From IMG/VR virus record IMGVR_UViG_3300030508_000015, positions 87,190 to 151,189 of that record: DNA of 64,000 bases; one strand, written 5' to 3'. Source of the DNA: a virus. Positions 1 through 64,000 of this stretch are shown here, in pieces (the stretch's first letter is position 1; each line of letters opens with the position of its first letter). The notes beneath the pieces were generated by a model. That model did not search any database and had not been told where the DNA came from. It saw only the letters and a list, made by a program, of their open reading frames with translations. A program made the position numbers and the translations under genes.

Positions 1-2817
1 ACTAGTTTTGACTTGAGTACATTTTATTATGTGTATCCAATGTTTTATGACTTAAGTAGTAATCCATATGGTTATCGTATTTGTGGTGCTTTTGCTTTAA
101 CTGCTAGAGGAAGTGGTTATGCTGTTGGAGATATAGTAGTTTCCCCAGGCTATACTACATATTTTGAAGTTGGTTCAGTAGATATTACTGGAGCTATTAT
201 AGGATTGGTAACTTATACTAATTCTGCCTTTTCTCCTTCCGGTGATCTGACTACCACACCTCCATTCCCTTCATATACAGACCCTACTCCTGGCGCACTT
301 AATACAGTAACTGGTTCTGGTACTGGAGCTACTATTACTTTTACTGTTAGTCAAGTAGGCCCTTCTCAAAATTATTCATTTCCAGACTATAATCCTGGTA
401 ATGGTTATTTTACCGATTTTTATCTTTGTTTTGGAGGTACTGGTTATACTGCTGGCGATAATTTAACTTTGCCTGGAGCTAAGATAGTTGGTGGCAGTCC
501 AGTTCCAGTACATGTTGTAAGTGTTGATGGTAGTGGCAAGATATTAACATTCACATTACCTAATACTACTTATATAGGATTTCTTCAATACTTATCTAAT
601 ACTCCACAATATTTAGCTGCTAGTGGTGGAACCGGTAGTGGGGCAACTTTTGGTGGTTTGTTTATAGTTCCTCAAAGACCTACTTGGCTAGCTGAACTAA
701 ATAGACTTCGTAGTGCTATTTGGGGGTTGAAGGATTTGGATGATTCTTTTACATTTATGAATGTTACTTCACCTTCATTATTGTGTGTTTCTGGACCCTG
801 GCCTGTAGGTGGACCAAATGATAATTATGCAAGTACCTGGTTTTATTTTGAAGATACTGGTGGTGGAGCAACAGTTACAATTAGTAGTAATTTCCCTGGT
901 AGTGGTGCACCTTTTTCTGCAGGTTTAAGAACTAATGCCGTTTGCAGTATGCTTTTGTCAACGTTTCCACCATCACCATACTATTATCCAGTAACAACAA
1001 AGCAACGACAAGCCTTTGTGGTTGGTGGTGTTGATTCTCTCTTTGTTAGTGGGACCTTCCATATAACTGCGGAGTATGTGCGTGGAGGGACTGCTGTGAT
1101 AACATACCCTGGACCAACCACAACCATTACACCCGATACAGTTGACCCTAATACGCTTTGGTCTGTAAATCTATCTCCTAGTGGTGGTTATAATGCATTT
1201 CCTGGTTCAGTTTCTTATTCTACATTGGTGGCTGATACAGGATTTTGTAGTATTGGGATTGTCGAAATTTCAATAGCGGTGAGCGCGACTCTAGCACCGG
1301 GGCGGTATGAACTTGAGGTGGACATACCACAATTACCGGATGACACATCAGTTCCTATAACCGGTACACAGACCACATATACACGCCTTTTCCCAAATGG
1401 CACTAACCCACTAGATGATGGCAGCGGCGGCAATGGAAAATTATTTGGCCCTGTCACAGCCAGTATTAGTTATAGTACAGCAGTTACAGCTTATGGAATT
1501 GATAATGCATGGCCAATTAAAAAGATAAACTTACCTGGTGATGGACTTTCTCACGGCCCAGGATTATTATTTGTGCAGGATATACCTAATAATAATTGGA
1601 ATTCTGGAGCTGGCCCTACATTTCCTGCTATTACATATGATCCGGAAAAAATATTTGGTAATGGTTGGAGTATTGGTACTAGTAAGGCTGGATTTTGGTC
1701 TTCAATGTCACCTGCTATTAGTAGTTTAGCTATTCCTAGTTTAACTTCAATGCCTTGGAATTTAACTAGAACTAAATATGCAGTAGCCGGTAATGCTACA
1801 GTAAATCCAATGCTACAAGGTGATTTGGCTCCTAACGGTTCAGGTATGTTTGGTGCTTATGCTCAAGTATCTAACTCATATAATCAACTCAGTCCAGTAG
1901 AAAGTCAATCCGAGCCTCCTAGTTGGGCTGCTTCTATATATTTTACGTCTGGATTTACAATTATAGATTCTAACGGTAATTATCAAACAGTATTTACAGG
2001 TGGTATATCTGGCGGTTCACATCCAGTTTGGTCTGGGGCATTTGGTGGATCTACTACTGATAATGGAGTGGTATGGCATTGTTCTAAAGTATTTACTGCA
2101 CCGGCTACTACTTGGATAGCTAGTACAGTATTTCAATCAGGACAAACTATAATAGATTCTAACGGTAATATTGAAACTGCTCAAAATACCGGTACTAGTA
2201 ATTCATCAGCACCTGCCTGGCCTGGAACTTTAGGAGGTACAGTAACTGATAATACTATAACCTGGAAATTTACTTCTCGTTATCAAGCTTTCCAACCAGG
2301 CCAACATAGAATCCCACCACTTCCTAGATACCCTGTTTATTGGTATAGTGAGACAATTCCTAGAATGATGCCCCCTACACTTACTAGCGGTAATACTATT
2401 TGGGGAGCTTATGATCAGTGGCAATATAATACTTATAATTCTCCTAGCTTTGATCAAGGTTGGCATCAAGTAGGTCCTACTGATACACCAGCTAAAGGAA
2501 AAGCTTATGGTTGGTGGATATATAGTGTATCTATTAATAGAATAGCTAGTACTGCTGGAACCGTAGCTGTAACTTTAGGATGTATTAGAAGTAGTGTATT
2601 TAGTCCATTTGCAACTTATAATACTGGTACAACTAATCAAGTTCTTTGGCCCATATTTACAAGTGATGCCTTAGTATATCAATGTAGTGAAAGAGTTGAT
2701 GTTCAAGCATTAGCTATTGCTTCTACTAATAGTGTATCTCAAGGTCAAGTAGTACAATCTCCTATATGTGCAGCATTTGTTACCGATACTTCAGCTTTAA
2801 TATCGCTAATAACTTAA
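1..2817 (+). CDS. Virion/tail structural protein (5' end outside window)
   Basis: The frame is open from base 1, so the true start is probably upstream; the first start-like codon inside the window is a TTG at 13. The product is at least 934 residues, rich in Gly, Ser, Thr, Tyr and Pro and poor in charge, typical of a beta-rich tail or fibre protein. Two tandem modules near residues 635-755 share the pattern W-x-A-S-x-x-F-x-S-G, I-I-D-S-N-G, then P-x-W and T-D-N-x-x-x-W, a module often seen in phage tail and baseplate proteins. It heads a run of four same-strand virion genes. The virion role is inferred from composition, module and neighbours; the exact part of the particle is unknown. Confidence 0.75.
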   Translation, partial: TSFDLSTFYYVYPMFYDLSSNPYGYRICGAFALTARGSGYAVGDIVVSPGYTTYFEVGSVDITGAIIGLVTYTNSAFSPSGDLTTTPPFPSYTDPTPGALNTVTGSGTGATITFTVSQVGPSQNYSFPDYNPGNGYFTDFYLCFGGTGYTAGDNLTLPGAKIVGGSPVPVHVVSVDGSGKILTFTLPNTTYIGFLQYLSNTPQYLAASGGTGSGATFGGLFIVPQRPTWLAELNRLRSAIWGLKDLDDSFTFMNVTSPSLLCVSGPWPVGGPNDNYASTWFYFEDTGGGATVTISSNFPGSGAPFSAGLRTNAVCSMLLSTFPPSPYYYPVTTKQRQAFVVGGVDSLFVSGTFHITAEYVRGGTAVITYPGPTTTITPDTVDPNTLWSVNLSPSGGYNAFPGSVSYSTLVADTGFCSIGIVEISIAVSATLAPGRYELEVDIPQLPDDTSVPITGTQTTYTRLFPNGTNPLDDGSGGNGKLFGPVTASISYSTAVTAYGIDNAWPIKKINLPGDGLSHGPGLLFVQDIPNNNWNSGAGPTFPAITYDPEKIFGNGWSIGTSKAGFWSSMSPAISSLAIPSLTSMPWNLTRTKYAVAGNATVNPMLQGDLAPNGSGMFGAYAQVSNSYNQLSPVESQSEPPSWAASIYFTSGFTIIDSNGNYQTVFTGGISGGSHPVWSGAFGGSTTDNGVVWHCSKVFTAPATTWIASTVFQSGQTIIDSNGNIETAQNTGTSNSSAPAWPGTLGGTVTDNTITWKFTSRYQAFQPGQHRIPPLPRYPVYWYSETIPRMMPPTLTSGNTIWGAYDQWQYNTYNSPSFDQGWHQVGPTDTPAKGKAYGWWIYSVSINRIASTAGTVAVTLGCIRSSVFSPFATYNTGTTNQVLWPIFTSDALVYQCSERVDVQALAIASTNSVSQGQVVQSPICAAFVTDTSALISLIT

Positions 2818-2859
2818 TTGAATTGACTGGTATATCAAGTTTGTGTTAGAGTTGGAATT

Positions 2860-3453
2860 ATGGAAACATCTAATGCGATTGATTATAATTCTTGTACTGT
2901 TTTAAGAGGAGCCCAACACACTGAAACTTGTGAAGCTCATGGTGTTTATACTGCTAGATGTATAGACTCTAATAATAATTTAATTTGGGAAGATACTATA
3001 GATAATGTAGTTAATACTGAAGGTAAAAACCTGGCTTTTAATACATTTTTAAACGGCTCTGCTTATACTGTTACTGGGCCTTATATGGGTTTAATTAGTT
3101 CAGTATCTTATTCTACCGTAGCTGCTGGTGATACAGCTGCTCAAATTAATGGTACTAATGGTTGGAAGGAAGCAGGTTCCAGCACTAATTATCCATTATA
3201 CACTACTCCTAGAAAAACTTGTGCCTGGTCTGCTGCTTCTGCTGGTTCGATTTCACTTTCCGCAGCTCTAAGTTTTCCTATTATCACTACTGGTGGTACA
3301 GTTAAAGGATGTTTTATTATCTTTGGCTCTGGTGCTTCGTCCACTATTGCTAATACTTCAGGTACTCTTTGGTCTGCTGGTCTATTCTCAGGTGGTGATA
3401 AGATTGTTAACCCTGGTGATACAATTCAAGTATCATATAGTACTAGCATGTAA
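2860..3453 (+). CDS. Virion-associated protein, tail-fibre region
   Basis: This 197-residue protein sits between a large tail protein and the SGNH-bearing fibre, three bases before the latter. It is rich in Ser, Thr, Gly and Ala. The N-terminal third (T-C-E-A-H-G-V-Y, then W-E-D-T-I-D-N-V-V-N-T-E-G-K-N) resembles the start of small phage tail proteins that carry an N-x-V-x-x-x-G-x-N segment. The C-terminus (G-D-x-I-x-V-S-Y-S) looks like the last strand of a beta-sandwich. No enzyme motif or signal peptide is visible. A minor tail or fibre-attachment role is inferred from position only. Confidence 0.6.
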   Translation: METSNAIDYNSCTVLRGAQHTETCEAHGVYTARCIDSNNNLIWEDTIDNVVNTEGKNLAFNTFLNGSAYTVTGPYMGLISSVSYSTVAAGDTAAQINGTNGWKEAGSSTNYPLYTTPRKTCAWSAASAGSISLSAALSFPIITTGGTVKGCFIIFGSGASSTIANTSGTLWSAGLFSGGDKIVNPGDTIQVSYSTSM

Positions 3454-3456
3454 TAT

Positions 3457-6400
3457 ATGGCTTTTGATGCCCATTCAAATCTAGCAATATCACAAGTAGC
3501 CACTGCTCCATCACCACCTACTTCTGGTACTTCACTAACTGTAACTACTGGTCAGGGTGCATTATTTCCTACTCCCCCATTTAATTGCACTGTCTGGCCT
3601 TCAGGTGTTATACCTACTACAGTTAATGCTGAGATTATTAGGGTTACTGCAGTTGCCACTGATACATTTACTATAACTAGAGCACAAGAAGGAACATCTG
3701 CTGTATCTATTGCTGTAGGATACCAAATAGCCAATACTGTTACTAAAAAGGTAGTTACAGATATTGAAAATGCAATTCCTACTACGTTACCTCCTAATGG
3801 TTCTGCTAGCGGTGATTTATCAGGTAGTTATCCAGGTCCTACAGTAGCAAAGATTAACGGCACTTCTTTAGCAGGATTAGCTACAGGGTTATTAAAGAAT
3901 ACTACTGGTACTGGTGTTCCTAGTATTGCAGCGTCTGGTGATTTGCCTGGTGGGCCATATTTAGGTGCTACTGCCTCTGCTTCTGGTGATTTATCAGGTA
4001 GTTATCCAGGTCCTACAGTAGCAAAGATTAACGGTACTTCATTAGCAGGTCTTGCTACCGGTATACTTAAAAACACTACTGGTACTGGTGTTCCTAGTAT
4101 TGCAGCGTCTGGTGATTTGCCTGGTGGACCTTATCAAACGACAGCATCTTATGGTGTGTTAGGGTTTTCTTCAGTAGCTACAGCTGGAAGTACAACTACA
4201 TTAAGTGGATCAGCTACTAATTATATAATTTTTACTGGTACATTAACTCAGATTTGTGTACTACCTAATGCCACTACACTTTCTAATGGGGCGTCATTCT
4301 TTATTGATAATAGTTCAACTGGAGCTGTTACTGTAAATATGAATGGTGGAACTACTTTATGGATTGTAGGAGCTGGAGCATTTTTAGAGTTAGTATTAAC
4401 TAGTAATGGAACTTCAGCTGGTACCTGGAATACTCAATATTTTGGTAGTACGGTATCAACAGGAAAAGTCATTAACTTAGCTGATAATTTAACATCAGTA
4501 GCCAATACTCCAGGGGTATTTCAGAATGATGGAAGTGGTAATATATCTTACGGTCCACCACCACCTACTATAACCCAACTTGATCTTTGGGGACATTCCT
4601 GGCTTGATGATATAGTTTATATTACTGGCGCAAATCAAATTACTGATCCTGCTGAAATATTAAATAACGTACTTACAAATGCTTTGGGAATTTCTCAAGA
4701 TAGAGTAAGAAATCATGCTAGGAGTGGTGCAAACCTTACGTCTCAAGGATGTTTAATGGGCGGTTATATGAGGTTTTTAACTGAAATAACTCGTACCAAA
4801 AAATATTCTCCATTTTATCGACAAGGTGGTTTATCTGTAATTGTATATGGTATTAATGATTTAGGTAATAATACATCAGCTAATCAATCATTAATGCGCT
4901 CAGTATTTTCGCAAGCCTTAACCATGGCTATTAGTAGAATAAGAGCTTCAGCTATTTTTCCTTGTGGCACTGGGTTAGCTCAATGGGCTTTTGGTACTAA
5001 TTATGCAGCCGGTCCAGTAGCTAACCTTGAGTGGATGTCTACTGTTGGAATGCAAGCAACAGTAGTAGATTCTGGTGGTACTTCTACAGCAACTTTCACC
5101 ATTCCATTTGGCTATAAAGGAGAACCAATAGGATTTCTATTAGTTGGTACTTCCGGAGCAACTTCAGGTATTGTTACTTGGGGTGGAAATATTACTGGAA
5201 CTAGTGGTATTATTGGAACTACTACCACTTTAAACTCTACTTCCATAGATGCTCATGGACCTGTATTCGTTAGATGGACTTCTGGTACTAATGGATTATC
5301 AGCTGCTAATGCTGGTCAGACTATTACTATCAAGGTAACTACTGCGAGTGGGACAGTACAATTAGATTCAGCCTGGATTGAATCTCTTAAACCAAATCCT
5401 GTAGTTGTAGCCAATGTATATCAATGTGATTGTAGAACTATTACTTACGCTTTAGGGGATGGGGTAACTTCTGGTGTTACTACTTCTTTTACTTCTGGTT
5501 CAGCCAATTTTAATTCAAGTACTGATGCTGGAAATTCAATAACTGAGACTGATGCTCAAGGTGCTTTTACTTCTGGTAAGACTATTTCATCTGTAACTAA
5601 TGCAACCACCATAGTATTATCAGGAAATGCTACTGGTGCTTTTACATCCATTAAATATACTTTTGGGCGTATTTTAAACGGTTACGCTAATTATGCTACT
5701 AATACAGATTTTAGTGGGGCAACTCCAGCTAGTCATAGTGCAGCAGACACAGATTTACAAAATTTAAATAGCACAATTACTACAGTAGTTAATTCATTCG
5801 ATTCAATGGTTCAATTAGCTGACGTAAATACAGCTATGGGGATTGGTGGAACTGGAACTCTGCCTACTAACGTCTATACAACATCTGCTGATGGTTATCA
5901 TCCTAATGCGGTTGGAGCAGCTTTGGCAACTAATGCTATATTTGCTGCTATTAAGAAGCTAGTACCTGTTGCTGATGGTTTAGGGACTCTAGGTGTATTA
6001 GAGACACAGACTCCACAAGGTTATCCAGTCGCTCCTAAACGAAATATTATTCGTCCTGGTAGTAATGTTTATTTACCTGAATTTGGTGTTTGGGGTGCTA
6101 CATATACTGCAGTTGCTGGTGATACGTTTGCTATTCCTTTCTGGGTATCAGAAGGTGGGGCTAATATTACTGCATTCCAAGTACAACAAACCAATGCTCC
6201 TGCTACAGCTGGATCTAACGTAAGATTTGGTATTTATGATGATACTATGTTTACAGGTTATCCTTGTAACCTTAGATATGAAGTTACATCAGGCGGTGCA
6301 TTTGCGATGGGAACTACTGCAGCTATAAAGACTATTGGAACTAATACTTTTGGATGGCTACGATCAGGACTTTATTGGCAAGTATTTAAGATAGATTCCC

Positions 6401-6609
6401 TCGGTACAACTGCTAGTATAGTTAATACAATTGGAGGTCCTAGTCCGTATATGCCACAGTGGTTGGCCGCTGGTGGTACTGCTTCACCTATTGCTTGGAA
6501 AGTAACTAGTGTAGCTGCTGGTGCTTTACCTAATGAATTTAGTGCATTAGCTGCTGGTACTGCAGTTACTACAGCTCCAGCTGTAGGAATGACAATAACT
6601 GTAACATAA
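3457..6609 (+). CDS. Tail fibre with embedded SGNH/GDSL-type hydrolase domain
   Basis: This 1050-residue fibre protein begins with an N-terminal beta-region, followed by two near-identical 58-residue repeats (nt 3811 and 3985; core G-D-L-S-G-S-Y-P-G-P-T-V-A-K-I-N-G). From about residue 375 there is an SGNH-hydrolase-like domain: block I is G-H-S-W (Ser381 candidate nucleophile), block III is Y-G-I-N-D (Asn467), and block V is D-G-Y-H-P-N (Asp812 and His815). Roughly 340 residues of Thr/Gly-rich sequence lie between blocks III and V, so another beta-domain is probably inserted. SGNH enzymes in phage fibres usually remove acetyl or other acyl groups from surface polysaccharides, which would fit receptor processing. 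The block I Asp is replaced by His, so activity is likely but not certain. Confidence 0.75.
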   Translation: MAFDAHSNLAISQVATAPSPPTSGTSLTVTTGQGALFPTPPFNCTVWPSGVIPTTVNAEIIRVTAVATDTFTITRAQEGTSAVSIAVGYQIANTVTKKVVTDIENAIPTTLPPNGSASGDLSGSYPGPTVAKINGTSLAGLATGLLKNTTGTGVPSIAASGDLPGGPYLGATASASGDLSGSYPGPTVAKINGTSLAGLATGILKNTTGTGVPSIAASGDLPGGPYQTTASYGVLGFSSVATAGSTTTLSGSATNYIIFTGTLTQICVLPNATTLSNGASFFIDNSSTGAVTVNMNGGTTLWIVGAGAFLELVLTSNGTSAGTWNTQYFGSTVSTGKVINLADNLTSVANTPGVFQNDGSGNISYGPPPPTITQLDLWGHSWLDDIVYITGANQITDPAEILNNVLTNALGISQDRVRNHARSGANLTSQGCLMGGYMRFLTEITRTKKYSPFYRQGGLSVIVYGINDLGNNTSANQSLMRSVFSQALTMAISRIRASAIFPCGTGLAQWAFGTNYAAGPVANLEWMSTVGMQATVVDSGGTSTATFTIPFGYKGEPIGFLLVGTSGATSGIVTWGGNITGTSGIIGTTTTLNSTSIDAHGPVFVRWTSGTNGLSAANAGQTITIKVTTASGTVQLDSAWIESLKPNPVVVANVYQCDCRTITYALGDGVTSGVTTSFTSGSANFNSSTDAGNSITETDAQGAFTSGKTISSVTNATTIVLSGNATGAFTSIKYTFGRILNGYANYATNTDFSGATPASHSAADTDLQNLNSTITTVVNSFDSMVQLADVNTAMGIGGTGTLPTNVYTTSADGYHPNAVGAALATNAIFAAIKKLVPVADGLGTLGVLETQTPQGYPVAPKRNIIRPGSNVYLPEFGVWGATYTAVAGDTFAIPFWVSEGGANITAFQVQQTNAPATAGSNVRFGIYDDTMFTGYPCNLRYEVTSGGAFAMGTTAAIKTIGTNTFGWLRSGLYWQVFKIDSLGTTASIVNTIGGPSPYMPQWLAAGGTASPIAWKVTSVAAGALPNEFSALAAGTAVTTAPAVGMTITVT

Positions 6610-6613
6610 TGAA

Positions 6614-8377
6614 ATGTTTGGCTCTTCATACTTTGGAGAAGGTTATTTTGGTGGCGATCCTCCATTACCAGATAGGGTAATTGAGGCAGCTAGTGCAGTT
6701 GATTCAGTTAGTGGTATAGCAGTATATAATGTTTCCGTAACAGAAACAGCTTCAGCTTCAGATTCAGTTGATTTAGCAGGTACAGTTTCAGTAACTTTCG
6801 GTGGTTTTTATCTCGCTCAGAATCAATTTGCTGGTGGTACAGCAATTCCTACTTCTCAAACTTATCTAGTTAGTGTAAGTGAATCAGCTTCAGCTCTAGA
6901 TAGCCCTTCTAGTATAGCTGTATATGGAGCAAGTGATAGTGAATCTGCATCTGCTACTGATACTCCTAGTTCTACTGCTATATATCCAGGTTCTACTACA
7001 GAATCAGGTAGTGCAGTAGATAGTCCTTCTGTTAATGCTATATTTGCTGCAAGTACTTCAGAAAGTGGTACAGCAACTGACAATCCTTCAGCTAATTCTA
7101 CTCTTCAAGCTAGTACTAGTGAATCTAATAGTGCAGTAGATAGTCCTAGTTCAACAGCTACATTTGCAGGGTCCATAACTGAGTCTGCTTCAGCTCTAGA
7201 TAGTCCAGCTGGCGGTTATTTAGTAACTATATCTGAATCTGCTTCAGCTACAGAGTCACCCTCAGCTAATGATTTATTAGCAGCAACAGTATCAGAAAGT
7301 GGTTCAGCTTCAGATAATCCTAGTGCTAATGCTTTATTTGCAGGAAGTGTAACTGAATCTGCTAGTGCTTCTGATAACCCTTCTGCTAATGCTATATTTG
7401 CAGGTTCAGTAAGTGAAGCTGCTAGTGCTTCTGATAGTCCTTCATCTACTGCTAAATACAGTGTAAGTATTAGTGAATCTGGTAGTGCAACAGATTCTCC
7501 TTCAGCTAATTCTACCCTACAAGCTAGTGTAACAGAATCAGCTTCAGCTCTAGATAGTATAGTTGGTGGTTATTTAGTAACTATAACAGAATCAGGAACA
7601 GCAACGGATAATCCTAGTTCTACTGCTATATATGCATGTTCTACTACAGAATCAGGTAGTGCAGTAGATAACCCTTCAGCCAATGATTTATTAGCAGCTT
7701 CTATCACAGAATCAGTTACCACAATTGATACTCCTAGTTCTACTGCTAATTATAGTGTAACTATATCAGAGTCAGTCTCAGCTAATGACAATCCTTCAGC
7801 CAATGATTTATTAGCAGCTTCTATTACGGAGTCAGGCAGTGCTTCTGATAGTCCTAGCTCAACTGCTACTTATCAAGTTAGTATAAATGAGTCAGGAACA
7901 GCCCTAGACAGCCCTACAGCTAATTCTACACTATTAGCTAGTATATCAGAGTCAGTCTCAGCTAATGATACTCCTACAGCTAATGATTTATTAACAAGTT
8001 CTATTACAGAGTCAGGTAGTGCAAGTGATTCTAGTTCAGCTTCAGTACTATTCAATACTTCTATTACTGAAACAGCTTCAGCCTTGGATAGTTTATCAGC
8101 TATTATAAGTTCTATAAATAGTGAGTCTGAAAGTGCCTCAGCTATAGATAATACTGATGCCACACTATTAACTCTAGCTAGTGTATTAGAATCTATTACC
8201 GCAATTGATACAGCTTCAACTAATGCCCCACCTATTATTTATAGTGTAAATGTATTAGAAGCAGCCTTGGCTTTAGACAGTAATATCAACAATAACCCAT
8301 TTGTTGAAGGTGTGATTAATAAGAAATTTATAAGTAGATTTCCGGTTCGAAAATCTAAATTATTGGCGAATGTTTAA
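6614..8377 (+). CDS. Ser/Ala-rich 20-residue repeat protein of the tail region
   Basis: This 587-residue product is made almost entirely of 20-residue (60-nt) repeats with the pattern S/T-E-S-x-S-A-x-D-x-P-S-x-N/T-A-x-x-x-x-S. An N-terminal block (M-F-G-S-S-Y-F-G-E-G-Y-F-G) precedes them, and a second aromatic segment F-G-G-F-Y-L-A-Q-N-Q-F-A-G-G lies near residue 60. A basic tail ends the protein. The strict spacing of acidic Glu and Asp suggests a beta-solenoid or extended stalk, perhaps binding cations, but this is inference. It is the last gene of the forward virion block. Repeat copies differ by many synonymous bases, so they are old or under selection rather than freshly expanded. Confidence 0.65.
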   Translation: MFGSSYFGEGYFGGDPPLPDRVIEAASAVDSVSGIAVYNVSVTETASASDSVDLAGTVSVTFGGFYLAQNQFAGGTAIPTSQTYLVSVSESASALDSPSSIAVYGASDSESASATDTPSSTAIYPGSTTESGSAVDSPSVNAIFAASTSESGTATDNPSANSTLQASTSESNSAVDSPSSTATFAGSITESASALDSPAGGYLVTISESASATESPSANDLLAATVSESGSASDNPSANALFAGSVTESASASDNPSANAIFAGSVSEAASASDSPSSTAKYSVSISESGSATDSPSANSTLQASVTESASALDSIVGGYLVTITESGTATDNPSSTAIYACSTTESGSAVDNPSANDLLAASITESVTTIDTPSSTANYSVTISESVSANDNPSANDLLAASITESGSASDSPSSTATYQVSINESGTALDSPTANSTLLASISESVSANDTPTANDLLTSSITESGSASDSSSASVLFNTSITETASALDSLSAIISSINSESESASAIDNTDATLLTLASVLESITAIDTASTNAPPIIYSVNVLEAALALDSNINNNPFVEGVINKKFISRFPVRKSKLLANV

Positions 8378-8395
8378 GAAGCCCTCTTCTTTCAT

Positions 8396-9082
8396 TTAGT
8401 ATTCAGGGATTAATACTTGTTTATCTAGAATTTCTTTGTGACTCATCCATTTAAGTTTTCCGTGCTTATCCTTCATAATCCTATATAAATTACAATCTGC
8501 TCCTTTAGCTACATTTTGATTTATATAATTAGTAACACCTATCTTCGTGTTTTCTGCAATATGAACGGGATCATAAAAGCCAAAACTAGAAGGACTTACA
8601 TTTCTAGATTCATCTGGTATTGCTGACTCTGATACAATTCCTCCCTGCCCCATCTTAGTTACTTTATGACTATTATCAAAGTGTTCTAATGGATTAATAC
8701 CTTCAACGTTATTAGCTAAAGGATTTCCTACAATAACCGACCTGACTTGCTGAGAGAAGAAACCAGGAGTAAGCCAGTTAAGATTCTTTTTCATTTGCAT
8801 TTTATAAGCTGCTTTTTGTTGTATTTTACCTGCATCCTTATTTATATGGTCGGCTATAAAATCCTCTAGTCCCATAAATTTGGAGAATTTAAGGTTATCT
8901 CGATCATCACCTTCAACCTCACCTTTATTAATCTTAATTAATTTTGCTGAACTAGCTAATAAGACTTGGGGACTTATTTTATCCTCATCTACTCCAATAT
9001 TATTCTTAACAATATCTTTATCTAGGGAGGTATGATTTAACCATTCCTTAAATTTAGTTAGTTTCTCGGTTCTAGTTAACAT
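8396..9082 (-). CDS. RNA polymerase beta-subunit-like fragment (Rpb2 domain 3 / fork region)
   Basis: This 228-residue minus-strand protein resembles the middle of multisubunit RNA polymerase beta. Residues about 125-195 contain N-P-L, then S-H-K-V-T-K-M-G-Q-G-G-I, then S-R-N-V-S-P-S-S-F-G-F, then K-I-G-V-T-N-Y-I. They line up in order with bacterial NPL...THKRR..ALGPGGL...RDVHP.HYGR...NIGL. Upstream, D-D-R-D-N-L and G-L-E-D-F-I-A-D-H-I also match divergent phage polymerases. The bacterial E-T-P-E-G is replaced by H-I-A-E-N. The gene ends soon after this domain, so it is a fragment of about one sixth of beta. It could be one piece of a split phage polymerase or a remnant. No other polymerase part is in the window. 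Confidence 0.6.
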   Translation of the reverse strand: MLTRTEKLTKFKEWLNHTSLDKDIVKNNIGVDEDKISPQVLLASSAKLIKINKGEVEGDDRDNLKFSKFMGLEDFIADHINKDAGKIQQKAAYKMQMKKNLNWLTPGFFSQQVRSVIVGNPLANNVEGINPLEHFDNSHKVTKMGQGGIVSESAIPDESRNVSPSSFGFYDPVHIAENTKIGVTNYINQNVAKGADCNLYRIMKDKHGKLKWMSHKEILDKQVLIPEY

Positions 9083-9083
9083 A

Positions 9084-9824
9084 TTAATTCTGTACTTGTA
9101 TAAGGTCAGCTACTAATTGATCCATATTAAACCCGGAAGGAGATAAACCAGTATTATTAATCCAATCCTGACTAATCAATGCATAAGCTTCCTCAGTCCT
9201 ATTAGTCACCCAATCATAAGTAGCGGATTGTACAGCACCCCAAGTAATATATTCAAAAGTATTCTCTGAAAATGAAAATGATGGTATGGCATGTCCTCCA
9301 ATTATATTCCCAGTAGTATATTGCCAGGTAGTTATGCCACTTTCCACAGCATTCATATCATCCTCAGTCAAATCAACCCCAGTATAAACCCCTCCAAATA
9401 ACCAGATAGCTATTTTTAGATGAAGTATATTCTTAGGATTAACACTTACGAATGCCCCTATCTTATGATTAGCAATACCTGTAGTTTGCCAGTACTTCAA
9501 TACCTCAAGTTCAACTGCTCCATTATCAGTAGCAGGATTATTAGGAGTATAGCCAGTAATTGCTTCATAGGCTCTTAATACATCATCATTAGTAGGTGTG
9601 ATGAGTGTAGAACTATTTGCAGTCCAGTTCATAATATAGTGAGCGGCAGCAGCACAAGTACAAATTCCTAGACTATCATTGAGAAACATCTGATAAGGGT
9701 TATTACCTATTTTAGCCCACCAATTAATAGAAGTTGGTGGTATTAGTGTAGGAGCTAAATACTTTTCTAGTTTAAGCGCCCTCTTATCAAATACAGCCTT
9801 ATTACGTCCTAATTTATAGTTCAT
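9084..9824 (-). CDS. Papain-like (C1-type) cysteine peptidase-fold protein
   Basis: The 246-residue protein has S-L-G-I-C-T-C-A-A-A-A at about residues 51-61, like the Q-G-x-C-x-A active-site helix of papain-like proteins, then G-G-H-A-I at about residue 177, and T-W-G-A-V-Q shortly after, where papain family members have N-S-W-G. The Cys and His are present but the Asn position is Thr, so catalysis is uncertain. Similar C1-like proteins occur in phage tail regions. The gene is immediately upstream, in the minus direction, of the polymerase-like fragment (one base apart) and is likely co-transcribed with it, divergently from the nucleotide operon. Substrate and role are unknown. Confidence 0.55.
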   Translation of the reverse strand: MNYKLGRNKAVFDKRALKLEKYLAPTLIPPTSINWWAKIGNNPYQMFLNDSLGICTCAAAAHYIMNWTANSSTLITPTNDDVLRAYEAITGYTPNNPATDNGAVELEVLKYWQTTGIANHKIGAFVSVNPKNILHLKIAIWLFGGVYTGVDLTEDDMNAVESGITTWQYTTGNIIGGHAIPSFSFSENTFEYITWGAVQSATYDWVTNRTEEAYALISQDWINNTGLSPSGFNMDQLVADLIQVQN

Positions 9825-9869
9825 AGTATTATTCTACTTTCTTGGAACTACTTAAACAATAAAATAAAG

Positions 9870-9898
9870 TTGACAACATTACCGTACATTTCTAAAGT
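9870..9898 (+). promoter_or_regulatory. Candidate sigma70-like promoter for the nucleotide operon
   Basis: A perfect TTGACA at 9870-9875 is followed by a 17-bp spacer and a weak -10, TAAAGT, at 9893-9898. It lies in the 80-bp divergent gap before the gene at 9905. The -10 matches only four of six consensus bases and the predicted RNA would start very close to the start codon. Confidence 0.35.
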
Positions 9899-9904
9899 AG
9901 TGTT

Positions 9905-10108
9905 ATGCAATTAGAGATAAATTACGAACCAGAAGATGAGGAAGTCACTATTATAGTTGATAATGCTGACGTTCTTAAAGCTACATTAGGGGAAAAGAAT
10001 TTACTAGTGCTTAATAAGAAGTTTAAAGATATAAAAGATGATAACGAGAAACTTTATACTGCACTTAGAAGTATTACCCTGTCTTTAATGGAGCTTACTG
10101 AGGTTTAA
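9905..10108 (+). CDS. Small acidic protein of unknown function
   Basis: This 67-residue protein is acidic at the N-terminus (E-P-E-D-E-E-V) and has a probable helical second half. No motif is recognised. It is the first forward gene after the minus-strand pair and is followed by a hairpin/T-run, so it may be transcribed as a single-gene unit. Coding support is codon use like the neighbours and a clean start behind a candidate promoter. Confidence 0.55.
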   Translation: MQLEINYEPEDEEVTIIVDNADVLKATLGEKNLLVLNKKFKDIKDDNEKLYTALRSITLSLMELTEV

Positions 10109-10130
10109 TTAGATATAACAAATTTAACGG

Positions 10131-10189
10131 TAGGCAAGTAAAAAATTTGCCTAAATCTTCCTTGTCCCTATTCCTAAGGGGCATTTTTT
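10131..10189 (+). terminator. Hairpins with T-run, probable terminator
   Basis: A perfect 7-bp hairpin (TAGGCAA 10131-10137 with TTGCCTA 10147-10153) is followed by a weaker CCCT/AGGG hairpin (10166-10180) directly before six Ts at 10184-10189. It separates the small gene at 9905 from the operon starting at 10227. Confidence 0.5.
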
Positions 10190-10226
10190 ATGATAACTTG
10201 ATTATTCAATCAACAATAATAACTAT

Positions 10227-10553
10227 ATGACAAATGACGAATACTTACAGTTTACAAGAACAACTGCAATCTATCCTAAAGATAGAGAATTAGAATACCT
10301 GGGTTTGGGCTTAGCATCAGAAGCAGGCGAGGTGTGTGGAAAATTAAAGAAAGTGATTAGAGATGATAATGGAGTTTTAAGTGATGTAGTAAAGTTAAGG
10401 TTGACAGATGAATTAAGTGATGCAGCCTGGTATTTAACTAGACTGGCCGATACTTTAGGTCTTACATTAACTGAATTGTTAGAACATAACTATATGAAAC
10501 TATCTTCTAGGAAAGAAAGAGGAACTATAGGTGGCTCTGGGGATTTGCGTTGA
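10227..10553 (+). CDS. MazG-like nucleotide pyrophosphohydrolase
   Basis: The 108-residue protein has the all-alpha NTP-pyrophosphatase signature: G-L-A-S-E-A-G-E-V at residues about 28-36 (E-x-x-E/D metal-binding helix) and D-E-L-S-D-A-A-W-Y at about 59-67. Family members hydrolyse (d)NTPs to monophosphates plus pyrophosphate. Here it is first in a deoxynucleotide operon, overlapping the dCMP deaminase by a few bases. It could clean up non-canonical dNTPs or alter alarmone levels. The fold is well supported; the substrate is not. A second MazG-like gene is at 57802. Confidence 0.8.
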   Translation: MTNDEYLQFTRTTAIYPKDRELEYLGLGLASEAGEVCGKLKKVIRDDNGVLSDVVKLRLTDELSDAAWYLTRLADTLGLTLTELLEHNYMKLSSRKERGTIGGSGDLR

Positions 10554-10555
10554 TT

Positions 10556-11047
10556 ATGAACTGGGATGAATATTTTATGAGGCGTGCATATTTAGCAGCC
10601 GAGATGAGCAAGGACCCGAGAACTAAAATAGGGGCAGTATTGGTTAGAGATGGTAAGTGGGATATTTCATCAGGTTTTAATGGATTCCCTGCTAAAGTTC
10701 AAGATTCACCAGAAAGATATAGTGATAGAAATACTAAGCTAAAAATGATAGTACATGCCGAGGCTAATTCTGTACTCCAATGTGCTAAACTAGGTTATTC
10801 TAGTTTAGGAACTACCTTATATACTCTTGGGATGCCTTGTAATGAGTGTATGAAAACAATAATTCAAGGAGGGATTACAAGTATAGTACTTCATAAACAA
10901 TGGCCAGAGATGACTTATTCTGGAGATTGGGTTGAAGCTTTTAGAATATCTACAATTATGGCTAGAGAAGCAGAAATAAATATTAGTTACTTAGATAAAG
11001 TACTAGGGATTAAGGGGTTTTGTGATGGTAAAGAAATGAATGTATAA
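10556..11047 (+). CDS. Deoxycytidylate (dCMP) deaminase
   Basis: This zinc-dependent cytidine/dCMP deaminase-family protein shows H-A-E-A-N (zinc His and catalytic Glu) at about residues 64-68 and P-C-N-E-C (two zinc Cys) at about 92-96, with the N-terminal D-P-R-T-K-I-G-A segment typical of dCMP deaminases. It would turn dCMP into dUMP, the substrate of the ThyX encoded at 15594. I chose the ATG at 10556, just after the MazG stop, over an in-frame TTG at 10550. Its place between MazG and ribonucleotide reductase fits dTTP supply. Confidence 0.88.
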   Translation: MNWDEYFMRRAYLAAEMSKDPRTKIGAVLVRDGKWDISSGFNGFPAKVQDSPERYSDRNTKLKMIVHAEANSVLQCAKLGYSSLGTTLYTLGMPCNECMKTIIQGGITSIVLHKQWPEMTYSGDWVEAFRISTIMAREAEINISYLDKVLGIKGFCDGKEMNV

Positions 11048-11050
11048 ATT

Positions 11051-13162
11051 ATGGATAATAAAGATAATATTAACTTTTTAGAAGAAATTGCTAACTTTAC
11101 TTTCATGAGTAAATATGCAAGGTATAACTCAATAGCTGAAAGAAGAGAAACTTGGGATGAGTGTGTAGATAGAGTAGAAAGTATGCATCTTCAAAAGTTT
11201 AGGAAATTACCTAAAGAAGATTTGAATGAAATTAAACAAGCATTCAATTTAGTGAAAGAAAAAGGCCTCACACCATCAATGCGTTCTATGCAATTTGGTG
11301 GAAAAGCTATTCTTGCTCATAATAGTAGAATGTTTAATTGTGCTGTAAGACATATAGATAGTATTCGTTCATTTTCTGAATCTTTTTATTTACTATTGTG
11401 TGGTTGTGGTGTCGGGTTTGGTATCTCAGATTATTTTCTTAACAGGTTACCCAAATTAGTAAATGAAAAAGATAAGAACGGTATTGTAATAACTTATGTA
11501 ATCGAAGACACAATAGAAGGATGGGCAGACTCTATTGAAGCATTATTGAACTGTTATTTTAAGAACACTGCTTATACTGGTAGGAAGATTGTGTTTGACT
11601 ATAGTAGGATTAGACCTGAAGGTACTCCATTAAAGACCGGCGGCGGCAAAGCTCCTGGTTATAAAGGATTAAAGCAAGCTCACATAAAAGTTAAGAAACT
11701 ACTAGATAAAATTATTGAAGAAAATAAGCAAATCAGTCTTAAAACTATTAATGCTTATGATATTTTAATGCATTGTGCTGATGCTGTATTAAGTGGAGGT
11801 ATTAGAAGGTCAGCTTGTGCCATTATATTTGATAAAAACGACCAAGATTTGATTAATGCTAAAACATTATTTAAAGTAACTAGGTATAATAAATTTGATT
11901 TTGACAAGGATACTAATAAATATGAAGGAAAAGTTACTGTAGATGGAGAGAAGTATGAAGTTGTTATTGATAAGTTTGAATATGATTTCTTAGTTAAGGA
12001 TAATACAATTAGCTGGATACATATCGAACCTCAAAGAGCTAGAAGTAATAATAGTGTATTATTACTTAGAGCTAGTACTACGTTAGAAGAGTTTACAGAT
12101 ATAATTGAAAAGACTAAACAGTTTGGAGAGCCGGGGTTTGTTTGGGCGGACCACCCCCATCAATTATTTAACCCTTGTTTTGAGATAGGGTTTATTCCGG
12201 TTACTGAAGATGGTAGATGTGGTGTTCAGTTTTGTAACTTAAGTTCAATTAATGGAGCTAAGGTTAAGAATAAACAAGACTTCTTAAATGCTGCTAAAGC
12301 TGCATCGATATTAGGTACTTTACAAGCTTCGTACACAGAAGATATGGTTTATTTATCTAGAGTAACTAAAGAACTTACAGAGAAAGAAGCTTTGTTAGGA
12401 GTGTCGATTACCGGGTTTATGGATTCACCAGATATTCTATTAACTGCTGAAATGTTACAAGAAGGCTCTAAATTAGTTGTTAAGACTAATGAATTATGGG
12501 CTAAGAAGTTAGGTATTAATCCGGCTGCTAGATGTACTTGTGTTAAGCCAGAAGGAACTAACAGTATTGTATTAATGAGTGCTTCTGGTGCACATCCACA
12601 TCATAGTAGAAAGTACTTTAGAAGGATTCAATGTAATAAACACGAACCAATCTATAAGTATTTTAAGAGTATAAACCCTCATATGTGTGAGCCTAGCGTA
12701 TGGAGTGCTAACAAGACAGATGATGTAGTTATGTTTCCTTTAAGTGTAGACGAAAATGCTATAGTTAAAGAAGATCTAACAGCATTAAAGCATCTTGAAT
12801 ATATAAAGTTAATTCAGGAAAATTGGGTATTGCCAGGTAGTACCATACATAATGAGAAGAATATTACTCATAATGTATCTTGTACTATTCAAGTAGCTGA
12901 TGATGAATGGGAAGAAGTTACTAAATATATTTATAATAATAAGAAAAATTTTGCAGCGGTTTCCTTTCTAGCTAAGATTGGAGACAAGTTATATAAACAA
13001 GCTCCTATGGAAAGTGTTTCTACTAAAGAAGATAAAGATAAATGGGATGATATAGTTAGTAATTTTAAGAAAGTAGATTATAAGAAACTTAAAGAAGAGG
13101 AAGATACTACTGCTTTAATGGCAGTTGCAGCATGTAGTGGTGGAAAATGTGATCTTTTATAA
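11051..13162 (+). CDS. nrdJ: Class II (adenosylcobalamin-dependent) ribonucleoside-triphosphate reductase
   Basis: The 703-residue protein matches monomeric class II reductases of the Lactobacillus leichmannii type. Visible landmarks are F-N-C-A-V-R (Cys97), N-P-C-F-E (Cys376, probable thiyl-radical Cys), F-C-N-L-S-S-I-N (Cys395, redox partner), K-P-E-G-T-N-S (about residue 500), and a C-terminal C-S-G-G-K-C (Cys695 and Cys700) that would reload the active site. Such enzymes make dNTPs from NTPs using coenzyme B12 and work with or without oxygen. No small subunit is present, as expected for this class. The phage therefore depends on host B12. The start is four bases after the deaminase stop. 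Confidence 0.92.
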   Translation: MDNKDNINFLEEIANFTFMSKYARYNSIAERRETWDECVDRVESMHLQKFRKLPKEDLNEIKQAFNLVKEKGLTPSMRSMQFGGKAILAHNSRMFNCAVRHIDSIRSFSESFYLLLCGCGVGFGISDYFLNRLPKLVNEKDKNGIVITYVIEDTIEGWADSIEALLNCYFKNTAYTGRKIVFDYSRIRPEGTPLKTGGGKAPGYKGLKQAHIKVKKLLDKIIEENKQISLKTINAYDILMHCADAVLSGGIRRSACAIIFDKNDQDLINAKTLFKVTRYNKFDFDKDTNKYEGKVTVDGEKYEVVIDKFEYDFLVKDNTISWIHIEPQRARSNNSVLLLRASTTLEEFTDIIEKTKQFGEPGFVWADHPHQLFNPCFEIGFIPVTEDGRCGVQFCNLSSINGAKVKNKQDFLNAAKAASILGTLQASYTEDMVYLSRVTKELTEKEALLGVSITGFMDSPDILLTAEMLQEGSKLVVKTNELWAKKLGINPAARCTCVKPEGTNSIVLMSASGAHPHHSRKYFRRIQCNKHEPIYKYFKSINPHMCEPSVWSANKTDDVVMFPLSVDENAIVKEDLTALKHLEYIKLIQENWVLPGSTIHNEKNITHNVSCTIQVADDEWEEVTKYIYNNKKNFAAVSFLAKIGDKLYKQAPMESVSTKEDKDKWDDIVSNFKKVDYKKLKEEEDTTALMAVAACSGGKCDLL

Positions 13163-13216
13163 TTAAAAACCATATATAACACTTAGCATTGACATATTTT
13201 ATGTTCTGTGATATAT

Positions 13217-13930
13217 ATGAGTTATATGACTAAACCTAATTTGATAGGTAAAATATTTGGTAAATTGACAGTTATTTCAAAAGCTGATGAACATAAATTT
13301 CATCAACAATATTGGAATTGTTTATGTAGTTGCGGTGTTACTACAATAACAACTTCAGCAAAGTTACTTAGTGGGCATACAAAATCTTGTGGTTGTTTAC
13401 ACAGAAAAGATTTACTAGGTAAAAAATTTGGTAACTTAGAAGTAATTCGTTTTGATAAAGTAGTTATAGGAAATGCTTATTGGTTATGTAAATGTAATTG
13501 TGGACGTGAAGCTTCTATTAGAGGTAGTAGTTTAATTTCTAAACATACTACAACATGTGGTTGTACACATTTAGCAGGTCATACCAATTGTTTATGGGGT
13601 GGTGTAGGGAATATTTCTGGAACGTATTGGTGTACAATGTGTGGAGGAGCTAAGCGCCGTGGTATCCCTGTTGAAATTACAAAACAATATTTGTGGGATG
13701 TATTAGTTAAACAAAATTTTATATGTGCTCTATCTGGTGTTTTGTTGATACTAAATTCAAAAAATGGTTGTTATGATGGAAATGCTTCTATTGATAGAAT
13801 TGATTCTTCCAAGGCTTATATTGAAGGAAATATACAATGGGTGCACAAATATGTAAATTTAATGAAATTAGATAAATCCTCAGAAGAATTTATAAGATGG
13901 TGTAAACTCGTAGCAGATAACAACAAATAA
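13217..13930 (+). CDS. HNH homing-type endonuclease, free-standing
   Basis: The protein (about 237 residues) has two tandem Cys-rich modules, each G-K-x-F-G-x-L-x-V followed by C-x-C-G and S/T-C-G-C, then a C-terminal HNH nuclease core (C-A-L-S-G, A-S-I-D-R-I-D-S-S-K, Y-x-x-G-N-I-Q-W-V-H). The paired modules resemble DNA-binding repeats found in phage HNH endonucleases. It lies directly behind the ribonucleotide reductase gene, a frequent target of phage homing endonucleases, and interrupts the otherwise tight nucleotide operon. I use the ATG at 13217; an upstream GTG (13208) and a later ATG (13226) are alternatives. Cleavage site and activity are unknown. Confidence 0.8.
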   Translation: MSYMTKPNLIGKIFGKLTVISKADEHKFHQQYWNCLCSCGVTTITTSAKLLSGHTKSCGCLHRKDLLGKKFGNLEVIRFDKVVIGNAYWLCKCNCGREASIRGSSLISKHTTTCGCTHLAGHTNCLWGGVGNISGTYWCTMCGGAKRRGIPVEITKQYLWDVLVKQNFICALSGVLLILNSKNGCYDGNASIDRIDSSKAYIEGNIQWVHKYVNLMKLDKSSEEFIRWCKLVADNNK

Positions 13931-13979
13931 TTATGAATTATGAATACATGTCAATTAGAACTTAAGAAGAAATAAATAT

Positions 13980-14420
13980 ATGACCAAATATGTACTAGGG
14001 TTTTTGTTTTCTACTGATCTATCTAAGGTAGTACTCATTAGAAAACAGCAACCAGAATGGATGAGGGGATTATTGAATGGAGTAGGCGGTAAGGTCGAAT
14101 CAAGAGAATTTCCTACCGATACTATGGTAAGAGAGTTTGAAGAGGAGGCTGGGGTTAAGATAATTGACTGGAAATATTACAGTATTATGCTTGGTACCGA
14201 TACTGATAATACTCCTTTTACAGTTTATTGTTATTATACAGTAACTGACCCAATTAACGTAAAAACTATGGAAGAAGAGGAAGTTGGAATCTTTGAAGTT
14301 AGTGAGGTAATAGCAGGGAAATTACCGATAATGAAGAATTTGCCTTGGTTGATCACAGCAGCTTTGGATTTTATCACTAATCCAAGGCCGCCAAGTTTTA
14401 TAACTGCTAATTATGAATAG
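13980..14420 (+). CDS. Nudix hydrolase
   Basis: This 146-residue protein has a Nudix box at about residues 37-59: G-G-K-V-E, then T-M-V-R-E-F-E-E-E-A-G-V, matching G-x5-E-x7-R-E-U-x-E-E-x-G-U. Nudix enzymes cleave nucleoside diphosphate-linked compounds with Mg2+. The position in the deoxynucleotide operon suggests a dNTP or damaged nucleotide substrate, but this cannot be read from sequence. Its 3' end overlaps the next gene by eight bases. Confidence 0.85.
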   Translation: MTKYVLGFLFSTDLSKVVLIRKQQPEWMRGLLNGVGGKVESREFPTDTMVREFEEEAGVKIIDWKYYSIMLGTDTDNTPFTVYCYYTVTDPINVKTMEEEEVGIFEVSEVIAGKLPIMKNLPWLITAALDFITNPRPPSFITANYE

Positions 14421-14682
14421 CTTAGAACAAAGTAAATTAGACAAAATTAAACTAGAAATACATCAGGGTTTACTACCATTTATAGGAGAATTTAATACTG
14501 AATCATTGAGAGAATCAATAGAAGGATTTTTACGAGTATTACAGGAAGAATTTAATAAATGTAATGCTAATAATGATACTATAATCACTATTGTTCCAGA
14601 TACTAGTGATTCAAATATAATTAATATAAGTATGTCTTTAACCTATCATAGACCAATAAATAATATAACAATTTACAACTAA
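14413..14682 (+). CDS. Small acidic protein, unknown, within nucleotide operon
   Basis: The 89-residue product overlaps the Nudix stop by eight bases and shares one base (TAATG) with the thymidylate kinase start, so it is translationally linked to both. It has a helical N-terminal half and an Asn/Ile/Thr-rich C-terminal half. No family is recognised. Confidence 0.6.
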   Translation: MNSLEQSKLDKIKLEIHQGLLPFIGEFNTESLRESIEGFLRVLQEEFNKCNANNDTIITIVPDTSDSNIINISMSLTYHRPINNITIYN

Positions 14683-15383
14683 TGAATAACATACCGATTA
14701 TTGGTGAGAAGAGAGGTTTCCTTATTATAGCAGAAGGCGCAGATGCTTCGGGTAAGGATATGCATGTAGACCTGCTTAGACAGGCTTTAAACAAGACTGG
14801 ATTTAGTGTGAAGACGTTTAGATCACCGGGTAGTACAGAATTAGGTGAGAAAATTAGAGAGATATTTAAATCTAGCAATACACCAATCTGTCCTGAAGCA
14901 GAATTGTTACTTATGACTGCTTCTTTCGCACAACTAGTTAAAGATGCTATAAAACCTGCACTACAAGAAGGTAATATAGTTATCTGTAATAGGTTTTATT
15001 GGTCCACGATTATTTATCAAGGATTCGGAAAGTTTGTAGATAAAGATATTATATCCGCTAATCTACATTTTGTGCTTAATGGTTTGGTTCCAGATTTAAC
15101 CTTAGTCTTGCATACTACTGATGAAGAGACGGCTAGAAGAATATCAGAAAGAAAGACTACTGATAGATTTGAGTCTGAAAGTAAAGAATATCATGCCAGA
15201 ATAAAGCAAGGTTTTGAATGGTTAATGAGTTTACAAGAAGCTAGTAAGGGAGCTATCATACCAATTGATAGCTCTGGTAGTATAGAAGACACACATAATG
15301 AGATATTTAGATGTGTAGCATTTAAAATAGGACAGTTAAAAGAAGGTACAATAGAAGTGGATTTAGCTAAAAAGATTATTTAA
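14682..15383 (+). CDS. tmk: Thymidylate kinase (dTMP kinase)
   Basis: The 233-residue protein starts with a P-loop, E-G-A-D-A-S-G-K-D (about residues 18-26), followed by F-R-S-P-G-S-T-x-L-G, the dTMP-binding Arg-Pro-Gly region, and C-N-R-F-Y-W-S-T (about 104-111) in place of the D-R-Y motif. A lid-like R-R-I-S-E-R lies near residue 150. It would phosphorylate dTMP to dTDP after ThyX. The P-loop ends in Asp-Met rather than Ser/Thr-Thr, so phosphate binding may be slightly altered. The gene is one step from ThyX in the operon. Confidence 0.85.
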   Translation: MNNIPIIGEKRGFLIIAEGADASGKDMHVDLLRQALNKTGFSVKTFRSPGSTELGEKIREIFKSSNTPICPEAELLLMTASFAQLVKDAIKPALQEGNIVICNRFYWSTIIYQGFGKFVDKDIISANLHFVLNGLVPDLTLVLHTTDEETARRISERKTTDRFESESKEYHARIKQGFEWLMSLQEASKGAIIPIDSSGSIEDTHNEIFRCVAFKIGQLKEGTIEVDLAKKII

Positions 15384-15387
15384 ATTT

Positions 15388-15597
15388 ATGGGAAAACAAC
15401 ACTTAGACAATATAAAGATAGTAAAATCAAAAGAAGCAGAACTAAAAAGAGACAAGTTTATTAAAGAAACTGAAGGTAATCATGCTAGAGTGGAAGATGG
15501 AAGAAAAACTGAAGTTACCAAAGCTAGATTATCTGATAAAGAAGTTAGTGAGCAGAATAAAGTTACTGAGAACTGGGTTAACCAATACATTAAATGA
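15388..15597 (+). CDS. Small highly charged protein, unknown
   Basis: This 69-residue protein consists almost wholly of Lys, Glu, Asp, Asn, Val and Thr and is likely helical. It lies five bases after tmk and overlaps the thyX start by four bases (ATGA), which supports it being expressed. No function can be assigned. Confidence 0.6.
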   Translation: MGKQHLDNIKIVKSKEAELKRDKFIKETEGNHARVEDGRKTEVTKARLSDKEVSEQNKVTENWVNQYIK

Positions 15598-16367
15598 ATA
15601 AAGGAGAGACAATTAACGTTTTAGATCACGGATTTGTAAGATTAATTGATTGGATGGGTAATGATGAACGTATTTGTGAAGCTGCTAGAATAAGCTATAA
15701 AGCACCTAGTAAAGGAATAGAAGGTGACCGTAAACTGATTCAATATCTTTATAAAAATAGGCATACTAGTCCGTTTGAGATGGTAAAGATTACATTAAAT
15801 ATCAAGTTACCTCTATTTGTTATGCGTCAATATGTTCGTCATAGGATGCAGAATTTAAATGAAGTTAGTGCTAGATATACAGAATTACCTAATGAGTTTT
15901 ATATTCCTTCTAGTTGGAGAGTGCAAGATACTAAAAATAAACAAGGAAGTTTAGTTACTGGAGGTATGGATAACCAAGGTAATCTTATTGATGATAAATG
16001 GAATCCAATTGTAGAACACTATAATCATATTCCAACTATAGAAGAAAATTATAGTAGAATAGATGTAACAGCTACAGAAGCATTAATAAAACATTGTCAC
16101 TATTCTTATGAGTTATATCAATCAATGTTGGCGCAAGGTATAGCTAGAGAGATGGCTAGGATGGTATTGCCTGTTAATATTTATACAGAAATATATGCTT
16201 GCTGGGATTTAAAGAATCTACTTCACTTTATTACGTTAAGAGAAGATAGTCACGCTCAAGCAGAAATTCAGGAGTATGGTAAAGCTATTAAATTAATATG
16301 TCAGGATAAGTTTCCTTTAGTAATGGAAGCTTATGAAAAATATAAGTGGGTAGTTTTTGAGTCATAG
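15594..16367 (+). CDS. thyX: Flavin-dependent thymidylate synthase ThyX
   Basis: This 257-residue ThyX has the signature R-H-R-M-Q-N-L-N-E-V-S-A-R at residues 82-94, matching RHR-x(7)-S-x-R, with the usual Ser at the sixth motif position replaced by Asn. Upstream R-H-T-S-P-F-E (56-62) and downstream A-R-M-V-L-P (about 188-193) are also typical. ThyX makes dTMP from dUMP using FAD, NADPH and methylenetetrahydrofolate. It closes the operon that also supplies dCMP deaminase and dTMP kinase. A strong hairpin follows at 16382. Confidence 0.92.
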   Translation: MNKGETINVLDHGFVRLIDWMGNDERICEAARISYKAPSKGIEGDRKLIQYLYKNRHTSPFEMVKITLNIKLPLFVMRQYVRHRMQNLNEVSARYTELPNEFYIPSSWRVQDTKNKQGSLVTGGMDNQGNLIDDKWNPIVEHYNHIPTIEENYSRIDVTATEALIKHCHYSYELYQSMLAQGIAREMARMVLPVNIYTEIYACWDLKNLLHFITLREDSHAQAEIQEYGKAIKLICQDKFPLVMEAYEKYKWVVFES

Positions 16368-16381
16368 CTAAAGAAAAGGGT

Positions 16382-16412
16382 GCTGAGGTTAGGTATTTAA
16401 CCCAACCTCAGC
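16382..16412 (+). terminator. Strong hairpin after thyX
   Basis: A 9-bp perfect inverted repeat, GCTGAGGTT (16382-16390) and AACCTCAGC (16404-16412), with a 13-nt loop, lies 14 bases after the thyX stop. There is only a short T-rich tail (ATCTTGTT), so termination may need help, but the position marks the operon end. Confidence 0.6.
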
Positions 16413-16798
16413 ATCTTGTTATTCGTATAACCCGATCGGGTAGGGAGTAGCAGGTCAGAGAAGGTGATAACGGTAAATACGAAAGCCAACGCCAGTACCA
16501 TCATAATAAGTTCGTGTATCATAAGTTTAATTTTTAATGTTGCGGTTGTGGTTAAGAACTACTAATCATTTTATTATACCTTAAAATATGATAAATATGA
16601 TGTAGGGTCCCCCTCCCTCCCCTCTACCTAACTTAAACTTAAATAGGGTATAATAATTTGAATAACATAAACATTATTCGGAAATTTTTACTTATCTATC
16701 ATACCCCCTCCCCTCCACCAGAATTTTGATTAATTATGGTATGATAACTTGATTAGGAGTTTTATAGCTTTTAGTCAAATTTGAATTTCCCACTATAA
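16413..16798. other. Gene-free region: palindrome and C-rich tracts
   Basis: I see no credible gene here. The stretch holds a perfect 12-bp palindrome, ACCCGATCGGGT (16432-16443), unusual in this AT-rich DNA. It also holds two pyrimidine tracts, 16608-16628 (runs of 5, 3 and 4 C) and 16703-16719 (runs of 5 and 4 C), whose complements are G-rich. The 11-mer GGTCAGAGAAG occurs at 16453-16463 and again at 17057-17067. Possible roles are origin, G-quadruplex or regulatory region; none is proven. Confidence 0.5.
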
Positions 16799-16799
16799 T
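16771..16799 (+). promoter_or_regulatory. Candidate promoter for the intergenic RNA
   Basis: A perfect TATAAT (16794-16799) sits 17 bp after a poor -35, TTAGTC (16771-16776). It lies directly before the structured region beginning at 16800. The weak -35 keeps confidence low. Confidence 0.35.
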
Positions 16800-17103
16800 C
16801 CTGGCTACAGTCGGTGCAAATCCGAGGCTTGGACAAAGTGGATATGGCCAAAAGCCCGTTGTTCGTCCGCAAAGTAGCTTAGGAGGTGACATCTCTTGAG
16901 CCAGGGTGACGAATAATGTATCTCTATAGGGAGGGGATTGCGGAAATCTGGCAGAGCGTCAATCTCTGTTACCCAGAATGTATTGTAGGGTTGATCACCT
17001 TATTTACTGATTTCACCACCTCCCTGTTTAATTTCAGTTGCCTTGTTGTGTTGATTGGTCAGAGAAGAGGTGGCTTGAATCTTAATTGATTTGGGCCACC
17101 TCT
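16800..17103 (+). ncRNA. Putative structured noncoding RNA
   Basis: This 300-nt GC-richer stretch has no credible ORF but many nested complementary segments. CCTGGCT (16800-16806) pairs with AGCCAGG (16899-16905) and encloses a TCGG-TGCAAAT-CCGA hairpin with a T-loop-like heptaloop. It also encloses a helix GGCTTGG / CCAA-AAGCC and a GAGGT-GAC-ATCTC hairpin. Downstream, TCTGG-CAGAG pairs with CTCTG and CCAGA around a 7-nt loop (about 16947-16976). AGAGGTGGC (17066-17074) with GCCACCTCT (17095-17103) could be the terminator. GGTGCAAATCC resembles the cobalamin riboswitch L4 element, but the rest of that riboswitch is not found. The function is unknown. Confidence 0.5.
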
Positions 17104-17141
17104 ACTTAAATTCTAAACATACTTAAACTCAATTTTTAGCT

Positions 17142-17705
17142 ATGAACATTAACTGTGAAATAAAAGACGATATAATCTTAATAGGTACCAAGGTATACAT
17201 TCCCAGACCTGTTTTTGGAACTGTAGATGAAGATGAAGTTATTGGTTACTATGGTGTATTAACTAAAGAAGGGGAGCAATATGTATTAACCCCTACTGAC
17301 TATGTTTTAAACACTATAAACTTGGACAAGGAAGGTCTAAATTCTGGATGGAAAGCTAGTCAGTTTTTTCTTAGCTATGATGAGGCTAAAGCTCAGGCAG
17401 TGGAATATTTAGTTGATGCTAGTCAAACTGAATGGTTTAAAGCTATAGGATTAAACCAAGATTCTGATAGGTTATACTATGATGAAAATTGTGAGTTAGC
17501 TCCTTGTTGTAACACTATAAGTAATATCAGGAATATTCTTTTTGATGTTTGTAAAGAAGGATGTATTACTGGAGTTGCTAGACTAGAGTTAATTGAATTA
17601 CTGGAATCTCATGAATGCTGTGAACCTAAACCTATATTAGACAGTCTTTTGAGACAACTGAAGATAAAATGGAATGACAAAGCTCCATTTGTAGAATTGC
17701 TATAA
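17142..17705 (+). CDS. Conserved-looking protein of unknown function
   Basis: The 187-residue acidic protein has eight Cys residues, mostly in its second half, including C-E-L-A-P-C-C and H-E-C-C-E, which might bind metal. It follows the long intergenic RNA and ends before a strong symmetrical hairpin, so it is probably expressed alone or with the RNA as a leader. I do not recognise the family. Confidence 0.6.
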   Translation: MNINCEIKDDIILIGTKVYIPRPVFGTVDEDEVIGYYGVLTKEGEQYVLTPTDYVLNTINLDKEGLNSGWKASQFFLSYDEAKAQAVEYLVDASQTEWFKAIGLNQDSDRLYYDENCELAPCCNTISNIRNILFDVCKEGCITGVARLELIELLESHECCEPKPILDSLLRQLKIKWNDKAPFVELL

Positions 17706-17712
17706 ATTAAAA

Positions 17713-17741
17713 TCCCTGCCAAAGTTATTATTTGGCAGGGA
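17713..17741. terminator. Bidirectional hairpin terminator between converging genes
   Basis: An 11-bp perfect inverted repeat (TCCCTGCCAAA with TTTGGCAGGGA, loop GTTATTA) lies between a forward gene ending at 17705 and a reverse gene ending at 17784. Read on the minus strand it is followed by ATTTTAATTT, a better terminator tail than on the plus strand. Confidence 0.75.
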
Positions 17742-17783
17742 CTATACATATAATTAAAAAGGTGGTCCTTGCCGAATAATAAT

Positions 17784-19088
17784 TTATTTCTCCACCCTAT
17801 TTATCGGATTAAACGCATAAATCACGTTTATTAGGTAGTTTCTATAATTAGGCGATACGTTAGGAGGTGTCATACCACTATCCAGCATAATATCAGATAG
17901 TTCTTTTAACAAAGTATGATGATTCAGAAAAGCCTTCCTCTTTATCTTGAAAGCTGCGGTTTCTCCTTCCTTAATAACTAGTCCAAATTGATAATAAACA
18001 TCATTTTCTTTCTTTATCTTGGTTAAATCTAGAGCGAAGTTACTATATTCAATCAGATTCTTACCTGACTGATAATAGTAACGGTCATTGTTTCTAGTAA
18101 ATCTGGTTCCGCTAATACTGACTTCACTAGTCTTTGATGACAACCAATATTTCTTTAGATCGGTCTTGGTTACTTGTTCCAGTTCACCTAATTGAGTTAT
18201 GGTCAAATTCCCTAAACAACCTTTTAATTGTTCAGCCAGATTTTGTGATTTAATCAAGGTTAGAGGATTTACATTGGTAGCTAAATTACTTTGATTACTC
18301 CAAATCTCGATACATTGCGTTGGTTGTAGTGAATGATGTAGTGTAAGCTTCTTATCTCCAACCCAATTAACTATCTTATTAGACCAGGTACATCCCTCAT
18401 TAGTTAACAAGTCCCTGATACTACCTACTATATTAGTACCTAGTTTACCATACCAACCAGGCCCATCAGTTTGGAAAATCATCTCATTTATAGACATATC
18501 ACATATCTCAAATATCTCCAAAGTTGCAATCTTGTAGTTAGGTGCGAAATAGGTCGGTACTAACAATTTATTAGCATGTCTATTATGCAGTTTAAGACTG
18601 GCAAAGTCTCTACTATTTATCATCTTATAAGTTAACAATCCTACTCCAGTATTGATAAATTGAGTCATCCCTAACTCATTTAACAGTTCATTTAATTTAT
18701 AGTTTCTTCCTTTATAAGTTATCAAGTTCTCTAATGCACACATTCTACTATACTTCCACAATTTCTCATTAGTTCTTAATTGTGTATAATCATTAACAAT
18801 ACCGGCTTCTATATATTCTGCATACTTGGCTGGTACTTCCAACAAGTCTGGATGCTCCTTGATATAATAACGATAGCATCTACTCATCAATAACAAGTCA
18901 TCATTCCTAATCTCTTTAGGTTGATTATAAGCGAATAAATCAATGGCATTAAATGTCATTTGCTCATCTTTTGAAAGGGCATACCATCCTAGATTTGGTA
19001 GTTTTCTATACATTTTAGGAACCTCCCAGCCGAAATGAGCCACAGCTGAAGGTAAATGTACTTTACTACATAAAGATTTGACATCCAT
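17784..19088 (-). CDS. Unknown 434-residue minus-strand protein
   Basis: I do not recognise this protein. It is soluble-looking, with several aromatic-rich segments (W-Y-A-L, G-P-G-W-Y-G) and a basic middle region. The N-terminus, with L-P-S-A-V-A-H-F-G-W-E-V-P, and the regular length suggest a folded enzyme or virion protein. It is convergent with the gene at 17142, sharing the terminator between them, and divergent from the gene at 19184 across a 95-bp gap. It is one of only five minus-strand genes in the window. Confidence 0.65.
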   Translation of the reverse strand: MDVKSLCSKVHLPSAVAHFGWEVPKMYRKLPNLGWYALSKDEQMTFNAIDLFAYNQPKEIRNDDLLLMSRCYRYYIKEHPDLLEVPAKYAEYIEAGIVNDYTQLRTNEKLWKYSRMCALENLITYKGRNYKLNELLNELGMTQFINTGVGLLTYKMINSRDFASLKLHNRHANKLLVPTYFAPNYKIATLEIFEICDMSINEMIFQTDGPGWYGKLGTNIVGSIRDLLTNEGCTWSNKIVNWVGDKKLTLHHSLQPTQCIEIWSNQSNLATNVNPLTLIKSQNLAEQLKGCLGNLTITQLGELEQVTKTDLKKYWLSSKTSEVSISGTRFTRNNDRYYYQSGKNLIEYSNFALDLTKIKKENDVYYQFGLVIKEGETAAFKIKRKAFLNHHTLLKELSDIMLDSGMTPPNVSPNYRNYLINVIYAFNPINRVEK

Positions 19089-19149
19089 ATTAACAAGTAA
19101 GTATAGTCTTGTACTTGTATCAGGTCAACCATATTACTATTAATTTGAC

Positions 19150-19177
19150 TTGTTGATATAATAGATATTGCTATAAT
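19150..19177 (+). promoter_or_regulatory. Extended -10 promoter
   Basis: TGCTATAAT (19169-19177) is a perfect extended -10 element. A modest -35, TTGTTG (19150-19155), lies 16 bp upstream, overlapping a TTGACT at 19145. The predicted start would give an almost leaderless transcript for the gene at 19184. Confidence 0.6.
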
Positions 19178-19183
19178 AGAAAT

Positions 19184-20224
19184 ATGAAGAAATTTGACAT
19201 TACTGATGACAACTCTTATAGCGAATTGTATAGATTTGTTGATTTAAATACATTGCCAGCCTATGTTAAAGAAGCGGAAGTATTGACTAAAACTGCTACA
19301 GAAAGTTTGCCAGATACTGCTTTTGCTGATCAGATGCATAGAGCTTTTCCCATTAATACTGCTGAAGATACTTATTTGAGTAATGCTTTCTTTATTAATA
19401 AAAGGGCTGAACTTACCAAACTTTGTGGTGAAAAGTATATTAATGAGGTAGGTGTCAGAATTGTTAAAGCTGCTCAGATATTTGATATCTATGATGACAT
19501 TGCTAATTATAATGGTGGTCTGGATGTTAAACAAGCTGCTGATTATACTGAACAGTCCATAGTATCTATTGAGATTGGTGGAAATGAATATGATTTGTTT
19601 CCTTATAAGACTGCTGAAGATCTTAAATTTCAAGCATCAGAATTTGTTAAGAATCTAAACAATTACCCATTTAATTGGCGTACTAAAATAGCTTCAGCTT
19701 TCGTTGAGAAGGCTGTGGAACAGAATATCGAGGATTTACCTGATTTGATTTGTAAGTATGCCGGTCTATTCTATCCAGATACCAGGGAATTTTCTGATAC
19801 CCTAGCTGGAAGAATGCATAGGTTGAGTGAAGAGTATCAAACTAAGTATCAACCTATTATAGAGAAGGCAGCTAATATCTCTTCCAAGACTGAGGCCTTT
19901 GAACTTTGTAGTGAAGCTTATAATATAGAAAAATTAGCTGGAGTATATGAAAAACCACTATTATATAGGGAGATGGGAGACTTAGTTGATCGAACCATGA
20001 CACTAGATTTGACCAAAATTGCTGATATGCTGAATGTAGTCAAAATTGGTGGTAGTTGTTATCATATAAATGATTTGCAGAAAGTATCCAAAGATATATA
20101 TGACAAGGCTTTTGATTGTGGATTAGACCCAAAGAATGCCAATGAATTAATGGATGTCTTGCCTACTGTCCCTCGTTCAGATTTTGAGCTGTTTAAAGAA
20201 CTATCCGGCATAACCGCACTTTAA
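19184..20224 (+). CDS. Probable structural/head-associated protein of unknown function
   Basis: This 346-residue acidic protein contains L-P-D-T-A-F-A-D-Q-M-H-R-A-F-P-I at about residues 44-59, followed by A-E-D-T-Y-L-S-N-A. This is a pattern I associate with phage head-region proteins, but I cannot name the family. It has its own extended -10 promoter and is followed by one base and then the next gene. A virion role is inferred weakly from the motif and the nearby terminase. Confidence 0.5.
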   Translation: MKKFDITDDNSYSELYRFVDLNTLPAYVKEAEVLTKTATESLPDTAFADQMHRAFPINTAEDTYLSNAFFINKRAELTKLCGEKYINEVGVRIVKAAQIFDIYDDIANYNGGLDVKQAADYTEQSIVSIEIGGNEYDLFPYKTAEDLKFQASEFVKNLNNYPFNWRTKIASAFVEKAVEQNIEDLPDLICKYAGLFYPDTREFSDTLAGRMHRLSEEYQTKYQPIIEKAANISSKTEAFELCSEAYNIEKLAGVYEKPLLYREMGDLVDRTMTLDLTKIADMLNVVKIGGSCYHINDLQKVSKDIYDKAFDCGLDPKNANELMDVLPTVPRSDFELFKELSGITAL

Positions 20225-20225
20225 A

Positions 20226-20801
20226 ATGTTTGACGCTTCTATCTTAGTCTTAAAAGATAGTTCTAGTCCTGCTTCAGTACTATTAGCTGCAATATTCGAT
20301 CATTACGGTACTGAATGCTTTGATTGGAACCCTGATATTCTAGTTACTGAGATTAGAGATGATTTTAATATTACTCTATCTCCTATTCAATCAGATAAGT
20401 TACAGGCAGCTATTATAGTGATGTCAACCAATCAATTTGAAAATGATTGGCATGTTTTTAATAGTTGTGTTCATGGGTTAAACGGTGAACCTTTTGACTA
20501 TGATGTTTTCTCTCCTATTGATCCTGAGCAGATTATAGCAGCTTTGCCTGAGATTCAAACTATCAGAACTGGATTTATGGGAGATGAAGTTATTTTCTCA
20601 GATGAAGTAAATGCTTATGCTGGTATTATTTTTTCTGAATATGGTTTAATTTCAGCTCCTAACGAATTTCCTTCCGCAATAATGCCTGATATAACTACTG
20701 AGCATTATTTAGACAGCCAGTCAGAAAAACAAGCTGCATTGGCTGAAATCTATACTAACAAAAAACAAAAAATCGAAGAATACTTATCTAAGTTCAAATA
20801 A
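20226..20801 (+). CDS. Unknown acidic protein coupled to 19184 gene
   Basis: The 191-residue product starts one base after the preceding stop codon. It is acidic with alternating hydrophobic helices, and includes A-S-V-L-L-A-A-I-F-D-H-Y-G-T-E-C-F-D-W near residue 17 and a Lys/Glu-rich C-terminal helix. The pattern resembles small phage proteins paired with head proteins, but no family can be named. Confidence 0.55.
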   Translation: MFDASILVLKDSSSPASVLLAAIFDHYGTECFDWNPDILVTEIRDDFNITLSPIQSDKLQAAIIVMSTNQFENDWHVFNSCVHGLNGEPFDYDVFSPIDPEQIIAALPEIQTIRTGFMGDEVIFSDEVNAYAGIIFSEYGLISAPNEFPSAIMPDITTEHYLDSQSEKQAALAEIYTNKKQKIEEYLSKFK

Positions 20802-20892
20802 CATTCTAATGTGCTTGTGGCAGATTGGAATGCACAAACCAGTTTAAATACTGTTTTGGACAAAGATTCGAATTCTTTCAAGCACAACAAAT

Positions 20893-21111
20893 ATGAGTAA
20901 TCATCTACCTGAAAAACTTAATTTATGGGACAGACTCTTCAATCGTTATAAGAAAACTATTCATGCTAGGGGTAGTGAGCAGTGGTTTAAAAGTTGTGGC
21001 TATACAGGACTCAGAATTCCCGGTTCAGAGTTTCAACGTAACTATGTTGAGTATTTAATTATTGATAGACTTACTGGGTCTGAAAAAATTGAGAAGATAT
21101 ATCTAAAATAA
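20893..21111 (+). CDS. Small basic protein, unknown
   Basis: This 72-residue basic protein follows a 91-bp gap that holds an 8-bp inverted repeat (TGTGCTTG near 20810 and CAAGCACA near 20879). That repeat could be a regulatory or processing site. No motif is recognised. It opens a run of five short genes before the terminase. Confidence 0.5.
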   Translation: MSNHLPEKLNLWDRLFNRYKKTIHARGSEQWFKSCGYTGLRIPGSEFQRNYVEYLIIDRLTGSEKIEKIYLK

Positions 21112-21115
21112 GAAT

Positions 21116-21319
21116 ATGAAAACAAAGAAACCAAAGAAGATTAATTCTGATACTGAAAAGGTTGTACTAGATGAACATTGGAAGAAGTATGCTAAAGATA
21201 AAGATCCTTGTAACATCATCCCTGCTCAATTATTTACAGATGCTTATTATATTGGATTTATGAGAGGTAGAGAGGTTGAAAAAGGTTTAACTGATGGAAT
21301 TATGATTGAAGGAGGCTAA
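21116..21319 (+). CDS. Small protein, paralogue of 21834 gene
   Basis: The 67-residue protein begins with a Lys-rich segment (K-T-K-K-P-K-K-I) and ends with G-F-M-R-G-R-E-V-E-K-G-L-T-D-G-I-M-I-E. The gene at 21834 has the same layout, with K-T-K-K-L-K-K-I and G-I-E-R-G-R-N-I-E-K-G-I-R-D-G-T-M-I-E, so the pair arose by duplication. Function is unknown. Shared retention of the C-terminal half marks it as the conserved part. Confidence 0.6.
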   Translation: MKTKKPKKINSDTEKVVLDEHWKKYAKDKDPCNIIPAQLFTDAYYIGFMRGREVEKGLTDGIMIEGG

Positions 21320-21321
21320 AT

Positions 21322-21828
21322 ATGAATGTTTTAATTAATCATTGCTGGTGTTTTGATTCTATTTGGGGAGGTGTATATGACTGTCAAGTGATTGTTAGTA
21401 TGGAAAAGTATGCTTGTAGAGAAGACATATATGCTGGTAAGAATACAACTGATTGGAATACTATATTAGATAAATTTCAGATTGAAGTAGATGAATTTGG
21501 ACGAAAGAGAATGGAAGACGTTTATTGTCTCAAACCAGAAGTAGTTCAATGGTTAGATGCGAATGTCAAAGACAAAAATTGCAAAATGGAAGGACGTACC
21601 GAGTTATCCCTTTCTAAAGGATGGGGAGTAGGCACAGACCAATACAATGTGAAAGATCAGATTTCCTTTTCTCTCTTTTTTGAGCGTCCAAAGGATGCAC
21701 TTGCCTTTATCAAACAGTGGAGTGAATACAAAAATCCAGTGGATTATCTCAATTATTTCCAAGATATTAGGCGTAAACTTAATCCCAAAACTGGTAGGTT
21801 ACAACGAATTCCTAGATGGAATAACTAA
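21322..21828 (+). CDS. Unknown protein between two paralogous small genes
   Basis: This 168-residue protein has many aromatic residues and an N-terminal W-C-F-D-S-I-W-G-G segment. It is one of the few genes here preceded by a strong Shine-Dalgarno sequence (GGAGG eight bases before the ATG, itself inside the upstream gene). Its codon use is slightly less AT-biased than that of neighbours, hinting at a recent acquisition. No family is recognised. Confidence 0.55.
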   Translation: MNVLINHCWCFDSIWGGVYDCQVIVSMEKYACREDIYAGKNTTDWNTILDKFQIEVDEFGRKRMEDVYCLKPEVVQWLDANVKDKNCKMEGRTELSLSKGWGVGTDQYNVKDQISFSLFFERPKDALAFIKQWSEYKNPVDYLNYFQDIRRKLNPKTGRLQRIPRWNN

Positions 21829-21833
21829 ACAAT

Positions 21834-22019
21834 ATGAGTACTAAAACAAAGAAACTAAAGAAGATCAGTTTTGAAACTGAACACAAAGAACTAAAAAGAC
21901 AATGGGATAACCTTAAGATTGAAATAGACTTCCTTTCTTTTTCTCTTGGTTATGAGTTAGGGATTGAGAGAGGTAGAAATATCGAAAAAGGTATTAGAGA
22001 TGGAACTATGATTGAATGA
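21834..22019 (+). CDS. Small protein, paralogue of 21116 gene
   Basis: The 61-residue protein shares its Lys-rich start and R-G-R-x-x-E-K-G-x-x-D-G-x-M-I-E end with the gene at 21116. The middle differs, so the two copies have diverged well past recent duplication. Function unknown. Confidence 0.55.
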   Translation: MSTKTKKLKKISFETEHKELKRQWDNLKIEIDFLSFSLGYELGIERGRNIEKGIRDGTMIE

Positions 22020-22022
22020 TAA

Positions 22023-22241
22023 ATGAAGAAACTCACTCCAGCTCAGTTTAAAGAGTATATTTCAAATCCTCTAGTTAATGATAGTAAAGTTCGTAGTTAT
22101 TGTGATATTCCTGAAGATAAGTATTTTACTGTAAGTATCTGGCCTGAAGAAGGAATAGTAAATGAAACAAGAGGGCTTCATAGAGTAGTAAAGACTCCTA
22201 AAATCTCAAAGTCTAATCAATCAAAAACTACAACCATTTAG
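22023..22241 (+). CDS. Small protein of unknown function, convergent with terminase
   Basis: This 72-residue protein starts with K-L-T-P-A-Q-F-K-E-Y-I and ends in a basic Ser/Thr/Lys-rich tail. Its last codons overlap the 3' end of the minus-strand terminase gene by four bases, so transcription converges here with no visible terminator. Confidence 0.5.
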   Translation: MKKLTPAQFKEYISNPLVNDSKVRSYCDIPEDKYFTVSIWPEEGIVNETRGLHRVVKTPKISKSNQSKTTTI

Positions 22242-23914
22242 ATATTGTGAGTAGTAAAGAAGCTATTACCATTCCAGAGATGAGCAGCACAAGCACACCA
22301 AGTAATACAATGAAATGCATCATCAGGGTCACGGTGTCTGTAAAATATCTTGCTTCTAAGGTTATCTTCTTTAACTTCAGTAAATATAGAAAGAATATCC
22401 TGGCAAGCCTCACTACTATCCTCCCAGCAAGGTAATAGTATCTTGGATTTCTTTATTAGTTCAAAGGTGAAACTCATTACTTCACTTCGATTAAGACACC
22501 ATCTAGTCTGGCTCCAATCCAAAGCATCAGGTGGAAAGTCTGTATATTGAGTTAAATTCATTTCACGGTAACTTACTAATTGTGTCATTGAGCTATTATA
22601 TAAGTTACCCAGCATTTTTCCTCTAATCGGGTCAGGTCCGGAATCAGTGAAGAGAGTTGGCTGATATACCCTACAAATGTCAGCAATCTCTCTTATCTGG
22701 AGTTCATAGTCGGTATTCTTAAAAATCCTGATATAGAACACTTCTAGATAACCATCATGTCTTAAACCCATTAATGTAAACACAGTTCTGGAGCTTTCAG
22801 GATTCACTCCCCAATCAACACCACCAACTATATACTGGTATCTAGTTGCATTACGCTGATAGATGGTATTCATTGGACCTAGCACACATAATGATTTTAA
22901 GTGTTCCTCAGTAATAGGTTTACTACCAATATCATAAGCCAGACCAAATACTTCGTTGTAAACTTGTAGAACACTATAGTTACTATCTATATTATGAACC
23001 TTATTATATATTTCCTTCCAATCCTTTTCTCTTTGATTGTAATATGGTAGGATAGGTTGAGCTAGATGAAATCCATATAATTCATGTTCCCCTGGGTTAA
23101 AGTCAATCCACTGACCTATATTAGTATTTAGAAGCTTGCTGCACTTACTGCAACTCAACCCTTGTTTAAGAATCATTTTTAGAGGCTCATTAGCTTCTGT
23201 AAGTGAATTCCAGTGATTGCAGCCTTCACATTTAGTCATCCATTCCATTTGATGCCCCTTCTTCCAGATAGTATTAATAGTATTATCTGTAGTAAGAGGA
23301 GTACCAGCATATGTTTCTCGTTTAATTGGACTAATAGCCATGGTTTCATTTACAACTGGTATAATATCCAGATTCATCCCCTGGCACTCGTCGAAGATGT
23401 TGGAATCCGTAGCGGGACCTCTAGTACGTGATGCATCCTCACTAGCATAAGTTAGTATGATATTACTATTACTATCAGCTACTTCCTTAACATAGACATC
23501 ATTTTTAGATAGTTTGCTGATGATCTTTTGTAGTGGTGGGCTGGCAAATCTGGCAGTTAAATAATCATGTGAAAATCTTTTTGTAGCCTGTTCGTTAGGT
23601 GCAACATACATCATTCGATAGTAATTATATCGAACTAAATTCAAAGCTATCATATTACTGACTAACGTTGATTTTAACGTCTTTCTTGAACACTTTAATA
23701 ATAACTTTCTTGGTAGTCCGTCATAGATAGACCGCATCATTGGGAATTTATCCAACTTTTGTGGCTGTCCTTCGTTGTTATATAGATAAAGTTCTACGAG
23801 CTTGGATAGAGGACTATTCAAGAATAGCAGCTGTCTTGCTAGAAATCGTGACTTTTGATCCGTCTGTTTAAACAACGCTGCCGCTTGCTGATATATATTA
23901 TGGATAGAAAGCAT
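22238..23914 (-). CDS. terL: Terminase large subunit (GpA-like DNA packaging ATPase/nuclease)
   Basis: The 558-residue protein fits a large terminase. The ATPase part has a Walker A-like K-C-S-R-K-T-L-K-S-T (about residues 54-63) and Walker B S-N-I-F-D-E-C-Q-G (about 167-175). A zinc-knuckle-like insertion follows: C-E-G-C, then C-S-K-C. The nuclease part has V-G-G-V-D-W-G at about residue 360, a central D-S-G-P-D, and a C-terminal D-P-D-D-A-F-H. It cuts concatemeric DNA and drives it into proheads. The Walker A is atypical, as in many GpA-type terminases. The gene is alone on the minus strand, and no small subunit is recognised nearby. Confidence 0.85.
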   Translation of the reverse strand: MLSIHNIYQQAAALFKQTDQKSRFLARQLLFLNSPLSKLVELYLYNNEGQPQKLDKFPMMRSIYDGLPRKLLLKCSRKTLKSTLVSNMIALNLVRYNYYRMMYVAPNEQATKRFSHDYLTARFASPPLQKIISKLSKNDVYVKEVADSNSNIILTYASEDASRTRGPATDSNIFDECQGMNLDIIPVVNETMAISPIKRETYAGTPLTTDNTINTIWKKGHQMEWMTKCEGCNHWNSLTEANEPLKMILKQGLSCSKCSKLLNTNIGQWIDFNPGEHELYGFHLAQPILPYYNQREKDWKEIYNKVHNIDSNYSVLQVYNEVFGLAYDIGSKPITEEHLKSLCVLGPMNTIYQRNATRYQYIVGGVDWGVNPESSRTVFTLMGLRHDGYLEVFYIRIFKNTDYELQIREIADICRVYQPTLFTDSGPDPIRGKMLGNLYNSSMTQLVSYREMNLTQYTDFPPDALDWSQTRWCLNRSEVMSFTFELIKKSKILLPCWEDSSEACQDILSIFTEVKEDNLRSKIFYRHRDPDDAFHCITWCACAAHLWNGNSFFTTHNI

Positions 23915-24050
23915 AAGGTTAATGAAGTAGATAGTTTAGATCTAGGTCTTTCTATTTGTTTTCATTTTCTTAAACTATGCTTAATTGAAATCCTGTCACT
24001 TTTAAACATCTTACTCAAATAACAACTAATCTTAACTAGCTTTACATCTT

Positions 24051-24188
24051 ATGTCAAGATCTGCTAAAAAATACAATTCTCGATCCAAACCCAAAAAACA
24101 TTCTAAAATTAAAGGAGTGTACGAAACTAATACTGCACCTATACTAAACTCTGCCGCTAAATCGAATGTCAAAAAATCTGATAAATGA
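24051..24188 (+). CDS. Very small basic protein
   Basis: This 45-residue ORF (M-S-R-S-A-K-K-Y-N-S start) is strongly basic, with many Lys, Arg and Ser, and overlaps the next gene by 23 bases. It is the first reading frame after the divergent gap at 23915-24050. Such small basic proteins can bind DNA or RNA, but that is speculation. Composition and placement support coding only moderately. Confidence 0.4.
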   Translation: MSRSAKKYNSRSKPKKHSKIKGVYETNTAPILNSAAKSNVKKSDK

Positions 24189-24531
24189 AGGAGATACCGT
24201 TGTTTTTGCTCAACGGTATCTCGCTGATGATATATTCTCTACTCTATACGGTAAACAAGGCAAGGTTTTATCTGTAAAAGAAGAATATGCTGTAATAAAC
24301 TTCAATGATGCTGCTGTAGAAGTTTATCTTGAAGATTTGGAAAAGCTTAATACTTCCTCAACCCCAGAATTGGAGAATGAGGAGATTGAAATAGATAGAG
24401 TCGATTTGTTAGAAAACCATGATTGCAGTGGATTACAACCAGCACAATTAATAGCTCATAAACTTTTGGCCCAGGAAACCGATCCTGGACTGAATAACGA
24501 AATAACACAACTACTAAACATAAACCAGTAA
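24166..24531 (+). CDS. SH3/KOW-like small protein upstream of AAA+ ATPase
   Basis: This 121-residue acidic protein has an N-terminal G-D-T-V-V-F, then G-K-Q-G-K-V-L-S-V, then Y-A-V-I-N-F, a beta-barrel pattern like KOW/SH3-type domains. A long acidic helical tail follows. It ends two bases before the AAA+ ATPase gene and may be its partner. The fold call rests on pattern only. Confidence 0.5.
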   Translation: MSKNLINEGDTVVFAQRYLADDIFSTLYGKQGKVLSVKEEYAVINFNDAAVEVYLEDLEKLNTSSTPELENEEIEIDRVDLLENHDCSGLQPAQLIAHKLLAQETDPGLNNEITQLLNINQ

Positions 24532-24532
24532 A

Positions 24533-26515
24533 ATGCAAAAGATATCGTTTGAAGATAAATTTAAGAACTATCTTCGTGCTAGTTATCCCATCCTTTGGAT
24601 CAGGACTCACGAAGAAAGCAGAGTAACCAGAAGTATCATTAATGCGGTTGCTGATGCTAAACAAATAACCATATATAGTTGGGATTGTAAGAGATTGTTG
24701 GAGAAATATGTTAAAAATGCTGACAAGTCTGTTATTAACAACTTTGAATCCGTTAAAGGTGGTGTTGGCACAAGTACAGGACCTAATGCAGGACCCAAGG
24801 ATTATGGCCTGACTAATGCAATTGAGAGCATTAAAGCGTTGCCTAATGGAACTGGACGGAATATTATCATTATGAAGGATTTCCATCCTTATATTGAAGC
24901 TCCTGGGCAAGTCCGGCCTATTCGTAATGCCATTGATGATTTGAAGTGTAAGGGAAATATGTTGGTGTTTATATCTCCTATCATTAAGATTCCTGTAGAG
25001 TTGGAGAAGGAGATTCAAATTCTGGATTTCCACCTCCCTGATGAAAAGCAATTAGAGGGTATTTTAATGTCCGTAGTAGCCATCTTTAATAAAAAGAATG
25101 AGGAGAAGGGTGAGCCGGAAAAGAAGATTGATCCTGACATTAAGCAAGCTACTATTGAAGCTCTGAAAGGACTTACATTTAGTGAAGCTCATGATGCAGT
25201 AAGTTTGGCTATTATTGAGAATCATGAATTTAATGCTTCTTTCGTCCTTAGTGTATTTAACGAGAAGGTTAAACAAGTCAAGCGTGGTGGTCAGTTACAA
25301 TATCAACAATCTGATATTACTTATGAGCATATTGGTGGTTTGGATGGCTTGAAGAAATGGACAGAAGTGAGATCTAAAGCTTATAGTCAGAAAGCTAGAG
25401 ATTATCATTTGCCGTACCCTAAGGGAGTTCTACTGGCTGGTGAATTAAATTGACGAATACCTTTGGTTATGGTAAATAATATATTCGTTAGTTTTTATGC
25501 CGGTCGCTCTAGTAATGGAGCGAAGCTTACAGCGGAAAAAATCGGGGACCCTATTAAAAATGAGGGAATCCGACCTGAAGGTTCTATAGATTATTCTATT
25601 TAACCAGGGGCAGAGCATAGTGGATGTAATAAGCCACCAAGAGACCGCTGCAACCTAGAAATAGGTTGAATATATATGCCGAACTATGTGCGTAAGATAC
25701 TAAGCCATAGAAGTAGAGGATAAAAAGCCTTTACGATAACAAAATTGATACCAGGAACAGGGAAAACAGCAATTGCCAAAGCCACTGCAAATCAGTTTGG
25801 CTTTCCGTTGTTTCAGTTAGATATAGGAAGTTTATTTGGTAAGTATGTGGGTGAAAGTGAGGAAAACTTCCGTAGAGTAATTGAAACAGTTGATAGTATT
25901 GGACGGTGTGTGTTGTTCATCGACGAAATTGAAAAAGGTCTGAATCGTAATGCAGTATCTGGTGCTGGTGACTCAGGTACATCTTCTCGTACGTTTGCTA
26001 CACTATTAAGTTGGTTGAGTGATCACAAATCTCCCGTATTTGTTATAGCCACCACTAATGATCATACTAAACTCCCACCCGAGTTTATTCGTAAAGGCAG
26101 GTTTGATGATGTATTCTGGGTCGACTTGCCTACACTAGCTGAGAGAATATCGATCTTTGATGTGTTAATTAAGCGGTATTTTCGAGAGCCAGCCAAGTAT
26201 AACCTGGCTAAACTTGCTGAGAAGACTGAAGGTTTTACTGGTGCTGAAATTGAAGAAGTTATCAAAGGTGCCATGTTTAACCGGTTTGATAAAGATGGTA
26301 AGGAATTCACTAACACTGACTTGCTGGATGAGATTAACAGTACTCAACCAATCAGCGTTACGTCCAAAGTTGATATTGATGCTATGCGGGAGAAGGCGGT
26401 GGGCAAGCTCAGAGTTGCTAGCGTTAGTGGTTCAGTGAAAATGTTTACCATGGATGAAACTAAGCGAAGAACTGAAGGTAACGGTGAAGACAGAGCGTTA
26501 GATCCGTTTAACTAA
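24533..26515 (+). CDS. Ycf46-like AAA+ ATPase, split by a group I intron (exons 24533-25441 and 25748-26515)
   Basis: Joining the two frames gives 558 residues with one intact AAA+ domain. The N-terminal region (R-A-S-Y-P-I-L-W-I-R-T-H-E-E-S-R, residues about 11-26) is typical of Ycf46-like proteins. G-G-L-D-G-L-K-K-W and P-K-G-V-L-L-A-G end exon 1 at Gly303. Exon 2 resumes in frame with I-P-G-T-G-K-T, completing the Walker A motif. Walker B is C-V-L-F-I-D-E-I-E (Asp362, Glu363), followed by sensor-1 A-T-T-N-D and an R-x-G-R-F-D arginine-finger region. Neighbours DUF1257 and DUF2997 often accompany this ATPase. Without splicing, exon 1 would stop after three more codons and no ATPase could form. 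Confidence 0.88.
25442..25747 (+). mobile_element. Group I self-splicing intron inside the AAA+ P-loop codons
   Basis: This 306-nt insertion has a group I core in the right order. P2 is a CGCTC/GAGCG hairpin (25505-25522). P3 is CAGCGG (25530-25535) with CCGCTG (25645-25650). P4 is TCGG/CCGA, P5 is CCCT/AGGG, and P6 is GGTT/AACC. P7 is CATAGT (25616-25621) with ACTATG (25683-25688). P8 is CAACCTA-GAAA-TAGGTTG (25651-25668), capped by a GNRA loop. The upstream exon ends in U and the intron ends in G, as expected, and the joined exons stay in frame. There is no endonuclease ORF inside. Exact splice points could shift by a base or so. Confidence 0.85.
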
Positions 26516-26521
26516 AAATAT

Positions 26522-26550
26522 GGGGAAGCTAGCATTAAACTAGCTTCCCC
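26522..26550 (+). terminator. Hairpin terminator after AAA+ gene
   Basis: An 11-bp perfect stem (GGGGAAGCTAG with CTAGCTTCCCC, loop CATTAAA) lies just after the AAA+ stop codon and is followed by TATCTATTT. The next start codon is only nine bases downstream, so partial read-through is likely. Confidence 0.7.
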
Positions 26551-26559
26551 TATCTATTT

Positions 26560-26970
26560 ATGGGAATGTTCGATCAAATAAAATGCAAATATCCATTACC
26601 AGTCACTGAGTTTCAAAATACTACATTTCAAACCAAAGATACTCCTGCCCAAGCTTGTGATTTATACGAGATTAGGGAGGACGGCACACTTTGGTATGAG
26701 AATTATGATCAAGAAGATCAGAGTGAACGAGGTATATGGATTAAAAATCATCCTGACCAAGAACCTCCAGAAGAATTAAAGGGGTTGCGAGGATTCATAG
26801 GTTGTGGTGCCAAGGTTAATAGACGGTGGGAACAAGTTATTTTTACCGGAGAGATTTGTTTTTATGAAGCTCTTGGAAAAGATTATACTGGTTGGATAGA
26901 GTTTTCCGCCTACTTCGAAAACGGAAAAGTGGTAAGACTTAATCTTATAGCACATAAAAAACCTGATTAA
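26560..26970 (+). CDS. Conserved phage/bacterial protein, M-G-M-F-D type, unknown function
   Basis: The 136-residue protein opens with M-G-M-F-D-Q-I-K-C-K-Y-P-L-P. I recognise this start from small uncharacterised proteins in phages and bacteria. It is mostly beta-strand by pattern, with F-I-G-C-G-A-K-V in the middle. It sits between the AAA+ ATPase and a coiled-coil protein; a link to that module is inferred from position. No catalytic motif is evident. Confidence 0.6.
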   Translation: MGMFDQIKCKYPLPVTEFQNTTFQTKDTPAQACDLYEIREDGTLWYENYDQEDQSERGIWIKNHPDQEPPEELKGLRGFIGCGAKVNRRWEQVIFTGEICFYEALGKDYTGWIEFSAYFENGKVVRLNLIAHKKPD

Positions 26971-26972
26971 TT

Positions 26973-27959
26973 ATGAAGAATGTAGCATTGCCTGATTTGG
27001 AGAAACGGACTAGAAACTTATTTCAATCAGGAAAATTAGTACAAGTACATGTCAGTAAATGGAGTATGATGGTAGGAGCAGATACCAAGGATTTAGGAAT
27101 CGAGGAAAAAGATAGTAAAATCCCGGCATTTGTGACTATTGGAAAGAAAGCACTTTTTACTGATGAAGTTAGGTTGGTTTTTTCAAGAATAGAATCGGCA
27201 GCCAGGGCATACTTGATCCACAATTCACATCAATATCCAATAGCTGATGCTCATTTTGTCCCCACCAAGCTGTTAGAGAAGGTTAGTATAGAATTGGATA
27301 AGTACCGAGCCGAGTTTTTCAAGCAAGTTGATAATCTTATTACTAATTACGAAGTATACAAACAACAAATGCTGGACAAGTACCCGGATTATGAAGATAA
27401 TCTGTTACCTTGTTATCTACCTATAAGTGAAGTTAGAAGCAGGTATAATTTTAGCATAAGTTTGTATGAAGTAGCATTTCCGAAGAAGATGGATAAGGTG
27501 ACAAGGACGGAAATTATTGCTCAAAATTTAGCAGCTGAAAAGGCCTCAGCTAAATATGAGGCACTAATGAAAGAACAATATCAGCATCATTTAACGCAAA
27601 TGGAATCCTTTCTTAAAGAGAGTACTTTGGCGTTGCGTGGTGAGATAGTAAAGACTTTCGAAGTGATGGCGCAAAAGATACAAAATAGAGAAGTTATTTC
27701 TGGTGCAAATTTAAAGACAATGAAGGCAGCTATTGATAGTTTTGATGCCTTGGATTTTCTTGATGACCAGAAAGTTAAACAAAATCTGGCTATTGTAAAG
27801 AAGTTGATTAGTTCTGGAGCTGATTTTAAATCAGACGCTGAGATTGTGCAAAGGCTTAATACAGCCATTAATACTACCCTTGAAACTGCAAAATCCATTA
27901 GTGATATTGACACCTTGACCGGTGAGTATACTAGAAGATTGGATTTTGATGAACTATGA
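26973..27959 (+). CDS. Helical protein in AAA+ module (possibly DUF3150-like)
   Basis: This 328-residue protein is mainly alpha-helical with long charged helices from about residue 90 to 300. It starts with a short beta-rich region, S-K-W-S-M-M-V-G-A. The layout resembles DUF3150-type proteins that accompany MoxR/CobS-type ATPases, but the match is by general pattern only. It ends in T-R-R-L-D-F-D-E-L, close to the C-terminal tag shared by ten other genes here. It overlaps nothing and is followed three bases later by the next gene. Confidence 0.55.
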   Translation: MKNVALPDLEKRTRNLFQSGKLVQVHVSKWSMMVGADTKDLGIEEKDSKIPAFVTIGKKALFTDEVRLVFSRIESAARAYLIHNSHQYPIADAHFVPTKLLEKVSIELDKYRAEFFKQVDNLITNYEVYKQQMLDKYPDYEDNLLPCYLPISEVRSRYNFSISLYEVAFPKKMDKVTRTEIIAQNLAAEKASAKYEALMKEQYQHHLTQMESFLKESTLALRGEIVKTFEVMAQKIQNREVISGANLKTMKAAIDSFDALDFLDDQKVKQNLAIVKKLISSGADFKSDAEIVQRLNTAINTTLETAKSISDIDTLTGEYTRRLDFDEL

Positions 27960-27962
27960 ATT

Positions 27963-28325
27963 ATGGTAATATTTGAAGGAATGCCATACCCGTTAGATAT
28001 GGTATATATTAAGTTGGCAGGTAAGACAGAAATTGTCAGTATTCCACTTTTTGAAGCAGTGGCAATTCTAAATAATGCTTCTTTTGATTATAACGGTAGT
28101 AAGGCAAAATCAATAGAAAAAGGAGTTGAAACTTATGTCTTTAAAGGTGATACTAGTAAGGAAAAGAACAAGGTATTCGTAGTGCCTAAAGAAAAGCTTA
28201 GAATAACGTTAGAAGCAGATATTTACGATAACAACAAAGCAGATAGAATAACAGATTTAGCTATACAACCAATGGATGAGTTGTTGGTTAATGAAGTAAA
28301 AAAATTAATTGAAATTCAACAATAA
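27963..28325 (+). CDS. Unknown protein of the AAA+ module
   Basis: The 120-residue protein alternates short beta-strands and charged loops, with a segment V-Y-I-K-L-A-G near the start and a helical C-terminus. It lies between the coiled-coil protein and the DUF1257 protein and is presumably co-transcribed. No family is recognised. Confidence 0.5.
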   Translation: MVIFEGMPYPLDMVYIKLAGKTEIVSIPLFEAVAILNNASFDYNGSKAKSIEKGVETYVFKGDTSKEKNKVFVVPKEKLRITLEADIYDNNKADRITDLAIQPMDELLVNEVKKLIEIQQ

Positions 28326-28343
28326 ACAACACATAAATAACAT

Positions 28344-28736
28344 ATGTCACACACTGTAAAAATCAACACTCAATTCAAAACCGAATTCATGACCTCTTTT
28401 CAAAGAGCGCTTACACATTTCGGTTGGAAGATTGAAAACGACAGCAAAATCAACACTTATCCTAGTGACCCGGCTAGAAATGAGGTTTATCCAATGGTGG
28501 CCAAAAACCCCAATAATGGATATGATATCGGAATGAAGTTGAACGAGACTACCGGAGAAATCGAACTGTACGGTGATTTCTATGATGGTAGCATCTCCAA
28601 GACTTTGGGTAGTAACTGTGAAGCATTGAAGCAGGAGTATGGTTGCTGTGTCATTGAAGACAAACTAGCTTATGAAGGCTATGTTGCGACCCGGCATGTC
28701 CAGGAAAATGGCATTGTCGATATTTACGCTGAATAA
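28344..28736 (+). CDS. DUF1257 (Ycf35-like) protein
   Basis: This 130-residue protein opens with M-S-H-T-V-K-I-N-T-Q, has G-W-K-I-E in the first third, then N-G-Y-D-I-G-M-K and Y-G-D-F-Y-D. It ends with Y-E-G-Y-V-A-T-R-H-V-Q-E-N-G-I-V-D-I-Y. This order matches the DUF1257/Ycf35 family of cyanobacteria, plastids and phages, whose biochemical role is not established. It appears with a Ycf46-like ATPase and a DUF2997 protein, a combination I know from other genomes. Assignment is by pattern recognition. Confidence 0.7.
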   Translation: MSHTVKINTQFKTEFMTSFQRALTHFGWKIENDSKINTYPSDPARNEVYPMVAKNPNNGYDIGMKLNETTGEIELYGDFYDGSISKTLGSNCEALKQEYGCCVIEDKLAYEGYVATRHVQENGIVDIYAE

Positions 28737-28739
28737 GCT

Positions 28740-29120
28740 ATGGTGAATACTGCTACACAGAAGCAGGGGCAGCAAGGAGCATGGGGTAATACTCATGCTC
28801 CTTCCAAGCCTTTACACAAAAAATATGAAGTTGGCCTGTCTGATAAGTTAAAGAGCAGGGTTGCTAATTTAATTCTTAATTACTTCTTGTTTGAACAGCC
28901 ACCAGCACAAAGTATTAAACTGGTTGACAATTCTTTGCGTCAATTAGATGAAGTTAATAATGTCTGGGCTGCTAGTGTACAAACAATAGTATATTATAAG
29001 AAGATAGCTCCTAGAGTACATACTTCTAGAGTAAGATTCCGCATCCTGTGTGAAAAAGATATCACTAACATCGAAACATCAAAAATTAACATCCACAAAA
29101 ACCAAGTAATATTTATATGA
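28740..29120 (+). CDS. Unknown protein between DUF1257 and DUF2997 genes
   Basis: The 126-residue protein has a Gln/Gly-rich start, a helical middle (K-S-R-V-A-N-L-I-L-N-Y-F-L-F-E) and a basic C-terminal beta region. It overlaps the DUF2997 start by four bases (ATGA), so it is probably translated in step with it. Function unknown. Confidence 0.5.
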   Translation: MVNTATQKQGQQGAWGNTHAPSKPLHKKYEVGLSDKLKSRVANLILNYFLFEQPPAQSIKLVDNSLRQLDEVNNVWAASVQTIVYYKKIAPRVHTSRVRFRILCEKDITNIETSKINIHKNQVIFI

Positions 29121-29323
29121 ACAAACCAAAAATTCACTTCCAAATTGCCAAAGACGGTAACGTTACTGTCATGGACGTTAAGGGAGCAGGCACTAGTTGT
29201 CTGGAAACTACTTCAGGTATCGAAAAGGCGTTGGGTATTGTAGACGAGAAGTCTCGGGCTACTAATGCCAGTGCTTATGAAGACCCTGAACAGATTAAAC
29301 TCGAAAATACCATCACTGAATGA
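29117..29323 (+). CDS. DUF2997-like small protein
   Basis: This 68-residue protein shows I-x-F-Q-I-A-K-D-G-N-V-T-V, then V-K-G-A-G-T-S-C-L-E-T-T, then I-E-K-A-L-G. That is the order G-x-V, G-x-G/S-C and T-x-x-x-E-x-x-L-G seen in DUF2997. The Cys (residue 29) is conserved in that family. It overlaps both flanking genes by four bases. Function of the family is not established; association with DUF1257 supports the call. Confidence 0.6.
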   Translation: MNKPKIHFQIAKDGNVTVMDVKGAGTSCLETTSGIEKALGIVDEKSRATNASAYEDPEQIKLENTITE

Positions 29324-29547
29324 AAATTCGTGTAGGTACTGACGGTGTTATTTCTGCTGTCTATTCTGATAAGTTAATGAACATGAATCTGGGTAAATTG
29401 AAAGTTACCAGAGCTAGTAATGTTGAGTTTAATGAAACTAGTCAGGAATGGGAAGCTAGAACACCTGAAAATGAGTTGATTGCTCATGGACCTAACCGGG
29501 ATGCAGTGATTAAAGAAGAAGTTAGAGTCATTGAATCTAGGTTGTAA
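29320..29547 (+). CDS. Small protein at the end of the AAA+ module
   Basis: This 75-residue protein reads V-T-R-A-S-N-V-E-F-N, then Q-E-W-E-A-R, then N-R-D-A-V-I-K-E-E-V-R-V-I-E. It looks like one antiparallel sheet followed by a helix, resembling small phage proteins annotated only as hypothetical. It closes the cluster and is followed by a strong terminator. Confidence 0.55.
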   Translation: MKIRVGTDGVISAVYSDKLMNMNLGKLKVTRASNVEFNETSQEWEARTPENELIAHGPNRDAVIKEEVRVIESRL

Positions 29548-29553
29548 GTAGTA

Positions 29554-29588
29554 GAGGGAGGTAGGCATTTATTTTGTCTACCTCCCTC
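29554..29588 (+). terminator. Hairpin terminator
   Basis: An 11-bp perfect stem (GAGGGAGGTAG with CTACCTCCCTC) with a 13-nt AT-rich loop lies six bases after the stop codon of the AAA+ module and is followed by AATTTATATTCTT. Confidence 0.7.
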
Positions 29589-29601
29589 AATTTATATTCT
29601 T

Positions 29602-30048
29602 ATGAAAATAACTAAAAGAGGTAATAGATGGTATGACGAAAATAATAATAGTTGGATAACTGAAGAATCAGCTACTCTATACTCACCTACCCTAACTAAT
29701 TGTATATGGTGTAGAGATTGTAGTGATTGTATTAATTGTAGTTATTGTAGTCATTGTATTAGTTGTATTAGTTGTAGTGATTGTAGTTATTGTAGTGGTT
29801 GTAGTAATTGTAGTAGTTGTAATAATTGTAGTCGCTGTATTAATTGTAGTAGTTGTAGTTATTGTGTTGATTGTAATGATTGTAGAGATTGTATTAGTTG
29901 TAGGTATTGTAGAGATTGTAGTTACTGTGAATCAATTTATGATCTGAGTAATAAGATAAGTTTTGCAGCCCAATTTAAGGATAGACAAGAACCAACTATT
30001 AGGGTGGAAATAGATATTAATGATAGAAAACTGGAACCAGATTTGTAG
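29602..30048 (+). CDS. Cysteine-triplet repeat protein, copy 1
   Basis: The 148-residue protein has three parts: an N-terminal module K-R-G-N-R-W-Y-D-E-N-N-N-S-W followed by S-P-T-L-T-N; 26 uninterrupted tripeptides with Cys at every third residue (about residues 33-109, pattern C-S/I/R/N-x); and a C-terminal module ending D-R-K-L-E-P-D-L. Three paralogues lie at 31858, 59143 and 62799. A three-residue period would put all Cys on one edge of a narrow helix or solenoid, suited to metal binding or disulfides; this is inference. It is immediately upstream of the SbcD-like gene. In-frame overlap products on other strands are only shadows of the 9-nt repeat. Confidence 0.8.
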   Translation: MKITKRGNRWYDENNNSWITEESATLYSPTLTNCIWCRDCSDCINCSYCSHCISCISCSDCSYCSGCSNCSSCNNCSRCINCSSCSYCVDCNDCRDCISCRYCRDCSYCESIYDLSNKISFAAQFKDRQEPTIRVEIDINDRKLEPDL

Positions 30049-30063
30049 TATAGTTCTTTATTT

Positions 30064-31197
30064 ATGAGTGAAAAAATAGTATTTAATTTAAACAAACCCA
30101 GCCCAACTTTTATAGCTAGTGCAGATATTCATTTAGGTAAGAAATTGTATAATTTCCCTGAACTTGAAGAAGATTTACGAGATAATTTTGTGAGACTAGT
30201 AGAATTAGCTATTGAAAAAGATGTACGGTATTTAATTATTGCTGGTGATCTATTTGAGGATAATAATTATACCAAACCACATACTATAGCCTTCATAGCT
30301 AAATTAGTGGCAAAATTAGCCTTACATGACATTAAACTGATAGGAATTGCAGGAGATCATGATAAGCCCTTAAAAGGTGAAGCCTGGATAAGAATTAGTG
30401 ATATTCTACCAGTTACTATAGAACCATCTTTTACTGGATTGGACTATTTTGATTACTCTTATGTAACTGTCGATGAATTAGTTACAGCTCTTACAGGAGA
30501 TAAAAATCCTGAAAATATTAAGTGGATTTTCCTACATTGTCAATTTCCACAGTTATTCAAGATGGCAGAACCCAAGAAACTAATAGATTTCAATAAACTT
30601 GAGTTATTTAAGAATTTCCCTAATTTACAAGGTATAATAGCTGGAGACATTCATTCCGGTCCTGAAACCAAGGCTTATGGTGTTAATAGAGAGGCTTATG
30701 TAGGTTATACTGGTAGTTTGGGTATAACGGATATAGCTGAGTCTAGAACTGTAAAGTCAGTGTTATATTGTGATGGAAAGAATCTAATTAGACTTCCATT
30801 CCAGCAAAGAAGAGCCTGGAAAGAAATTAATTTTCAAGGAGAGGCAGCTGTAAATTTTGATGTTTCAGCTGAGTTAGAATGGATAAATAAAGAAAAATTT
30901 AAACCAGTTTTGAAAATAAACTGGGACAATAATAGTGACCCTTATATAAATAAATTAACAGCCTTATATGAAGCGGCATTGGTTAAATTACAACAACATC
31001 CAATTGGTTCGTTAACAAATGATGAATGTGAAGAAGTACTGACTAGTCGATCAGATATTACTACTGACGTTAAAATTGAAAAAGCTCTACATTCTTGCTG
31101 TGATGGGGATGAGGATTTATATACCTTATCTTTATCTTTGTTAAATAATGATGTCAAAGACACATTAGACCAATTTAAAGCCAAATATGAATTATGA
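30064..31197 (+). CDS. sbcD: SbcD/Mre11-like nuclease (T4 gp47-type)
   Basis: This 377-residue metallophosphoesterase has the ordered motifs A-D-I-H-L-G (residues about 19-24), I-I-A-G-D-L-F-E (about 58-65), A-G-D-H-D (about 97-101, in place of GNHD), H-C-Q (about 160) and G-D-I-H-S-G (about 195-200). The family forms a complex with SbcC/Rad50 that trims DNA ends during recombination and repair. The SbcC partner is encoded at 32264, separated by three small genes. It overlaps the next gene by four bases. Confidence 0.88.
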   Translation: MSEKIVFNLNKPSPTFIASADIHLGKKLYNFPELEEDLRDNFVRLVELAIEKDVRYLIIAGDLFEDNNYTKPHTIAFIAKLVAKLALHDIKLIGIAGDHDKPLKGEAWIRISDILPVTIEPSFTGLDYFDYSYVTVDELVTALTGDKNPENIKWIFLHCQFPQLFKMAEPKKLIDFNKLELFKNFPNLQGIIAGDIHSGPETKAYGVNREAYVGYTGSLGITDIAESRTVKSVLYCDGKNLIRLPFQQRRAWKEINFQGEAAVNFDVSAELEWINKEKFKPVLKINWDNNSDPYINKLTALYEAALVKLQQHPIGSLTNDECEEVLTSRSDITTDVKIEKALHSCCDGDEDLYTLSLSLLNNDVKDTLDQFKAKYEL

Positions 31198-31694
31198 GCA
31201 GGCCGGGTTATTGGAAAACAAAAGATGCTGGTGAAATACCTTATAGTATAATGGAAAATAGCCACGTTAAACATGCATTACGGTACTTACGCAAGACTAT
31301 ATTAGCTACAGATACTAAGCCGAATTATAGAGTATATTGTGAAGGTAAGTTAATAGAGTTAGGAGAAGAAGCACAAAGAAGAGGTATAATTACTTCAGAA
31401 GATATAACTACTGATGCATTAATGGCTCAGATAGAGGTGTGGCAAACTGAATGGGATAGTAGACGAACTGTGATGCCAGTTATACAAAGTTCAATTCATA
31501 CTCCATCTAATATTGATTTAAGTAATATATTTAATACAATACCAACTCCTATTAGTATATATAAACCACGCATTTCAGTTATTATAGATGTGGATAAAGA
31601 GTTAAGTAGAGTGACTGGTTTAAGAATATACAACCCTAATAAAGAATATGATGAGGGAATGTTCATTAATAGGAGATTGGATATGGAACTATGA
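31194..31694 (+). CDS. Unknown protein with shared C-terminal tag, between sbcD and sbcC
   Basis: The 166-residue protein begins G-Y-W-K-T-K-D-A-G-E-I-P-Y-S-I-M and continues with a helical basic segment and a strand-rich C-terminal half. It ends N-R-R-L-D-M-E-L, the tag seen on ten genes here. The N-terminal W-x-T-K-D-x-x-x-I-x-I-x-x-M pattern resembles a small phage domain found on many unrelated proteins. The gene overlaps sbcD and the next ORF by four bases each. Confidence 0.65.
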   Translation: MSRPGYWKTKDAGEIPYSIMENSHVKHALRYLRKTILATDTKPNYRVYCEGKLIELGEEAQRRGIITSEDITTDALMAQIEVWQTEWDSRRTVMPVIQSSIHTPSNIDLSNIFNTIPTPISIYKPRISVIIDVDKELSRVTGLRIYNPNKEYDEGMFINRRLDMEL

Positions 31695-31861
31695 ACACAG
31701 ATGATTATGATTTAATAGAACGGATTATTGTAGTAGGTGATCGACTAGTTAATTATATTGATTATCCTCCAGATAAATATGAAGCTAAAGCATTGGAAGA
31801 TTGGAAAGAAGCTACTAGAATATTTAGATCAATTATAGAAGAAAATAAAAGAAATCTATGA
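31691..31861 (+). CDS. 56-residue helical protein
   Basis: This short ORF (starts M-N-T-D-D-Y-D-L-I-E-R-I) overlaps the preceding and following genes by four bases each (ATGA and CTATGA), forming a chained operon, and fills what would otherwise be an unexplained gap. It is acidic at the start, then amphipathic. No function is known. Confidence 0.6.
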   Translation: MNTDDYDLIERIIVVGDRLVNYIDYPPDKYEAKALEDWKEATRIFRSIIEENKRNL

Positions 31862-32253
31862 CAATAACAAAAAGAGATAATAGATGGTATGATGAAAACA
31901 ATAATAGTTGGAATACTGAAGAAGCAGCTACTATCTATTCACCTACTCTAACTAATTGTAGTAATTGTAGTGATTGTATAGGTTGTAGTGATTGTACTGA
32001 TTGTAGTTATTGTAGAGATTGTAGCTATTGTAATAATTGTAGTGATTGTAGTAGTTGTAGAGATTGTATTTATTGTAGTAGTTGTATTAATTGTAGTAGT
32101 TGTAGAGATTGTAGTAATTGTAGAAGTTGTATTGATTGTAGTAGTTGTAGTAGTTGTAGTTATCATGGTGATTGGATTGATGATAAGAAATATATACCAG
32201 AAGTTAGACCGTTTATAGATTGTAGAGATAGACTATTAGACCCTTATTTATGA
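31858..32253 (+). CDS. Cysteine-triplet repeat protein, copy 2
   Basis: This 131-residue paralogue of the gene at 29602 shares the N-terminal K-R-D-N-R-W-Y-D-E-N-N-N-S-W module and S-P-T-L-T-N. It has 23 Cys at three-residue spacing and a C-terminal R-D-R-L-L-D-P-Y-L tag. It sits directly upstream of the SbcC-like gene, as copy 1 sits upstream of SbcD. The short C-terminal part differs from copy 1, so only N-terminus, repeat and tag are conserved. Confidence 0.8.
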   Translation: MTITKRDNRWYDENNNSWNTEEAATIYSPTLTNCSNCSDCIGCSDCTDCSYCRDCSYCNNCSDCSSCRDCIYCSSCINCSSCRDCSNCRSCIDCSSCSSCSYHGDWIDDKKYIPEVRPFIDCRDRLLDPYL

Positions 32254-32263
32254 ATATACAATA

Positions 32264-34324
32264 ATGCAATTATTAGAATTAACATTACATAATTATAAGC
32301 TGCATAGAAACAAAACTTTAGCTTTTGAATCTGGTGTAGTAGGAATAGTGGGAGGTAATGCTAGTGGTAAATCTAGTATTATAAGTGCCATTTGTTTCTT
32401 ATTTACTGGGGAAATTGATACACCAAAGAAATCAGATTGTATTACATTAGGAGAAACTGAAGGTTGGGTTAAGGGTAAGTTCTTATTAAATGGAAAGGAA
32501 GGTACACTAGAAAGACATTTAACCGGCTCTAAAGTTATATTAACTTATGATGATGTTGTTTATAATAAGACTACTGAAGTTAATCAGCTTTGGAATGACT
32601 TGTTACAAATAGACAGCACTATCTTTAATAATGTTATAGTAGCTAAACAAGGTGAAATTCAAAGTTTATTCAGTGATGAAACCGTGGTCAGAGAAAAAAT
32701 ATTTCAAAAAATATTCATGGTTCCTAATACTGATAAAATAAGAAACACAGTTTGGGATAACTATATAAAAGTATGCCCACCAGAGAAATTAGAGGAAGAC
32801 GTTCAGTTACTTATTGTAGATCAGACTAACGTAGCTATCGAACGTAATAAAGCATTGGCCAAAATAGAAGAATATACTATTGAATTAGTAGATGAACATA
32901 CTTTAAAGTGTTTCCAGGATAGGATTAATTTTCTTGAAAAGTGTATTACAGACCTGGATAAAAGGCCGGAATTAGAAAATCAGAAAAACTTATATGAAGT
33001 AGAAGTAAGTCAATTACATCAAATTATTATCGATCTTCAAGGTAGTTTAGAAAATTACCAGTCTAGCCTGGAATTACTCAATAAACTTAATGAATTTGTT
33101 GAAACTAGATCAGTATTTAACAGGAGTCAATCTATAATATCTGAACTGGATGCTATAACTAAAAATATAGATTTAAATTTGTTGGCAGAGAAAAGGAGTG
33201 AGCTTATAGTTGCTGAAGATAGGAAAACTAGTAATTATGATTATCTACTCGAATGTAATGCTGATTTAAAAGAAGTTTTGAAACAGAAAAACAGTTTATT
33301 ACAATTAAAGGGTCATGCTAATTGTCCTACTTGTTATCAAGCATTATCGGATGTTCAACCTTTGTTAATTAATCTACAAGTTACTGAAGATGAATTGACT
33401 AGAAAAATTAATAAAGCTAATACAAGTTATCAAGTAGATTTAAAAGATGTTCAAAGATTGAATATTGAATTGTCTAAATATGATTCTTTGTTATCTAGAA
33501 AAGGTTATCTAGAACAAGAGCTGGCCAGGACTAAAAAAGTTACTTATTCTGTACAAGAACATACTAATACTCAAACTTTATTAGATGGTAGGCATGATAT
33601 AGAAGGTGAATTGACCAAAGCTAATAATAGGTTAATCGAACTTGATGCTGAAATAAGAGTAATTAATGAAAAGTTAAACAATCTGGCTATTTATGATGGA
33701 GAGAAATCAATAGAAGAGGAATTAGCTATATTACAACAAGTTATAGAGAATAATAATACTACTAAAGATAATATAGCTAATCTACAGTTAATTAGTGGTA
33801 AATTAGAACATGAGCTGACTTTGTTAGAATCTAGAATAGTTCTTAGCCAGAATAATCATACTTATAATATTAGGAGGAAAACCTACTTAGATAAGTTGAA
33901 TGCTGTTTATGATATGTTTGCAGTTCATAAGTTTCCAAGAAAACTGATTGAAACTTATATGGATAATGTACAAAGCTATATCTCTAACTATCTGGATTAC
34001 TTTGATCTACCTTATACTATAGTAGTAAAAGACGGGTTTAGGATTAGGCTATGTGATAGTGCTAAGAGAGTACTACCCACTGTTTCAGGTGGACAAGAGG
34101 TAATGATTGGGTTAAGTTTGAGACTGGCTTTGCATCGAATGTTTGCCAAAGCGTTCCCTATTCTAATAATAGATGAAGGAACAAATCATTTGAGTGAAGT
34201 GAATAGGCAAAATTATTTTAATTTGATTAATGAACTTAGAAAACAAAAGGTTATCAATCAAATTATAGTAATAGATCATGATGTTGGTTTGAGCACAGTA
34301 GTTGACCAATTAATGGAATTATGA
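32264..34324 (+). CDS. sbcC: SbcC/Rad50-like SMC ATPase (T4 gp46-type)
   Basis: This 686-residue protein has an N-terminal ATP-binding half with V-G-G-N-A-S-G-K-S-S (Walker A, about residues 29-38) and V-I-V-A-K-Q-G-E-I (Q-loop). Two long coiled-coil arms meet at a zinc hook C-P-T-C (about residue 355). The C-terminal half has V-S-G-G-Q-E (signature motif) and I-L-I-I-D-E-G (Walker B). It partners the SbcD-like nuclease encoded at 30064 in end processing and recombination-dependent replication. The arms are short compared with bacterial SbcC, as in T4-like phages. Confidence 0.9.
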   Translation: MQLLELTLHNYKLHRNKTLAFESGVVGIVGGNASGKSSIISAICFLFTGEIDTPKKSDCITLGETEGWVKGKFLLNGKEGTLERHLTGSKVILTYDDVVYNKTTEVNQLWNDLLQIDSTIFNNVIVAKQGEIQSLFSDETVVREKIFQKIFMVPNTDKIRNTVWDNYIKVCPPEKLEEDVQLLIVDQTNVAIERNKALAKIEEYTIELVDEHTLKCFQDRINFLEKCITDLDKRPELENQKNLYEVEVSQLHQIIIDLQGSLENYQSSLELLNKLNEFVETRSVFNRSQSIISELDAITKNIDLNLLAEKRSELIVAEDRKTSNYDYLLECNADLKEVLKQKNSLLQLKGHANCPTCYQALSDVQPLLINLQVTEDELTRKINKANTSYQVDLKDVQRLNIELSKYDSLLSRKGYLEQELARTKKVTYSVQEHTNTQTLLDGRHDIEGELTKANNRLIELDAEIRVINEKLNNLAIYDGEKSIEEELAILQQVIENNNTTKDNIANLQLISGKLEHELTLLESRIVLSQNNHTYNIRRKTYLDKLNAVYDMFAVHKFPRKLIETYMDNVQSYISNYLDYFDLPYTIVVKDGFRIRLCDSAKRVLPTVSGGQEVMIGLSLRLALHRMFAKAFPILIIDEGTNHLSEVNRQNYFNLINELRKQKVINQIIVIDHDVGLSTVVDQLMEL

Positions 34325-34340
34325 ATAAAGTGAAAGAATT

Positions 34341-34691
34341 ATGAAGAAACCAAAACCAATAACTGTAAGTCAGTTAGATTGGAGTGAGTGTATAGAATAT
34401 TTGGAGAAGAAGTATGATTTTGAATCCCGTAATTATGCCAAGTCTAGTTATAGTACGTTCAATACAAAACCTTATCTAGATTTCTGGCATTATATATGTG
34501 ATTCTCAAAATCCTTCTAATGGAGGTACTATTTATTTTGATAAAGATAGTTTGGATATATGTAAGTTTAATCATGAAGACAAAGACTTGCCTAAAGAGTT
34601 TAGAGGCTGGCGAGAGAAGATAATTGGGTATATCCTCAACGAATTCGGGGAAGGGAAAAACAAACAATGTGAATTCAAAACTGAATGGTAA
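34341..34691 (+). CDS. Unknown phage protein, W-S-E-C type
   Basis: The 116-residue protein has L-D-W-S-E-C-I-E-Y-L-E-K-K-Y, then F-W-H-Y-I-C, then N-G-G-T-I-Y-F, in an order I recognise from uncharacterised proteins of large phages. It is acidic with a helical C-terminus. It lies between recombination and helicase genes; no enzymatic residues can be named. Confidence 0.6.
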   Translation: MKKPKPITVSQLDWSECIEYLEKKYDFESRNYAKSSYSTFNTKPYLDFWHYICDSQNPSNGGTIYFDKDSLDICKFNHEDKDLPKEFRGWREKIIGYILNEFGEGKNKQCEFKTEW

Positions 34692-34698
34692 ATTAATT

Positions 34699-34926
34699 AT
34701 GAAAATAACAACTAATATATATGGCGTTTTCTTTAAAGGAAACAATGGTAAATGGTCTAAGAACCCGGTTTACGAAGAACTAGTAAATGACAGGGAAATT
34801 GCTTCTAGTAGTGGGCTTGAAGAAACAGCCTCACCTAGAAAGCATAGAATAGCTTATAATAAAGCCTCAGCTAGAAATCTACATAAGAAAACCAAGCTTA
34901 TGCGGATGGTTTGGGAAGAAGTTTGA
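34699..34926 (+). CDS. Small basic protein
   Basis: Starting at the ATG at 34699, eight bases after the preceding stop, this 75-residue protein reads I-Y-G-V-F-F-K-G-N-N-G-K-W-S and then a basic helical tail. A longer frame from 34624 would overlap the upstream gene heavily, so I prefer this start. Function unknown. Confidence 0.5.
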   Translation: MKITTNIYGVFFKGNNGKWSKNPVYEELVNDREIASSSGLEETASPRKHRIAYNKASARNLHKKTKLMRMVWEEV

Positions 34927-34930
34927 TTAT

Positions 34931-35047
34931 ATGTTTTTATCTGGAATAATTGTAGGATTCCTGGTTAGACATATTCTATGGTATTCTGATAAGAGAAAAA
35001 CGTTAGTCAATCTGTTTAAACATAATAAAGATAAAGATGAACATTAA
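34931..35047 (+). CDS. 38-residue putative membrane peptide
   Basis: This ORF begins four bases after the previous stop and encodes M-F-L-S-G-I-I-V-G-F-L-V-R-H-I-L-W-Y, one hydrophobic segment, then a Lys-rich tail. It overlaps the helicase start by 11 bases. A single-span, inside-positive membrane peptide is plausible, but so short a frame could be chance. Confidence 0.35.
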   Translation: MFLSGIIVGFLVRHILWYSDKRKTLVNLFKHNKDKDEH

Positions 35048-36503
35048 TATAACTAGAGTTGATGGAGCTATTTTAATAGACCCAGCACCTAGTTATATAA
35101 CATCTTATCTACAATATTCACACAGGAGCTTTGGTTTACAAGGCTATAAGAGAGTTAACAAATTCGAAAAGAAAGAATTGTACACCGCAGCTCCTGAAAG
35201 TGGTATTATCTCCTTTGCTGGGTTTTTTGACAAAGTTTCTAAGTTAATTGAATCAGAGAATGATACTCTGGTAGTAGATGATTGTAGAACATTTGTTAAA
35301 GAACCCAACTTAGCAGCAGTAAGAGATATTAACTGGGATGGTATAGACAGTACTGGCTTAAGAGACTATCAGATTCCTTTGTTAGTTGAGTTTTTGTATA
35401 AAGCTTGGGCAGGTAACGGTATTTGTTGTGCAGCTGGTGGTGCTGGTAAAACTATATTAATGGCTTGTACTTATGCTGCTTTTCAAGAAATAGGTCCAAC
35501 TATTATAGCTATGCCGTTAAAAACTATATTTGATACAACTTATCTTAAATTTACTAAGCTATTTCCTAACAAGCATATAGGTAGAGTAGGTGGTGGTTTT
35601 AATGATATTTCAAATGATATTACTATAACTACATATAAATCATTAAAAAATGCTTCATTAGAGAAGTGTAAGTTATTGATAATGGATGAGATACAGAGTA
35701 CTACTGGTGAGACAACGGTATCTACATTAAGTAGTATTACCCCAGTCAGAATGTTAGGGTTTACAGCTACAGATAAAAACTTGTTTAATGGCGCTGATAA
35801 ACTGTTAAAAGGTTTATTTGGTGAAAGATTAATATATTTCCCTTACGCTGATGCTGAAGCTGCCGGTGCTGTAGTTCCTTGTAATGTATATATGGTTAGA
35901 GTTCCAGATTCTGCTAGATTTAGTGGAGATAGTATGGATGCTAAGCTGATTAGAGGTATAAAAAAGAATGAGGTTAGGAATAAGTTGATAGGTGAAATTT
36001 GTAGTTCCATTCCTAACAATTGGCAGAGTTTGACGTTTGTAGATCATATTGCTGACCATCTAATTCCATTATACAATTTCATGCCTTCTGGTACTAATTA
36101 TGTACATAGGGGTCAGGGTAAGGAATTTGGAGCCTTTTCTTTAAATGTAAAGACTCAAGATAAAAATTTGAATGACTTTAGAGAAGGAAAATATCAACAC
36201 CTAATTGCGACAGATGCTTTGAAAGCTGGTTGTGATTTGCCTGAAATTAGAGTAGTAATTCAAGCTAGTGGTGGAACTAGTGAAGTAGAAATATTACAGG
36301 AAGCTTATAGAGGGGCAAGAACAGCTCCAGATAAAGAAGGTTTTTTCTTAATAGACTTTCTAGATAACCACAATGAAACGCTTGAAAATATGGCCATGAA
36401 AAGAATGGCTATCTATGAAAAACAAGGTTGGAAAGTTAAGATAGTAAATACTCCTAAAGAAATAGATTGGAGTTGGAATAAAGAAGAATTAAAAGAATTA
36501 TGA
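35037..36503 (+). CDS. UvsW-like superfamily 2 DNA helicase
   Basis: This 488-residue SF2 helicase has the ordered motifs L-R-D-Y-Q (Q-like motif, about residue 111), A-G-G-A-G-K-T (motif I, about 135-141), M-D-E-I-Q (motif II), G-F-T-A-T (motif III), I-A-T-D-A-L-K-A-G (motif V) and Q-E-A-Y-R-G-A-R (motif VI). T4 UvsW-type helicases unwind branched DNA and R-loops and switch replication from origin- to recombination-driven. The surrounding SbcCD and primase genes fit such a role. Its P-loop is uninterrupted, unlike two other ATPases in this window. Confidence 0.85.
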   Translation: MNINITRVDGAILIDPAPSYITSYLQYSHRSFGLQGYKRVNKFEKKELYTAAPESGIISFAGFFDKVSKLIESENDTLVVDDCRTFVKEPNLAAVRDINWDGIDSTGLRDYQIPLLVEFLYKAWAGNGICCAAGGAGKTILMACTYAAFQEIGPTIIAMPLKTIFDTTYLKFTKLFPNKHIGRVGGGFNDISNDITITTYKSLKNASLEKCKLLIMDEIQSTTGETTVSTLSSITPVRMLGFTATDKNLFNGADKLLKGLFGERLIYFPYADAEAAGAVVPCNVYMVRVPDSARFSGDSMDAKLIRGIKKNEVRNKLIGEICSSIPNNWQSLTFVDHIADHLIPLYNFMPSGTNYVHRGQGKEFGAFSLNVKTQDKNLNDFREGKYQHLIATDALKAGCDLPEIRVVIQASGGTSEVEILQEAYRGARTAPDKEGFFLIDFLDNHNETLENMAMKRMAIYEKQGWKVKIVNTPKEIDWSWNKEELKEL

Positions 36504-36506
36504 TAA

Positions 36507-37439
36507 ATGAACACAATATTGGAACAACAACTTAAGCTTAAATATAATAAGGTTAAAGTTAGTGGAGATTGGTTTTATATCCCTTGTCCTACCTGTGCAC
36601 CTCATAATAAGAATAAAATGAAAAGATATGTGCCAGCAAATGGATATAATAGTGGTTGTTTCATTTGCGGAATTAAACAGGATGTAGCAACTCTGGTAGA
36701 TGGTTACTATATACCTTCTAATCTAGTAATTGAAGAAAAGGAAGAAGTAAGAGAAATAAACCAACTATCTCTGGTTCTTCCATATAATCATGCTATTCCA
36801 GTCAATCAATTAGCAGAAGATCATCCAGCAATTCAATTCTTGTATAAAGATGAATTGAGAGACCTGGATACTTATGCTAATGAATACAAGATAGTGTTTG
36901 TGCCGTTTGAAGGTGGTAGGAACTTTCATAATGGTAGAACATATATTACTAGTGCTGAGAGACTTATATTCCCGGTATACTTTAATAATAGTCTGGTAGG
37001 TTGGCAAATGAGAAGTATTCCTGGTACTATATATGGTGATTTGCAAAATGTTGTAAAGTACTACCATCTATTTCATAAAGGTGATTACTTATATAACTAT
37101 GACAATGCTAAAAAGTTTAAGCAAGTAATTGTAGTTGAAGGGGTTAAGAAAGCTTTAAAATTCCCTAATAGTGTGGCTACTTGGGGTTGTTGTATATCCA
37201 AGAATCAATTAAAGTTGATACAAACCTGGCCGGAAGTAGTTATGTTATTAGATTCAGATAAGAATAATGACAATACGCAAAAGATGGCTAATAAGTTTGT
37301 TGATAACATTAATTTAGGTGGGAGTTCCAAGGCCATAAATATAGATTTAGCAAAATACGATGCTTCTTCACCAGATGACTTACCTAAGGATATCTTGCAA
37401 GAAATAGTTGATAATGAATGGAGGATAAATGTACATTGA
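36507..37439 (+). CDS. DNA primase with zinc ribbon and TOPRIM domain
   Basis: This 310-residue protein has an N-terminal zinc ribbon (C-P-T-C at about residue 28 and C-F-I-C-G at about 52). Middle strands follow, including I-F-P-V-Y-F and L-V-G-W-Q-M-R. The TOPRIM motifs are V-V-E-G-V-K-K-A-L (about residue 210) and M-L-L-D-S-D-K-N (about 247). It makes RNA primers for the replisome and is one gene away from the DnaB-type helicase. It is shorter than bacterial DnaG because the helicase-binding domain is missing; the next gene may serve instead. Confidence 0.85.
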   Translation: MNTILEQQLKLKYNKVKVSGDWFYIPCPTCAPHNKNKMKRYVPANGYNSGCFICGIKQDVATLVDGYYIPSNLVIEEKEEVREINQLSLVLPYNHAIPVNQLAEDHPAIQFLYKDELRDLDTYANEYKIVFVPFEGGRNFHNGRTYITSAERLIFPVYFNNSLVGWQMRSIPGTIYGDLQNVVKYYHLFHKGDYLYNYDNAKKFKQVIVVEGVKKALKFPNSVATWGCCISKNQLKLIQTWPEVVMLLDSDKNNDNTQKMANKFVDNINLGGSSKAINIDLAKYDASSPDDLPKDILQEIVDNEWRINVH

Positions 37440-37986
37440 AAATTCGAATACTGCTTTAATAGAGGAATTTTGCTATGAATTTGCTAAACAATGTAATTAT
37501 GTGCTTACTAAGAGTTTAAAAAGCCAGTTATATAATCCAGTTAGTAAAGCATTGGCTATTAGTAGAGAGTTAGAGGTAGAGCCAAAAGTCTATGTAGCAG
37601 CTCATGTCTATTTCTCTCCTTTATTAAAAGGTTATACTAAACTGACTCCAAATCAGCTGTATACTAGAGATTCCAAGACTTATGTTGAAGAATATCTTAA
37701 ATTTGACAGACATATAGATAGAGAGTTTGAGACTCAATGTAGAATATTGGCTGAATGCCTGGATAATGGCTGGAAAGAAAGATTAGCTTTATTAAATTCT
37801 ACTTTAGACTTTTTACCCTGGTTTAGAGTATTAATATCTACGGAAAGAGATGAAGAAATTATTAGAGTATATAGTGATGTAGCTACTAATATGTTAAGAA
37901 ATGATAAACCTCTGCTAAACTATCTTAAGACAATTAAATCAGATAGTGGTCAGGGATTGGATTTTTCAAGGTTACCTAGATTATGA
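37429..37986 (+). CDS. Unknown protein between primase and helicase (loader candidate)
   Basis: The 185-residue mostly helical protein overlaps the primase end by 11 bases and the helicase start by four, so the three are tightly coupled. It has no P-loop. Its place and size would fit a helicase-primase linker or loader, but that is only inference from gene order. Confidence 0.55.
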   Translation: MYIENSNTALIEEFCYEFAKQCNYVLTKSLKSQLYNPVSKALAISRELEVEPKVYVAAHVYFSPLLKGYTKLTPNQLYTRDSKTYVEEYLKFDRHIDREFETQCRILAECLDNGWKERLALLNSTLDFLPWFRVLISTERDEEIIRVYSDVATNMLRNDKPLLNYLKTIKSDSGQGLDFSRLPRL

Positions 37987-40394
37987 ATGATACAAATTTT
38001 ACTGAGCCTTTAACCGATGCTGATTTTTCGGAATTGTTGATTAGGCATATGCTATTATCTCCGGAAGTGAGTAATAAAGCTAAACAATTGAATATTGTAG
38101 GAGATGATTTAGTATTGGATGATACTTATGGTAATCAAGTATATAAAGAGCTGGTAAATATCATTAATAGTATAGATGTTAGACCAGTGCCAGCTAATAC
38201 ATTGTTGGATGGCTTAAAACATAAATTTGAGGATGGAACTTTAATTGATAGTTTAAAAGATAATACACTTGAACTATTTGAGTACTTCTATAATGCAGAT
38301 AGGTTGTTGGAGAGTCCTGAGTTCTTTGATAGTAGATTGTTACCTTTCCTAAAGAATAGGAGGGCACAGAAGCTTATTAATAAGTATAGGGATGATGTTC
38401 ATACCTTAACCAGTGAATTAAATAAACTCAATTTAGATTTGGCTGGCGATTCTCCTATGAGCAGGCCTAGGGTGATGAATCCTTTTAGTAGTATCATATT
38501 CAAGACTAAGAGTAGTATGATAGGTACAGGTTTAAGTAAGCTGGATGAGAAGTTGGATGGTGGACTATTATCTAGTGAATATGCTATGTTGCTAGGATTT
38601 TCAGGTGGGGGTAAATGTCATGGAAAAGGTACTAAAATATTAATGTATGACGGTTCAATAAAGAATGTTGAAGATATTAAAGTGGGTGAATTACTAATGG
38701 GTAATGATTCAACATCTAGAGAAGTACTTAGTTTGGCTAGGGGTAGTGAGCAAATGTATAAGGTAATTCCTGTTAAGGGGGAACCTTGGACTTGTAATGA
38801 ATCTCATATCCTTAGTTTAGTATGTAATACTCAATGTGGTTTTGGTTATCAATATGGTAAGGGAAATATAGTTAATATGACAGTTAAGGATTATTGTGCT
38901 CTAATAAGAACTAAGAAAGATTGTCTTAAATTATATCGAATTGGTGTTGATTATCCTGTTAAACCTTTGAATATGGACCCGTATATCTTCGGTTGTTGGA
39001 TAGGAGATGGAACACGAGCAGCACCGAAGATTACAAATACTGATCCAGAAATTATTAGTGTAATGATGGAATGGGCTAAAATCAATAAATATAAGGTCAG
39101 ACAGTATGATATTACTTATTGTTTTAGTAGAAAACCTGAAATAAATATATTTCGTAATGAAATAAAAAGAGCTAATGGTAATAATCAAAAGAGAATTCCT
39201 AGTGATTATTTGATTAACTCTGAAAGTAATAGGTTGCAGTTATTAGCTGGTATTATAGATACTGATGGATATCTACATCATAACTTTTATGAAGTTGTAA
39301 CTAAGTATGAAGGTTTGAGTCAAGATATTCTTTATTTAGCTAGAAGTTTAGGGTTCGCAGCATATAGTTATCCTAAAATAGCTACTATGAAAAGAGAGGA
39401 TGGATCAATATACAGATGTAAAGTATATAGAGTTAATATAAGTGGACACGTAAATAAAATTCCATGTAAAGTTATTAGAAAGCGGGCTGGGATAAGACAG
39501 CAGATTAAAGATGTATTACATGTTGGTTTTACTGTTGAGCCTATAAACGATAGAGATTATTATGGTTTTGAATTATCAGGTAATCATCTTTATCTTTTGG
39601 GGGATTTTACAGTAACACATAATACAGCTGTAGGTACTAATATGGTGGGTATATCTGCGGAAATGGGTAGAAAGGCGGTTTATATATCTTGTGAAGAGCA
39701 TGAAGATGATTTAAGCCAAAGATTCTATTCCAGAGTATTTAGAATACCATATAGACAATTAAGACAAGGTAGTGCTAATATAGAATTGGAATCAAAGTTT
39801 AATGAAGAATTAACTACTGAGAAAATAAAATTTTTAAAAGATAATCTCTGTTTAATGGGTTTAAAGGGGATTGATGGTGCTATAACTCCTAATCTGCTAT
39901 ATGAATTGTTAAAACAAAACTATGAAGAAACTGGTTTTATACCAGAACTAGTAATGCTAGATCAATTACAATTCATAACTCCAGATGCACCTATAAGAAA
40001 GAATATGCAGACTTATGAGATTGAAGGTATGACTGCAGCTGAGTTAGACCAATTATCACATAAACAAATAGGTGGTAAAGGATTTGTATTGTGGGTACAG
40101 CATCAAGCTAAAGGCAAGACTAGGGCATATTTTACTATAGATGAAATTCAAGGTTATAAAGCAATAGTAAATAAGCCAGACTTGGTTTTAGGTGTAGGCA
40201 GAGCTGGTGATAAAAGTGATGAGATAAACTTGTTTCCTTTAAAAATAAGACATTCAGCTGACTTTAAAATAACTCTTAAGACTGAATTTGAATATATGAC
40301 AGTAACATCCACGTTAGTTACTAATGACTTACCATATCAAAATTCTACCATGACAGAAGTAGATCGTACTGGTATTAGACCAGTCACTTATTAA
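37983..40394 (+). CDS. dnaB: Replicative DnaB-like helicase carrying an intein in its P-loop
   Basis: The 803-residue precursor encodes a DnaB-type helicase of about 467 residues interrupted by a 336-residue intein. Extein features are an N-terminal helical domain, G-F-S-G-G-G-K then, after the intein, T-A-V-G-T-N (Walker A: G-x4-G-K-T), V-M-L-D-Q-L-Q (Walker B-like) and V-Q-H-Q-A-K. The helicase unwinds ahead of the polymerase encoded at 40798 and works with the primase. Splicing must restore the P-loop before ATP hydrolysis is possible, so helicase activity depends on it. Confidence 0.9.
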   Translation: MNDTNFTEPLTDADFSELLIRHMLLSPEVSNKAKQLNIVGDDLVLDDTYGNQVYKELVNIINSIDVRPVPANTLLDGLKHKFEDGTLIDSLKDNTLELFEYFYNADRLLESPEFFDSRLLPFLKNRRAQKLINKYRDDVHTLTSELNKLNLDLAGDSPMSRPRVMNPFSSIIFKTKSSMIGTGLSKLDEKLDGGLLSSEYAMLLGFSGGGKCHGKGTKILMYDGSIKNVEDIKVGELLMGNDSTSREVLSLARGSEQMYKVIPVKGEPWTCNESHILSLVCNTQCGFGYQYGKGNIVNMTVKDYCALIRTKKDCLKLYRIGVDYPVKPLNMDPYIFGCWIGDGTRAAPKITNTDPEIISVMMEWAKINKYKVRQYDITYCFSRKPEINIFRNEIKRANGNNQKRIPSDYLINSESNRLQLLAGIIDTDGYLHHNFYEVVTKYEGLSQDILYLARSLGFAAYSYPKIATMKREDGSIYRCKVYRVNISGHVNKIPCKVIRKRAGIRQQIKDVLHVGFTVEPINDRDYYGFELSGNHLYLLGDFTVTHNTAVGTNMVGISAEMGRKAVYISCEEHEDDLSQRFYSRVFRIPYRQLRQGSANIELESKFNEELTTEKIKFLKDNLCLMGLKGIDGAITPNLLYELLKQNYEETGFIPELVMLDQLQFITPDAPIRKNMQTYEIEGMTAAELDQLSHKQIGGKGFVLWVQHQAKGKTRAYFTIDEIQGYKAIVNKPDLVLGVGRAGDKSDEINLFPLKIRHSADFKITLKTEFEYMTVTSTLVTNDLPYQNSTMTEVDRTGIRPVTY
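38616..39623 (+). mobile_element. Intein with LAGLIDADG homing endonuclease domain
   Basis: The intein starts at Cys212 (C-H-G-K-G-T-K-I-L-M) and ends at V-T-H-N, followed by the extein Thr. The splicing Cys, N-E-S-H (block B), and terminal His-Asn are present. The endonuclease has two LAGLIDADG-type helices, F-G-C-W-I-G-D-G and L-L-A-G-I-I-D-T-D-G, with their catalytic Asp residues. Insertion is exactly between Lys and Thr of the Walker A motif, a classic intein site. The endonuclease looks intact, so the element may still home. Confidence 0.92.
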
Positions 40395-40399
40395 ATTTT

Positions 40400-40819
40400 A
40401 TGGGAGAAACACTTAATGAAGATACCTTATACTATTTCTTATGCCCATTTAAGGATAGGTACTATACGTTATATTTAGGCTGGTTGAATAAGATACTAAT
40501 TGAAGCTTTTAGGAAGTTGGGTGAGGAAGAGGGACATATTTATATACAGAGTGAATTTGAACAACATACTTTCATTAATTATATAGACCAGCCCCTTTTC
40601 CTCATCGAATTTGATAAAGAAGGCATTGAGAAGTATTATAGTGATGACCATGAATTAGAATTAGAGCCGGAAGAAGGAGAGGTTTATAAAGATAATGAAC
40701 CTGACACTATTAATTATCCAGCTTACTTTACTAAAGGTATTGAATCACTTCTAGATTATAAATTAGGCAAACATTTATATGCTAATGTAGAAGGAGAATG
40801 GATACAGATAAAATTATGA
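40400..40819 (+). CDS. Acidic unknown protein ahead of DNA polymerase
   Basis: This 139-residue protein is strongly acidic in its second half (runs of Glu and Asp near residues 85-105) and contains F-L-C-P-F-K-D-R-Y-Y near the start. It overlaps the polymerase gene by 22 bases. It could be a polymerase partner or DNA mimic, but nothing beyond charge and position supports that. Confidence 0.5.
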   Translation: MGETLNEDTLYYFLCPFKDRYYTLYLGWLNKILIEAFRKLGEEEGHIYIQSEFEQHTFINYIDQPLFLIEFDKEGIEKYYSDDHELELEPEEGEVYKDNEPDTINYPAYFTKGIESLLDYKLGKHLYANVEGEWIQIKL

Positions 40820-43554
40820 TGACAATTGATGAATTTTTAACAGAATATAATACATATAGAGTAGCTGGAGCTTCATTTATACAACCTTCAGGAGATCACG
40901 AAGCCAAGTTGATGTTAGTTCTTAGTTATCCTAGTTATGATGCTCTACAAACTGGTAACTTATTAGCTGGGGATAATGGTGATGAACTTAAAGCAGCCCT
41001 GGATTTGGCCGGCTTTCAAGAATCTGATTATTATTTAACTGCTATGGTTAAATTTGATGTAGGTTCAGCCGGAAAGCCTACTAAACAGATGATTGAACAA
41101 TGTAGCGGTGTACTGGATTTTGAGATTAAAACAGTTAAACCTAGATTGATCCTTACTTTAGGAGCTGAGCCGTTTAAAAGGATTAAGAAAGAGAAAAGCA
41201 AGGTTACTAGTTATTTAGGCAATATTATAGATTGTCCTTATGACTGCAAGCTGTTACCTAACTATTCTCCTGGAATGATAGTTGGCCAGGACCCTACACT
41301 AAGGTCTGCATTTAGAGAGGTGTTTACTCTAGCTAAAAGATTTATAGAAGATAAGCTGGATTATACTAGATATGATAAACTAGTAGTAGATGACCCTGAA
41401 TTAAGTAAAGTTATTATACAAGAATATATAGATAAGAAGGCATTCCTAGTAGGTTATGATGGAGAATGGAAGGGGAAGAAGATGACTGATGATGAGGTCA
41501 TGTATACTTTTCAGTATTCTTGTGAACCTAATGTAGCTATTGTATTGGATATTTCAAAAGATGGTGTAACTGAGAATAAAGAATTACTTGATACAGTAAA
41601 GCCATTATTAGAACATCCACAAGTACAAAGAATGGGTTGGAATATTAGAGTTGATGATGAAAGGCTTAAATTGAGAGGGTTTAATTTATCTGATGACACT
41701 CTATTCTTTGATGGTATGAAAGCTTGTGGATTCTTAGATAGTAGGTATCCTAAAGGTCTAGAAACTGGTATTAAGTACTTCACTAACTATAAACCTTATT
41801 ATAAAGAGATGCCAGATCTCCTCAAAAAGCATGGGTTGAAGTGGGAAGAGTTAGCCCAATTAAAGTTATTAGAGCCTGATTTCTTTTATGAGTATTGTGG
41901 TGGTGATGCAGTAGCTCATAGGACTGCTTGTTTAGCTATGAAGGAAAGTATGGATAAGTTACCAGAGAAAGTAAGAACTTACTTTTATAATACATATCTA
42001 CCTTTAACTCATTATTTCATGGATTTGGAGTTAGCTGGGATACCTATAGATTTGGTGAAAATGGAAGAAATGACTAATCAATATGTATCTAAATATGAAG
42101 AACTTAAAGATATATTAAAAACTAGATTAACTGGTATCTTCCCAGATTTTAATCCAGCTAGTGCACCTCAAAAGAAGAAGTTATTATATCAAGTACTCGG
42201 TTTAGCCCCAGCCTTTTATACTAAAAAAGGAAAGATTAAACCCAGAGCTTGGTACGATCAACAAAAAGCAGGTACAAAGAAGCATTATTCTCCTAGTACT
42301 AATAGTAAATCATTAAGTACTATATGTTTCGATCTAGAGAAGGAATTGGAAAAACCACAACCAGATAACTTAATACAGGATAAATATATTATAGTTAAGA
42401 ATCTATTAGATTTAACTAGAGTAGGAGTATTTGCTACTAAGTTCTTGTGTAAAACTGGTACTGAGTTTGAAGAAATAGATGAAGCAGATCTGGAAGGTGA
42501 TGCTGACGAGGATGCCAAAAAGAGTTCATATTGGGCGGCTATTTGTAAAGATGGCAAGATTCACCCAAGTTTTTATGAATGCTTGGATAACTTTAGAAGT
42601 AGTAGCAAGCCTAATGTACAGAATCCAGCTTCCAAAGTGTTAAGTAATATCCCTAATATATTTGTGCCTGGTTATAGTTTAATGAGTAAAGATGACCAAA
42701 AGAAGAATTATCATCTAATACCAAGTAATCTTAGACATATATTCTATTCCGGGGACCCTGATTGGTATTGGGCTGAGATCGACATAGCCAGTGCCGACCT
42801 CGGAATATTAGCATTCCTAAGTAAAGACCCTAAATATATAAATGACATTCTTAGTGGTGGATTTCATTTAACCAAAGCTAGAGAGTATTTCCAAGACCCA
42901 AATGTAACTAAAAACGATTATTCTAAATATGTGTCAGCAAAGTCTATTACATTTAGAGTATCATACACTTCAGAACTATTAGCTGCCTCAATGCCTATTC
43001 AAGCAGAGATTTATGCAGAAAGTGGCATTTATCTACCTATTCAACGTATCGAATATGCTTTGAAGACATGGGAGCAATATACACAATATATGGAGTTTAG
43101 GAAGCAATGTATGCAGCAAGTAGAAGAATATAAGTATATAGAGAATGCTAGAGGTTTAAAATACCATTTCGAAGATAGTGATGACTTTAGAATATTGGCT
43201 GGTTGGAAGAATGAAAGTTTGGCTTTTCCACCTGCTAGTGAATTAGCATTGTTTATGTGGGATATATGTGTAACTATGAAACGTTATCTAGTTAAAGAAG
43301 GGGTCTGGATGAAGTGGATTAAACCAGTAAATAGTGTTCATGATGCTGCATATTATCTTGTACATAAAGATGTTATGAAAGATAATTGGTTTCCTGAAGT
43401 TTGTAAGAACTACTTTACTAAAGAATGTAAAATAGCTACTGGTGATACTTTAGGAATGGAAATGTCAGTAGGAGATAGATGGAAATGTAAGGAGGAGGCT
43501 TTTCATGGGGAGACGGTCTGGGACTTCAATAATAAATGCTGGAATTGGAAATAA
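40798..43554 (+). CDS. polA: Family A DNA polymerase with UDG-like N-terminal domain
   Basis: The 918-residue protein has three parts. Residues about 30-190 resemble a family 4 uracil-DNA glycosylase fold (N-L-L-A-G-D-N-G-D-E-L, R-L-I-L-T-L-G, N-Y-S-P-G). Next is a 3'-5' exonuclease (V-G-Y-D-G-E-W-K-G at about 220, M-G-W-N-I-R-V-D-D near 280, Y-C-G-G-D-A). The C-terminal polymerase has E-I-D-I-A-S-A-D-L-G-I-L as motif A and V-N-S-V-H-D-A as motif C. SPO1-type phage polymerases have the same UDG-pol arrangement. It is the replicative polymerase of the cluster. The start at 40798 has an SD-like AAGGAGA directly before it; 40816 is an alternative. Confidence 0.87.
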   Translation: MDTDKIMMTIDEFLTEYNTYRVAGASFIQPSGDHEAKLMLVLSYPSYDALQTGNLLAGDNGDELKAALDLAGFQESDYYLTAMVKFDVGSAGKPTKQMIEQCSGVLDFEIKTVKPRLILTLGAEPFKRIKKEKSKVTSYLGNIIDCPYDCKLLPNYSPGMIVGQDPTLRSAFREVFTLAKRFIEDKLDYTRYDKLVVDDPELSKVIIQEYIDKKAFLVGYDGEWKGKKMTDDEVMYTFQYSCEPNVAIVLDISKDGVTENKELLDTVKPLLEHPQVQRMGWNIRVDDERLKLRGFNLSDDTLFFDGMKACGFLDSRYPKGLETGIKYFTNYKPYYKEMPDLLKKHGLKWEELAQLKLLEPDFFYEYCGGDAVAHRTACLAMKESMDKLPEKVRTYFYNTYLPLTHYFMDLELAGIPIDLVKMEEMTNQYVSKYEELKDILKTRLTGIFPDFNPASAPQKKKLLYQVLGLAPAFYTKKGKIKPRAWYDQQKAGTKKHYSPSTNSKSLSTICFDLEKELEKPQPDNLIQDKYIIVKNLLDLTRVGVFATKFLCKTGTEFEEIDEADLEGDADEDAKKSSYWAAICKDGKIHPSFYECLDNFRSSSKPNVQNPASKVLSNIPNIFVPGYSLMSKDDQKKNYHLIPSNLRHIFYSGDPDWYWAEIDIASADLGILAFLSKDPKYINDILSGGFHLTKAREYFQDPNVTKNDYSKYVSAKSITFRVSYTSELLAASMPIQAEIYAESGIYLPIQRIEYALKTWEQYTQYMEFRKQCMQQVEEYKYIENARGLKYHFEDSDDFRILAGWKNESLAFPPASELALFMWDICVTMKRYLVKEGVWMKWIKPVNSVHDAAYYLVHKDVMKDNWFPEVCKNYFTKECKIATGDTLGMEMSVGDRWKCKEEAFHGETVWDFNNKCWNWK

Positions 43555-43598
43555 GTCTGATTCTATAGCAAACAACAAACAATAATAACAACAACTAT

Positions 43599-44381
43599 AT
43601 GTTAATAATTAATCTAAATACTAAACGTGTCAATCAAAGCACCATTGACCCCGACATTGTAATCTTGACTGGTGCATCACAAGAACTGATTACTAGCCTG
43701 CAAAAGCATGTATTGTCAGCGTCTGGTACAGCCAAGATTTCAACTAATGAGATTCCGGTAAATACTAATAGGGTTAGTAGGACAGTGCCAGAAAGTACTT
43801 ATGCTTCAGCTGATTCAAATTTCACTGAGAACTTTGAGAAGCTGAGTGAGGTAATTGATAATATTACCAACAATGCATTTGAGCCTGCAGTTAAGGTTAA
43901 GACTACAAACTCAAAGCCTAACCGTACTTTGCTCAGGAATAAGGTTAAGGCTAAGGCTAAGAAGAATGTAGTACCTGCTCCTTATACACGTGACTTGTTG
44001 ACAGTAATTGACGATCTTTTAAGTAATGAAGACTTTGTAAGTGAAGTAAGAGCTACCTATCTTGATAGAGGTAATTTCATTTCTGAGAATACCATTCTTA
44101 CACCTCAAAATGTTAAAGTAGCATTGGCTTTGTGGGGGTATTATGGAATACAGAATCCATTTAGCTCTAGTAACGGAGTTGATACTATTAAAAGTAATAT
44201 CCGGACTAGCCAAGATACTATTATAAGGTTGAATTCGAAGTTTAAAATTCTTTATGTAGAGGGTGATGGTTCTTCAACCAAATATAGTGTTAGTGAAGAA
44301 TTCGATCAGATTGTAAGACTGGTGCTTGCTTCTGACGAATTTATGGATCTTGCTCAAGTCTTGCCAGCCTATAAAAGTTAA
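43599..44381 (+). CDS. Unknown protein with basic linker and helical C-terminal domain
   Basis: The 260-residue protein has a short beta-rich N-terminus, a basic linker (K-V-K-A-K-A-K-K-N-V, about residue 115) and a helical C-terminal domain. It follows the polymerase after 44 bases and is followed by a strong terminator, so it probably belongs to the replication operon or forms its own unit. No family is recognised; the linker suggests nucleic-acid binding. Confidence 0.5.
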   Translation: MLIINLNTKRVNQSTIDPDIVILTGASQELITSLQKHVLSASGTAKISTNEIPVNTNRVSRTVPESTYASADSNFTENFEKLSEVIDNITNNAFEPAVKVKTTNSKPNRTLLRNKVKAKAKKNVVPAPYTRDLLTVIDDLLSNEDFVSEVRATYLDRGNFISENTILTPQNVKVALALWGYYGIQNPFSSSNGVDTIKSNIRTSQDTIIRLNSKFKILYVEGDGSSTKYSVSEEFDQIVRLVLASDEFMDLAQVLPAYKS

Positions 44382-44393
44382 GTAAATAACCTC

Positions 44394-44426
44394 AGCCCCA
44401 ATAACATCTAGTTGTTGGGGCTTTTT
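44394..44426 (+). terminator. Rho-independent terminator
   Basis: AGCCCCAA (44394-44401) pairs with TTGGGGCT (44414-44421), extended by AAC/GTT, and is followed by five Ts. The next start codon (44430) lies just past the T-run. This is the clearest intrinsic terminator in the window. Confidence 0.85.
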
Positions 44427-44429
44427 CTT

Positions 44430-44930
44430 ATGGATGACCCAATTTTATACATAACATTTAAAGATACTGTATCTAGTAGTAATGACAAAGGTTTAGGTAT
44501 AGTGGTTGAGAATTTACGTAATCAACTTCTTAATGTAGCAGACAAAATTAAGGCTGATCCTGAAACCATCTATCATTATATTAGACAAGATTTACCTATT
44601 CTTCAGATTAATTTATCAGCTCCAATAATTGTATCGCCCAGTGCTGGCTGGCCCCCACCTCAAGAAACAAATAATACACAGATTAATGGTGAACAAACTT
44701 TAATAGATCAAATTTTCAAAGATCTAAAGAAAACCCATAAAAGTGAAGCAATAATCAAATATATGGTTCAAAATTCTGGTATTGACCTTACCGTAGACCA
44801 GATAGCCCAAGGAGCTTCAATAACTAAACAAGAACTGACTTCCTGGTTATCTCAAACAGCTAAAAAGATTCCTGCAATAGAAAATACTTCTAGAGGAATA
44901 TACAAATTTAACCCTAATCAATTAACTTAA
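44430..44930 (+). CDS. Protein with C-terminal winged-helix-like domain, paralogue of 44934
   Basis: I take the ATG at 44430 because the upstream TTG lies inside the terminator. The 166-residue protein has a beta-rich N-terminal domain and a C-terminal domain reading I-D-L-T-V-D-Q-I-A-Q-G-A-S-I-T-K-Q, then S-W-L-S-Q-T and S-R-G-I-Y-K. The gene at 44934 has the same order. The second domain looks like a winged helix, with helix-turn-helix E-I-A/Q-I-A and a beta wing R-G-x-Y-K. DNA binding is inferred. Confidence 0.6.
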   Translation: MDDPILYITFKDTVSSSNDKGLGIVVENLRNQLLNVADKIKADPETIYHYIRQDLPILQINLSAPIIVSPSAGWPPPQETNNTQINGEQTLIDQIFKDLKKTHKSEAIIKYMVQNSGIDLTVDQIAQGASITKQELTSWLSQTAKKIPAIENTSRGIYKFNPNQLT

Positions 44931-44933
44931 ACT

Positions 44934-45578
44934 ATGCCTGTCCCAACTAATAAAATCAGCCTCCTATTTACAGTTCCTTTAGAATCGAGTGACTCCAAAG
45001 TAGTAAGAGCTGCTTATAAAGAGCTAGCTTCCCAAGTCCTAAGATTTGCTGAAGCTATTAAAATTGATCCTAATATCATGATTGTACATACTACAGTCTC
45101 TGAAGACCTCAAAGACCTTAAAGCTTGTACTCATACTATAGTTGACCCCAAACTAGCAGAACTCCAAACCATTAATAAGAAAGTAGCTAGTGGTAAGTCT
45201 GCGGTAGATAATCCTAATCAACCTATTACTGAACTTTCTAAAGGGTTTGAAGATGAACCGGCTAGAGTTACTTCAATGCCTATGTCTGAATGGAAGGAAG
45301 AGAAGGAGGCAGTATCTATTCCAGTAGTAGATGTAGATAAGTTGAAGGAGAAGCTGCTTGAGCAATTTCAAAGATTAACTACCAAGACCAAGGCTGTGAT
45401 TGAGTTTCTAGCCAATAATCATGATAAGGAAGTAACTAGTGAAGAGATTGCTACTGGAGCTAAACTAGAAGCTAAAGAGATTACTAGCTGGCTTAGTCAA
45501 ACTGGTAAAACAGTTAAAGCACTTGAGAATGTTAAACGTGGTGTTTATAAGCTTAATTCAACTAAGGTGAAGATTTAA
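44934..45578 (+). CDS. Winged-helix-like protein, paralogue of 44430
   Basis: The 214-residue protein shares with its neighbour an N-terminal strand-helix unit and a C-terminal domain E-V-T-S-E-E-I-A-T-G-A, E-I-T-S-W-L-S-Q-T-G-K, E-N-V-K-R-G-V-Y-K-L. A longer acidic linker separates them. It begins three bases after the first copy's stop, so a tandem duplication is likely. The pair may bind DNA as regulators or replication accessories. Confidence 0.6.
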   Translation: MPVPTNKISLLFTVPLESSDSKVVRAAYKELASQVLRFAEAIKIDPNIMIVHTTVSEDLKDLKACTHTIVDPKLAELQTINKKVASGKSAVDNPNQPITELSKGFEDEPARVTSMPMSEWKEEKEAVSIPVVDVDKLKEKLLEQFQRLTTKTKAVIEFLANNHDKEVTSEEIATGAKLEAKEITSWLSQTGKTVKALENVKRGVYKLNSTKVKI

Positions 45579-45584
45579 TTTAGC

Positions 45585-45632
45585 AGCTCCTTAATAGTAA
45601 GTATTCAATTACTGAAATTAAGGAGCTTTCTT
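45585..45632 (+). terminator. Hairpin terminator with T-rich tail
   Basis: AGCTCCTTAAT (45585-45595) pairs with ATTAAGGAGCT (45617-45627), an 11-bp stem with an internal AGTAA/TTACT pairing, followed by TTCTTT. It ends the winged-helix pair. Confidence 0.75.
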
Positions 45633-45637
45633 TAATT

Positions 45638-46372
45638 ATGTTAAGTACTTTAAAACCATCTAATAATAGCAAAGTTAGATTTATTCCGAATCATAATAAT
45701 ACGTTTGGATTGACACACGGTTCACCTAAGAATGGTGGGACATGTATTGGTGCAACTTGTGGTCCTGGCGGTTGTTTGGATATAAGAGATGGGCTTAAAC
45801 GCCAGACTTGTTATGTTTCCAAGATTGTGCAGATTTATAAGAATGTGGGAAAAGTTTTAACAAGTAATTCTGAATTATTGGTGGGAAAAACCCAACCAGA
45901 AATGACAGAGTTACTTATTAGAACTTTTCAAACATTCAAAGATAACAATAAGAAGGAGAATTGGTATTATAGACTTCATTGGGCCGGCGATTTCTTTTCC
46001 GAAGACTATGCCAGGGCTATGGTCGAAGCTTGTAGTACATTCCCAGAAATAAGATTCTGGGTATATACTAGAAGTTTTGACTTTGTACCTATTTTAGTTG
46101 AGGCTTCAAATTTAGCAGTATATCTTAGTTTAGACCCGGTAAATAAGGATAAAGGGTTAAAGATATATGAGGAATTGAGATATAGATATAATAATGTAGG
46201 GGTGGCTTTTATGGGACCTAGAGATGTTACCAATATTAAGTTTATTAATTGCCCGGAAACTCACGGGAAGATAGAAAATACTAAAGATAAAGGAGCTTGT
46301 GCCAAATGTAAGTTGTGTTTCACTTATACAGATAAGATACAACTAAGAAATATAGCATTTAGCTTACACTAA
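45638..46372 (+). CDS. GP88-type phage protein
   Basis: The 244-residue protein has G-G-T-C-I-G-A-T-C-G-P-G-G-C near residue 32, then C-Y-V, R-L-H-W-A-G-D-F-F-S at about residue 111, F-W-V-Y-T-R-S-F at about 143, and C-A-K-C-K-L-C-F near the end. This Cys/Arg pattern matches the GP88 family of mycobacteriophages and other phages, of unknown activity. The Cys clusters suggest a metal or Fe-S site. It is preceded by a terminator, so it probably has its own promoter. Confidence 0.7.
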   Translation: MLSTLKPSNNSKVRFIPNHNNTFGLTHGSPKNGGTCIGATCGPGGCLDIRDGLKRQTCYVSKIVQIYKNVGKVLTSNSELLVGKTQPEMTELLIRTFQTFKDNNKKENWYYRLHWAGDFFSEDYARAMVEACSTFPEIRFWVYTRSFDFVPILVEASNLAVYLSLDPVNKDKGLKIYEELRYRYNNVGVAFMGPRDVTNIKFINCPETHGKIENTKDKGACAKCKLCFTYTDKIQLRNIAFSLH

Positions 46373-46375
46373 ATT

Positions 46376-46645
46376 ATGATAAATGAAGAAACAAGCGTAA
46401 CAGTGGATTACATCAGAGATAATATTGATGAATTATTATCTTTGGCAAAGGAGAAGTTTGACAGGATTTATGGGACAGATGCGCATAGTAGAGAACCGAT
46501 AGCATTTACCCAGTTCGTGCATGCTCTAATATCATTTAGAACTGATATGTTAATTGATTTTTTAGGCAGCAATATAGATGATTTGAGGAAAGCATTCTTC
46601 TTAGCAAACGAGATAGATTCCGATGACCTGAATTCTATTGATTAA
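46376..46645 (+). CDS. Small acidic helical protein
   Basis: This 89-residue acidic, helix-rich protein follows the GP88 gene by three bases and is presumably co-transcribed. No motif is recognised. Confidence 0.55.
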   Translation: MINEETSVTVDYIRDNIDELLSLAKEKFDRIYGTDAHSREPIAFTQFVHALISFRTDMLIDFLGSNIDDLRKAFFLANEIDSDDLNSID

Positions 46646-46650
46646 TTTAT

Positions 46651-47043
46651 ATGAAAAAACTATACGATTATTTAACCGGAAATTGGGAACATACAGACCT
46701 TAGATGTTCTGTTGCTGAACAATTAAAACATATAGATGAAGAATGTCGGAGTGCTTATGCATTAATACCTAAAGTAACTGAGGTAATTGCTAAGCTACAA
46801 AAAAAAGAAAAATTAAGTGAACTTGATAAAAATATTATAAATCTTGCATCGGCTCAGTATACATTAACTACAATAAATGTTAATAAACGATTTGCATATC
46901 TTACAGGACAAGGACGAAATATTAATGAGTTTTTAACAAAGGTAATTGTAGGTCTTACTGTTATCTTAGTAGTTATTACAACATATCCTTGTATATTTCA
47001 TGATATATTAGGTTGGTTATATCATATAACAAAAATGTCGTAA
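46651..47043 (+). CDS. Small membrane-anchored protein
   Basis: This 130-residue protein has a soluble helical N-terminal part and one hydrophobic segment near the C-terminus (about residues 98-118: V-I-V-G-L-T-V-I-L-V-V-I-T-T-Y). That would make it a tail-anchored membrane protein, possibly acting at the host inner membrane. No lysis motif is seen. It starts five bases after the previous stop. Confidence 0.55.
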   Translation: MKKLYDYLTGNWEHTDLRCSVAEQLKHIDEECRSAYALIPKVTEVIAKLQKKEKLSELDKNIINLASAQYTLTTINVNKRFAYLTGQGRNINEFLTKVIVGLTVILVVITTYPCIFHDILGWLYHITKMS

Positions 47044-47056
47044 ATAACATATCTAT

Positions 47057-47311
47057 ATGGGTAATCAAGTATTAACCAGGGCTAGTTATTGGACATATCT
47101 ACCTAATTCGACTAAATCTTATTGGCAGAAGTTGGCAGATAGAAATATAGCTATTATATGTACTCATAGGGCAAGTTCTAGAACTTATCAAGGAGAAACT
47201 AGAGTAAGAATTGCTTCTACTGCTGGTAAATTCGGTAAAGCAGCAAAGATAGTTAATTTAGATATTTTAAAGATGTTAAATGATGGGTATGTCTGGCGAA
47301 GCTACCCATAA
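47057..47311 (+). CDS. Small basic protein
   Basis: The 84-residue protein is basic with R-A-S-Y-W-T-Y-L, W-Q-K-L-A-D-R and T-H-R-A-S-S-R-T-Y-Q segments. It ends before a 132-bp gap holding a candidate promoter. It is not recognised; nucleic-acid binding is possible from charge. Confidence 0.5.
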   Translation: MGNQVLTRASYWTYLPNSTKSYWQKLADRNIAIICTHRASSRTYQGETRVRIASTAGKFGKAAKIVNLDILKMLNDGYVWRSYP

Positions 47312-47368
47312 AATCAAAATTCCCCACAAAAAGCACCACAAAATTAAAAGTCTGGTCTAAAATAATTC

Positions 47369-47412
47369 GTGACCTGTTTATCGTGTCGTGATACAATTAA
47401 TCAATAAACAGG
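47369..47412 (+). promoter_or_regulatory. Candidate promoter overlapping a 9-bp inverted repeat
   Basis: CCTGTTTAT (47373-47381) and ATAAACAGG (47404-47412) form a perfect inverted repeat. Inside lies TACAAT (47392-47397), a good -10, 17 bp after GTGACC (47369-47374), a four-of-six -35. The repeat could be an operator controlling the ubiquitin-like module that begins at 47444. Also inside is TATC-GTGTCGT-GATA. Confidence 0.45.
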
Positions 47413-47443
47413 ATTAACTGACACTAACTAAACACTAATTATT

Positions 47444-47746
47444 ATGAACAAGACTGATACTAAACCTATTATCGTTAAAATCAAGATTCTGGACCAAACT
47501 GGACACACTACTTTGGAACAGGCTATTGATGATGCAATCAAGACCGCTTTTACCTATAATTTTACAAATGGTAAGAACATTAATGTACGTGGTGAAAACG
47601 GAGTAGTTCCTTTTGAACTATTCGCCAAGGATATTAATGATACGGAAGGATTGCTCAGTGATACGATTAGACTCCATAAAGCTCTCACTCAATTCGAAGA
47701 CCCTTTAATTTTCATTACTGGTGCTTTGGCTGGTGGAGCGAACTAA
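47444..47746 (+). CDS. Candidate ubiquitin-like (MoaD/ThiS-like) modifier ending GG-AN
   Basis: This 100-residue protein has a strand-turn-strand start (I-I-V-K-I-K-I-L-D, then G-H-T-T-L-E), a helix (Q-A-I-D-D-A-I-K-T-A-F) and a C-terminal strand with P-L-I-F-I-T-G-A-L-A-G-G-A-N. The last segment resembles the P-x-V/L-x-G-G terminus of MoaD, ThiS and prokaryotic ubiquitin-like proteins. Gly97-Gly98 is followed by Ala-Asn, which the nearby JAMM peptidase (50135) could remove, leaving the glycine an E1 (50907) would activate. The fold call is by pattern; the GG end and the two partner enzymes support it. Confidence 0.5.
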   Translation: MNKTDTKPIIVKIKILDQTGHTTLEQAIDDAIKTAFTYNFTNGKNINVRGENGVVPFELFAKDINDTEGLLSDTIRLHKALTQFEDPLIFITGALAGGAN

Positions 47747-47759
47747 ACGCGGAACCCTC

Positions 47760-47790
47760 GGAGCAAATCTAATACTAGTAGGTTTGCTCC
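47760..47790 (+). terminator. Hairpin between Ubl candidate and next gene
   Basis: GGAGCAAA (47760-47767) pairs with TTTGCTCC (47783-47790), with a further CTA/TAG inside the loop. There is no T-run, so this may be an attenuator or RNA-processing site setting the ratio of the small protein to the downstream genes. Confidence 0.5.
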
Positions 47791-47805
47791 ACTTAATTTA
47801 AACCT

Positions 47806-49791
47806 ATGTCTTTTATCTCACCTGAAAACTTTCAATATTACGCTAATTACTTTGCTCAACTAACAAAAGCCAAATTAGACTATGAAATAAATAGATCTGA
47901 AAAATATGTTAGTGATGATCAAGGGAATTCAGCATATCAAGTAACCTTTCATCCAATTTTTAAGAATATTACGACTTTAGACCAATTAGCCTCAGTTTGG
48001 TCAGCTGCTCCCAACCCTATACCTGTAGATGCTATTAGAGGTGGGGTTATAACTGATGAGTTGCTTAGAAATCCCAACTGTTGCATAGTTAGTGGAAGTG
48101 TGTATAAACAAAACATTACTTCAATTAAGTTTTATGCTAATAGTGTGTTTGATTCAACTAATTGTAATGTAAAAATTTACTTAATAAACAATACTGTCCT
48201 TGAAAGAGTGGTAAATGCTAGGACTATCAGAGTATGTAGTTTGGGCAGTCTTTATAACAATGGTAAGATTGTTTTCTGTGGTGATGAAAACACTCCCTGG
48301 TTTAATTATATAGATAAAGGGCATATCATAATATTTGCTTCTGCTGGAGAACAGATGGAGGGTAATAGCCGTACATTTGTCACAGATGCTATAACTTTGG
48401 ATATGAACTATATAATTGCAGCAGCTTCCATCTATCCTCCCGCCATAGATGATATATTACAGAACAAAGCATTTATTCCTAGTAAGGATAGTAGACTAGC
48501 TTTGTTAAGGGTGGAGAAAGCTATTCCAGCCAGATATCGAGAAGCTTATTTAGCTAGAAAAGCCAAGATACAGGAAGACTTTAGCAAAAATACCACTAAT
48601 GTAATGATTGGTAAATTGACTAGGAAAGAAAGTCCGTTTATTGAGCTTAACGGTATCAAGATAACTGCTACCAAAGCTGATTATATAGCTGGTCATGTAA
48701 CAATAGAAGCCAATAATCTAGCTGAAGTTGTCTTTGCTAAACTAAATCCCAATGAAACGGAATGGGATATATTCACATTGATAAACATATATACTGATTG
48801 GGTTAATGAACAATTCAGAAACTTGCCACTTAATGCTGATGGGTCTGGCTGTTCAGCAGCCAAATCGTTCTCATTTAAAATCAATGATATTCCGTTAAAG
48901 GTGAGTTGTTTTACTGAGAATACTAGGAGGGCGGTAAATGATCACTTAATCAATGTAGATGAGCTGAGTGCTGTTCTTAAAAGAGCTAGTTGTTATCAAG
49001 CAGTTGAAGGCGAGGATAATGTAAAGAACTTTGACAAGTTTATTTCTAATGTATCCAGGCATTCATTGAAGATTCGTGATATCTGGTCTAATGGTATGCC
49101 AGTTAAAACTGTTTACTTAGAGAGTGACAGGAATAGTTACGGTAAACAGGCTACTATGAAGCATCCTAAGCTAAGGTTTATTCATAAAGATAAGAAGGGT
49201 TTCTATCTAATAGTGAATCAATATGATAGTAAGAATAAGTCTAAGATCATTTCGACTAATGAGTATAGAATAGGTAAATTTGCAGCATTCATTAAAAGGG
49301 TGGAACAGGCGAACAGAAGTAATTATATGAATTATGTTCATGATTATAGTCGAAATTCTGAAGGTTACTATCTACCACTATCAGGAACTAACAAATGTGC
49401 AACTGAACTATTAATTATTTTAGCTGAATTTGCTGGTGATATTACTGAAGAGGATAAGAAGGCATTGATAGGTTCCATTAATTATGAGCTGAGTGAAGCT
49501 GAAAAGAAATCTGAAGAATTGTTGAAAGAAGCTTGTCAACTAACTAACTCTAAAGAAGGTACTAGAGACGGCAAGGTTGGCTATATAGTACCAGGAAAGA
49601 TGAGAACTTATTTCGTTGAAGCTGAAGGTACCCATAAAGTTTACGATAATGACCCCAAAGCTACTAATCCTTATTTCTGTGTAGTTAATAAAGGAGATAT
49701 GGGTGTAGGTAGAGATGCATTAGTAGCTCGTATATTCGCGCTACATAATGACCAGATGATGGCTAAACAAATTCACACATTACAAAGATAA
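47806..49791 (+). CDS. Large unknown protein in the ubiquitin-like module
   Basis: This 661-residue soluble protein is not recognised. It has a mixed alpha/beta N-terminal half (F-H-P-I-F-K-N, W-F-N-Y-I-D-K-G-H-I-I-I-F) and a basic middle (R-Y-R-E-A-Y-L-A-R-K-A-K-I). A C-terminal region reads K-L-R-F-I-H-K-D-K-K-G-F-Y and R-T-Y-F-V-E-A-E-G-T-H-K-V-Y. It lies between the GG-ending small protein and the JAMM/E1 genes and could be a target, ligase or scaffold for them. That is inference from position; no E2-type active-site pattern is evident. Confidence 0.55.
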   Translation: MSFISPENFQYYANYFAQLTKAKLDYEINRSEKYVSDDQGNSAYQVTFHPIFKNITTLDQLASVWSAAPNPIPVDAIRGGVITDELLRNPNCCIVSGSVYKQNITSIKFYANSVFDSTNCNVKIYLINNTVLERVVNARTIRVCSLGSLYNNGKIVFCGDENTPWFNYIDKGHIIIFASAGEQMEGNSRTFVTDAITLDMNYIIAAASIYPPAIDDILQNKAFIPSKDSRLALLRVEKAIPARYREAYLARKAKIQEDFSKNTTNVMIGKLTRKESPFIELNGIKITATKADYIAGHVTIEANNLAEVVFAKLNPNETEWDIFTLINIYTDWVNEQFRNLPLNADGSGCSAAKSFSFKINDIPLKVSCFTENTRRAVNDHLINVDELSAVLKRASCYQAVEGEDNVKNFDKFISNVSRHSLKIRDIWSNGMPVKTVYLESDRNSYGKQATMKHPKLRFIHKDKKGFYLIVNQYDSKNKSKIISTNEYRIGKFAAFIKRVEQANRSNYMNYVHDYSRNSEGYYLPLSGTNKCATELLIILAEFAGDITEEDKKALIGSINYELSEAEKKSEELLKEACQLTNSKEGTRDGKVGYIVPGKMRTYFVEAEGTHKVYDNDPKATNPYFCVVNKGDMGVGRDALVARIFALHNDQMMAKQIHTLQR

Positions 49792-49797
49792 AAAAAT

Positions 49798-50196
49798 ATG
49801 ACTCGTGAAGATTTAACCTTCGCGACCTGTTATCAACTAGCACAACTTATTTCTGAAGACTGGGAAAACCAGCCTTCAGAAGTAAAGCATGCTATTTATC
49901 TATTAAAACCAATAGATGAACCAGGTGAATTATTTTGGGGAGTTCCTCCAATAGTAAATCCACTTAAGTTAGCAGCGTCAGAAAGGGAACCAGACTCCAT
50001 AAGATTGAATAGAAAACTATATGAACTAGAAGTAGTTTCAAAGTGTTTTAAACTAATAATTGAACATTCTGATCAATGGCAAACACAAAATTCTGACGAC
50101 CTAAAAAAGGAAATCATTTCAAGAGTAAAAGAATATGAAGAAGAAATCATTAGCATCTCTAAACCTGTGCCTTTTACATGCCATATCCAAATATGA
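49798..50196 (+). CDS. Small helical acidic protein overlapping the JAMM gene
   Basis: The 132-residue acidic, mostly helical protein starts six bases after the large unknown gene and overlaps the JAMM gene by 62 bases. Such a long overlap is unusual here and suggests coupled expression or a start-site error in one of them. No function is recognised. Confidence 0.5.
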   Translation: MTREDLTFATCYQLAQLISEDWENQPSEVKHAIYLLKPIDEPGELFWGVPPIVNPLKLAASEREPDSIRLNRKLYELEVVSKCFKLIIEHSDQWQTQNSDDLKKEIISRVKEYEEEIISISKPVPFTCHIQI

Positions 50197-50632
50197 TGAT
50201 GATTTATTAGAAGAACAAGGTGGATTTATATTAAAAGAAGTTGGTGTGGATAACTATGAATTTGTACCAGTTACTAATGCCTTAACCGGTACGCATGCCG
50301 CTAAAGGTTTGTATATAGCTGAAACAAGTGAATTTAATAATAAGGTTGCAGCTAGAACATTTGATGATACCTGGACTGTCTTTGCTAGTTATCATACTCA
50401 TCCTTTAGGTATGCGAGCATTACCTAGCAATACTGATGTCTCAAAATTGTTCACTAATTTCCCGGTTAACTTTATCTATGCTCCTGATAGAGAGTTGAAT
50501 AGATTTGATTATAACCCAAACTATGTTAAAGATGGTTCTGATAGTAAGTGGATTTTTACTAATGTAAGTAACTTTAATGGCTTTAAAGGAGATAATAAAA
50601 TTGAAAAATGGATTGAATCTGAAAATTTATGA
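50135..50632 (+). CDS. JAMM/MPN metallopeptidase (JAB-like)
   Basis: This 165-residue protein has the JAMM zinc-peptidase signature: Glu27 in L-E-E-Q-G-G-F-I and H87-T-H89-P-L-G-M-R-A-L-P-S98-N-T-D101, matching E...H-x-H-x(7-10)-S-x(2)-D. In prokaryotic ubiquitin-like systems such enzymes trim the modifier or remove it from targets. The E1-like gene at 50907 and GG-ending protein at 47444 make that likely here. JAB domains also occur in phage tail assembly (as in lambda K), but no tail genes are near. Confidence 0.8.
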   Translation: MKKKSLASLNLCLLHAISKYDDDLLEEQGGFILKEVGVDNYEFVPVTNALTGTHAAKGLYIAETSEFNNKVAARTFDDTWTVFASYHTHPLGMRALPSNTDVSKLFTNFPVNFIYAPDRELNRFDYNPNYVKDGSDSKWIFTNVSNFNGFKGDNKIEKWIESENL

Positions 50633-50910
50633 ATACTGAAACTAATACTGAAACTAAACCTGAAACTAATACTGAAACTAAACCTGTTATAGAAATAGAT
50701 CCTTCATCAGTTGGGCATTTTTGTACTGTTAAATATGAGGATGAAGAAGAACCTGTTGATGGAATTATAGTTGAATATAATGATCCATGGTTTCTAGGTG
50801 ATCCAACCGTAGCAGTTTTTCTTTTAGATGCGTATATAATTGATGCCTCAGTTGAATTGGACCAGATAATTGAAATAAGAGGGCTTGTAAAATCTGATAA
50901 ATCTAAATGA
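50629..50910 (+). CDS. Acidic protein with Thr/Glu repeats, between JAMM and E1 genes
   Basis: The 93-residue protein begins with a low-complexity run of T-E-T-N and T-E-T-K-P units, then a compact beta-rich domain (F-C-T-V-K-Y, G-I-I-V-E-Y, V-A-V-F-L-L-D). It overlaps both neighbours by four bases. The folded part might be a small beta-barrel; a role as adaptor for the JAMM/E1 pair is speculative. Confidence 0.5.
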   Translation: MNTETNTETKPETNTETKPVIEIDPSSVGHFCTVKYEDEEEPVDGIIVEYNDPWFLGDPTVAVFLLDAYIIDASVELDQIIEIRGLVKSDKSK

Positions 50911-51518
50911 AATCTAAAGTAAAAATAGATAGGATAGGAATTGCAGGACAAGGCGGAATTGGGGCTTTTTTAACTAGATTCTTGTTTGATTATGGAGCTA
51001 AACGTAATCAATTTGACTTTAGTGGTTGTACAGTTGATACCTTCGATATCGATATCGTCGACGCCTCTAATCTTCTTCATCAAGATTTTACAGATGATGA
51101 TATAGGTAGATACAAAGCTGACATTGTGGCTGAAAAGTGCTTAAATCTTGTAAATCCTAATAAAAGGTTTATGGAGGTTAAGGATTTTGAGAACTATGAT
51201 GTTATTTTTAGCGCTGTAGATTCCATGTCCTTCAGGTCTTCACTCTACAAGTATGGATTCGATCACCCTAGTTTGATGTGGATTGATGGAAGATGTAGTT
51301 CTAGACAGGTAGGACTATATCACTCTAAATTGAGTAGAACGGTATTGGAAAAGGCAATTAATGATAGTAAAGAACGTACTGGATGTTTGTTGGAATATGA
51401 CAAGAAAAATAAAACTTCTCATGTAACTCCTCAAATAATCGCTGCTATGATGACTCAAACTTTTCTCAATTATATTAGAGATGAATTACAGCTTGACCCT
51501 GTTGTTCTTCTTTTGTAA
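50907..51518 (+). CDS. E1/ThiF/MoeB-like adenylating enzyme
   Basis: The 203-residue protein has the E1-like Rossmann start R-I-G-I-A-G-Q-G-G-I-G (residues 9-19), the second ATP-binding region D-I-D-I-V-D-A-S-N-L-L-H-Q (47-59) with the conserved Asp, Asn and Gln, Lys70 in G-R-Y-K-A-D, and S-A-V-D-S (102-106). Family members adenylate the C-terminal Gly of ubiquitin-like or sulfur-carrier proteins. Cys130 (D-G-R-C) is a candidate thioester residue. At about 200 residues it is a minimal adenylation domain, similar to the ThiF protein of PRTRC plasmid systems. Confidence 0.8.
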   Translation: MKSKVKIDRIGIAGQGGIGAFLTRFLFDYGAKRNQFDFSGCTVDTFDIDIVDASNLLHQDFTDDDIGRYKADIVAEKCLNLVNPNKRFMEVKDFENYDVIFSAVDSMSFRSSLYKYGFDHPSLMWIDGRCSSRQVGLYHSKLSRTVLEKAINDSKERTGCLLEYDKKNKTSHVTPQIIAAMMTQTFLNYIRDELQLDPVVLLL

Positions 51519-51541
51519 TATGAGATACGAAAATTAAAGCG

Positions 51542-51570
51542 AGGGTTGGCATATAATCTATACCAACCCT
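51542..51570 (+). terminator. Hairpin after E1-like gene
   Basis: AGGGTTGG (51542-51549) pairs with CCAACCCT (51563-51570) around a 13-nt AT-rich loop. There is no T-run, so termination efficiency is uncertain. It separates the ubiquitin-like module from the recombination genes. Confidence 0.5.
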
Positions 51571-51625
51571 TCAAAACTAAAATATAAACAATGACAATAA
51601 ACTAATAACTAATAACTAATTAAAT

Positions 51626-52615
51626 ATGGCAATTATTCGTGCAAGTAAAGCGTTTGAAGGTAGTGAACTTACCCAAAAATCTGCAACCTATATCAAGTCC
51701 AATACCCGGATAGTGGATTTTAAGAATAAGGAGAATGGTGTTTACCTATTCCTTTTAGGGGCATATAAAGAAGATAGTGCTGGTAATGGTGTGTGGTATA
51801 AACCGGTTAAGATTCGTGATAATTACGGGGTGAGCATGTATAAAAAGAAATTTGCTATCCAGCCTAACTGTCCAATTGAGTATTTTGCAAATAAAGTGCT
51901 GCAATTTGCTCCTGATATGGCTAAGAGTAGGGAGATCGAGGAAGATGGCAGAAAGAAATGGATTTATCCAGTTTGGGGTAGGACTGCTTGGAGAGTGCTG
52001 TATAATGCTGCTATCTTCAATGATTATGGCGCTGGTGTTCATGTTTTGGATTTGCCTCAATCTGGTGGTGCTAGTGTGATTGATGAACATGTGAGAGGGA
52101 AGCAGGCAGATGGTTCACCAAATCTAGATATTACTGACTATGAGCATGCTGTTCCAATCAATATCAAGCTAGACTTGAAAGTGAAGGGTCAACCGTGGAA
52201 AATAGCTATTCAGACGCAAAAGACTTATCCTTTGCCTCGTGAATTGGCAGATACTGATTATTTGTATAATCTGGATGAAGTTATTGCATATCCTGATAAA
52301 CAAGCGCTTATTGATGAGCTTAAGAGTCTTGTACCTGTGGATATATTTAGAAAGGGCTTGGAAGGTTATTCAGATGGTCTCACTCCTGAATTTACATCTA
52401 CTCCTGAAACTCCAGAAGTAGATGTTAGGTCAGAAGTACCTCCAGTATATGAGAATCCGGTAGCTTCCATACCAAGGTCTAACACAGCTAAAACTGTGGC
52501 ACCAACTGTAAGTATTCCAAAAGCTAATACTGAGCCTAAAGCTTCAGAACCAGTAGCTAGTAATAGTGATGTTTTGAAACGGGCGCAGGAATTCTTGAAG
52601 AATAAAGTTAAATAA
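51626..52615 (+). CDS. Probable single-stranded DNA-binding protein
   Basis: This 329-residue protein has a beta-rich body with many aromatic and basic residues (K-P-V-K-I-R-D-N-Y-G, W-I-Y-P-V-W-G-R-T-A-W) and a Pro/Ser/Thr/Glu-rich linker from about residue 255. A short charged helix ends it (L-K-R-A-Q-E-F-L-K-N-K-V-K). That architecture and its place before RecA/UvsX suggest the phage SSB (T4 gp32 equivalent), as seen in other large phages. No OB-fold motif can be proven by eye. Confidence 0.6.
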   Translation: MAIIRASKAFEGSELTQKSATYIKSNTRIVDFKNKENGVYLFLLGAYKEDSAGNGVWYKPVKIRDNYGVSMYKKKFAIQPNCPIEYFANKVLQFAPDMAKSREIEEDGRKKWIYPVWGRTAWRVLYNAAIFNDYGAGVHVLDLPQSGGASVIDEHVRGKQADGSPNLDITDYEHAVPINIKLDLKVKGQPWKIAIQTQKTYPLPRELADTDYLYNLDEVIAYPDKQALIDELKSLVPVDIFRKGLEGYSDGLTPEFTSTPETPEVDVRSEVPPVYENPVASIPRSNTAKTVAPTVSIPKANTEPKASEPVASNSDVLKRAQEFLKNKVK

Positions 52616-52623
52616 GTAACTCT

Positions 52624-52655
52624 GGGAGCACTAATATTAATTAGTGCTCCCTTTT
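52624..52655 (+). terminator. Rho-independent terminator
   Basis: A 12-bp perfect stem, GGGAGCACTAAT (52624-52635) with ATTAGTGCTCCC (52640-52651), and a four-base loop, is followed by TTTT. It overlaps the space before the RecA start at 52659. Confidence 0.85.
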
Positions 52656-52658
52656 ATT

Positions 52659-53855
52659 ATGCCTACAAATAACGACGAAATATTCCAGAAATTGCTGGAA
52701 GCTACAGAACATCAGTTTAAGAAGAAGTTTAAAGACACCAATGCCAAGTTTATTCTAGCTAGTGAAGAAAAGCCAGCTATTGGATTAATAGTAGATAATC
52801 CGGCTCTAGAATATATATTAGATAGAAGGTTTTTAGCTTACGGCAGATTTTATCTAGTATATGGTAAAAAGAGTTCTTCCAAGACTTCCTTATTCTATGA
52901 AATTGCCAAGATATTTCAAAAGAATAATGGCAAAGTAATCTGGCTTGAGACTGAAAATGCCATTGACTTGGATTACGCTAAGAGCCAGGGTGTGGATTTG
53001 GATAGTGTAATGTTAATTCATCCTCAGACATTGGAAGAAGCATTAAGTATAGCTGAATCATTTATTAGGAATTTAAGTAAGCTAGATCCGGATGGACAGA
53101 TGCCTATTTTGATTTGTTTAGATAGTATTGCTGGTAGTACAACTGAATATGAGCAAGACACCTCTAATAATGTAACTGATACAATGCCAGGAGCACATGC
53201 TAGACTGCTAAGTAGGTTTTATCGAGAGATGGAACATCCTTTAGCAAATGAGCGTTGTGTGTTTCTGGCATTGAACCAGTTAAAGAAAGCGGTAGGTGGA
53301 TTTACTCCGTTTGGTGGTGAAGCTGAGAGTATGATGGGTGGAGAAGCACCTAGATTTAGCAGTACATATCAAATTAAAATGGAAAAGATTAAGGATTTGA
53401 CTGCTGAAGGAAAAGATGATGGTCCTGAGCGGAAATTTGGCTCCATTCATCAAATAACCTGTACTAGAAATAAGTTAGGGAGGGAAGGCAATACCCAAAG
53501 AATTAGATTCGATCTATATATTGAGGGTGGTATTGATTGGTATTCTCCATTAGTATCTGAAACATTAGCTAAAAGTTATAAAGACTTGGTTACTGCTAAA
53601 GGTCCTAGGTACTCATGGAACATACCTGGAATGACTTATATTGATAAAGATGGTACGGAAAAACCTCTCAGTACTGAAGAAAGTTATTATGATAGGGATT
53701 TAGGGTATATGATAGCCCATAGTACACAAGCTAAGGAGGCTATTAGAACTGCTTTTGGAATCAGACCTCTTCCACCTCAAGCAGTAGTGGAAGAAGTTGA
53801 AGCTGAAAGACTTACTAAACGTAAGAAGAAGAAAGATGAAGAGAAATCATTATGA
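52659..53855 (+). CDS. RecA/UvsX-like recombinase
   Basis: The 398-residue protein has V-Y-G-K-K-S-S-S-K-T-S (Walker A, about residues 65-75), I-W-L-E-T-E-N-A (catalytic Glu region), I-L-I-C-L-D-S-I-A-G (Walker B, about 148-157), and L-A-L-N-Q-L (about 204-209, the RecA L2-flanking strand). It forms filaments on single-stranded DNA for strand exchange. The P-loop is an unusual G-K-K-S-S-S-K-T. I use the ATG at 52659, since an upstream TTG at 52644 falls in the terminator stem. A Lys-rich tail ends it, overlapping the next gene by four bases. Confidence 0.85.
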   Translation: MPTNNDEIFQKLLEATEHQFKKKFKDTNAKFILASEEKPAIGLIVDNPALEYILDRRFLAYGRFYLVYGKKSSSKTSLFYEIAKIFQKNNGKVIWLETENAIDLDYAKSQGVDLDSVMLIHPQTLEEALSIAESFIRNLSKLDPDGQMPILICLDSIAGSTTEYEQDTSNNVTDTMPGAHARLLSRFYREMEHPLANERCVFLALNQLKKAVGGFTPFGGEAESMMGGEAPRFSSTYQIKMEKIKDLTAEGKDDGPERKFGSIHQITCTRNKLGREGNTQRIRFDLYIEGGIDWYSPLVSETLAKSYKDLVTAKGPRYSWNIPGMTYIDKDGTEKPLSTEESYYDRDLGYMIAHSTQAKEAIRTAFGIRPLPPQAVVEEVEAERLTKRKKKKDEEKSL

Positions 53856-54268
53856 AGAAATTAATCAAGAAATCTAAAGTAGTTAAACGAATTGTCAAAC
53901 CAATTGTCAAACCAGTCAAGGCTAAGGTAAAGACTAAGATAAAATCCAAGACTAAAGCTAAGCTGGTAAGAAAGAAGATCAAAGTAGAGGAACCTATTGA
54001 GCCAGTCAAGTCTCATATTGCAGTGCTTACAAATGTTGAAGTTAAAGTACCTAAGACAGCTGAACAGACTGCAAACTCAAGTACAACTACATTTGAGAAA
54101 GTAGTCAGAATTAGTAGCATGCCATTTGAGCAACAGATGTCAGTAGTCTTTAATCCGTTACAAACCATGACTAAAACTGAATCTCCTCCAAACATAAGTG
54201 AGGCCACAAAAATAATTGAACATCAAAACGAAAATGAAACAACAACTCCTGATAATAACACCCCATAG
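53852..54268 (+). CDS. Lys-rich protein following RecA
   Basis: The first 50 residues of this 138-residue protein are almost all Lys, Val, Ile and Thr in an alternating pattern (K-P-I-V-K-P-V-K-A-K-V-K), like a basic DNA-binding tail. The rest is Thr/Glu-rich and disordered-looking. It overlaps RecA by four bases and the following gene by about 35. It may bind DNA or act as a histone-like protein; this is inferred from charge alone. Confidence 0.5.
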   Translation: MKKLIKKSKVVKRIVKPIVKPVKAKVKTKIKSKTKAKLVRKKIKVEEPIEPVKSHIAVLTNVEVKVPKTAEQTANSSTTTFEKVVRISSMPFEQQMSVVFNPLQTMTKTESPPNISEATKIIEHQNENETTTPDNNTP

Positions 54269-55079
54269 TTTTGTAGACCTTATCACAAATAGTAGTACCG
54301 AGCTATTCGTGTGTAGTACTAAGAAATCAGTTGAAATGGTCGAGGAGCTTTTAAAGAAGCTCCTCCTAAACCATAATGAGATGCTGGATACTCCTAATCA
54401 GTATGTTTTTTCCGAAGTATTTAAGCCAGTGGAAATAGCCAAATATACATATGATAAGGAGTTATTCTCTAAAGATGTAGTAGCTAATTATCATAATTAT
54501 CATTGGGAAGACGATAATTATAAATATGTTTCACAAAGGCAAAGGCCCGATTCTTATATCCAAGCTGAAATTGAAGAAAATAAGCTGAGAAAAGAACATC
54601 CTGCCATTGTAAATCGTCGTAAGTATGAGGAGGATGAGACAAAGGAAGAACAGAAAAAACGGGAAGAAGAAAATCGAGATTATTGGAAACAAGAGAATAG
54701 AATTTGGACTCAGGTAGGTGTAGAAACATTAGGAACTGAAGTTGATTTGTTTATTGAATTCCTTAAATTAAACAAGGCTGAGCAGTATATTGATTTAGTG
54801 AATACTTGGGCAGATAAAGCTAAAGAAGATCACTTAAAAGAGCAAGGAGGTAAGTTTGTTGGGCTTCATAGAATAGTAAGTGAAGCTGAAGCTAACGAGG
54901 ATAAAATACCCAAAGAATTGGCTGAGTTATTTGACTTCTTTACTTTGGTTAACGGATATGAATTTTCTATCCATAAAGGTCAAATTCTAATCTATTCAGC
55001 TAATGATAACACCATTCCTTATTCATTGTTTGAACAAATAGCTGAATATTTTTCAGCTAGACGATATCACATAGGTTAA
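54234..55079 (+). CDS. H-S-F-V-D-L-I-T-N-S-S-T-E family protein, long copy
   Basis: The 281-residue protein opens, after a short hydrophobic strand, with H-S-F-V-D-L-I-T-N-S-S-T-E, and the next gene opens with the identical 13 residues. I start at the ATG at 54234 because it places the motif at the same distance from the start as in the neighbour. The middle is highly charged and helical (many Glu/Lys/Arg). This motif occurs at the N-terminus of uncharacterised proteins of large phages. Strong conservation of S-S-T-E suggests an active or binding site. Confidence 0.65.
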   Translation: MKQQLLIITPHSFVDLITNSSTELFVCSTKKSVEMVEELLKKLLLNHNEMLDTPNQYVFSEVFKPVEIAKYTYDKELFSKDVVANYHNYHWEDDNYKYVSQRQRPDSYIQAEIEENKLRKEHPAIVNRRKYEEDETKEEQKKREEENRDYWKQENRIWTQVGVETLGTEVDLFIEFLKLNKAEQYIDLVNTWADKAKEDHLKEQGGKFVGLHRIVSEAEANEDKIPKELAELFDFFTLVNGYEFSIHKGQILIYSANDNTIPYSLFEQIAEYFSARRYHIG

Positions 55080-55083
55080 ATAC

Positions 55084-55485
55084 ATGATAAATACATTAAA
55101 GATTACAGTACATAGTTTCGTTGATCTAATTACGAATAGTAGCACAGAAATCTACATTCAAGCTACACAGAAGACAATAGAATCAATTACCAAACTAGTT
55201 GATAATATTTTAACTGTGGCTGGTAGTACGTTTAAGTGTGAGGATTTGTTTGATATTACCATAGATAAAGAAAGTTTCTATAAGAATTATTATCATGGTG
55301 AGGAGGAAGGTGAACCTAAAAAGACAGTAGAAGAATTTTTTGACATGGAACTTGAAGCAGATGCATATAGAGATATACATATAACTGTAAAAGCCAAGAT
55401 TAACACTTTGGCAGCTAAACAAGCAGCTGAAATATTAAGTAGCTTAACTAGTCTATTTTGTATGGAAGCTCGCTACGATGGATGA
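55084..55485 (+). CDS. H-S-F-V-D-L-I-T-N-S-S-T-E family protein, short copy
   Basis: The 133-residue paralogue has the same N-terminal motif (residues 10-22) and a similar following helix (K-T-I-E-S-I-T-K-L-V versus K-S-V-E-M-V-E-E-L-L), but lacks the long charged middle. It begins four bases after the long copy ends. The function of either copy is unknown. Confidence 0.65.
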   Translation: MINTLKITVHSFVDLITNSSTEIYIQATQKTIESITKLVDNILTVAGSTFKCEDLFDITIDKESFYKNYYHGEEEGEPKKTVEEFFDMELEADAYRDIHITVKAKINTLAAKQAAEILSSLTSLFCMEARYDG

Positions 55486-55491
55486 TTAAAC

Positions 55492-56352
55492 ATGTTAAAA
55501 ATAAAAAGAAGAATTGAAAAAGAAGCGAATTATAGTGCGGTATTCTTTGATGGTAAAACATTAAGAATACCGCTTAATCCTTCTAAACCAATCACAGAAT
55601 TACGATATCCAGAATTCTATGACCTTAGTTTTGGTGATAAGTGTGTAACTGGAAAATGTCCATGGTGTTATGCTAAAGGAAATCCTAAAGGTAAGCACTA
55701 TTCTAATATAGTAGGCAAGATTGAGAAGTATTTTGGTTCAATGACAGAGAACCAACGTTGTTTCCAGGTAGCTGTTGGTGGGCAGCAAGAACCATTAGAG
55801 CATCCTGAATTCTGGGATGCAATGAAGTTGCTAAAAAGTTTGGATATTGTTCCTAACTATACTACTAACGGAGTTCTATTTGATGAAAATGTAGTTAACA
55901 AGACTAGAGAACATTGTGGTGGAGTAGCAATAACTCTACACCCTCATTTAGAAGATGATTGGAGGAAAGCGTTGGATTTGGCTATTAAGTGTAAACTTAA
56001 GGTTAATATTCATTTTATAGTATCAGATGAAGATTCAGTAGATAGGTTAATTACACTCTATAATGAATATAACGGCAAAATTGATTACTTCGTTCTATTA
56101 CCTTACATGAATGTTGGTTTTGCTGCTAAGAACCCTAAAACCATAGCTTATGATAAACTTGCTGCTTGGTTAGATAGTGTCCAGAATTACGCTAATATTG
56201 CTTTTGGTGCTAACTTCTATAAGTTCCTTAATACTAATAAGAGGTGGGATGTCTCATTATACCCTCCAGAAATCTTGAGTAAATATCTAGTATTAGATGA
56301 CAATATGAATTTGTATAATAACAGTTTTGAAATGAAGCTAGTTAGATATTGA
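55492..56352 (+). CDS. Radical SAM-like protein
   Basis: This 286-residue protein has C-V-T-G-K-C-P-W-C-Y at about residues 52-61, a Cys cluster spaced C-x4-C-x2-C, one residue longer than the classic C-x3-C-x2-C. It also has V-G-G-Q-Q-E-P (GGE-like, about 94-100), Y-T-T-N-G-V (about 123-128) and V-A-I-T-L-H-P-H. These match the radical SAM barrel order. Substrate is unknown; phage radical SAM enzymes can modify nucleic acids, proteins or cofactors. It is preceded by six bases and followed by a hairpin. Confidence 0.72.
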   Translation: MLKIKRRIEKEANYSAVFFDGKTLRIPLNPSKPITELRYPEFYDLSFGDKCVTGKCPWCYAKGNPKGKHYSNIVGKIEKYFGSMTENQRCFQVAVGGQQEPLEHPEFWDAMKLLKSLDIVPNYTTNGVLFDENVVNKTREHCGGVAITLHPHLEDDWRKALDLAIKCKLKVNIHFIVSDEDSVDRLITLYNEYNGKIDYFVLLPYMNVGFAAKNPKTIAYDKLAAWLDSVQNYANIAFGANFYKFLNTNKRWDVSLYPPEILSKYLVLDDNMNLYNNSFEMKLVRY

Positions 56353-56360
56353 CATTAGTG

Positions 56361-56397
56361 TGTAGTCTGGCATATTAATCAATTATGTCAGACTACA
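56361..56397 (+). promoter_or_regulatory. Hairpin that spans the start codon of the RuvC-like gene
   Basis: TGTAGTCTG (56361-56369) pairs with CAGACTACA (56389-56397), nine perfect base pairs. The second arm is codons 2-5 of the next gene and the ATG (56385-56387) lies in the loop next to the stem. It could terminate transcription or hide the start codon. Confidence 0.5.
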
Positions 56398-56912
56398 TTC
56401 TCAGCTTAGATAATGGTACAGGCAGCACAGGTATCGCTATGTTTGGACCTAATGATTTGGTTAGATACGAAAAGTTCCCTACTAAAAGTACTATAAACTA
56501 CCAGAAAGAGGAACAACATATAACTAGAGTGGATGTTCCAGCTCTTAGAATACTATTAGTTAATTGGAACATACCTAAAGATACTATTGTACTGTTAGAA
56601 AGACCACTTATTAATCCTACTAGATTTAAAGCCAGTATATCTGCTGCTAGATGTTTTGAAGCCACTATTATAGTATTAGAAGAATTAGGCCTGGATTATA
56701 AAGTGGTTGATTCGAAAGCTTGGCAGAGAGTATTACTACCTAATATAGAAGGTAGTAATGAACTTAAGAAAGCTTCATTAGAATTAGGAAAGAAATTATT
56801 TCCTAACTTAAAACTAAAGAAAGATGCAGATAGTTTGCTGATTGGATACTGGGCCAAAAATAAAGACAAACTAGAAACAATTAAACCTATTAAAAAGAAA
56901 ATAAAATTATGA
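56385..56912 (+). CDS. RuvC-like Holliday junction resolvase
   Basis: The 175-residue protein has an RNase H-like core with acidic residues in the expected order: L-S-L-D-N-G-T-G (Asp8), V-L-L-E-R-P (Glu near residue 62) and K-K-D-A-D-S-L-L-I (Asp pair near 146-148). This fits RuvC-type resolvases, which cut four-way junctions before packaging. It is encoded with RecA, SbcCD and SSB-like genes elsewhere in the window. The start codon lies in a hairpin. Confidence 0.78.
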   Translation: MSDYILSLDNGTGSTGIAMFGPNDLVRYEKFPTKSTINYQKEEQHITRVDVPALRILLVNWNIPKDTIVLLERPLINPTRFKASISAARCFEATIIVLEELGLDYKVVDSKAWQRVLLPNIEGSNELKKASLELGKKLFPNLKLKKDADSLLIGYWAKNKDKLETIKPIKKKIKL

Positions 56913-56922
56913 AAACTTAACC

Positions 56923-57576
56923 ATGACTAAACCTGAAATTGAACGCTATATCTCTGAAATACCTAGACAAACTGTAACTGAATATATCAACTATTGGAAT
57001 ACTATAAAACCTGTAAATAAAGATGAATACTATAATAGATTTGTATTTAGTCATCTTTCTGTGCATTGTAGTTGGCGAGCTAATATAAAAGCTTATAAGA
57101 TGGTGATAGGTAGAGTAATACCTGATAAACAAACCTTAAAAGATGTAATATCTTATAGTGGGGTAGGACTTATTAACCTTAGAACCAAAGGTATGTGGGA
57201 GTTTAAGGAATCATTCTATAATAACCCTGCTCAATATTATAAGTCTGAAGCTGAGACTTGGGATTGTTTTCGAGATAGAATAATGAATCTCATACATGGA
57301 TTAGGATATGCTAAAACAGCCTTCGCCCTGGAGTTATGTTATCCTAATGAAGCTGAAGTTACTTGTTTAGATGTGCATATGCTTAGATTATATGGCTATG
57401 ATAAGTCACAAACACCTAATAAAGCTTTATATAAGGAATTTGAAGAGCATTGGGTTAATACTTGTAAGACTAATAATATTCCCCCATTCATAGCTAGATC
57501 AATATGGTGGGATAAAAATCAGGTTAATACTAATGAAAGTTTGGGTAAGTATTGGACTTATGTATTCGAAAAATAA
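56923..57576 (+). CDS. HhH-GPD-type DNA glycosylase-like protein
   Basis: The 217-residue, mostly helical protein has L-S-V-H-C-S-W-R-A-N, then H-G-L-G-Y-A-K-T-A-F-A (helix-hairpin-helix region, about residues 125-135), then V-T-C-L-D-V-H-M-L-R with Asp near residue 151 as the probable catalytic Asp. This order matches endonuclease III/OGG-like glycosylases. Similar proteins are common in large phages, with unknown lesions. It is 10 bases after the RuvC-like gene. Confidence 0.68.
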   Translation: MTKPEIERYISEIPRQTVTEYINYWNTIKPVNKDEYYNRFVFSHLSVHCSWRANIKAYKMVIGRVIPDKQTLKDVISYSGVGLINLRTKGMWEFKESFYNNPAQYYKSEAETWDCFRDRIMNLIHGLGYAKTAFALELCYPNEAEVTCLDVHMLRLYGYDKSQTPNKALYKEFEEHWVNTCKTNNIPPFIARSIWWDKNQVNTNESLGKYWTYVFEK

Positions 57577-57585
57577 TGAATATTT

Positions 57586-57623
57586 TCTAGTCAGTTAATT
57601 AAAACTAAAGTTAATTGACTAGA
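57586..57623 (+). terminator. Hairpin between glycosylase and next small gene
   Basis: TCTAGTCA (57586-57593) pairs with TGACTAGA (57616-57623), with further partial pairing of TTAATT in the loop. No T-run follows. A start at 57615 of the next frame would lie in this stem, so I place that start at 57630. Confidence 0.5.
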
Positions 57624-57629
57624 GAGTAT

Positions 57630-57812
57630 ATGGATAAACTAACCCAATTCAAAAATCTAACTTGTATTAGAGAGTTACCTATGAGATGTTATAGTAAGAA
57701 ATTTAGAATATTACACGAACACCTGCCTAATATAGATAATGAAGTCTATTATCATTTAGAATGTCTGGAATGTAATATGCAATTTGCTGTAAAGGAACTA
57801 TATGATAAGTGA
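57630..57812 (+). CDS. Small Cys-containing protein, unknown
   Basis: The 60-residue protein has L-T-C-I-R-E-L-P-M-R-C-Y and Y-H-L-E-C-L-E-C-N-M-Q-F, so four Cys in two pairs that could form a small zinc site. It overlaps the following MazG-like gene by 11 bases. No family is recognised. Confidence 0.5.
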   Translation: MDKLTQFKNLTCIRELPMRCYSKKFRILHEHLPNIDNEVYYHLECLECNMQFAVKELYDK

Positions 57813-58101
57813 CCCTAAAAAACAAATAGTGGATATTAATAAAACTTTTGCCAAAGAACTGACTGTCAAATACGATAAAGGTCAAAGAGAACATGGTGGT
57901 AATTTCTATGCCAAACCTACAGTAAGTAATATTAGGGAAGAGGTGGTTGATCTAGTAGCTTATACTCATGTTCTGGAAAAGCATAAAGATAAAGTGGTTC
58001 AAGATTTATGTGAGTTATGGGATAAATTGAAAGAAGCCAAATGTAAAAAAGAATTGTTAGATAGGCTAAGTGTTATTATAACTAACACTAAATATATTTG
58101 A
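57802..58101 (+). CDS. MazG-like small protein
   Basis: This 99-residue protein contains Y-D-K-G-Q-R-E-H-G-G-N-F (about residues 24-35) and N-I-R-E-E-V-V-D-L-V-A-Y-T-H-V-L (about 43-58). The E-E-x-x-D-L pair resembles the metal-binding helix of all-alpha NTP pyrophosphatases, and the H-G-G-x-x-Y segment is common in phage versions. It may hydrolyse a nucleotide, alongside the MazG gene at 10227. It is the last gene before the tRNA region. Confidence 0.6.
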   Translation: MISDPKKQIVDINKTFAKELTVKYDKGQREHGGNFYAKPTVSNIREEVVDLVAYTHVLEKHKDKVVQDLCELWDKLKEAKCKKELLDRLSVIITNTKYI

Positions 58102-58447
58102 CATATCATATTCTATTAATTATATTGAACTTAATGCAAAGTTTAGTTACATCAATTAAAACTACCTACTCCCCTAATAAGGAAGGTAGTTGACAGGGTG
58201 TATTGATATTTTACACCCTAGGTTTAAGTACCTAGGGTTTTTTTGTGACAATTTGTTTGAGGCGTTACTCTTGTATTGCAGATATTGGCAAGACCAATAC
58301 TCTAGTCAATATAGGTGGGATTCGTTCCTGCTAGCTGTTGTGCCTTTAAATTAACAGCTCGGTTATTATAATGTATGGTGATGAACCTAGAGTATAATAG
58401 CGTGCGGTGAATATTGATTTATTCTATAACTAATTTCTGATCTTTAA
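58102..58447. other. Gene-free leader of the tRNA cluster
   Basis: This 346-bp stretch has no credible gene. It holds a 7-8 bp hairpin (AACTACCT 58160-58167 with AGGTAGTT 58184-58191) and the terminator at 58215-58244. It also holds a 7-bp hairpin AGCTGTT/AACAGCT (about 58332-58358) and two TATAAT boxes (58367-58372 and 58393-58398) without good -35 elements. It probably contains the promoter of the tRNA cluster. Confidence 0.5.
58215..58244 (+). terminator. Rho-independent terminator
   Basis: ACCCTAGGT (58215-58223) pairs with ACCTAGGGT (58230-58238), nine perfect pairs and a six-base loop, and a run of seven Ts covers 58238-58244. It ends the transcription unit that includes the MazG-like gene. 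Confidence 0.88.
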
Positions 58448-58520
58448 GCAGGGGTGATGTAATGGTAGCATGGACGCTTTCTTGTGTCTTGTATTGGTGT
58501 AAACCCAATCCCCTGCTCCA
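58448..58520 (+). tRNA. tRNA gene, anticodon uncertain (TCT possible)
   Basis: GCAGGGG pairs perfectly with CCCCTGC, followed by T and an encoded CCA. The D stem ATGT/GCAT and T stem ATTGG/CCAAT also form. The anticodon arm is odd: GACGC/GTGTC encloses only six bases, TTTCTT, so the anticodon cannot be fixed. TCT (Arg) is most likely in an AT-rich phage, TTC (Glu) possible. The T loop is TGTAAAC rather than TTCRAAY. Confidence 0.75.
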
Positions 58521-58523
58521 ACT

Positions 58524-58598
58524 GCTCGTGTCGTATAGTGGCTAATACCTCTGTCTTTCCAACAGAAAAAAGCGGGTCGGAACCGCTCACGAGTACCA
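58524..58598 (+). tRNA. tRNA-Glu (TTC)
   Basis: The acceptor is GCTCGTG with CACGAGT (one G-T pair), then A and an encoded CCA. The anticodon stem TCTGT/ACAGA has loop CTTTCCA, anticodon TTC. The T stem AGCGG/CCGCT has the unusual loop GTCGGAA. It is three bases after the previous tRNA and probably co-transcribed. Confidence 0.82.
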
Positions 58599-58607
58599 AT
58601 TAACATT

Positions 58608-58880
58608 ATGATTGCTGATATTTATGCTTTTTCTAGAGATGGATTTAGACATGATACTTTTCAAAATTTTTTAAACGGTGATTTTCATGGTGTGTTTCAG
58701 TTTGACCGGTCTACTATACCACCATATAATCTGTTTAAAGTATCAATCAATTTAGATGATTATGATATAAGTTGTGGACCTGGTGTTGTATATAATCATA
58801 CTGTCTTACATTTTAGAAAGAAAACTATAAACTCCAGACCTGCAGAAAGTGGTGAACGGAGGCTTGAACCTTATTTATGA
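58608..58880 (+). CDS. Unknown small protein with shared C-terminal tag
   Basis: This 90-residue protein starts 10 bases after tRNA-Glu and ends E-R-R-L-E-P-Y-L, the shared tag. The body has R-D-G-F-R-H-D-T-F and beta-rich segments F-K-V-S-I-N-L-D-D-Y-D. It overlaps the next gene by four bases (ATGA). No family is known. Confidence 0.6.
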   Translation: MIADIYAFSRDGFRHDTFQNFLNGDFHGVFQFDRSTIPPYNLFKVSINLDDYDISCGPGVVYNHTVLHFRKKTINSRPAESGERRLEPYL

Positions 58881-59146
58881 ATGAATATATAGTAGGAGAT
58901 GAAGTTTCTGTAACTCTTAATTCTGGTAATCGAGTTAAAGCAAAGATTATAAGTATTGATAATGACGAGCTTGCACTAAAGTTTGTAGAGTATACAGAGC
59001 TTGTAAACATTGATGCAAGCGGTGGTTCAAGCGGTGGTTCAGGCGGTTGGCCTACTATTCATAGACACATAAATGAGGTAATCTCTTTAGTATCTAAAAC
59101 TAGAAAAGAAAATCCTTTTGATAGGAAACTGGAGTTTGATTTATGA
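58877..59146 (+). CDS. SH3-like small protein with shared C-terminal tag
   Basis: The 89-residue protein begins Y-I-V-G-D-E-V-S-V-T-L and N-R-V-K-A-K-I-I-S-I-D, resembling a short SH3/KOW-like barrel. It has a Gly/Ser linker G-G-S-S-G-G-S-G-G-W, then I-H-R-H-I-N. It ends F-D-R-K-L-E-F-D-L. It overlaps both flanking genes by four bases, so three tagged genes are translated in sequence. Confidence 0.62.
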   Translation: MNEYIVGDEVSVTLNSGNRVKAKIISIDNDELALKFVEYTELVNIDASGGSSGGSGGWPTIHRHINEVISLVSKTRKENPFDRKLEFDL

Positions 59147-59610
59147 AAATAACAAAAATAGCTAATAGATGGTATGACGAAAACAATAATAGTTGGTCTA
59201 CAGAAGAACTAGCTACTCTATACTCACCTACCCTAACTAATTGTAGATGGTGTAGAGATTGTAGAGATTGTAATTATTGTTGTCTTTGTAGTGATTGTAG
59301 TAATTGTAGTAATTGTAGTGGTTGTAGTGGTTGTAGTGGTTGTAGTAATTGTTATAATTGTAATTGGTGTAGTAGTTGTGGTAGTTGTAATAGTTGTTAT
59401 AAATGTACTGATTGTAATGATTGTAGAGGTTGTAGTAATTGTAGTAGTTGTTATAGTTGTAGTTATTGTGGTAATTGTAAAGATTGTTTTCACTGCTATT
59501 TATGTAAAATTTGTAGTAACCTTAGATTTTATGAAAAAGGATCACAATTAAATACTATTATAAGAGTGGAGGCTAATGCTTTTGACAGAAAATTAGAAAT
59601 AGACTTATGA
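59143..59610 (+). CDS. Cysteine-triplet repeat protein, copy 3
   Basis: The 155-residue paralogue has N-R-W-Y-D-E-N-N-N-S-W near the start, then S-P-T-L-T-N, then about 31 Cys-x-x triplets (one contains an extra Cys, C-C-L). The C-terminal module ends F-D-R-K-L-E-I-D-L. Its non-Cys positions are mainly Ser, Asn, Asp, Gly and Tyr. It overlaps both neighbours by four bases. It has more repeats than copies 1 and 2, so repeat number varies freely while the ends are kept. Confidence 0.8.
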   Translation: MKITKIANRWYDENNNSWSTEELATLYSPTLTNCRWCRDCRDCNYCCLCSDCSNCSNCSGCSGCSGCSNCYNCNWCSSCGSCNSCYKCTDCNDCRGCSNCSSCYSCSYCGNCKDCFHCYLCKICSNLRFYEKGSQLNTIIRVEANAFDRKLEIDL

Positions 59611-59912
59611 AAAAAGACACACTTGTAACATTAACCAAATTAAAACCCCTTGAAAATCCAGAGTATCCAACTCCAAATAAAGCAGACTACAGACCAGGAC
59701 AATTTAATGGAAATGTAAGTTTACCAATAGATTATACAGCTACTGGAATCTTATTAAAAGATATTGAGGTTGGAGAGCCTATTCTTATGTTCAGACATAT
59801 TAGAAATGGGATTAAAACTCCTGGTCATTTTTCTTCTAGCCGAGTCTCTAAAATAGAAGGTAATTTGTTATACACTAATAACAGTATTTATAAAATTGAA
59901 ATATTAACTTAA
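59607..59912 (+). CDS. Small beta-rich protein, unknown
   Basis: The 101-residue protein reads Y-T-A-T-G-I-L-L-K-D-I-E-V-G-E-P-I-L-M-F-R-H-I-R-N-G in pieces, then P-G-H-F-S-S-S-R-V and N-N-S-I-Y-K-I-E, a pattern I know from uncharacterised phage proteins. It lacks the C-terminal tag although its neighbours carry it. It overlaps copy 3 by four bases. Confidence 0.6.
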   Translation: MKKDTLVTLTKLKPLENPEYPTPNKADYRPGQFNGNVSLPIDYTATGILLKDIEVGEPILMFRHIRNGIKTPGHFSSSRVSKIEGNLLYTNNSIYKIEILT

Positions 59913-59917
59913 ACTAT

Positions 59918-60340
59918 ATGGAACAACTATATAAAAAGACAAAAAAGAACGGTAAGACTAAATATGCTAAGGTAAATTTAAAAGACTTGGCTGATAATTT
60001 ACTAGTTGATAGAATGACTCTAAGCCCAGGTCTTTGGCTGGTTAAAGAAGTTCCTAATTGTAAGTCATTAAGTTCAGTTTCTAAAGTATCTAGAATACCG
60101 GATTACCCCTACGATTTTACTAGTATAATCATGAATCGTGACGAACTGGCCGATTTCCTCGTCAAATTTAACAATGATTATTCTAAAAAACATCCTAGCT
60201 CAGGGAATGGATGGCAAATATTTCCGAGTTATTCCGAACTAGCTGAGGCTATTTTAAATGAATTGATTAGACTGGCTGGCCTAGGATTTGGTGAAAAGCG
60301 AGAAGTACCTGTAACTAGAAAATTAGATTTAGAGTTATAA
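59918..60340 (+). CDS. Unknown tagged protein, paralogue of 60342
   Basis: The 140-residue protein has L-Y-K-K-T-K-K-N-G-K, then P-G-L-W-L-V-K-E-V-P-N, then E-L-A-E-A-I-L-N-E-L-I-R-L-A-G, and ends V-T-R-K-L-D-L-E-L. The next gene shares the order L-Y-Y-K, A-G-I-Y-L-V-K-P-L-P-N, E-I-A-K-V-I-F-D-Y-L, and the tag. The pair is a diverged tandem duplication. Function is unknown. Confidence 0.62.
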   Translation: MEQLYKKTKKNGKTKYAKVNLKDLADNLLVDRMTLSPGLWLVKEVPNCKSLSSVSKVSRIPDYPYDFTSIIMNRDELADFLVKFNNDYSKKHPSSGNGWQIFPSYSELAEAILNELIRLAGLGFGEKREVPVTRKLDLEL

Positions 60341-60341
60341 T

Positions 60342-60782
60342 ATGGCAGACCTATACTATAAAGTTGGAAAAAGATATAGAGTAGCTTTATCTGATGTAAG
60401 TGAAGGAGCTATGACAACATTTTTATCAGAAGATGGAATAAGACCTACCTTTCTAACTATAGGAAATTTGGAGGCAGGTATATATTTGGTAAAACCACTA
60501 CCTAATACTACTTTAGTGAGCATAATCTCTAAACTAGCTAAATATCCGGATAAACCTGAATTACTGGCTCAAATAAAAGTTACCCAGTCTGAAATGGAAT
60601 ATTTTATTGCTGAGTATAGAAGAACTAGGATTACTAGAATAGGAACTGATACATTAAGTAATCAAGAAATAGCCAAGGTTATTTTTGATTATCTTATAGC
60701 TAAATCTGGTATTAAATTTTCGGAGAAGCCGGTTGAAAAAGTTGAACATATAGTAGAACGAAAACTAGAACTGGATTTATAA
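60342..60782 (+). CDS. Unknown tagged protein, paralogue of 59918
   Basis: This 146-residue protein follows its paralogue by one base and ends V-E-R-K-L-E-L-D-L immediately before tRNA-Ala. The shared central motif G-x-x-L-V-K-x-x-P-N suggests a common fold. A further, 5'-truncated relative is suspected at 60934-61209. Confidence 0.62.
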   Translation: MADLYYKVGKRYRVALSDVSEGAMTTFLSEDGIRPTFLTIGNLEAGIYLVKPLPNTTLVSIISKLAKYPDKPELLAQIKVTQSEMEYFIAEYRRTRITRIGTDTLSNQEIAKVIFDYLIAKSGIKFSEKPVEKVEHIVERKLELDL

Positions 60783-60783
60783 C

Positions 60784-60855
60784 GGGGCTATAGTGATAAT
60801 AGTAGCACGGAAGTTTTGCAAACTTCAGGACACAGAGCGTAACTGTGTAGTTCCA
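60784..60855 (+). tRNA. tRNA-Ala (TGC)
   Basis: GGGGCTA pairs with TAGTTCC (two G-T pairs), then A; no CCA is encoded. The anticodon stem GAAGT/ACTTC has loop TTTGCAA, anticodon TGC. The T stem CACAG/CTGTG holds the unusual loop AGCGTAA. It starts one base after the preceding stop codon. Confidence 0.78.
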
Positions 60856-60859
60856 ATCC

Positions 60860-60933
60860 GGTCTGGAAGCATTAAAGTGATGCAGAGAACTCTTAATTCT
60901 CAGAATAGGGAGCGTTACCCTAGCAGACCACCA
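60860..60933 (+). tRNA. tRNA-Lys (CTT)
   Basis: GGTCTG pairs with CAGACC (the seventh pair is G-G), then A and an encoded CCA. The D stem GCAT/ATGC and anticodon stem GAGAA/TTCTC are perfect; loop CTCTTAA gives anticodon CTT. The T stem TAGGG/CCCTA has the loop AGCGTTA, again non-standard. Confidence 0.8.
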
Positions 60934-61209
60934 ATTAAAACGAATGATCAAATTGAACATGTAGAACTTATTACTATACCTCTGCCTATAGTACTAGAAA
61001 TAGTAAAGGAGTATATAGAAGCTAAATATAATCTAACTGGTGGAGAAATATTTTTAAGAAAACAAAAAGGACCAACACCTGCTACAGGATATATGAAACT
61101 AAATGAGCCTGAATTGTATGATTTAAAATATAGAACTGTTGCAACACAAGCTGATATACATAAAGATTTATCAGAATTGCTGGAAAGAAAGTTAGAAATT
61201 GATTTGTAA
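60934..61209 (+). pseudogene. Tagged gene remnant truncated by the tRNA pair (start unclear)
   Basis: An open frame runs back through both tRNAs to 60793, but between 60934 and the late ATG at about 61093 there is no ATG, GTG or TTG in frame. The translated end has V-L-E-I-V-K-E-Y-I-E-A-K-Y-N-L, similar to E-I-A-K-V-I-F-D-Y-L-I-A-K-S-G of the gene at 60342, and the tag L-E-R-K-L-E-I-D-L. It is probably the 3' part of a third paralogue whose 5' end was replaced by tRNA genes, or a gene using an unusual start. Confidence 0.45.
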
Positions 61210-61215
61210 GTCATT

Positions 61216-61292
61216 GCAAACGAAGCTTATATGGATAAGCAACCGACTTTTAATCGGTAGATAGCTTGGTTCGAATCCAGCCGTTTGCACCA
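61216..61292 (+). tRNA. tRNA-Lys (TTT)
   Basis: GCAAACG pairs with CGTTTGC, then A and an encoded CCA. The D stem GCTT/AAGC and anticodon stem ACCGA/TCGGT are perfect, and loop CTTTTAA gives anticodon TTT. The T loop is canonical TTCGAAT. Confidence 0.92.
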
Positions 61293-61304
61293 ATTTAATA
61301 ATTT

Positions 61305-61390
61305 GCACTGTTATCCCGTAGAGGTAGCGGATTCGACTGTAGATCGAATGCTAAATAGCTCGGGTGGTTCAACTCCATCACAGTGCACCA
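61305..61390 (+). tRNA. tRNA-Tyr (GTA), class II
   Basis: GCACTGT pairs with ACAGTGC, then A and CCA. The anticodon stem TTCGA/TCGAA has loop CTGTAGA, anticodon GTA. A long variable arm follows, as expected for bacterial tRNA-Tyr, and the T arm GGTGG-TTCAACT-CCATC is near canonical. Confidence 0.9.
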
Positions 61391-61402
61391 AACCAAAACA
61401 AA

Positions 61403-61660
61403 ATGAAAATAAAACTAAAATATAATGCAACGGGTGCAATGAAAATTATCATGCACATCTTAAAAAGATCTACTAAACGGCATAAGGCCCTAACTTTTAA
61501 ACAAATAATGAGAGAAGGTTTAAGACTTTTTGGACCGTATCTTTATAGTGAAGACTATATGAGAAAAGGTATGGCTGACCTTAGAAGAATAAAATTTAGA
61601 CTTGTTAATCATAAACCAAAAGATTTAAGGATACAATATAGTTATAGGTACATATACTAA
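61403..61660 (+). CDS. Small basic helical protein
   Basis: Starting at the ATG at 61403, 12 bases after tRNA-Tyr, this 85-residue protein is rich in Lys and Arg (K-R-S-T-K-R-H-K, then R-R-I-K-F-R). The frame extends upstream into the tRNA, but that part is not expected to be translated. Pattern and charge suggest a small DNA-binding helix-turn-helix-like protein; not proven. Confidence 0.5.
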   Translation: MKIKLKYNATGAMKIIMHILKRSTKRHKALTFKQIMREGLRLFGPYLYSEDYMRKGMADLRRIKFRLVNHKPKDLRIQYSYRYIY

Positions 61661-61675
61661 TATAGTATAGTGACA

Positions 61676-62689
61676 TTACGAAACATTTTTATGCAAGTGT
61701 AATTCAATGGTAGAATGAGGCTCCTCCAAAGCTTTAATGGGCGTTCGACTCGCCTCACTTGCTTGTAATTGTTTAATTAATAAATTAGGTTCTTTTACTA
61801 TTTCCTCCCAATTACCACCATATTTTTTAGTCTTAATGATAACTAGATTTGGCACTTTAGCTGTTTTCATTTTGTACTCTGCTTCTTTAGTAATATATCC
61901 TTTCAATTCAACGAAAATATTGTTTAAAATAAAGTCAGGATAGTAATTGCGGGATTTACCGTCTAACGTAGTATAAGGAAATCCTTTTAAGTTTCTAGAA
62001 TAAGATAGATTTAATTGTTCGGCTATTTTGCAAAAATTATATTCCATAGTTGACTGACAGTGTATTATTGTACCATCTTTTTTGGTATAGTCTGAGTGTT
62101 TACCCCAACCTCCACCTTTACGAGGGCCTCCGGTTTTACCTTTCAATACTTTTGATTGCAGTAACTTATAACAAGCTGAAGAACATGTTGACTTTCTGCA
62201 GTGTGTTTTAAATGGGTTAAGACATATTATACATATTTTATTCACTATTTTAACGACTTGTCCATTTTTATATCTAAAACGAGGAATACCGTCGTTTTCG
62301 TAACGATTTTTTAATGCTAAACTTATGTTCATATTTTTAGTTTTAATTTGTTTTGTTGTTAGATGACTATTCCTATATTTAGCGCTGCAAGACTTATTGC
62401 AAAAATTTAGTTTTGTTCGTTTGATTTCCTTCTGTAATTTATATCTTGTTTTTCCACACTGAGCACAAGTTACAAGTTTTGCAGCATTAGGTTTGCATTG
62501 TTTTGAACAATAATCGGACACACGACAACTAAGTTTATTTGCAATCTGACGTTGCACTTCATTTTTATTTTTGTAGTATGTTTTATGACAATTACAACAT
62601 TCTAAAGGTATAAGATCTCTAGAACCACAAGTGTCAAATATAGCTTGTAACATCAATATCTTCATATGAGTTATATTACCACTATCCAC
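61676..62689 (-). CDS. Zinc-finger homing-type endonuclease with PD-(D/E)XK/EDxHD-like core, antisense to tRNA-Gly
   Basis: The 337-residue minus-strand protein has several Cys-pair modules (C-C-N-C-H, C-S-K-Q-C, C-A-Q-C-G, C-N-K-S-C, C-S-S-A-C) through its first 190 residues. A nuclease-like domain follows: S-T-M-E-Y-N-F-C-K-I-A-E, R-N-Y-Y-P-D-F-I and I-F-V-E-L-K-G-Y, giving P-D...E-x-K. This resembles Vsr/EDxHD-type phage homing endonucleases. It lies between tRNA-Tyr and tRNA-Asp. Its last about 28 codons are the complement of tRNA-Gly (61693-61763), suggesting the gene inserted next to, or extended across, the tRNA. Confidence 0.68.
   Translation of the reverse strand: MDSGNITHMKILMLQAIFDTCGSRDLIPLECCNCHKTYYKNKNEVQRQIANKLSCRVSDYCSKQCKPNAAKLVTCAQCGKTRYKLQKEIKRTKLNFCNKSCSAKYRNSHLTTKQIKTKNMNISLALKNRYENDGIPRFRYKNGQVVKIVNKICIICLNPFKTHCRKSTCSSACYKLLQSKVLKGKTGGPRKGGGWGKHSDYTKKDGTIIHCQSTMEYNFCKIAEQLNLSYSRNLKGFPYTTLDGKSRNYYPDFILNNIFVELKGYITKEAEYKMKTAKVPNLVIIKTKKYGGNWEEIVKEPNLLIKQLQASEASRTPIKALEEPHSTIELHLHKNVS
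61693..61763 (+). tRNA. tRNA-Gly (TCC)
   Basis: GCAAGTG pairs with CACTTGC, then T; CCA is not encoded. The anticodon stem AGGCT/AGCTT has loop CCTCCAA, anticodon TCC (C instead of T at position 33). The T arm GGGCG-TTCGACT-CGCCT is canonical. It overlaps the minus-strand endonuclease gene entirely. Confidence 0.82.
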
Positions 62690-62712
62690 TCCAAACTAGC
62701 AACAACGATTAT

Positions 62713-62788
62713 GCTCTATTAATGTAAGGGTTAGCAATGCCGACCTGTCACGCCGGAAGAACGGATTCGAGTTCCGTATAGAGCGCCA
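62713..62788 (+). tRNA. tRNA-Asp (GTC)
   Basis: GCTCTAT pairs with ATAGAGC, then G and an encoded CCA. The anticodon arm CCGAC-CTGTCAC-GCCGG has one A-C mismatch and anticodon GTC. The T arm ACGGA-TTCGAGT-TCCGT is canonical. Confidence 0.88.
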
Positions 62789-62798
62789 CTAAAACAAA

Positions 62799-63323
62799 AT
62801 GACAATAACTAAAAGAGACGATAGATGGTATGATGAACGAGGTAATAGTTGGAGAACAGAAGAATCAGCTACTACATACTCACTTACCCTAATTAATTGT
62901 AGAGATTGTAGTAATTGTAATAATTGTATAGGTTGTAGTAGTTGTAGTAGTTGTAGTGGTTGTAATAGTTGTAGTGGTTGTAGTACTTGTTATAATTGTA
63001 GTGGTTGTAGTGCTTGTAATATTTTTAATTATTGTCATGATTGCAGTAGTTGTTTTAATTGTTATAGTTGTACTGATTGTAGTAATTGTAGTGATTGTAA
63101 TTATTGTAGTCGTTGTAGTGATTGTAGTAGTTGCAGTAATTGTATTGATTGTAATATTTGTAGTGATTGTAGTTATTGTAGTAGTTGTAGTAGTTGTACT
63201 AACTGTAATCATTGTGAATTGTGTGGAAAATTAGTTGATCAAAAGTTTCAAGAAAAGATTAAAGACCCATTAATTAGGACAGAGTTTAATGTAGAAAACA
63301 GGTTACTAGAACCAGACTTATAA
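62799..63323 (+). CDS. Cysteine-triplet repeat protein, copy 4 (longest)
   Basis: The 174-residue paralogue starts K-R-D-D-R-W-Y-D-E-R-G-N-S-W, has about 36 Cys-x-x triplets with one imperfect triplet (F-N-Y after C-N-I), and ends E-N-R-L-L-E-P-D-L. It follows tRNA-Asp by 10 bases. The N-terminal motif and the tag are kept although sequence between repeat and tag differs from other copies. It is the longest of the four and its codons for Cys are mostly TGT. Confidence 0.8.
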   Translation: MTITKRDDRWYDERGNSWRTEESATTYSLTLINCRDCSNCNNCIGCSSCSSCSGCNSCSGCSTCYNCSGCSACNIFNYCHDCSSCFNCYSCTDCSNCSDCNYCSRCSDCSSCSNCIDCNICSDCSYCSSCSSCTNCNHCELCGKLVDQKFQEKIKDPLIRTEFNVENRLLEPDL

Positions 63324-63327
63324 ATTT

Positions 63328-63609
63328 ATGCAGTTAATTGAACAAACAATACTAGACTATATTGTAAAACCTGATAAACTTGAAACTAAGTTGTCTCATA
63401 TTATTGGATTTAATATAGTCAAAAACAAGCTATCACCAACCTCAATCAAATGTGTTACTACAATACTAGAACAGGAAAAGGATGCAGTGGATTATTTTAC
63501 TGTTCATCCATATACTAGGCTAGGTTGTGATAATACCAATTATGATAGGCAAAATGATTCTTTGTACCAATCACCTAACCAATTTCGTTACTTAACATAC
63601 ACTGATTAA
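63328..63609 (+). CDS. Unknown small protein ahead of nuclease
   Basis: This 93-residue protein starts four bases after copy 4 and its stop overlaps the next start (TAATG). It has a hydrophobic helical start and a polar C-terminal half with several Asn, Tyr and Gln. It may be a partner of the downstream nuclease through coupled translation; no family is recognised. Confidence 0.5.
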   Translation: MQLIEQTILDYIVKPDKLETKLSHIIGFNIVKNKLSPTSIKCVTTILEQEKDAVDYFTVHPYTRLGCDNTNYDRQNDSLYQSPNQFRYLTYTD

Positions 63610-64000
63610 TGACCTGGCGCTTCTCACATTCAAGTATAGGAAGTTACAAGCAATGTCCTAAGAAGTATGAACTTACCTACCTTCAAAAAGGTAAAGTACA
63701 AAAAGAGGATACAGTTGAACTATTCTTAGGAAAAAGGGTGCATGAATGTTTAGAAGTATTATATCACTATGCTAATTTAGGCAATACCTGGCTTTTAAAA
63801 GATTTGACTGATCTATTTATCGTTTTATGGGAAGAGAAATGGAATAATGATATAAAGATAGTTAGATTCGGCCTACCTGCTCTACATTACCTTGATTTAG
63901 GTATAAAACAACTAACTGACTACTATAATAAGTATCATCCTTTCAACCAACACAAATCCCTGAGTTTAGAGCAGAAGCTATATTTTAATTTAGCCCAAGA
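63609..64000 (+). CDS. PD-(D/E)XK nuclease (RecB/Cas4-like), 3' end outside window
   Basis: The frame is open to the window end (130 codons). It begins M-T-W-R-F-S-H-S-S-I-G-S-Y-K-Q-C-P-K-K-Y, the S-x-S-x-I-x-x-Y-x-x-C-P-x-x-Y signature of RecB/Cas4-family nucleases, in which this Cys belongs to the 4Fe-4S cluster. Then comes F-L-G-K-R-V-H-E-C-L-E. The catalytic motifs should lie downstream. Phage members are exonucleases used in recombination. Recombination genes upstream in the window fit this. Confidence 0.75.
   Translation, partial: MTWRFSHSSIGSYKQCPKKYELTYLQKGKVQKEDTVELFLGKRVHECLEVLYHYANLGNTWLLKDLTDLFIVLWEEKWNNDIKIVRFGLPALHYLDLGIKQLTDYYNKYHPFNQHKSLSLEQKLYFNLAQ

Follow-up and report, generated by a model that had tools for sequence, protein, structure and literature searches.

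A putative ubiquitin-like protein-modification module beside SSB-like and RecA genes in large uncultured phages

We found that the gene order Ubl-P661-JAMM-E1-SSB-RecA recurs among large uncultured phages, and we consider, with a probability of about 60%, that the first four of these genes make up a putative phage-encoded ubiquitin-like protein-modification system tied to DNA replication or recombination. The module was analyzed in a stretch of viral DNA of 64,000 nucleotides (the window; positions 87,190 to 151,189 of IMG/VR record IMGVR_UViG_3300030508_000015). All six named open reading frames were present on the + strand at 47444-51518, and the gene set listed in an earlier note on this DNA, being a small Ubl protein, a JAMM peptidase, an E1 and three unknown proteins including one of 661 residues, was thereby found complete. 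The module genes are collinear, with overlaps along P132, JAMM, P93 and E1.

45638..46372, + strand: GP88 (PF17338, E 9.9e-32), the usual upstream flank
47444..47746, + strand: Ubl, 100 aa, C-terminus ..LAGGAN
47806..49791, + strand: P661, 661 aa, present in 24/24 loci compared
49798..50196, + strand: P132, accessory, its family in 3/24 loci
50135..50632, + strand: JAMM/JAB metallopeptidase, 165 aa, Prok-JAB match
50629..50910, + strand: P93, small accessory protein, in near-identical contigs only among eight loci searched
50907..51518, + strand: E1/ThiF-like adenylating enzyme, 203 aa, PF00899
51626..52615, + strand: putative SSB-like gene, downstream flank, in 24/24 loci, labelled as in the earlier note
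52644..53855, + strand: RecA/UvsX-like recombinase, downstream flank, with tblastn matches to phage UvsX/RecA genes

Conservation of the gene set in related phages, proposed earlier as a check, was evident in two comparisons. In a RecA-anchored scan of 35 contigs, 7 of which stop before the module, all four genes were found in 28 of the 28 loci whose contig extends upstream, some of these being near-duplicates. In the second comparison, which covered the GP88-RecA interval of 24 loci, members of the Ubl, P661, JAMM, E1 and SSB-like families occurred in 24/24, with the next family reaching 15. GP88 precedes the module in the majority of loci and was considered as a further member, but was set aside, since its own count of 24/24 is an artefact of the loci having been cut at GP88 by choice, and since L035 and L042/L049 carry the four genes with no GP88 match in the 6-9 kb upstream. 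P132 and P93, both giving no Pfam match, are outside the conserved gene set, and the SSB-like gene gave no family match in profile searches. The ratio dN/dS was 0.03-0.15 in 13 of 20 pairwise comparisons, with dS saturated in the remaining 7, including all four between the window and L005. The recurrent gene order, the Gly-Gly end of Ubl (29/29), the JAMM motif (29/29) and the low dN/dS together place the module beyond chance.

Relatives were also sought more widely. The E1 alignment was used in one scan of bacterial genomes covering 84,980 species, a pattern-based search that divergent copies may escape, and gave no relatives. E. coli genomes searched at the DNA level gave none either. Among 50,697 phage records there was no relative of the window's E1 (tblastn) or of its P661; with the E1 of a divergent relative as query, cr85_1 was the sole match, in two records, and with the P661 of a relative there was no match. 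We found no report of a phage-encoded Ubl-E1-JAMM set of such kind in the open-licence PMC literature.

The Ubl protein was modelled with AlphaFold2 from an alignment of 29 sequences (pLDDT 84.2, pTM 0.71), giving a predicted bb-a-bb-a-b topology (E10-17, E20-27, H28-42, E45-50, E53-57, H67-82, E88-92). The best-ranked structural neighbours were mostly PB1, UBX, DIX, ISG15 and SUMO-type domains, which we take to be of the ubiquitin superfold, with modest match scores (best VIA Z 6.2; bacterial Ubl 8tyz_B, Z 4.6), and Foldseek gave no match for the model at E <= 0.001. The suggestion that this is a small beta-grasp-like protein accordingly agrees with its predicted fold, and the model supports Ubl being the precursor of a ubiquitin-like beta-grasp modifier. 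No Pfam family was above cut-off for Ubl, the sub-threshold iREC (inactive receiver) match having E 0.0013 and 19.2 bits against a cut-off of 27. Within the Ubl family such matches were found to iREC in 2/29 sequences (best 0.0013) and to Binary_toxB_3 in 6/29 (best 0.0064); these and 28 more families were dropped as weak and scattered. A profile search of the family against PDB sequences had a best E of 0.54. By sequence, neither Ubl nor P661 matched a known family.

47732..47737, + strand: codons of the terminal Gly97-Gly98, with Gly-Gly at these columns in 29/29 distinct sequences
47738..47743, + strand: two-residue tail Ala-Asn, putatively removed by JAMM

The conservation of Gly-Gly in homologues, likewise put forward as a check, was without exception among the 29 distinct small proteins, and the tail that follows ranged from 0 to 157 residues. 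In four loci (L020, L033, L035 and L042) the tail length was 0, with Ubl already ending at Gly-Gly.

50393..50437, + strand: JAMM motif H87-T-H89 ... S98-x-x-D101, present in 29/29 Ubl-bearing loci

The intact H-x-H...S-x-x-D that had been reported for the peptidase was indeed there, accompanied in the window by E26/E27, and the Glu, HxH, Ser and Asp were invariant in 30/30 sequences. The window's protein matched Prok-JAB of Pfam slightly below the cut-off of 25 bits (E 5e-05, 23.6 bits), two relatives passed it (L042, 31.5 bits; L015, 33.7 bits), and the JAMM profile matched bacterial MPN proteins and AfJAMM. The motif was intact also in the four loci with tail 0, and an intact JAMM beside Ubls that already end at Gly-Gly favours deconjugation over mere trimming. 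Alternatively, such a JAMM may simply persist from before a recent loss of the tail.

Identification of the last gene as an E1/ThiF-like adenylating enzyme held, with a match to ThiF PF00899 at E 7e-10 and 38.9 bits (cut-off 28.1). ThiF was the only Pfam domain in the 203-aa protein, with no rhodanese domain, and the nearest solved chains were those of NEDD8-activating UBA3. The best NCBIfam match was a thiamine ThiF model (33.7 bits, cut-off 159), followed by PRTRC ThiF TIGR03736 (E 4.1e-08, 32.8 bits, cut-off 144.75).

51384..51386, + strand: Cys160 codon, likely catalytic cysteine of E1, in 31/31 sequences
51078..51080, + strand: His58 codon, at the Arg place of the N-L-x-R-Q motif, His in 32/32

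The earlier note had also named alignment of the ATP-binding residues as a check, which came out favourably with one exception: the Gly loop (GxGGxG), acceptor Asp, Asn, Lys, second Asp and Cys were conserved, but the Arg of N-L-x-R-Q was replaced by His in every one of the 32 sequences. This Arg contacts the ATP phosphates, a role known from MoeB, and it is found at that place in UBA3 and in 6/6 PRTRC ThiF proteins, whereas the E1 family here is without it. It is likewise absent from the three ThiF proteins of crAss-like and Flavobacterium Fpv phages that we read.

P661 was the sole additional gene always present between Ubl and E1 (24/24). The protein of the window had no family above cut-off, with Pfam matches at E 0.08 or worse, and it has no HPN-like motif.

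48991..48993, + strand: Cys396 codon of P661, invariant in the 31/31 sequences covering the position
49678..49680, + strand: Cys625 codon of P661, invariant in 32/32, candidate thioester cysteine
49441..49785, + strand: P661 C-terminal domain, residues 546-660, modelled as a long helix, four strands, Cys625 and a helix

In the model, Cys625 follows the fourth strand and precedes the next helix. The C-terminal domain gave weak VIA rows (best Z 4.4, none with Z of at least 5), including 4nfa, 5mu3 and 6gvw_C, presumably RWD/UBC-type chains, at Z 3.0-3.3, where other folds score similarly. No E2 family was among the Pfam matches of this domain from 28 members at E <= 10, a search in which the HMMER filters drop most weak matches. 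Comparisons by hhalign of P661 with PRTRC protein B and with protein X of crAss-like phages gave probabilities of 0.1-0.3%, a weak test in view of alignments of 5 and 3 sequences and no positive control with known E2s, and that with the gene adjoining PRTRC-B (5 sequences) gave nothing. The P661 profile had a flagellar hook as its best match among PDB sequences (E 0.16). Sequence evidence for P661 as an E2 was not obtained from Pfam, the PDB profile or hhalign with its small alignments. The domain came closer, in matches below cut-off, to DUF7737, a family with no assigned function, than to any E2: DUF7737 was matched by 24 of 28 isolated C-terminal domains (best 4.6e-05), the window's own not among them, and at sub-threshold level by three whole P661 relatives. 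A search of open-licence PMC gave three papers for DUF4132 but none for DUF7737, and E. coli YehI was discarded as a potential member for having no DUF7737 match and no similarity. Compared by its whole fold, P661 had no match in the PDB, and a fold search of BFVD gave A0A516MG04 (E 6.7e-07) and A0A516LSW3 (2.2e-06), with probability 1.00, both being viral proteins without names. With weak evidence for an E2 fold in the model, P661 is nevertheless the best E2/E3 candidate of the module, and the E2 that the earlier note had called missing may be P661.

We compared the module with known systems. PRTRC, of plasmids and ICEs, is said to be operon type 6d of Iyer 2006, with a Ubl, a helical protein, an E2-like protein, a JAB and an E1. 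The E1 studied here is homologous to that of PRTRC (hhalign 99.6% to PRTRC ThiF) and aligns ungapped with it over a segment, missing from UBA3, that lies between Gly loop and acceptor Asp. Of the 10 plasmid records listed for the E1 of a relative, 9 carry the annotation PRTRC ThiF. It differs, however, in being under the TIGR03736 cut-off (32.8 vs 144.75 bits) and in having His for Arg, and the module adjoins SSB-like and RecA genes, not ParB. PF14460 (Prok-E2_D, PRTRC protein B) had no match in P661, P132 or P93, P661 against five PRTRC-B sequences gave 0.1-0.2% by hhalign, and Ubl against five PRTRC protein C sequences 0.2%, only L065 of these being annotated as PRTRC C and the other four being hypothetical neighbours picked by position. 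With such small alignments, hhalign linked neither Ubl nor P661 to PRTRC-B, PRTRC-C or the gene that separates these two. The proposed resemblance to PRTRC hence stands for E1 but was not detected for Ubl or P661, and we rejected a PRTRC assignment of the module, since E1 alone gave a detected relation.

A similar order of Ubl-like, X, JAB and ThiF genes was found in the three records read from crAss-like (Crassvirales) and Flavobacterium Fpv phages, with the Ubl-like and E2-like labels assigned by eye. Their E1 is homologous to that of the window (HMM E 6e-16 to 1e-12; hhalign 98.4%), and the set lies near primase, uracil-DNA glycosylase or polymerase genes. In contrast, their Ubl, X and JAB had no significant match to the profiles of the window's family, and X is unrelated to P661, having a conserved HxH...C that P661 is without. 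For archaeal SAMP and Urm1-like systems, which have no E2, a Ubl, an E1 and a JAMM would likewise suffice, whereas the phage module carries P661 as a fourth constant partner. Clustered Ubl, JAMM and E1 genes are shared with the antiphage operon BilABCD, which has a tandem Ubl, an E2, a JAB and an E1 and in which, according to PMC11354881, the JAMM frees the C-terminal Gly. The Ubl of the phage module is in contrast single-domain (model, 100 aa), not tandem as BilA, and the module is phage-borne, adjoins recombination genes and has no recognisable E2. Tail-assembly TAPI-TAPK of lambda and T1 likewise combine, according to PMC1779556, a phage Ubl having a Gly-containing end with a JAB peptidase, there as JAB-NlpC/P60 and with no E1, but the JAMM here is single-domain (165 aa, only Prok-JAB), not fused to NlpC/P60, and an E1 is present. 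The context, with GP88, SSB-like and RecA as neighbours, is as noted before unlike that of tail-assembly JAB genes.

47760..47790, + strand: terminator-like hairpin between Ubl and P661, 12 pairs, with a weak T run in the window

The module had been described as one transcription unit. Despite the collinear genes, a hairpin after the Ubl gene in 29/29 loci makes a single simple unit doubtful. A stem of 8-18 pairs was found in the same Ubl-P661 spacer of all 29 loci, being longer than in 30 base shuffles in 25 of them and equalled by a shuffle in four (L032, L033, L040, L042). At least 5 T within the next 8 bases followed it in 21/29 loci by our count, and fewer in the window, L005, L006, L009, L011, L012, L025 and L027. 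The terminator scan was overall not above chance (4 vs 3.6 expected), and the argument for a terminator is made because the hairpin recurs at one place in every locus; it could also be a processing or stability element. A promoter scan was uninformative (26 sites vs 31.8 expected).

As a mechanism for protein modification by the module, we propose five steps. Ubl would be produced in precursor form, and probably more abundantly than the enzymes, since the terminator-like hairpin separates it from their genes, and JAMM would cut after the conserved Gly-Gly, removing the variable tail. E1 would then adenylate the Gly-Gly end and take Ubl as a thioester on Cys160. In the weakest step, P661 would receive Ubl, perhaps on Cys625 of an E2-like C-terminal domain, and hand it on to a lysine, either on a protein of replication or recombination or on P661 itself. 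JAMM would finally reverse the tag, acting as an isopeptidase, with which its retention in the four tail-0 loci is consistent. It is a bolder and on the whole doubtful proposal that the clade runs reversible Ubl modification of replication or recombination proteins as an obligatory core function, not as a defence or accessory island, with a role like that of SUMO or ubiquitin at eukaryotic replication forks, with P661 (about 660 aa, invariant Cys625) as a new E2/E3 class and with a new Ubl family having hypervariable cleavable tails.

Alternatively, E1 could put Ubl directly on P661 as single acceptor or scaffold, switching its role in replication, with JAMM reversing this. E2-independent transfer occurs in archaeal SAMPs, and P661, the sole non-enzyme constant between Ubl and E1, is large, multi-domain and without detected E2 homology. 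However, the invariant Cys396 (31/31) and Cys625 (32/32) would be unusual for a mere acceptor, and X, in the similar gene order elsewhere, has its HxH...C pattern. We hold this alternative to be rather improbable.

It is also unlikely, in our view, that the module serves a sulfur-carrier pathway, modelled on siderophore, CysO-type and ThiS/MoaD systems, where JAMM would trim Ubl, E1 activate it and a sulfur source convert its Gly-Gly to a thiocarboxylate for thiolation of tRNA, nucleic acid or a small molecule, with P661 as the acceptor enzyme. Short tails after Gly-Gly with JAMM trimming are also known from such systems (QbsE/QbsD, CysO/Mec+), the thiamine ThiF model scored slightly above PRTRC ThiF for E1, and the GP88 gene usually found upstream holds, by eye, several cysteines. 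In operon rows 4a-4e of PMC1779556, moreover, genes for Ubl, JAB and E1 occur together with those of sulfur metabolism. Against this, Pfam found no rhodanese, cysteine desulfurase or SirA among the 18 window proteins scanned, none of these three was among the families common to the 24 loci, the E1 is unlike operons 4a-4c in having no rhodanese domain, and the four Ubls without need of trimming keep an intact JAMM. That the module is a counter-defence decoy, disturbing host CBASS Cap2 or Bil by competition or deconjugation, is very improbable, for although host defences that include E1, E2, Ubl or JAB components do act against phages, as PMC10097602 and, for BilABCD, PMC11354881 describe, one would expect a patchy accessory location and one inhibitor, not a full gene set fixed beside SSB-like/RecA in every sufficiently long locus.

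Returning to protein modification as the preferred reading, the fixed position of the module beside SSB-like/RecA, in constant order, suggests that protein tagging may belong to the basic replication cycle of these phages. Most of what is known of ubiquitin-like conjugation in bacteria comes, by contrast, from plasmids and defence operons of patchy distribution. How a Ubl is processed has been varied by nature within this clade, where the tails of one modifier family span 0 to 157 residues and JAMM is retained even without need of trimming, the P661 family is a new and testable E2/E3 candidate, and the parallel gene set in a culturable crAss-like phage is open to infection experiments. As a minor observation, Shine-Dalgarno-like 4-mers were seen upstream of 1 of the 31 genes checked (background 8%), a rarity that presumably fits Bacteroidota-type translation.

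Six proteins, of 100, 661, 132, 165, 93 and 203 residues, were read from the open reading frames at 47444-51518 of the window, all on the + strand, the virus record containing the window having 151,189 bases. Among them were the small protein with a G-G-A-N end, the JAMM peptidase, the E1/ThiF enzyme and the 661-residue protein that the earlier note had placed there:

47444-47746, +: Ubl, beta-grasp-like protein of 100 residues, with the C-terminal end LAGGAN
47806-49791, +: P661, core partner of 661 residues
50135-50632, +: JAMM, JAMM/JAB peptidase of 165 residues
50907-51518, +: E1, ThiF-like adenylating enzyme of 203 residues

Pfam assigned the E1 to ThiF (7e-10), of which it comprises the domain alone, and gave Prok-JAB for the JAMM protein slightly below the cut-off (5e-05). 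No match above family cut-offs was found in Pfam and further family searches including NCBIfam for Ubl, P661 or the accessory 132- and 93-residue proteins, the best sub-threshold match of Ubl being iREC (E 0.0013, 19.2 bits versus a cut-off of 27).

Scans of IMG/VR using E1 and P661 gave 7, 34 and 7 loci, and later scans with larger alignments gave 37 and 9 loci, for the most part on the contigs already found. A profile search of loci L001-L042, which include several same or near-identical contigs, matched Ubl 37, P661 39, JAMM 41 and E1 43 times, two of the E1 matches being halves of a single interrupted E1; the order Ubl-P661-JAMM-E1 was kept without exception, with absences only at the ends of stretches. 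An independent scan anchored on RecA yielded 35 loci, and all four genes were present in 28 of the 28 whose contig extends far enough upstream (with the near-duplicates L067/L068, L075/L098 and L085/L086 among them), the other seven contigs ending too early (L018, L051, L069, L070, L083, L089 and L097). When 24 loci including the window were compared, chosen as spanning GP88 to RecA and with near-identical repeats excluded, the Ubl, P661, JAMM, E1 and SSB-like families occurred in all 24, the next commonest family in 15, and GP88 in all 24 by construction, as the loci had been cut there. Conservation in related phages, which the earlier note had named as a check, was evident in both samples for these four genes. 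Together with a pattern-based scan of genomes of 84,980 species, in which no E1 relative was found, this recurrence shows that the four-gene set is constantly present in a single phage clade, adjoining recombination genes. In most loci the module was preceded by the GP88 (PF17338) gene, which has conserved cysteines and lies at 45638-46372 in the window; L035 and L042/L049 had the four genes with no GP88 match in the 6-9 kb upstream.

The loci are metagenomic contigs. As near-identical ones inflate raw counts, the figures that bear on the argument were taken from distinct sequences only (29 for Ubl, 30 for JAMM, 31-32 each for E1 and P661). The dN/dS ratio was 0.03-0.15 in 13 of 20 comparisons, with dS saturated in the remaining seven, among them all four involving the window.

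Gly-Gly was found in all 29 distinct Ubl sequences, in keeping with the conservation that the earlier note had made its reading depend on, and two positions ahead of it stood Leu in 26 and Val in three. The tail following it was 0, 1, 2, 3, 4, 5, 8, 9, 75, 109 or 157 residues long, and an invariant Gly-Gly beside such a hypervariable tail is the sequence pattern of a processed modifier. The long tails of the L007 and L011 proteins looked alike by eye, so that fusion proteins are the probable primary product for some Ubls. Structure prediction from the 29-sequence alignment gave a beta-grasp with the Gly-Gly in a flexible, low-confidence end. Its top matches in Foldseek against the PDB were PB1, UBX, Ras-binding and ubiquitin-like domains at modest scores (best E 6.7e-03), and the VIA rows, with a highest Z of 6.2, included ISG15, SUMO, archaeal ubiquitin and the bacterial Ubl from 8tyz. 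As Z below 8 may, by VIA's own calibration, reflect no more than a common arrangement, the beta-grasp call, which agrees with the earlier note, rests on predicted topology, structural neighbours and genomic context combined; family, PDB-profile and hhalign searches found no sequence relation to known Ubls.

In 29 of 29 loci a stem, 8-18 pairs long, lies directly 3' of Ubl. In 25 of them it was longer than in any of 30 base-shuffled versions of the spacer, and in 21, by our own count, the eight bases that follow include at least five T. The window hairpin has a long stem (12 pairs) and a weak T run. As its position was constant and its sequence varied among loci, the hairpin suggests that some transcripts would terminate after Ubl, leaving the modifier in excess of the enzymes.

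The Glu, HxH, Ser and Asp of the JAMM protein, the last three of which the earlier note had seen intact, were invariant in 30 of 30 distinct sequences, and the best solved relatives by profile were bacterial MPN proteins (2.7e-04) and AfJAMM. For E1 the earlier note had turned on the ATP-binding residues, which held in large part: the Gly-rich loop, acceptor Asp, Asn, Lys and second Asp, as well as Cys160, were kept in 30-32 of 31-32 sequences, with the exception of the N-L-x-R-Q motif, where His (residue 58 in the window's E1) replaces Arg in 32 of 32. The closest solved relatives of the E1 profile were the NEDD8 E1 subunit UBA3 (8.4e-05) and the ThiF-type 9egb/9egc (5.4e-04). In one relative (L034:8825-9923) the E1 gene is interrupted inside the ATP-site motif by about 1.1 kb, which matched no Rfam intron family and contains an ORF (9061-10032) with the look, by eye, of a LAGLIDADG homing endonuclease.

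Four loci (L020, L033, L035 and L042) encode a Ubl already ending in Gly-Gly, with the JAMM motifs intact. Retention of the peptidase where no tail exists points to JAMM removing the modifier from targets, unless the tails were lost recently. The same logic was applied earlier to bacterial JAB-E1 operons, in a prediction made within Iyer et al. 2006 (PMC1779556). On the conjugation reading, JAMM would strip Ubl from targets beyond cutting precursor tails. Sulfur transfer, for which a ThiF-type enzyme might also serve, is argued against by the bare ThiF domain of the E1 and by a Pfam scan of 18 window proteins, none of which matched a rhodanese, desulfurase or SirA domain.

With regard to the transfer step, no E2 was recognisable by sequence searches, as the earlier note had also seen none. 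P661 is a candidate transfer factor because, JAMM apart, no further gene between Ubl and E1 was present in all 24 loci, and because the same place in crAss-like and Flavobacterium phages is taken by a gene, X, with a conserved HxH...C that appeared E2-like by eye. Two cysteines of P661 were invariant (Cys396 in 31/31, Cys625 in 32/32). Iyer et al. (PMC1779556) describe the E2 fold as a meander of four strands with helices on its flanks. The predicted P661 model (pLDDT 80.6, pTM 0.61) has in its C-terminal part a helix (548-580), strands at 583-587, 590-596, 601-605 and 612-614, a loop with Cys625 and a helix at 636-647. In E2 enzymes the catalytic Cys comes after the fourth strand. VIA rows for this part (Z 3-4.4) included chains of Mediator, kinetochore (4nfa, 5mu3), actin-capping and BRCA1-A (6gvw_C) proteins, several of which we take to be RWD/UBC-type folds and the others different folds, so that the rows give only a hint of an E2-like fold. 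No sequence relation to E2 was found with Pfam, PDB profiles or hhalign against PRTRC-B and crAss X, and a DUF7737 match, stronger than any E2 match, was obtained in 24 of 28 P661 C-terminal domains (up to E 4.6e-05), extending in relatives into the invariant Cys region; the window domain (49441-49785) gave none. For these reasons the transfer-factor argument is mainly positional, and the C-terminal domain may be linked to DUF7737, a cellular domain whose function is not known. Between P661 and JAMM, L005 (8552-9133) and L006 (8638-9198) carry a gene of about 190 codons that is absent from the window, and L034 encodes there a 209-residue protein resembling, by eye, a DnaQ-type nuclease.

The module would work similarly to the Ubl-JAB-E1 sets of PRTRC, Bil and crAss type, its function here being read from the genes. 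On the tests made, it is a member of none of them, since its E1 falls far below the PRTRC cut-off, Ubl and P661 have no detected sequence relation to the proteins in their place there, there is a single Ubl domain and no E2 is recognisable. The resemblance to PRTRC proposed earlier thus held for E1, related by profile to PRTRC ThiF (99.6% probability; 98.4% for crAss-like ThiF) yet scoring 32.8 bits with the NCBIfam PRTRC ThiF model and 33.7 with the thiamine ThiF model, both far below cut-offs, and failed for Ubl and P661, which showed no detected sequence relation to PRTRC or crAss-type counterparts. A crAss-like ThiF used as tblastn query matched 82 of 50,697 phage records, in 76 of them along 80% or more of its length; the annotations include thiamine biosynthesis protein, ThiF and E1 enzyme family. 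Three records of crAss-like and Flavobacterium phages (L043, L107 and L108) had a parallel set in similar order, Ubl-like/X/JAB/ThiF, near primase or uracil-DNA glycosylase genes, the JAB label relying in one on the note 'metalloprotease domain' with a sub-threshold Prok-JAB match and in the others on alignment. Deposited phage records therefore already contain E1 genes adjoining a JAB-like gene; the novelty here lies in the separate Ubl and P661 families, the tail variation, the hairpin and the fixed linkage to the SSB-like gene and RecA. On an Alicyclobacillus plasmid that also bears dnaN and a gene for a KilAC antirepressor, small proteins, a PRTRC-B-like protein (by eye), Mov34/MPN and ThiF stand in a row (L066:2379-5708); this may be a further set of Ubl type, on a replicon that resembles a phage.

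Elsewhere in the window, an AAA+ ATPase gene (AAA and AAA_lid_3; 24533-26515, +) is split at the Walker A codons (..GVLLAG/..PGTGKT) by about 290 bases, which contain stops and matched no Rfam intron family. Shine-Dalgarno-like 4-mers almost never stood ahead of start codons (at 1 of the 31 window genes checked, versus 8% background). Two similar proteins, at 59143-59610 and 62799-63323, carry long Cys-rich runs of C-x-x-C repeats.
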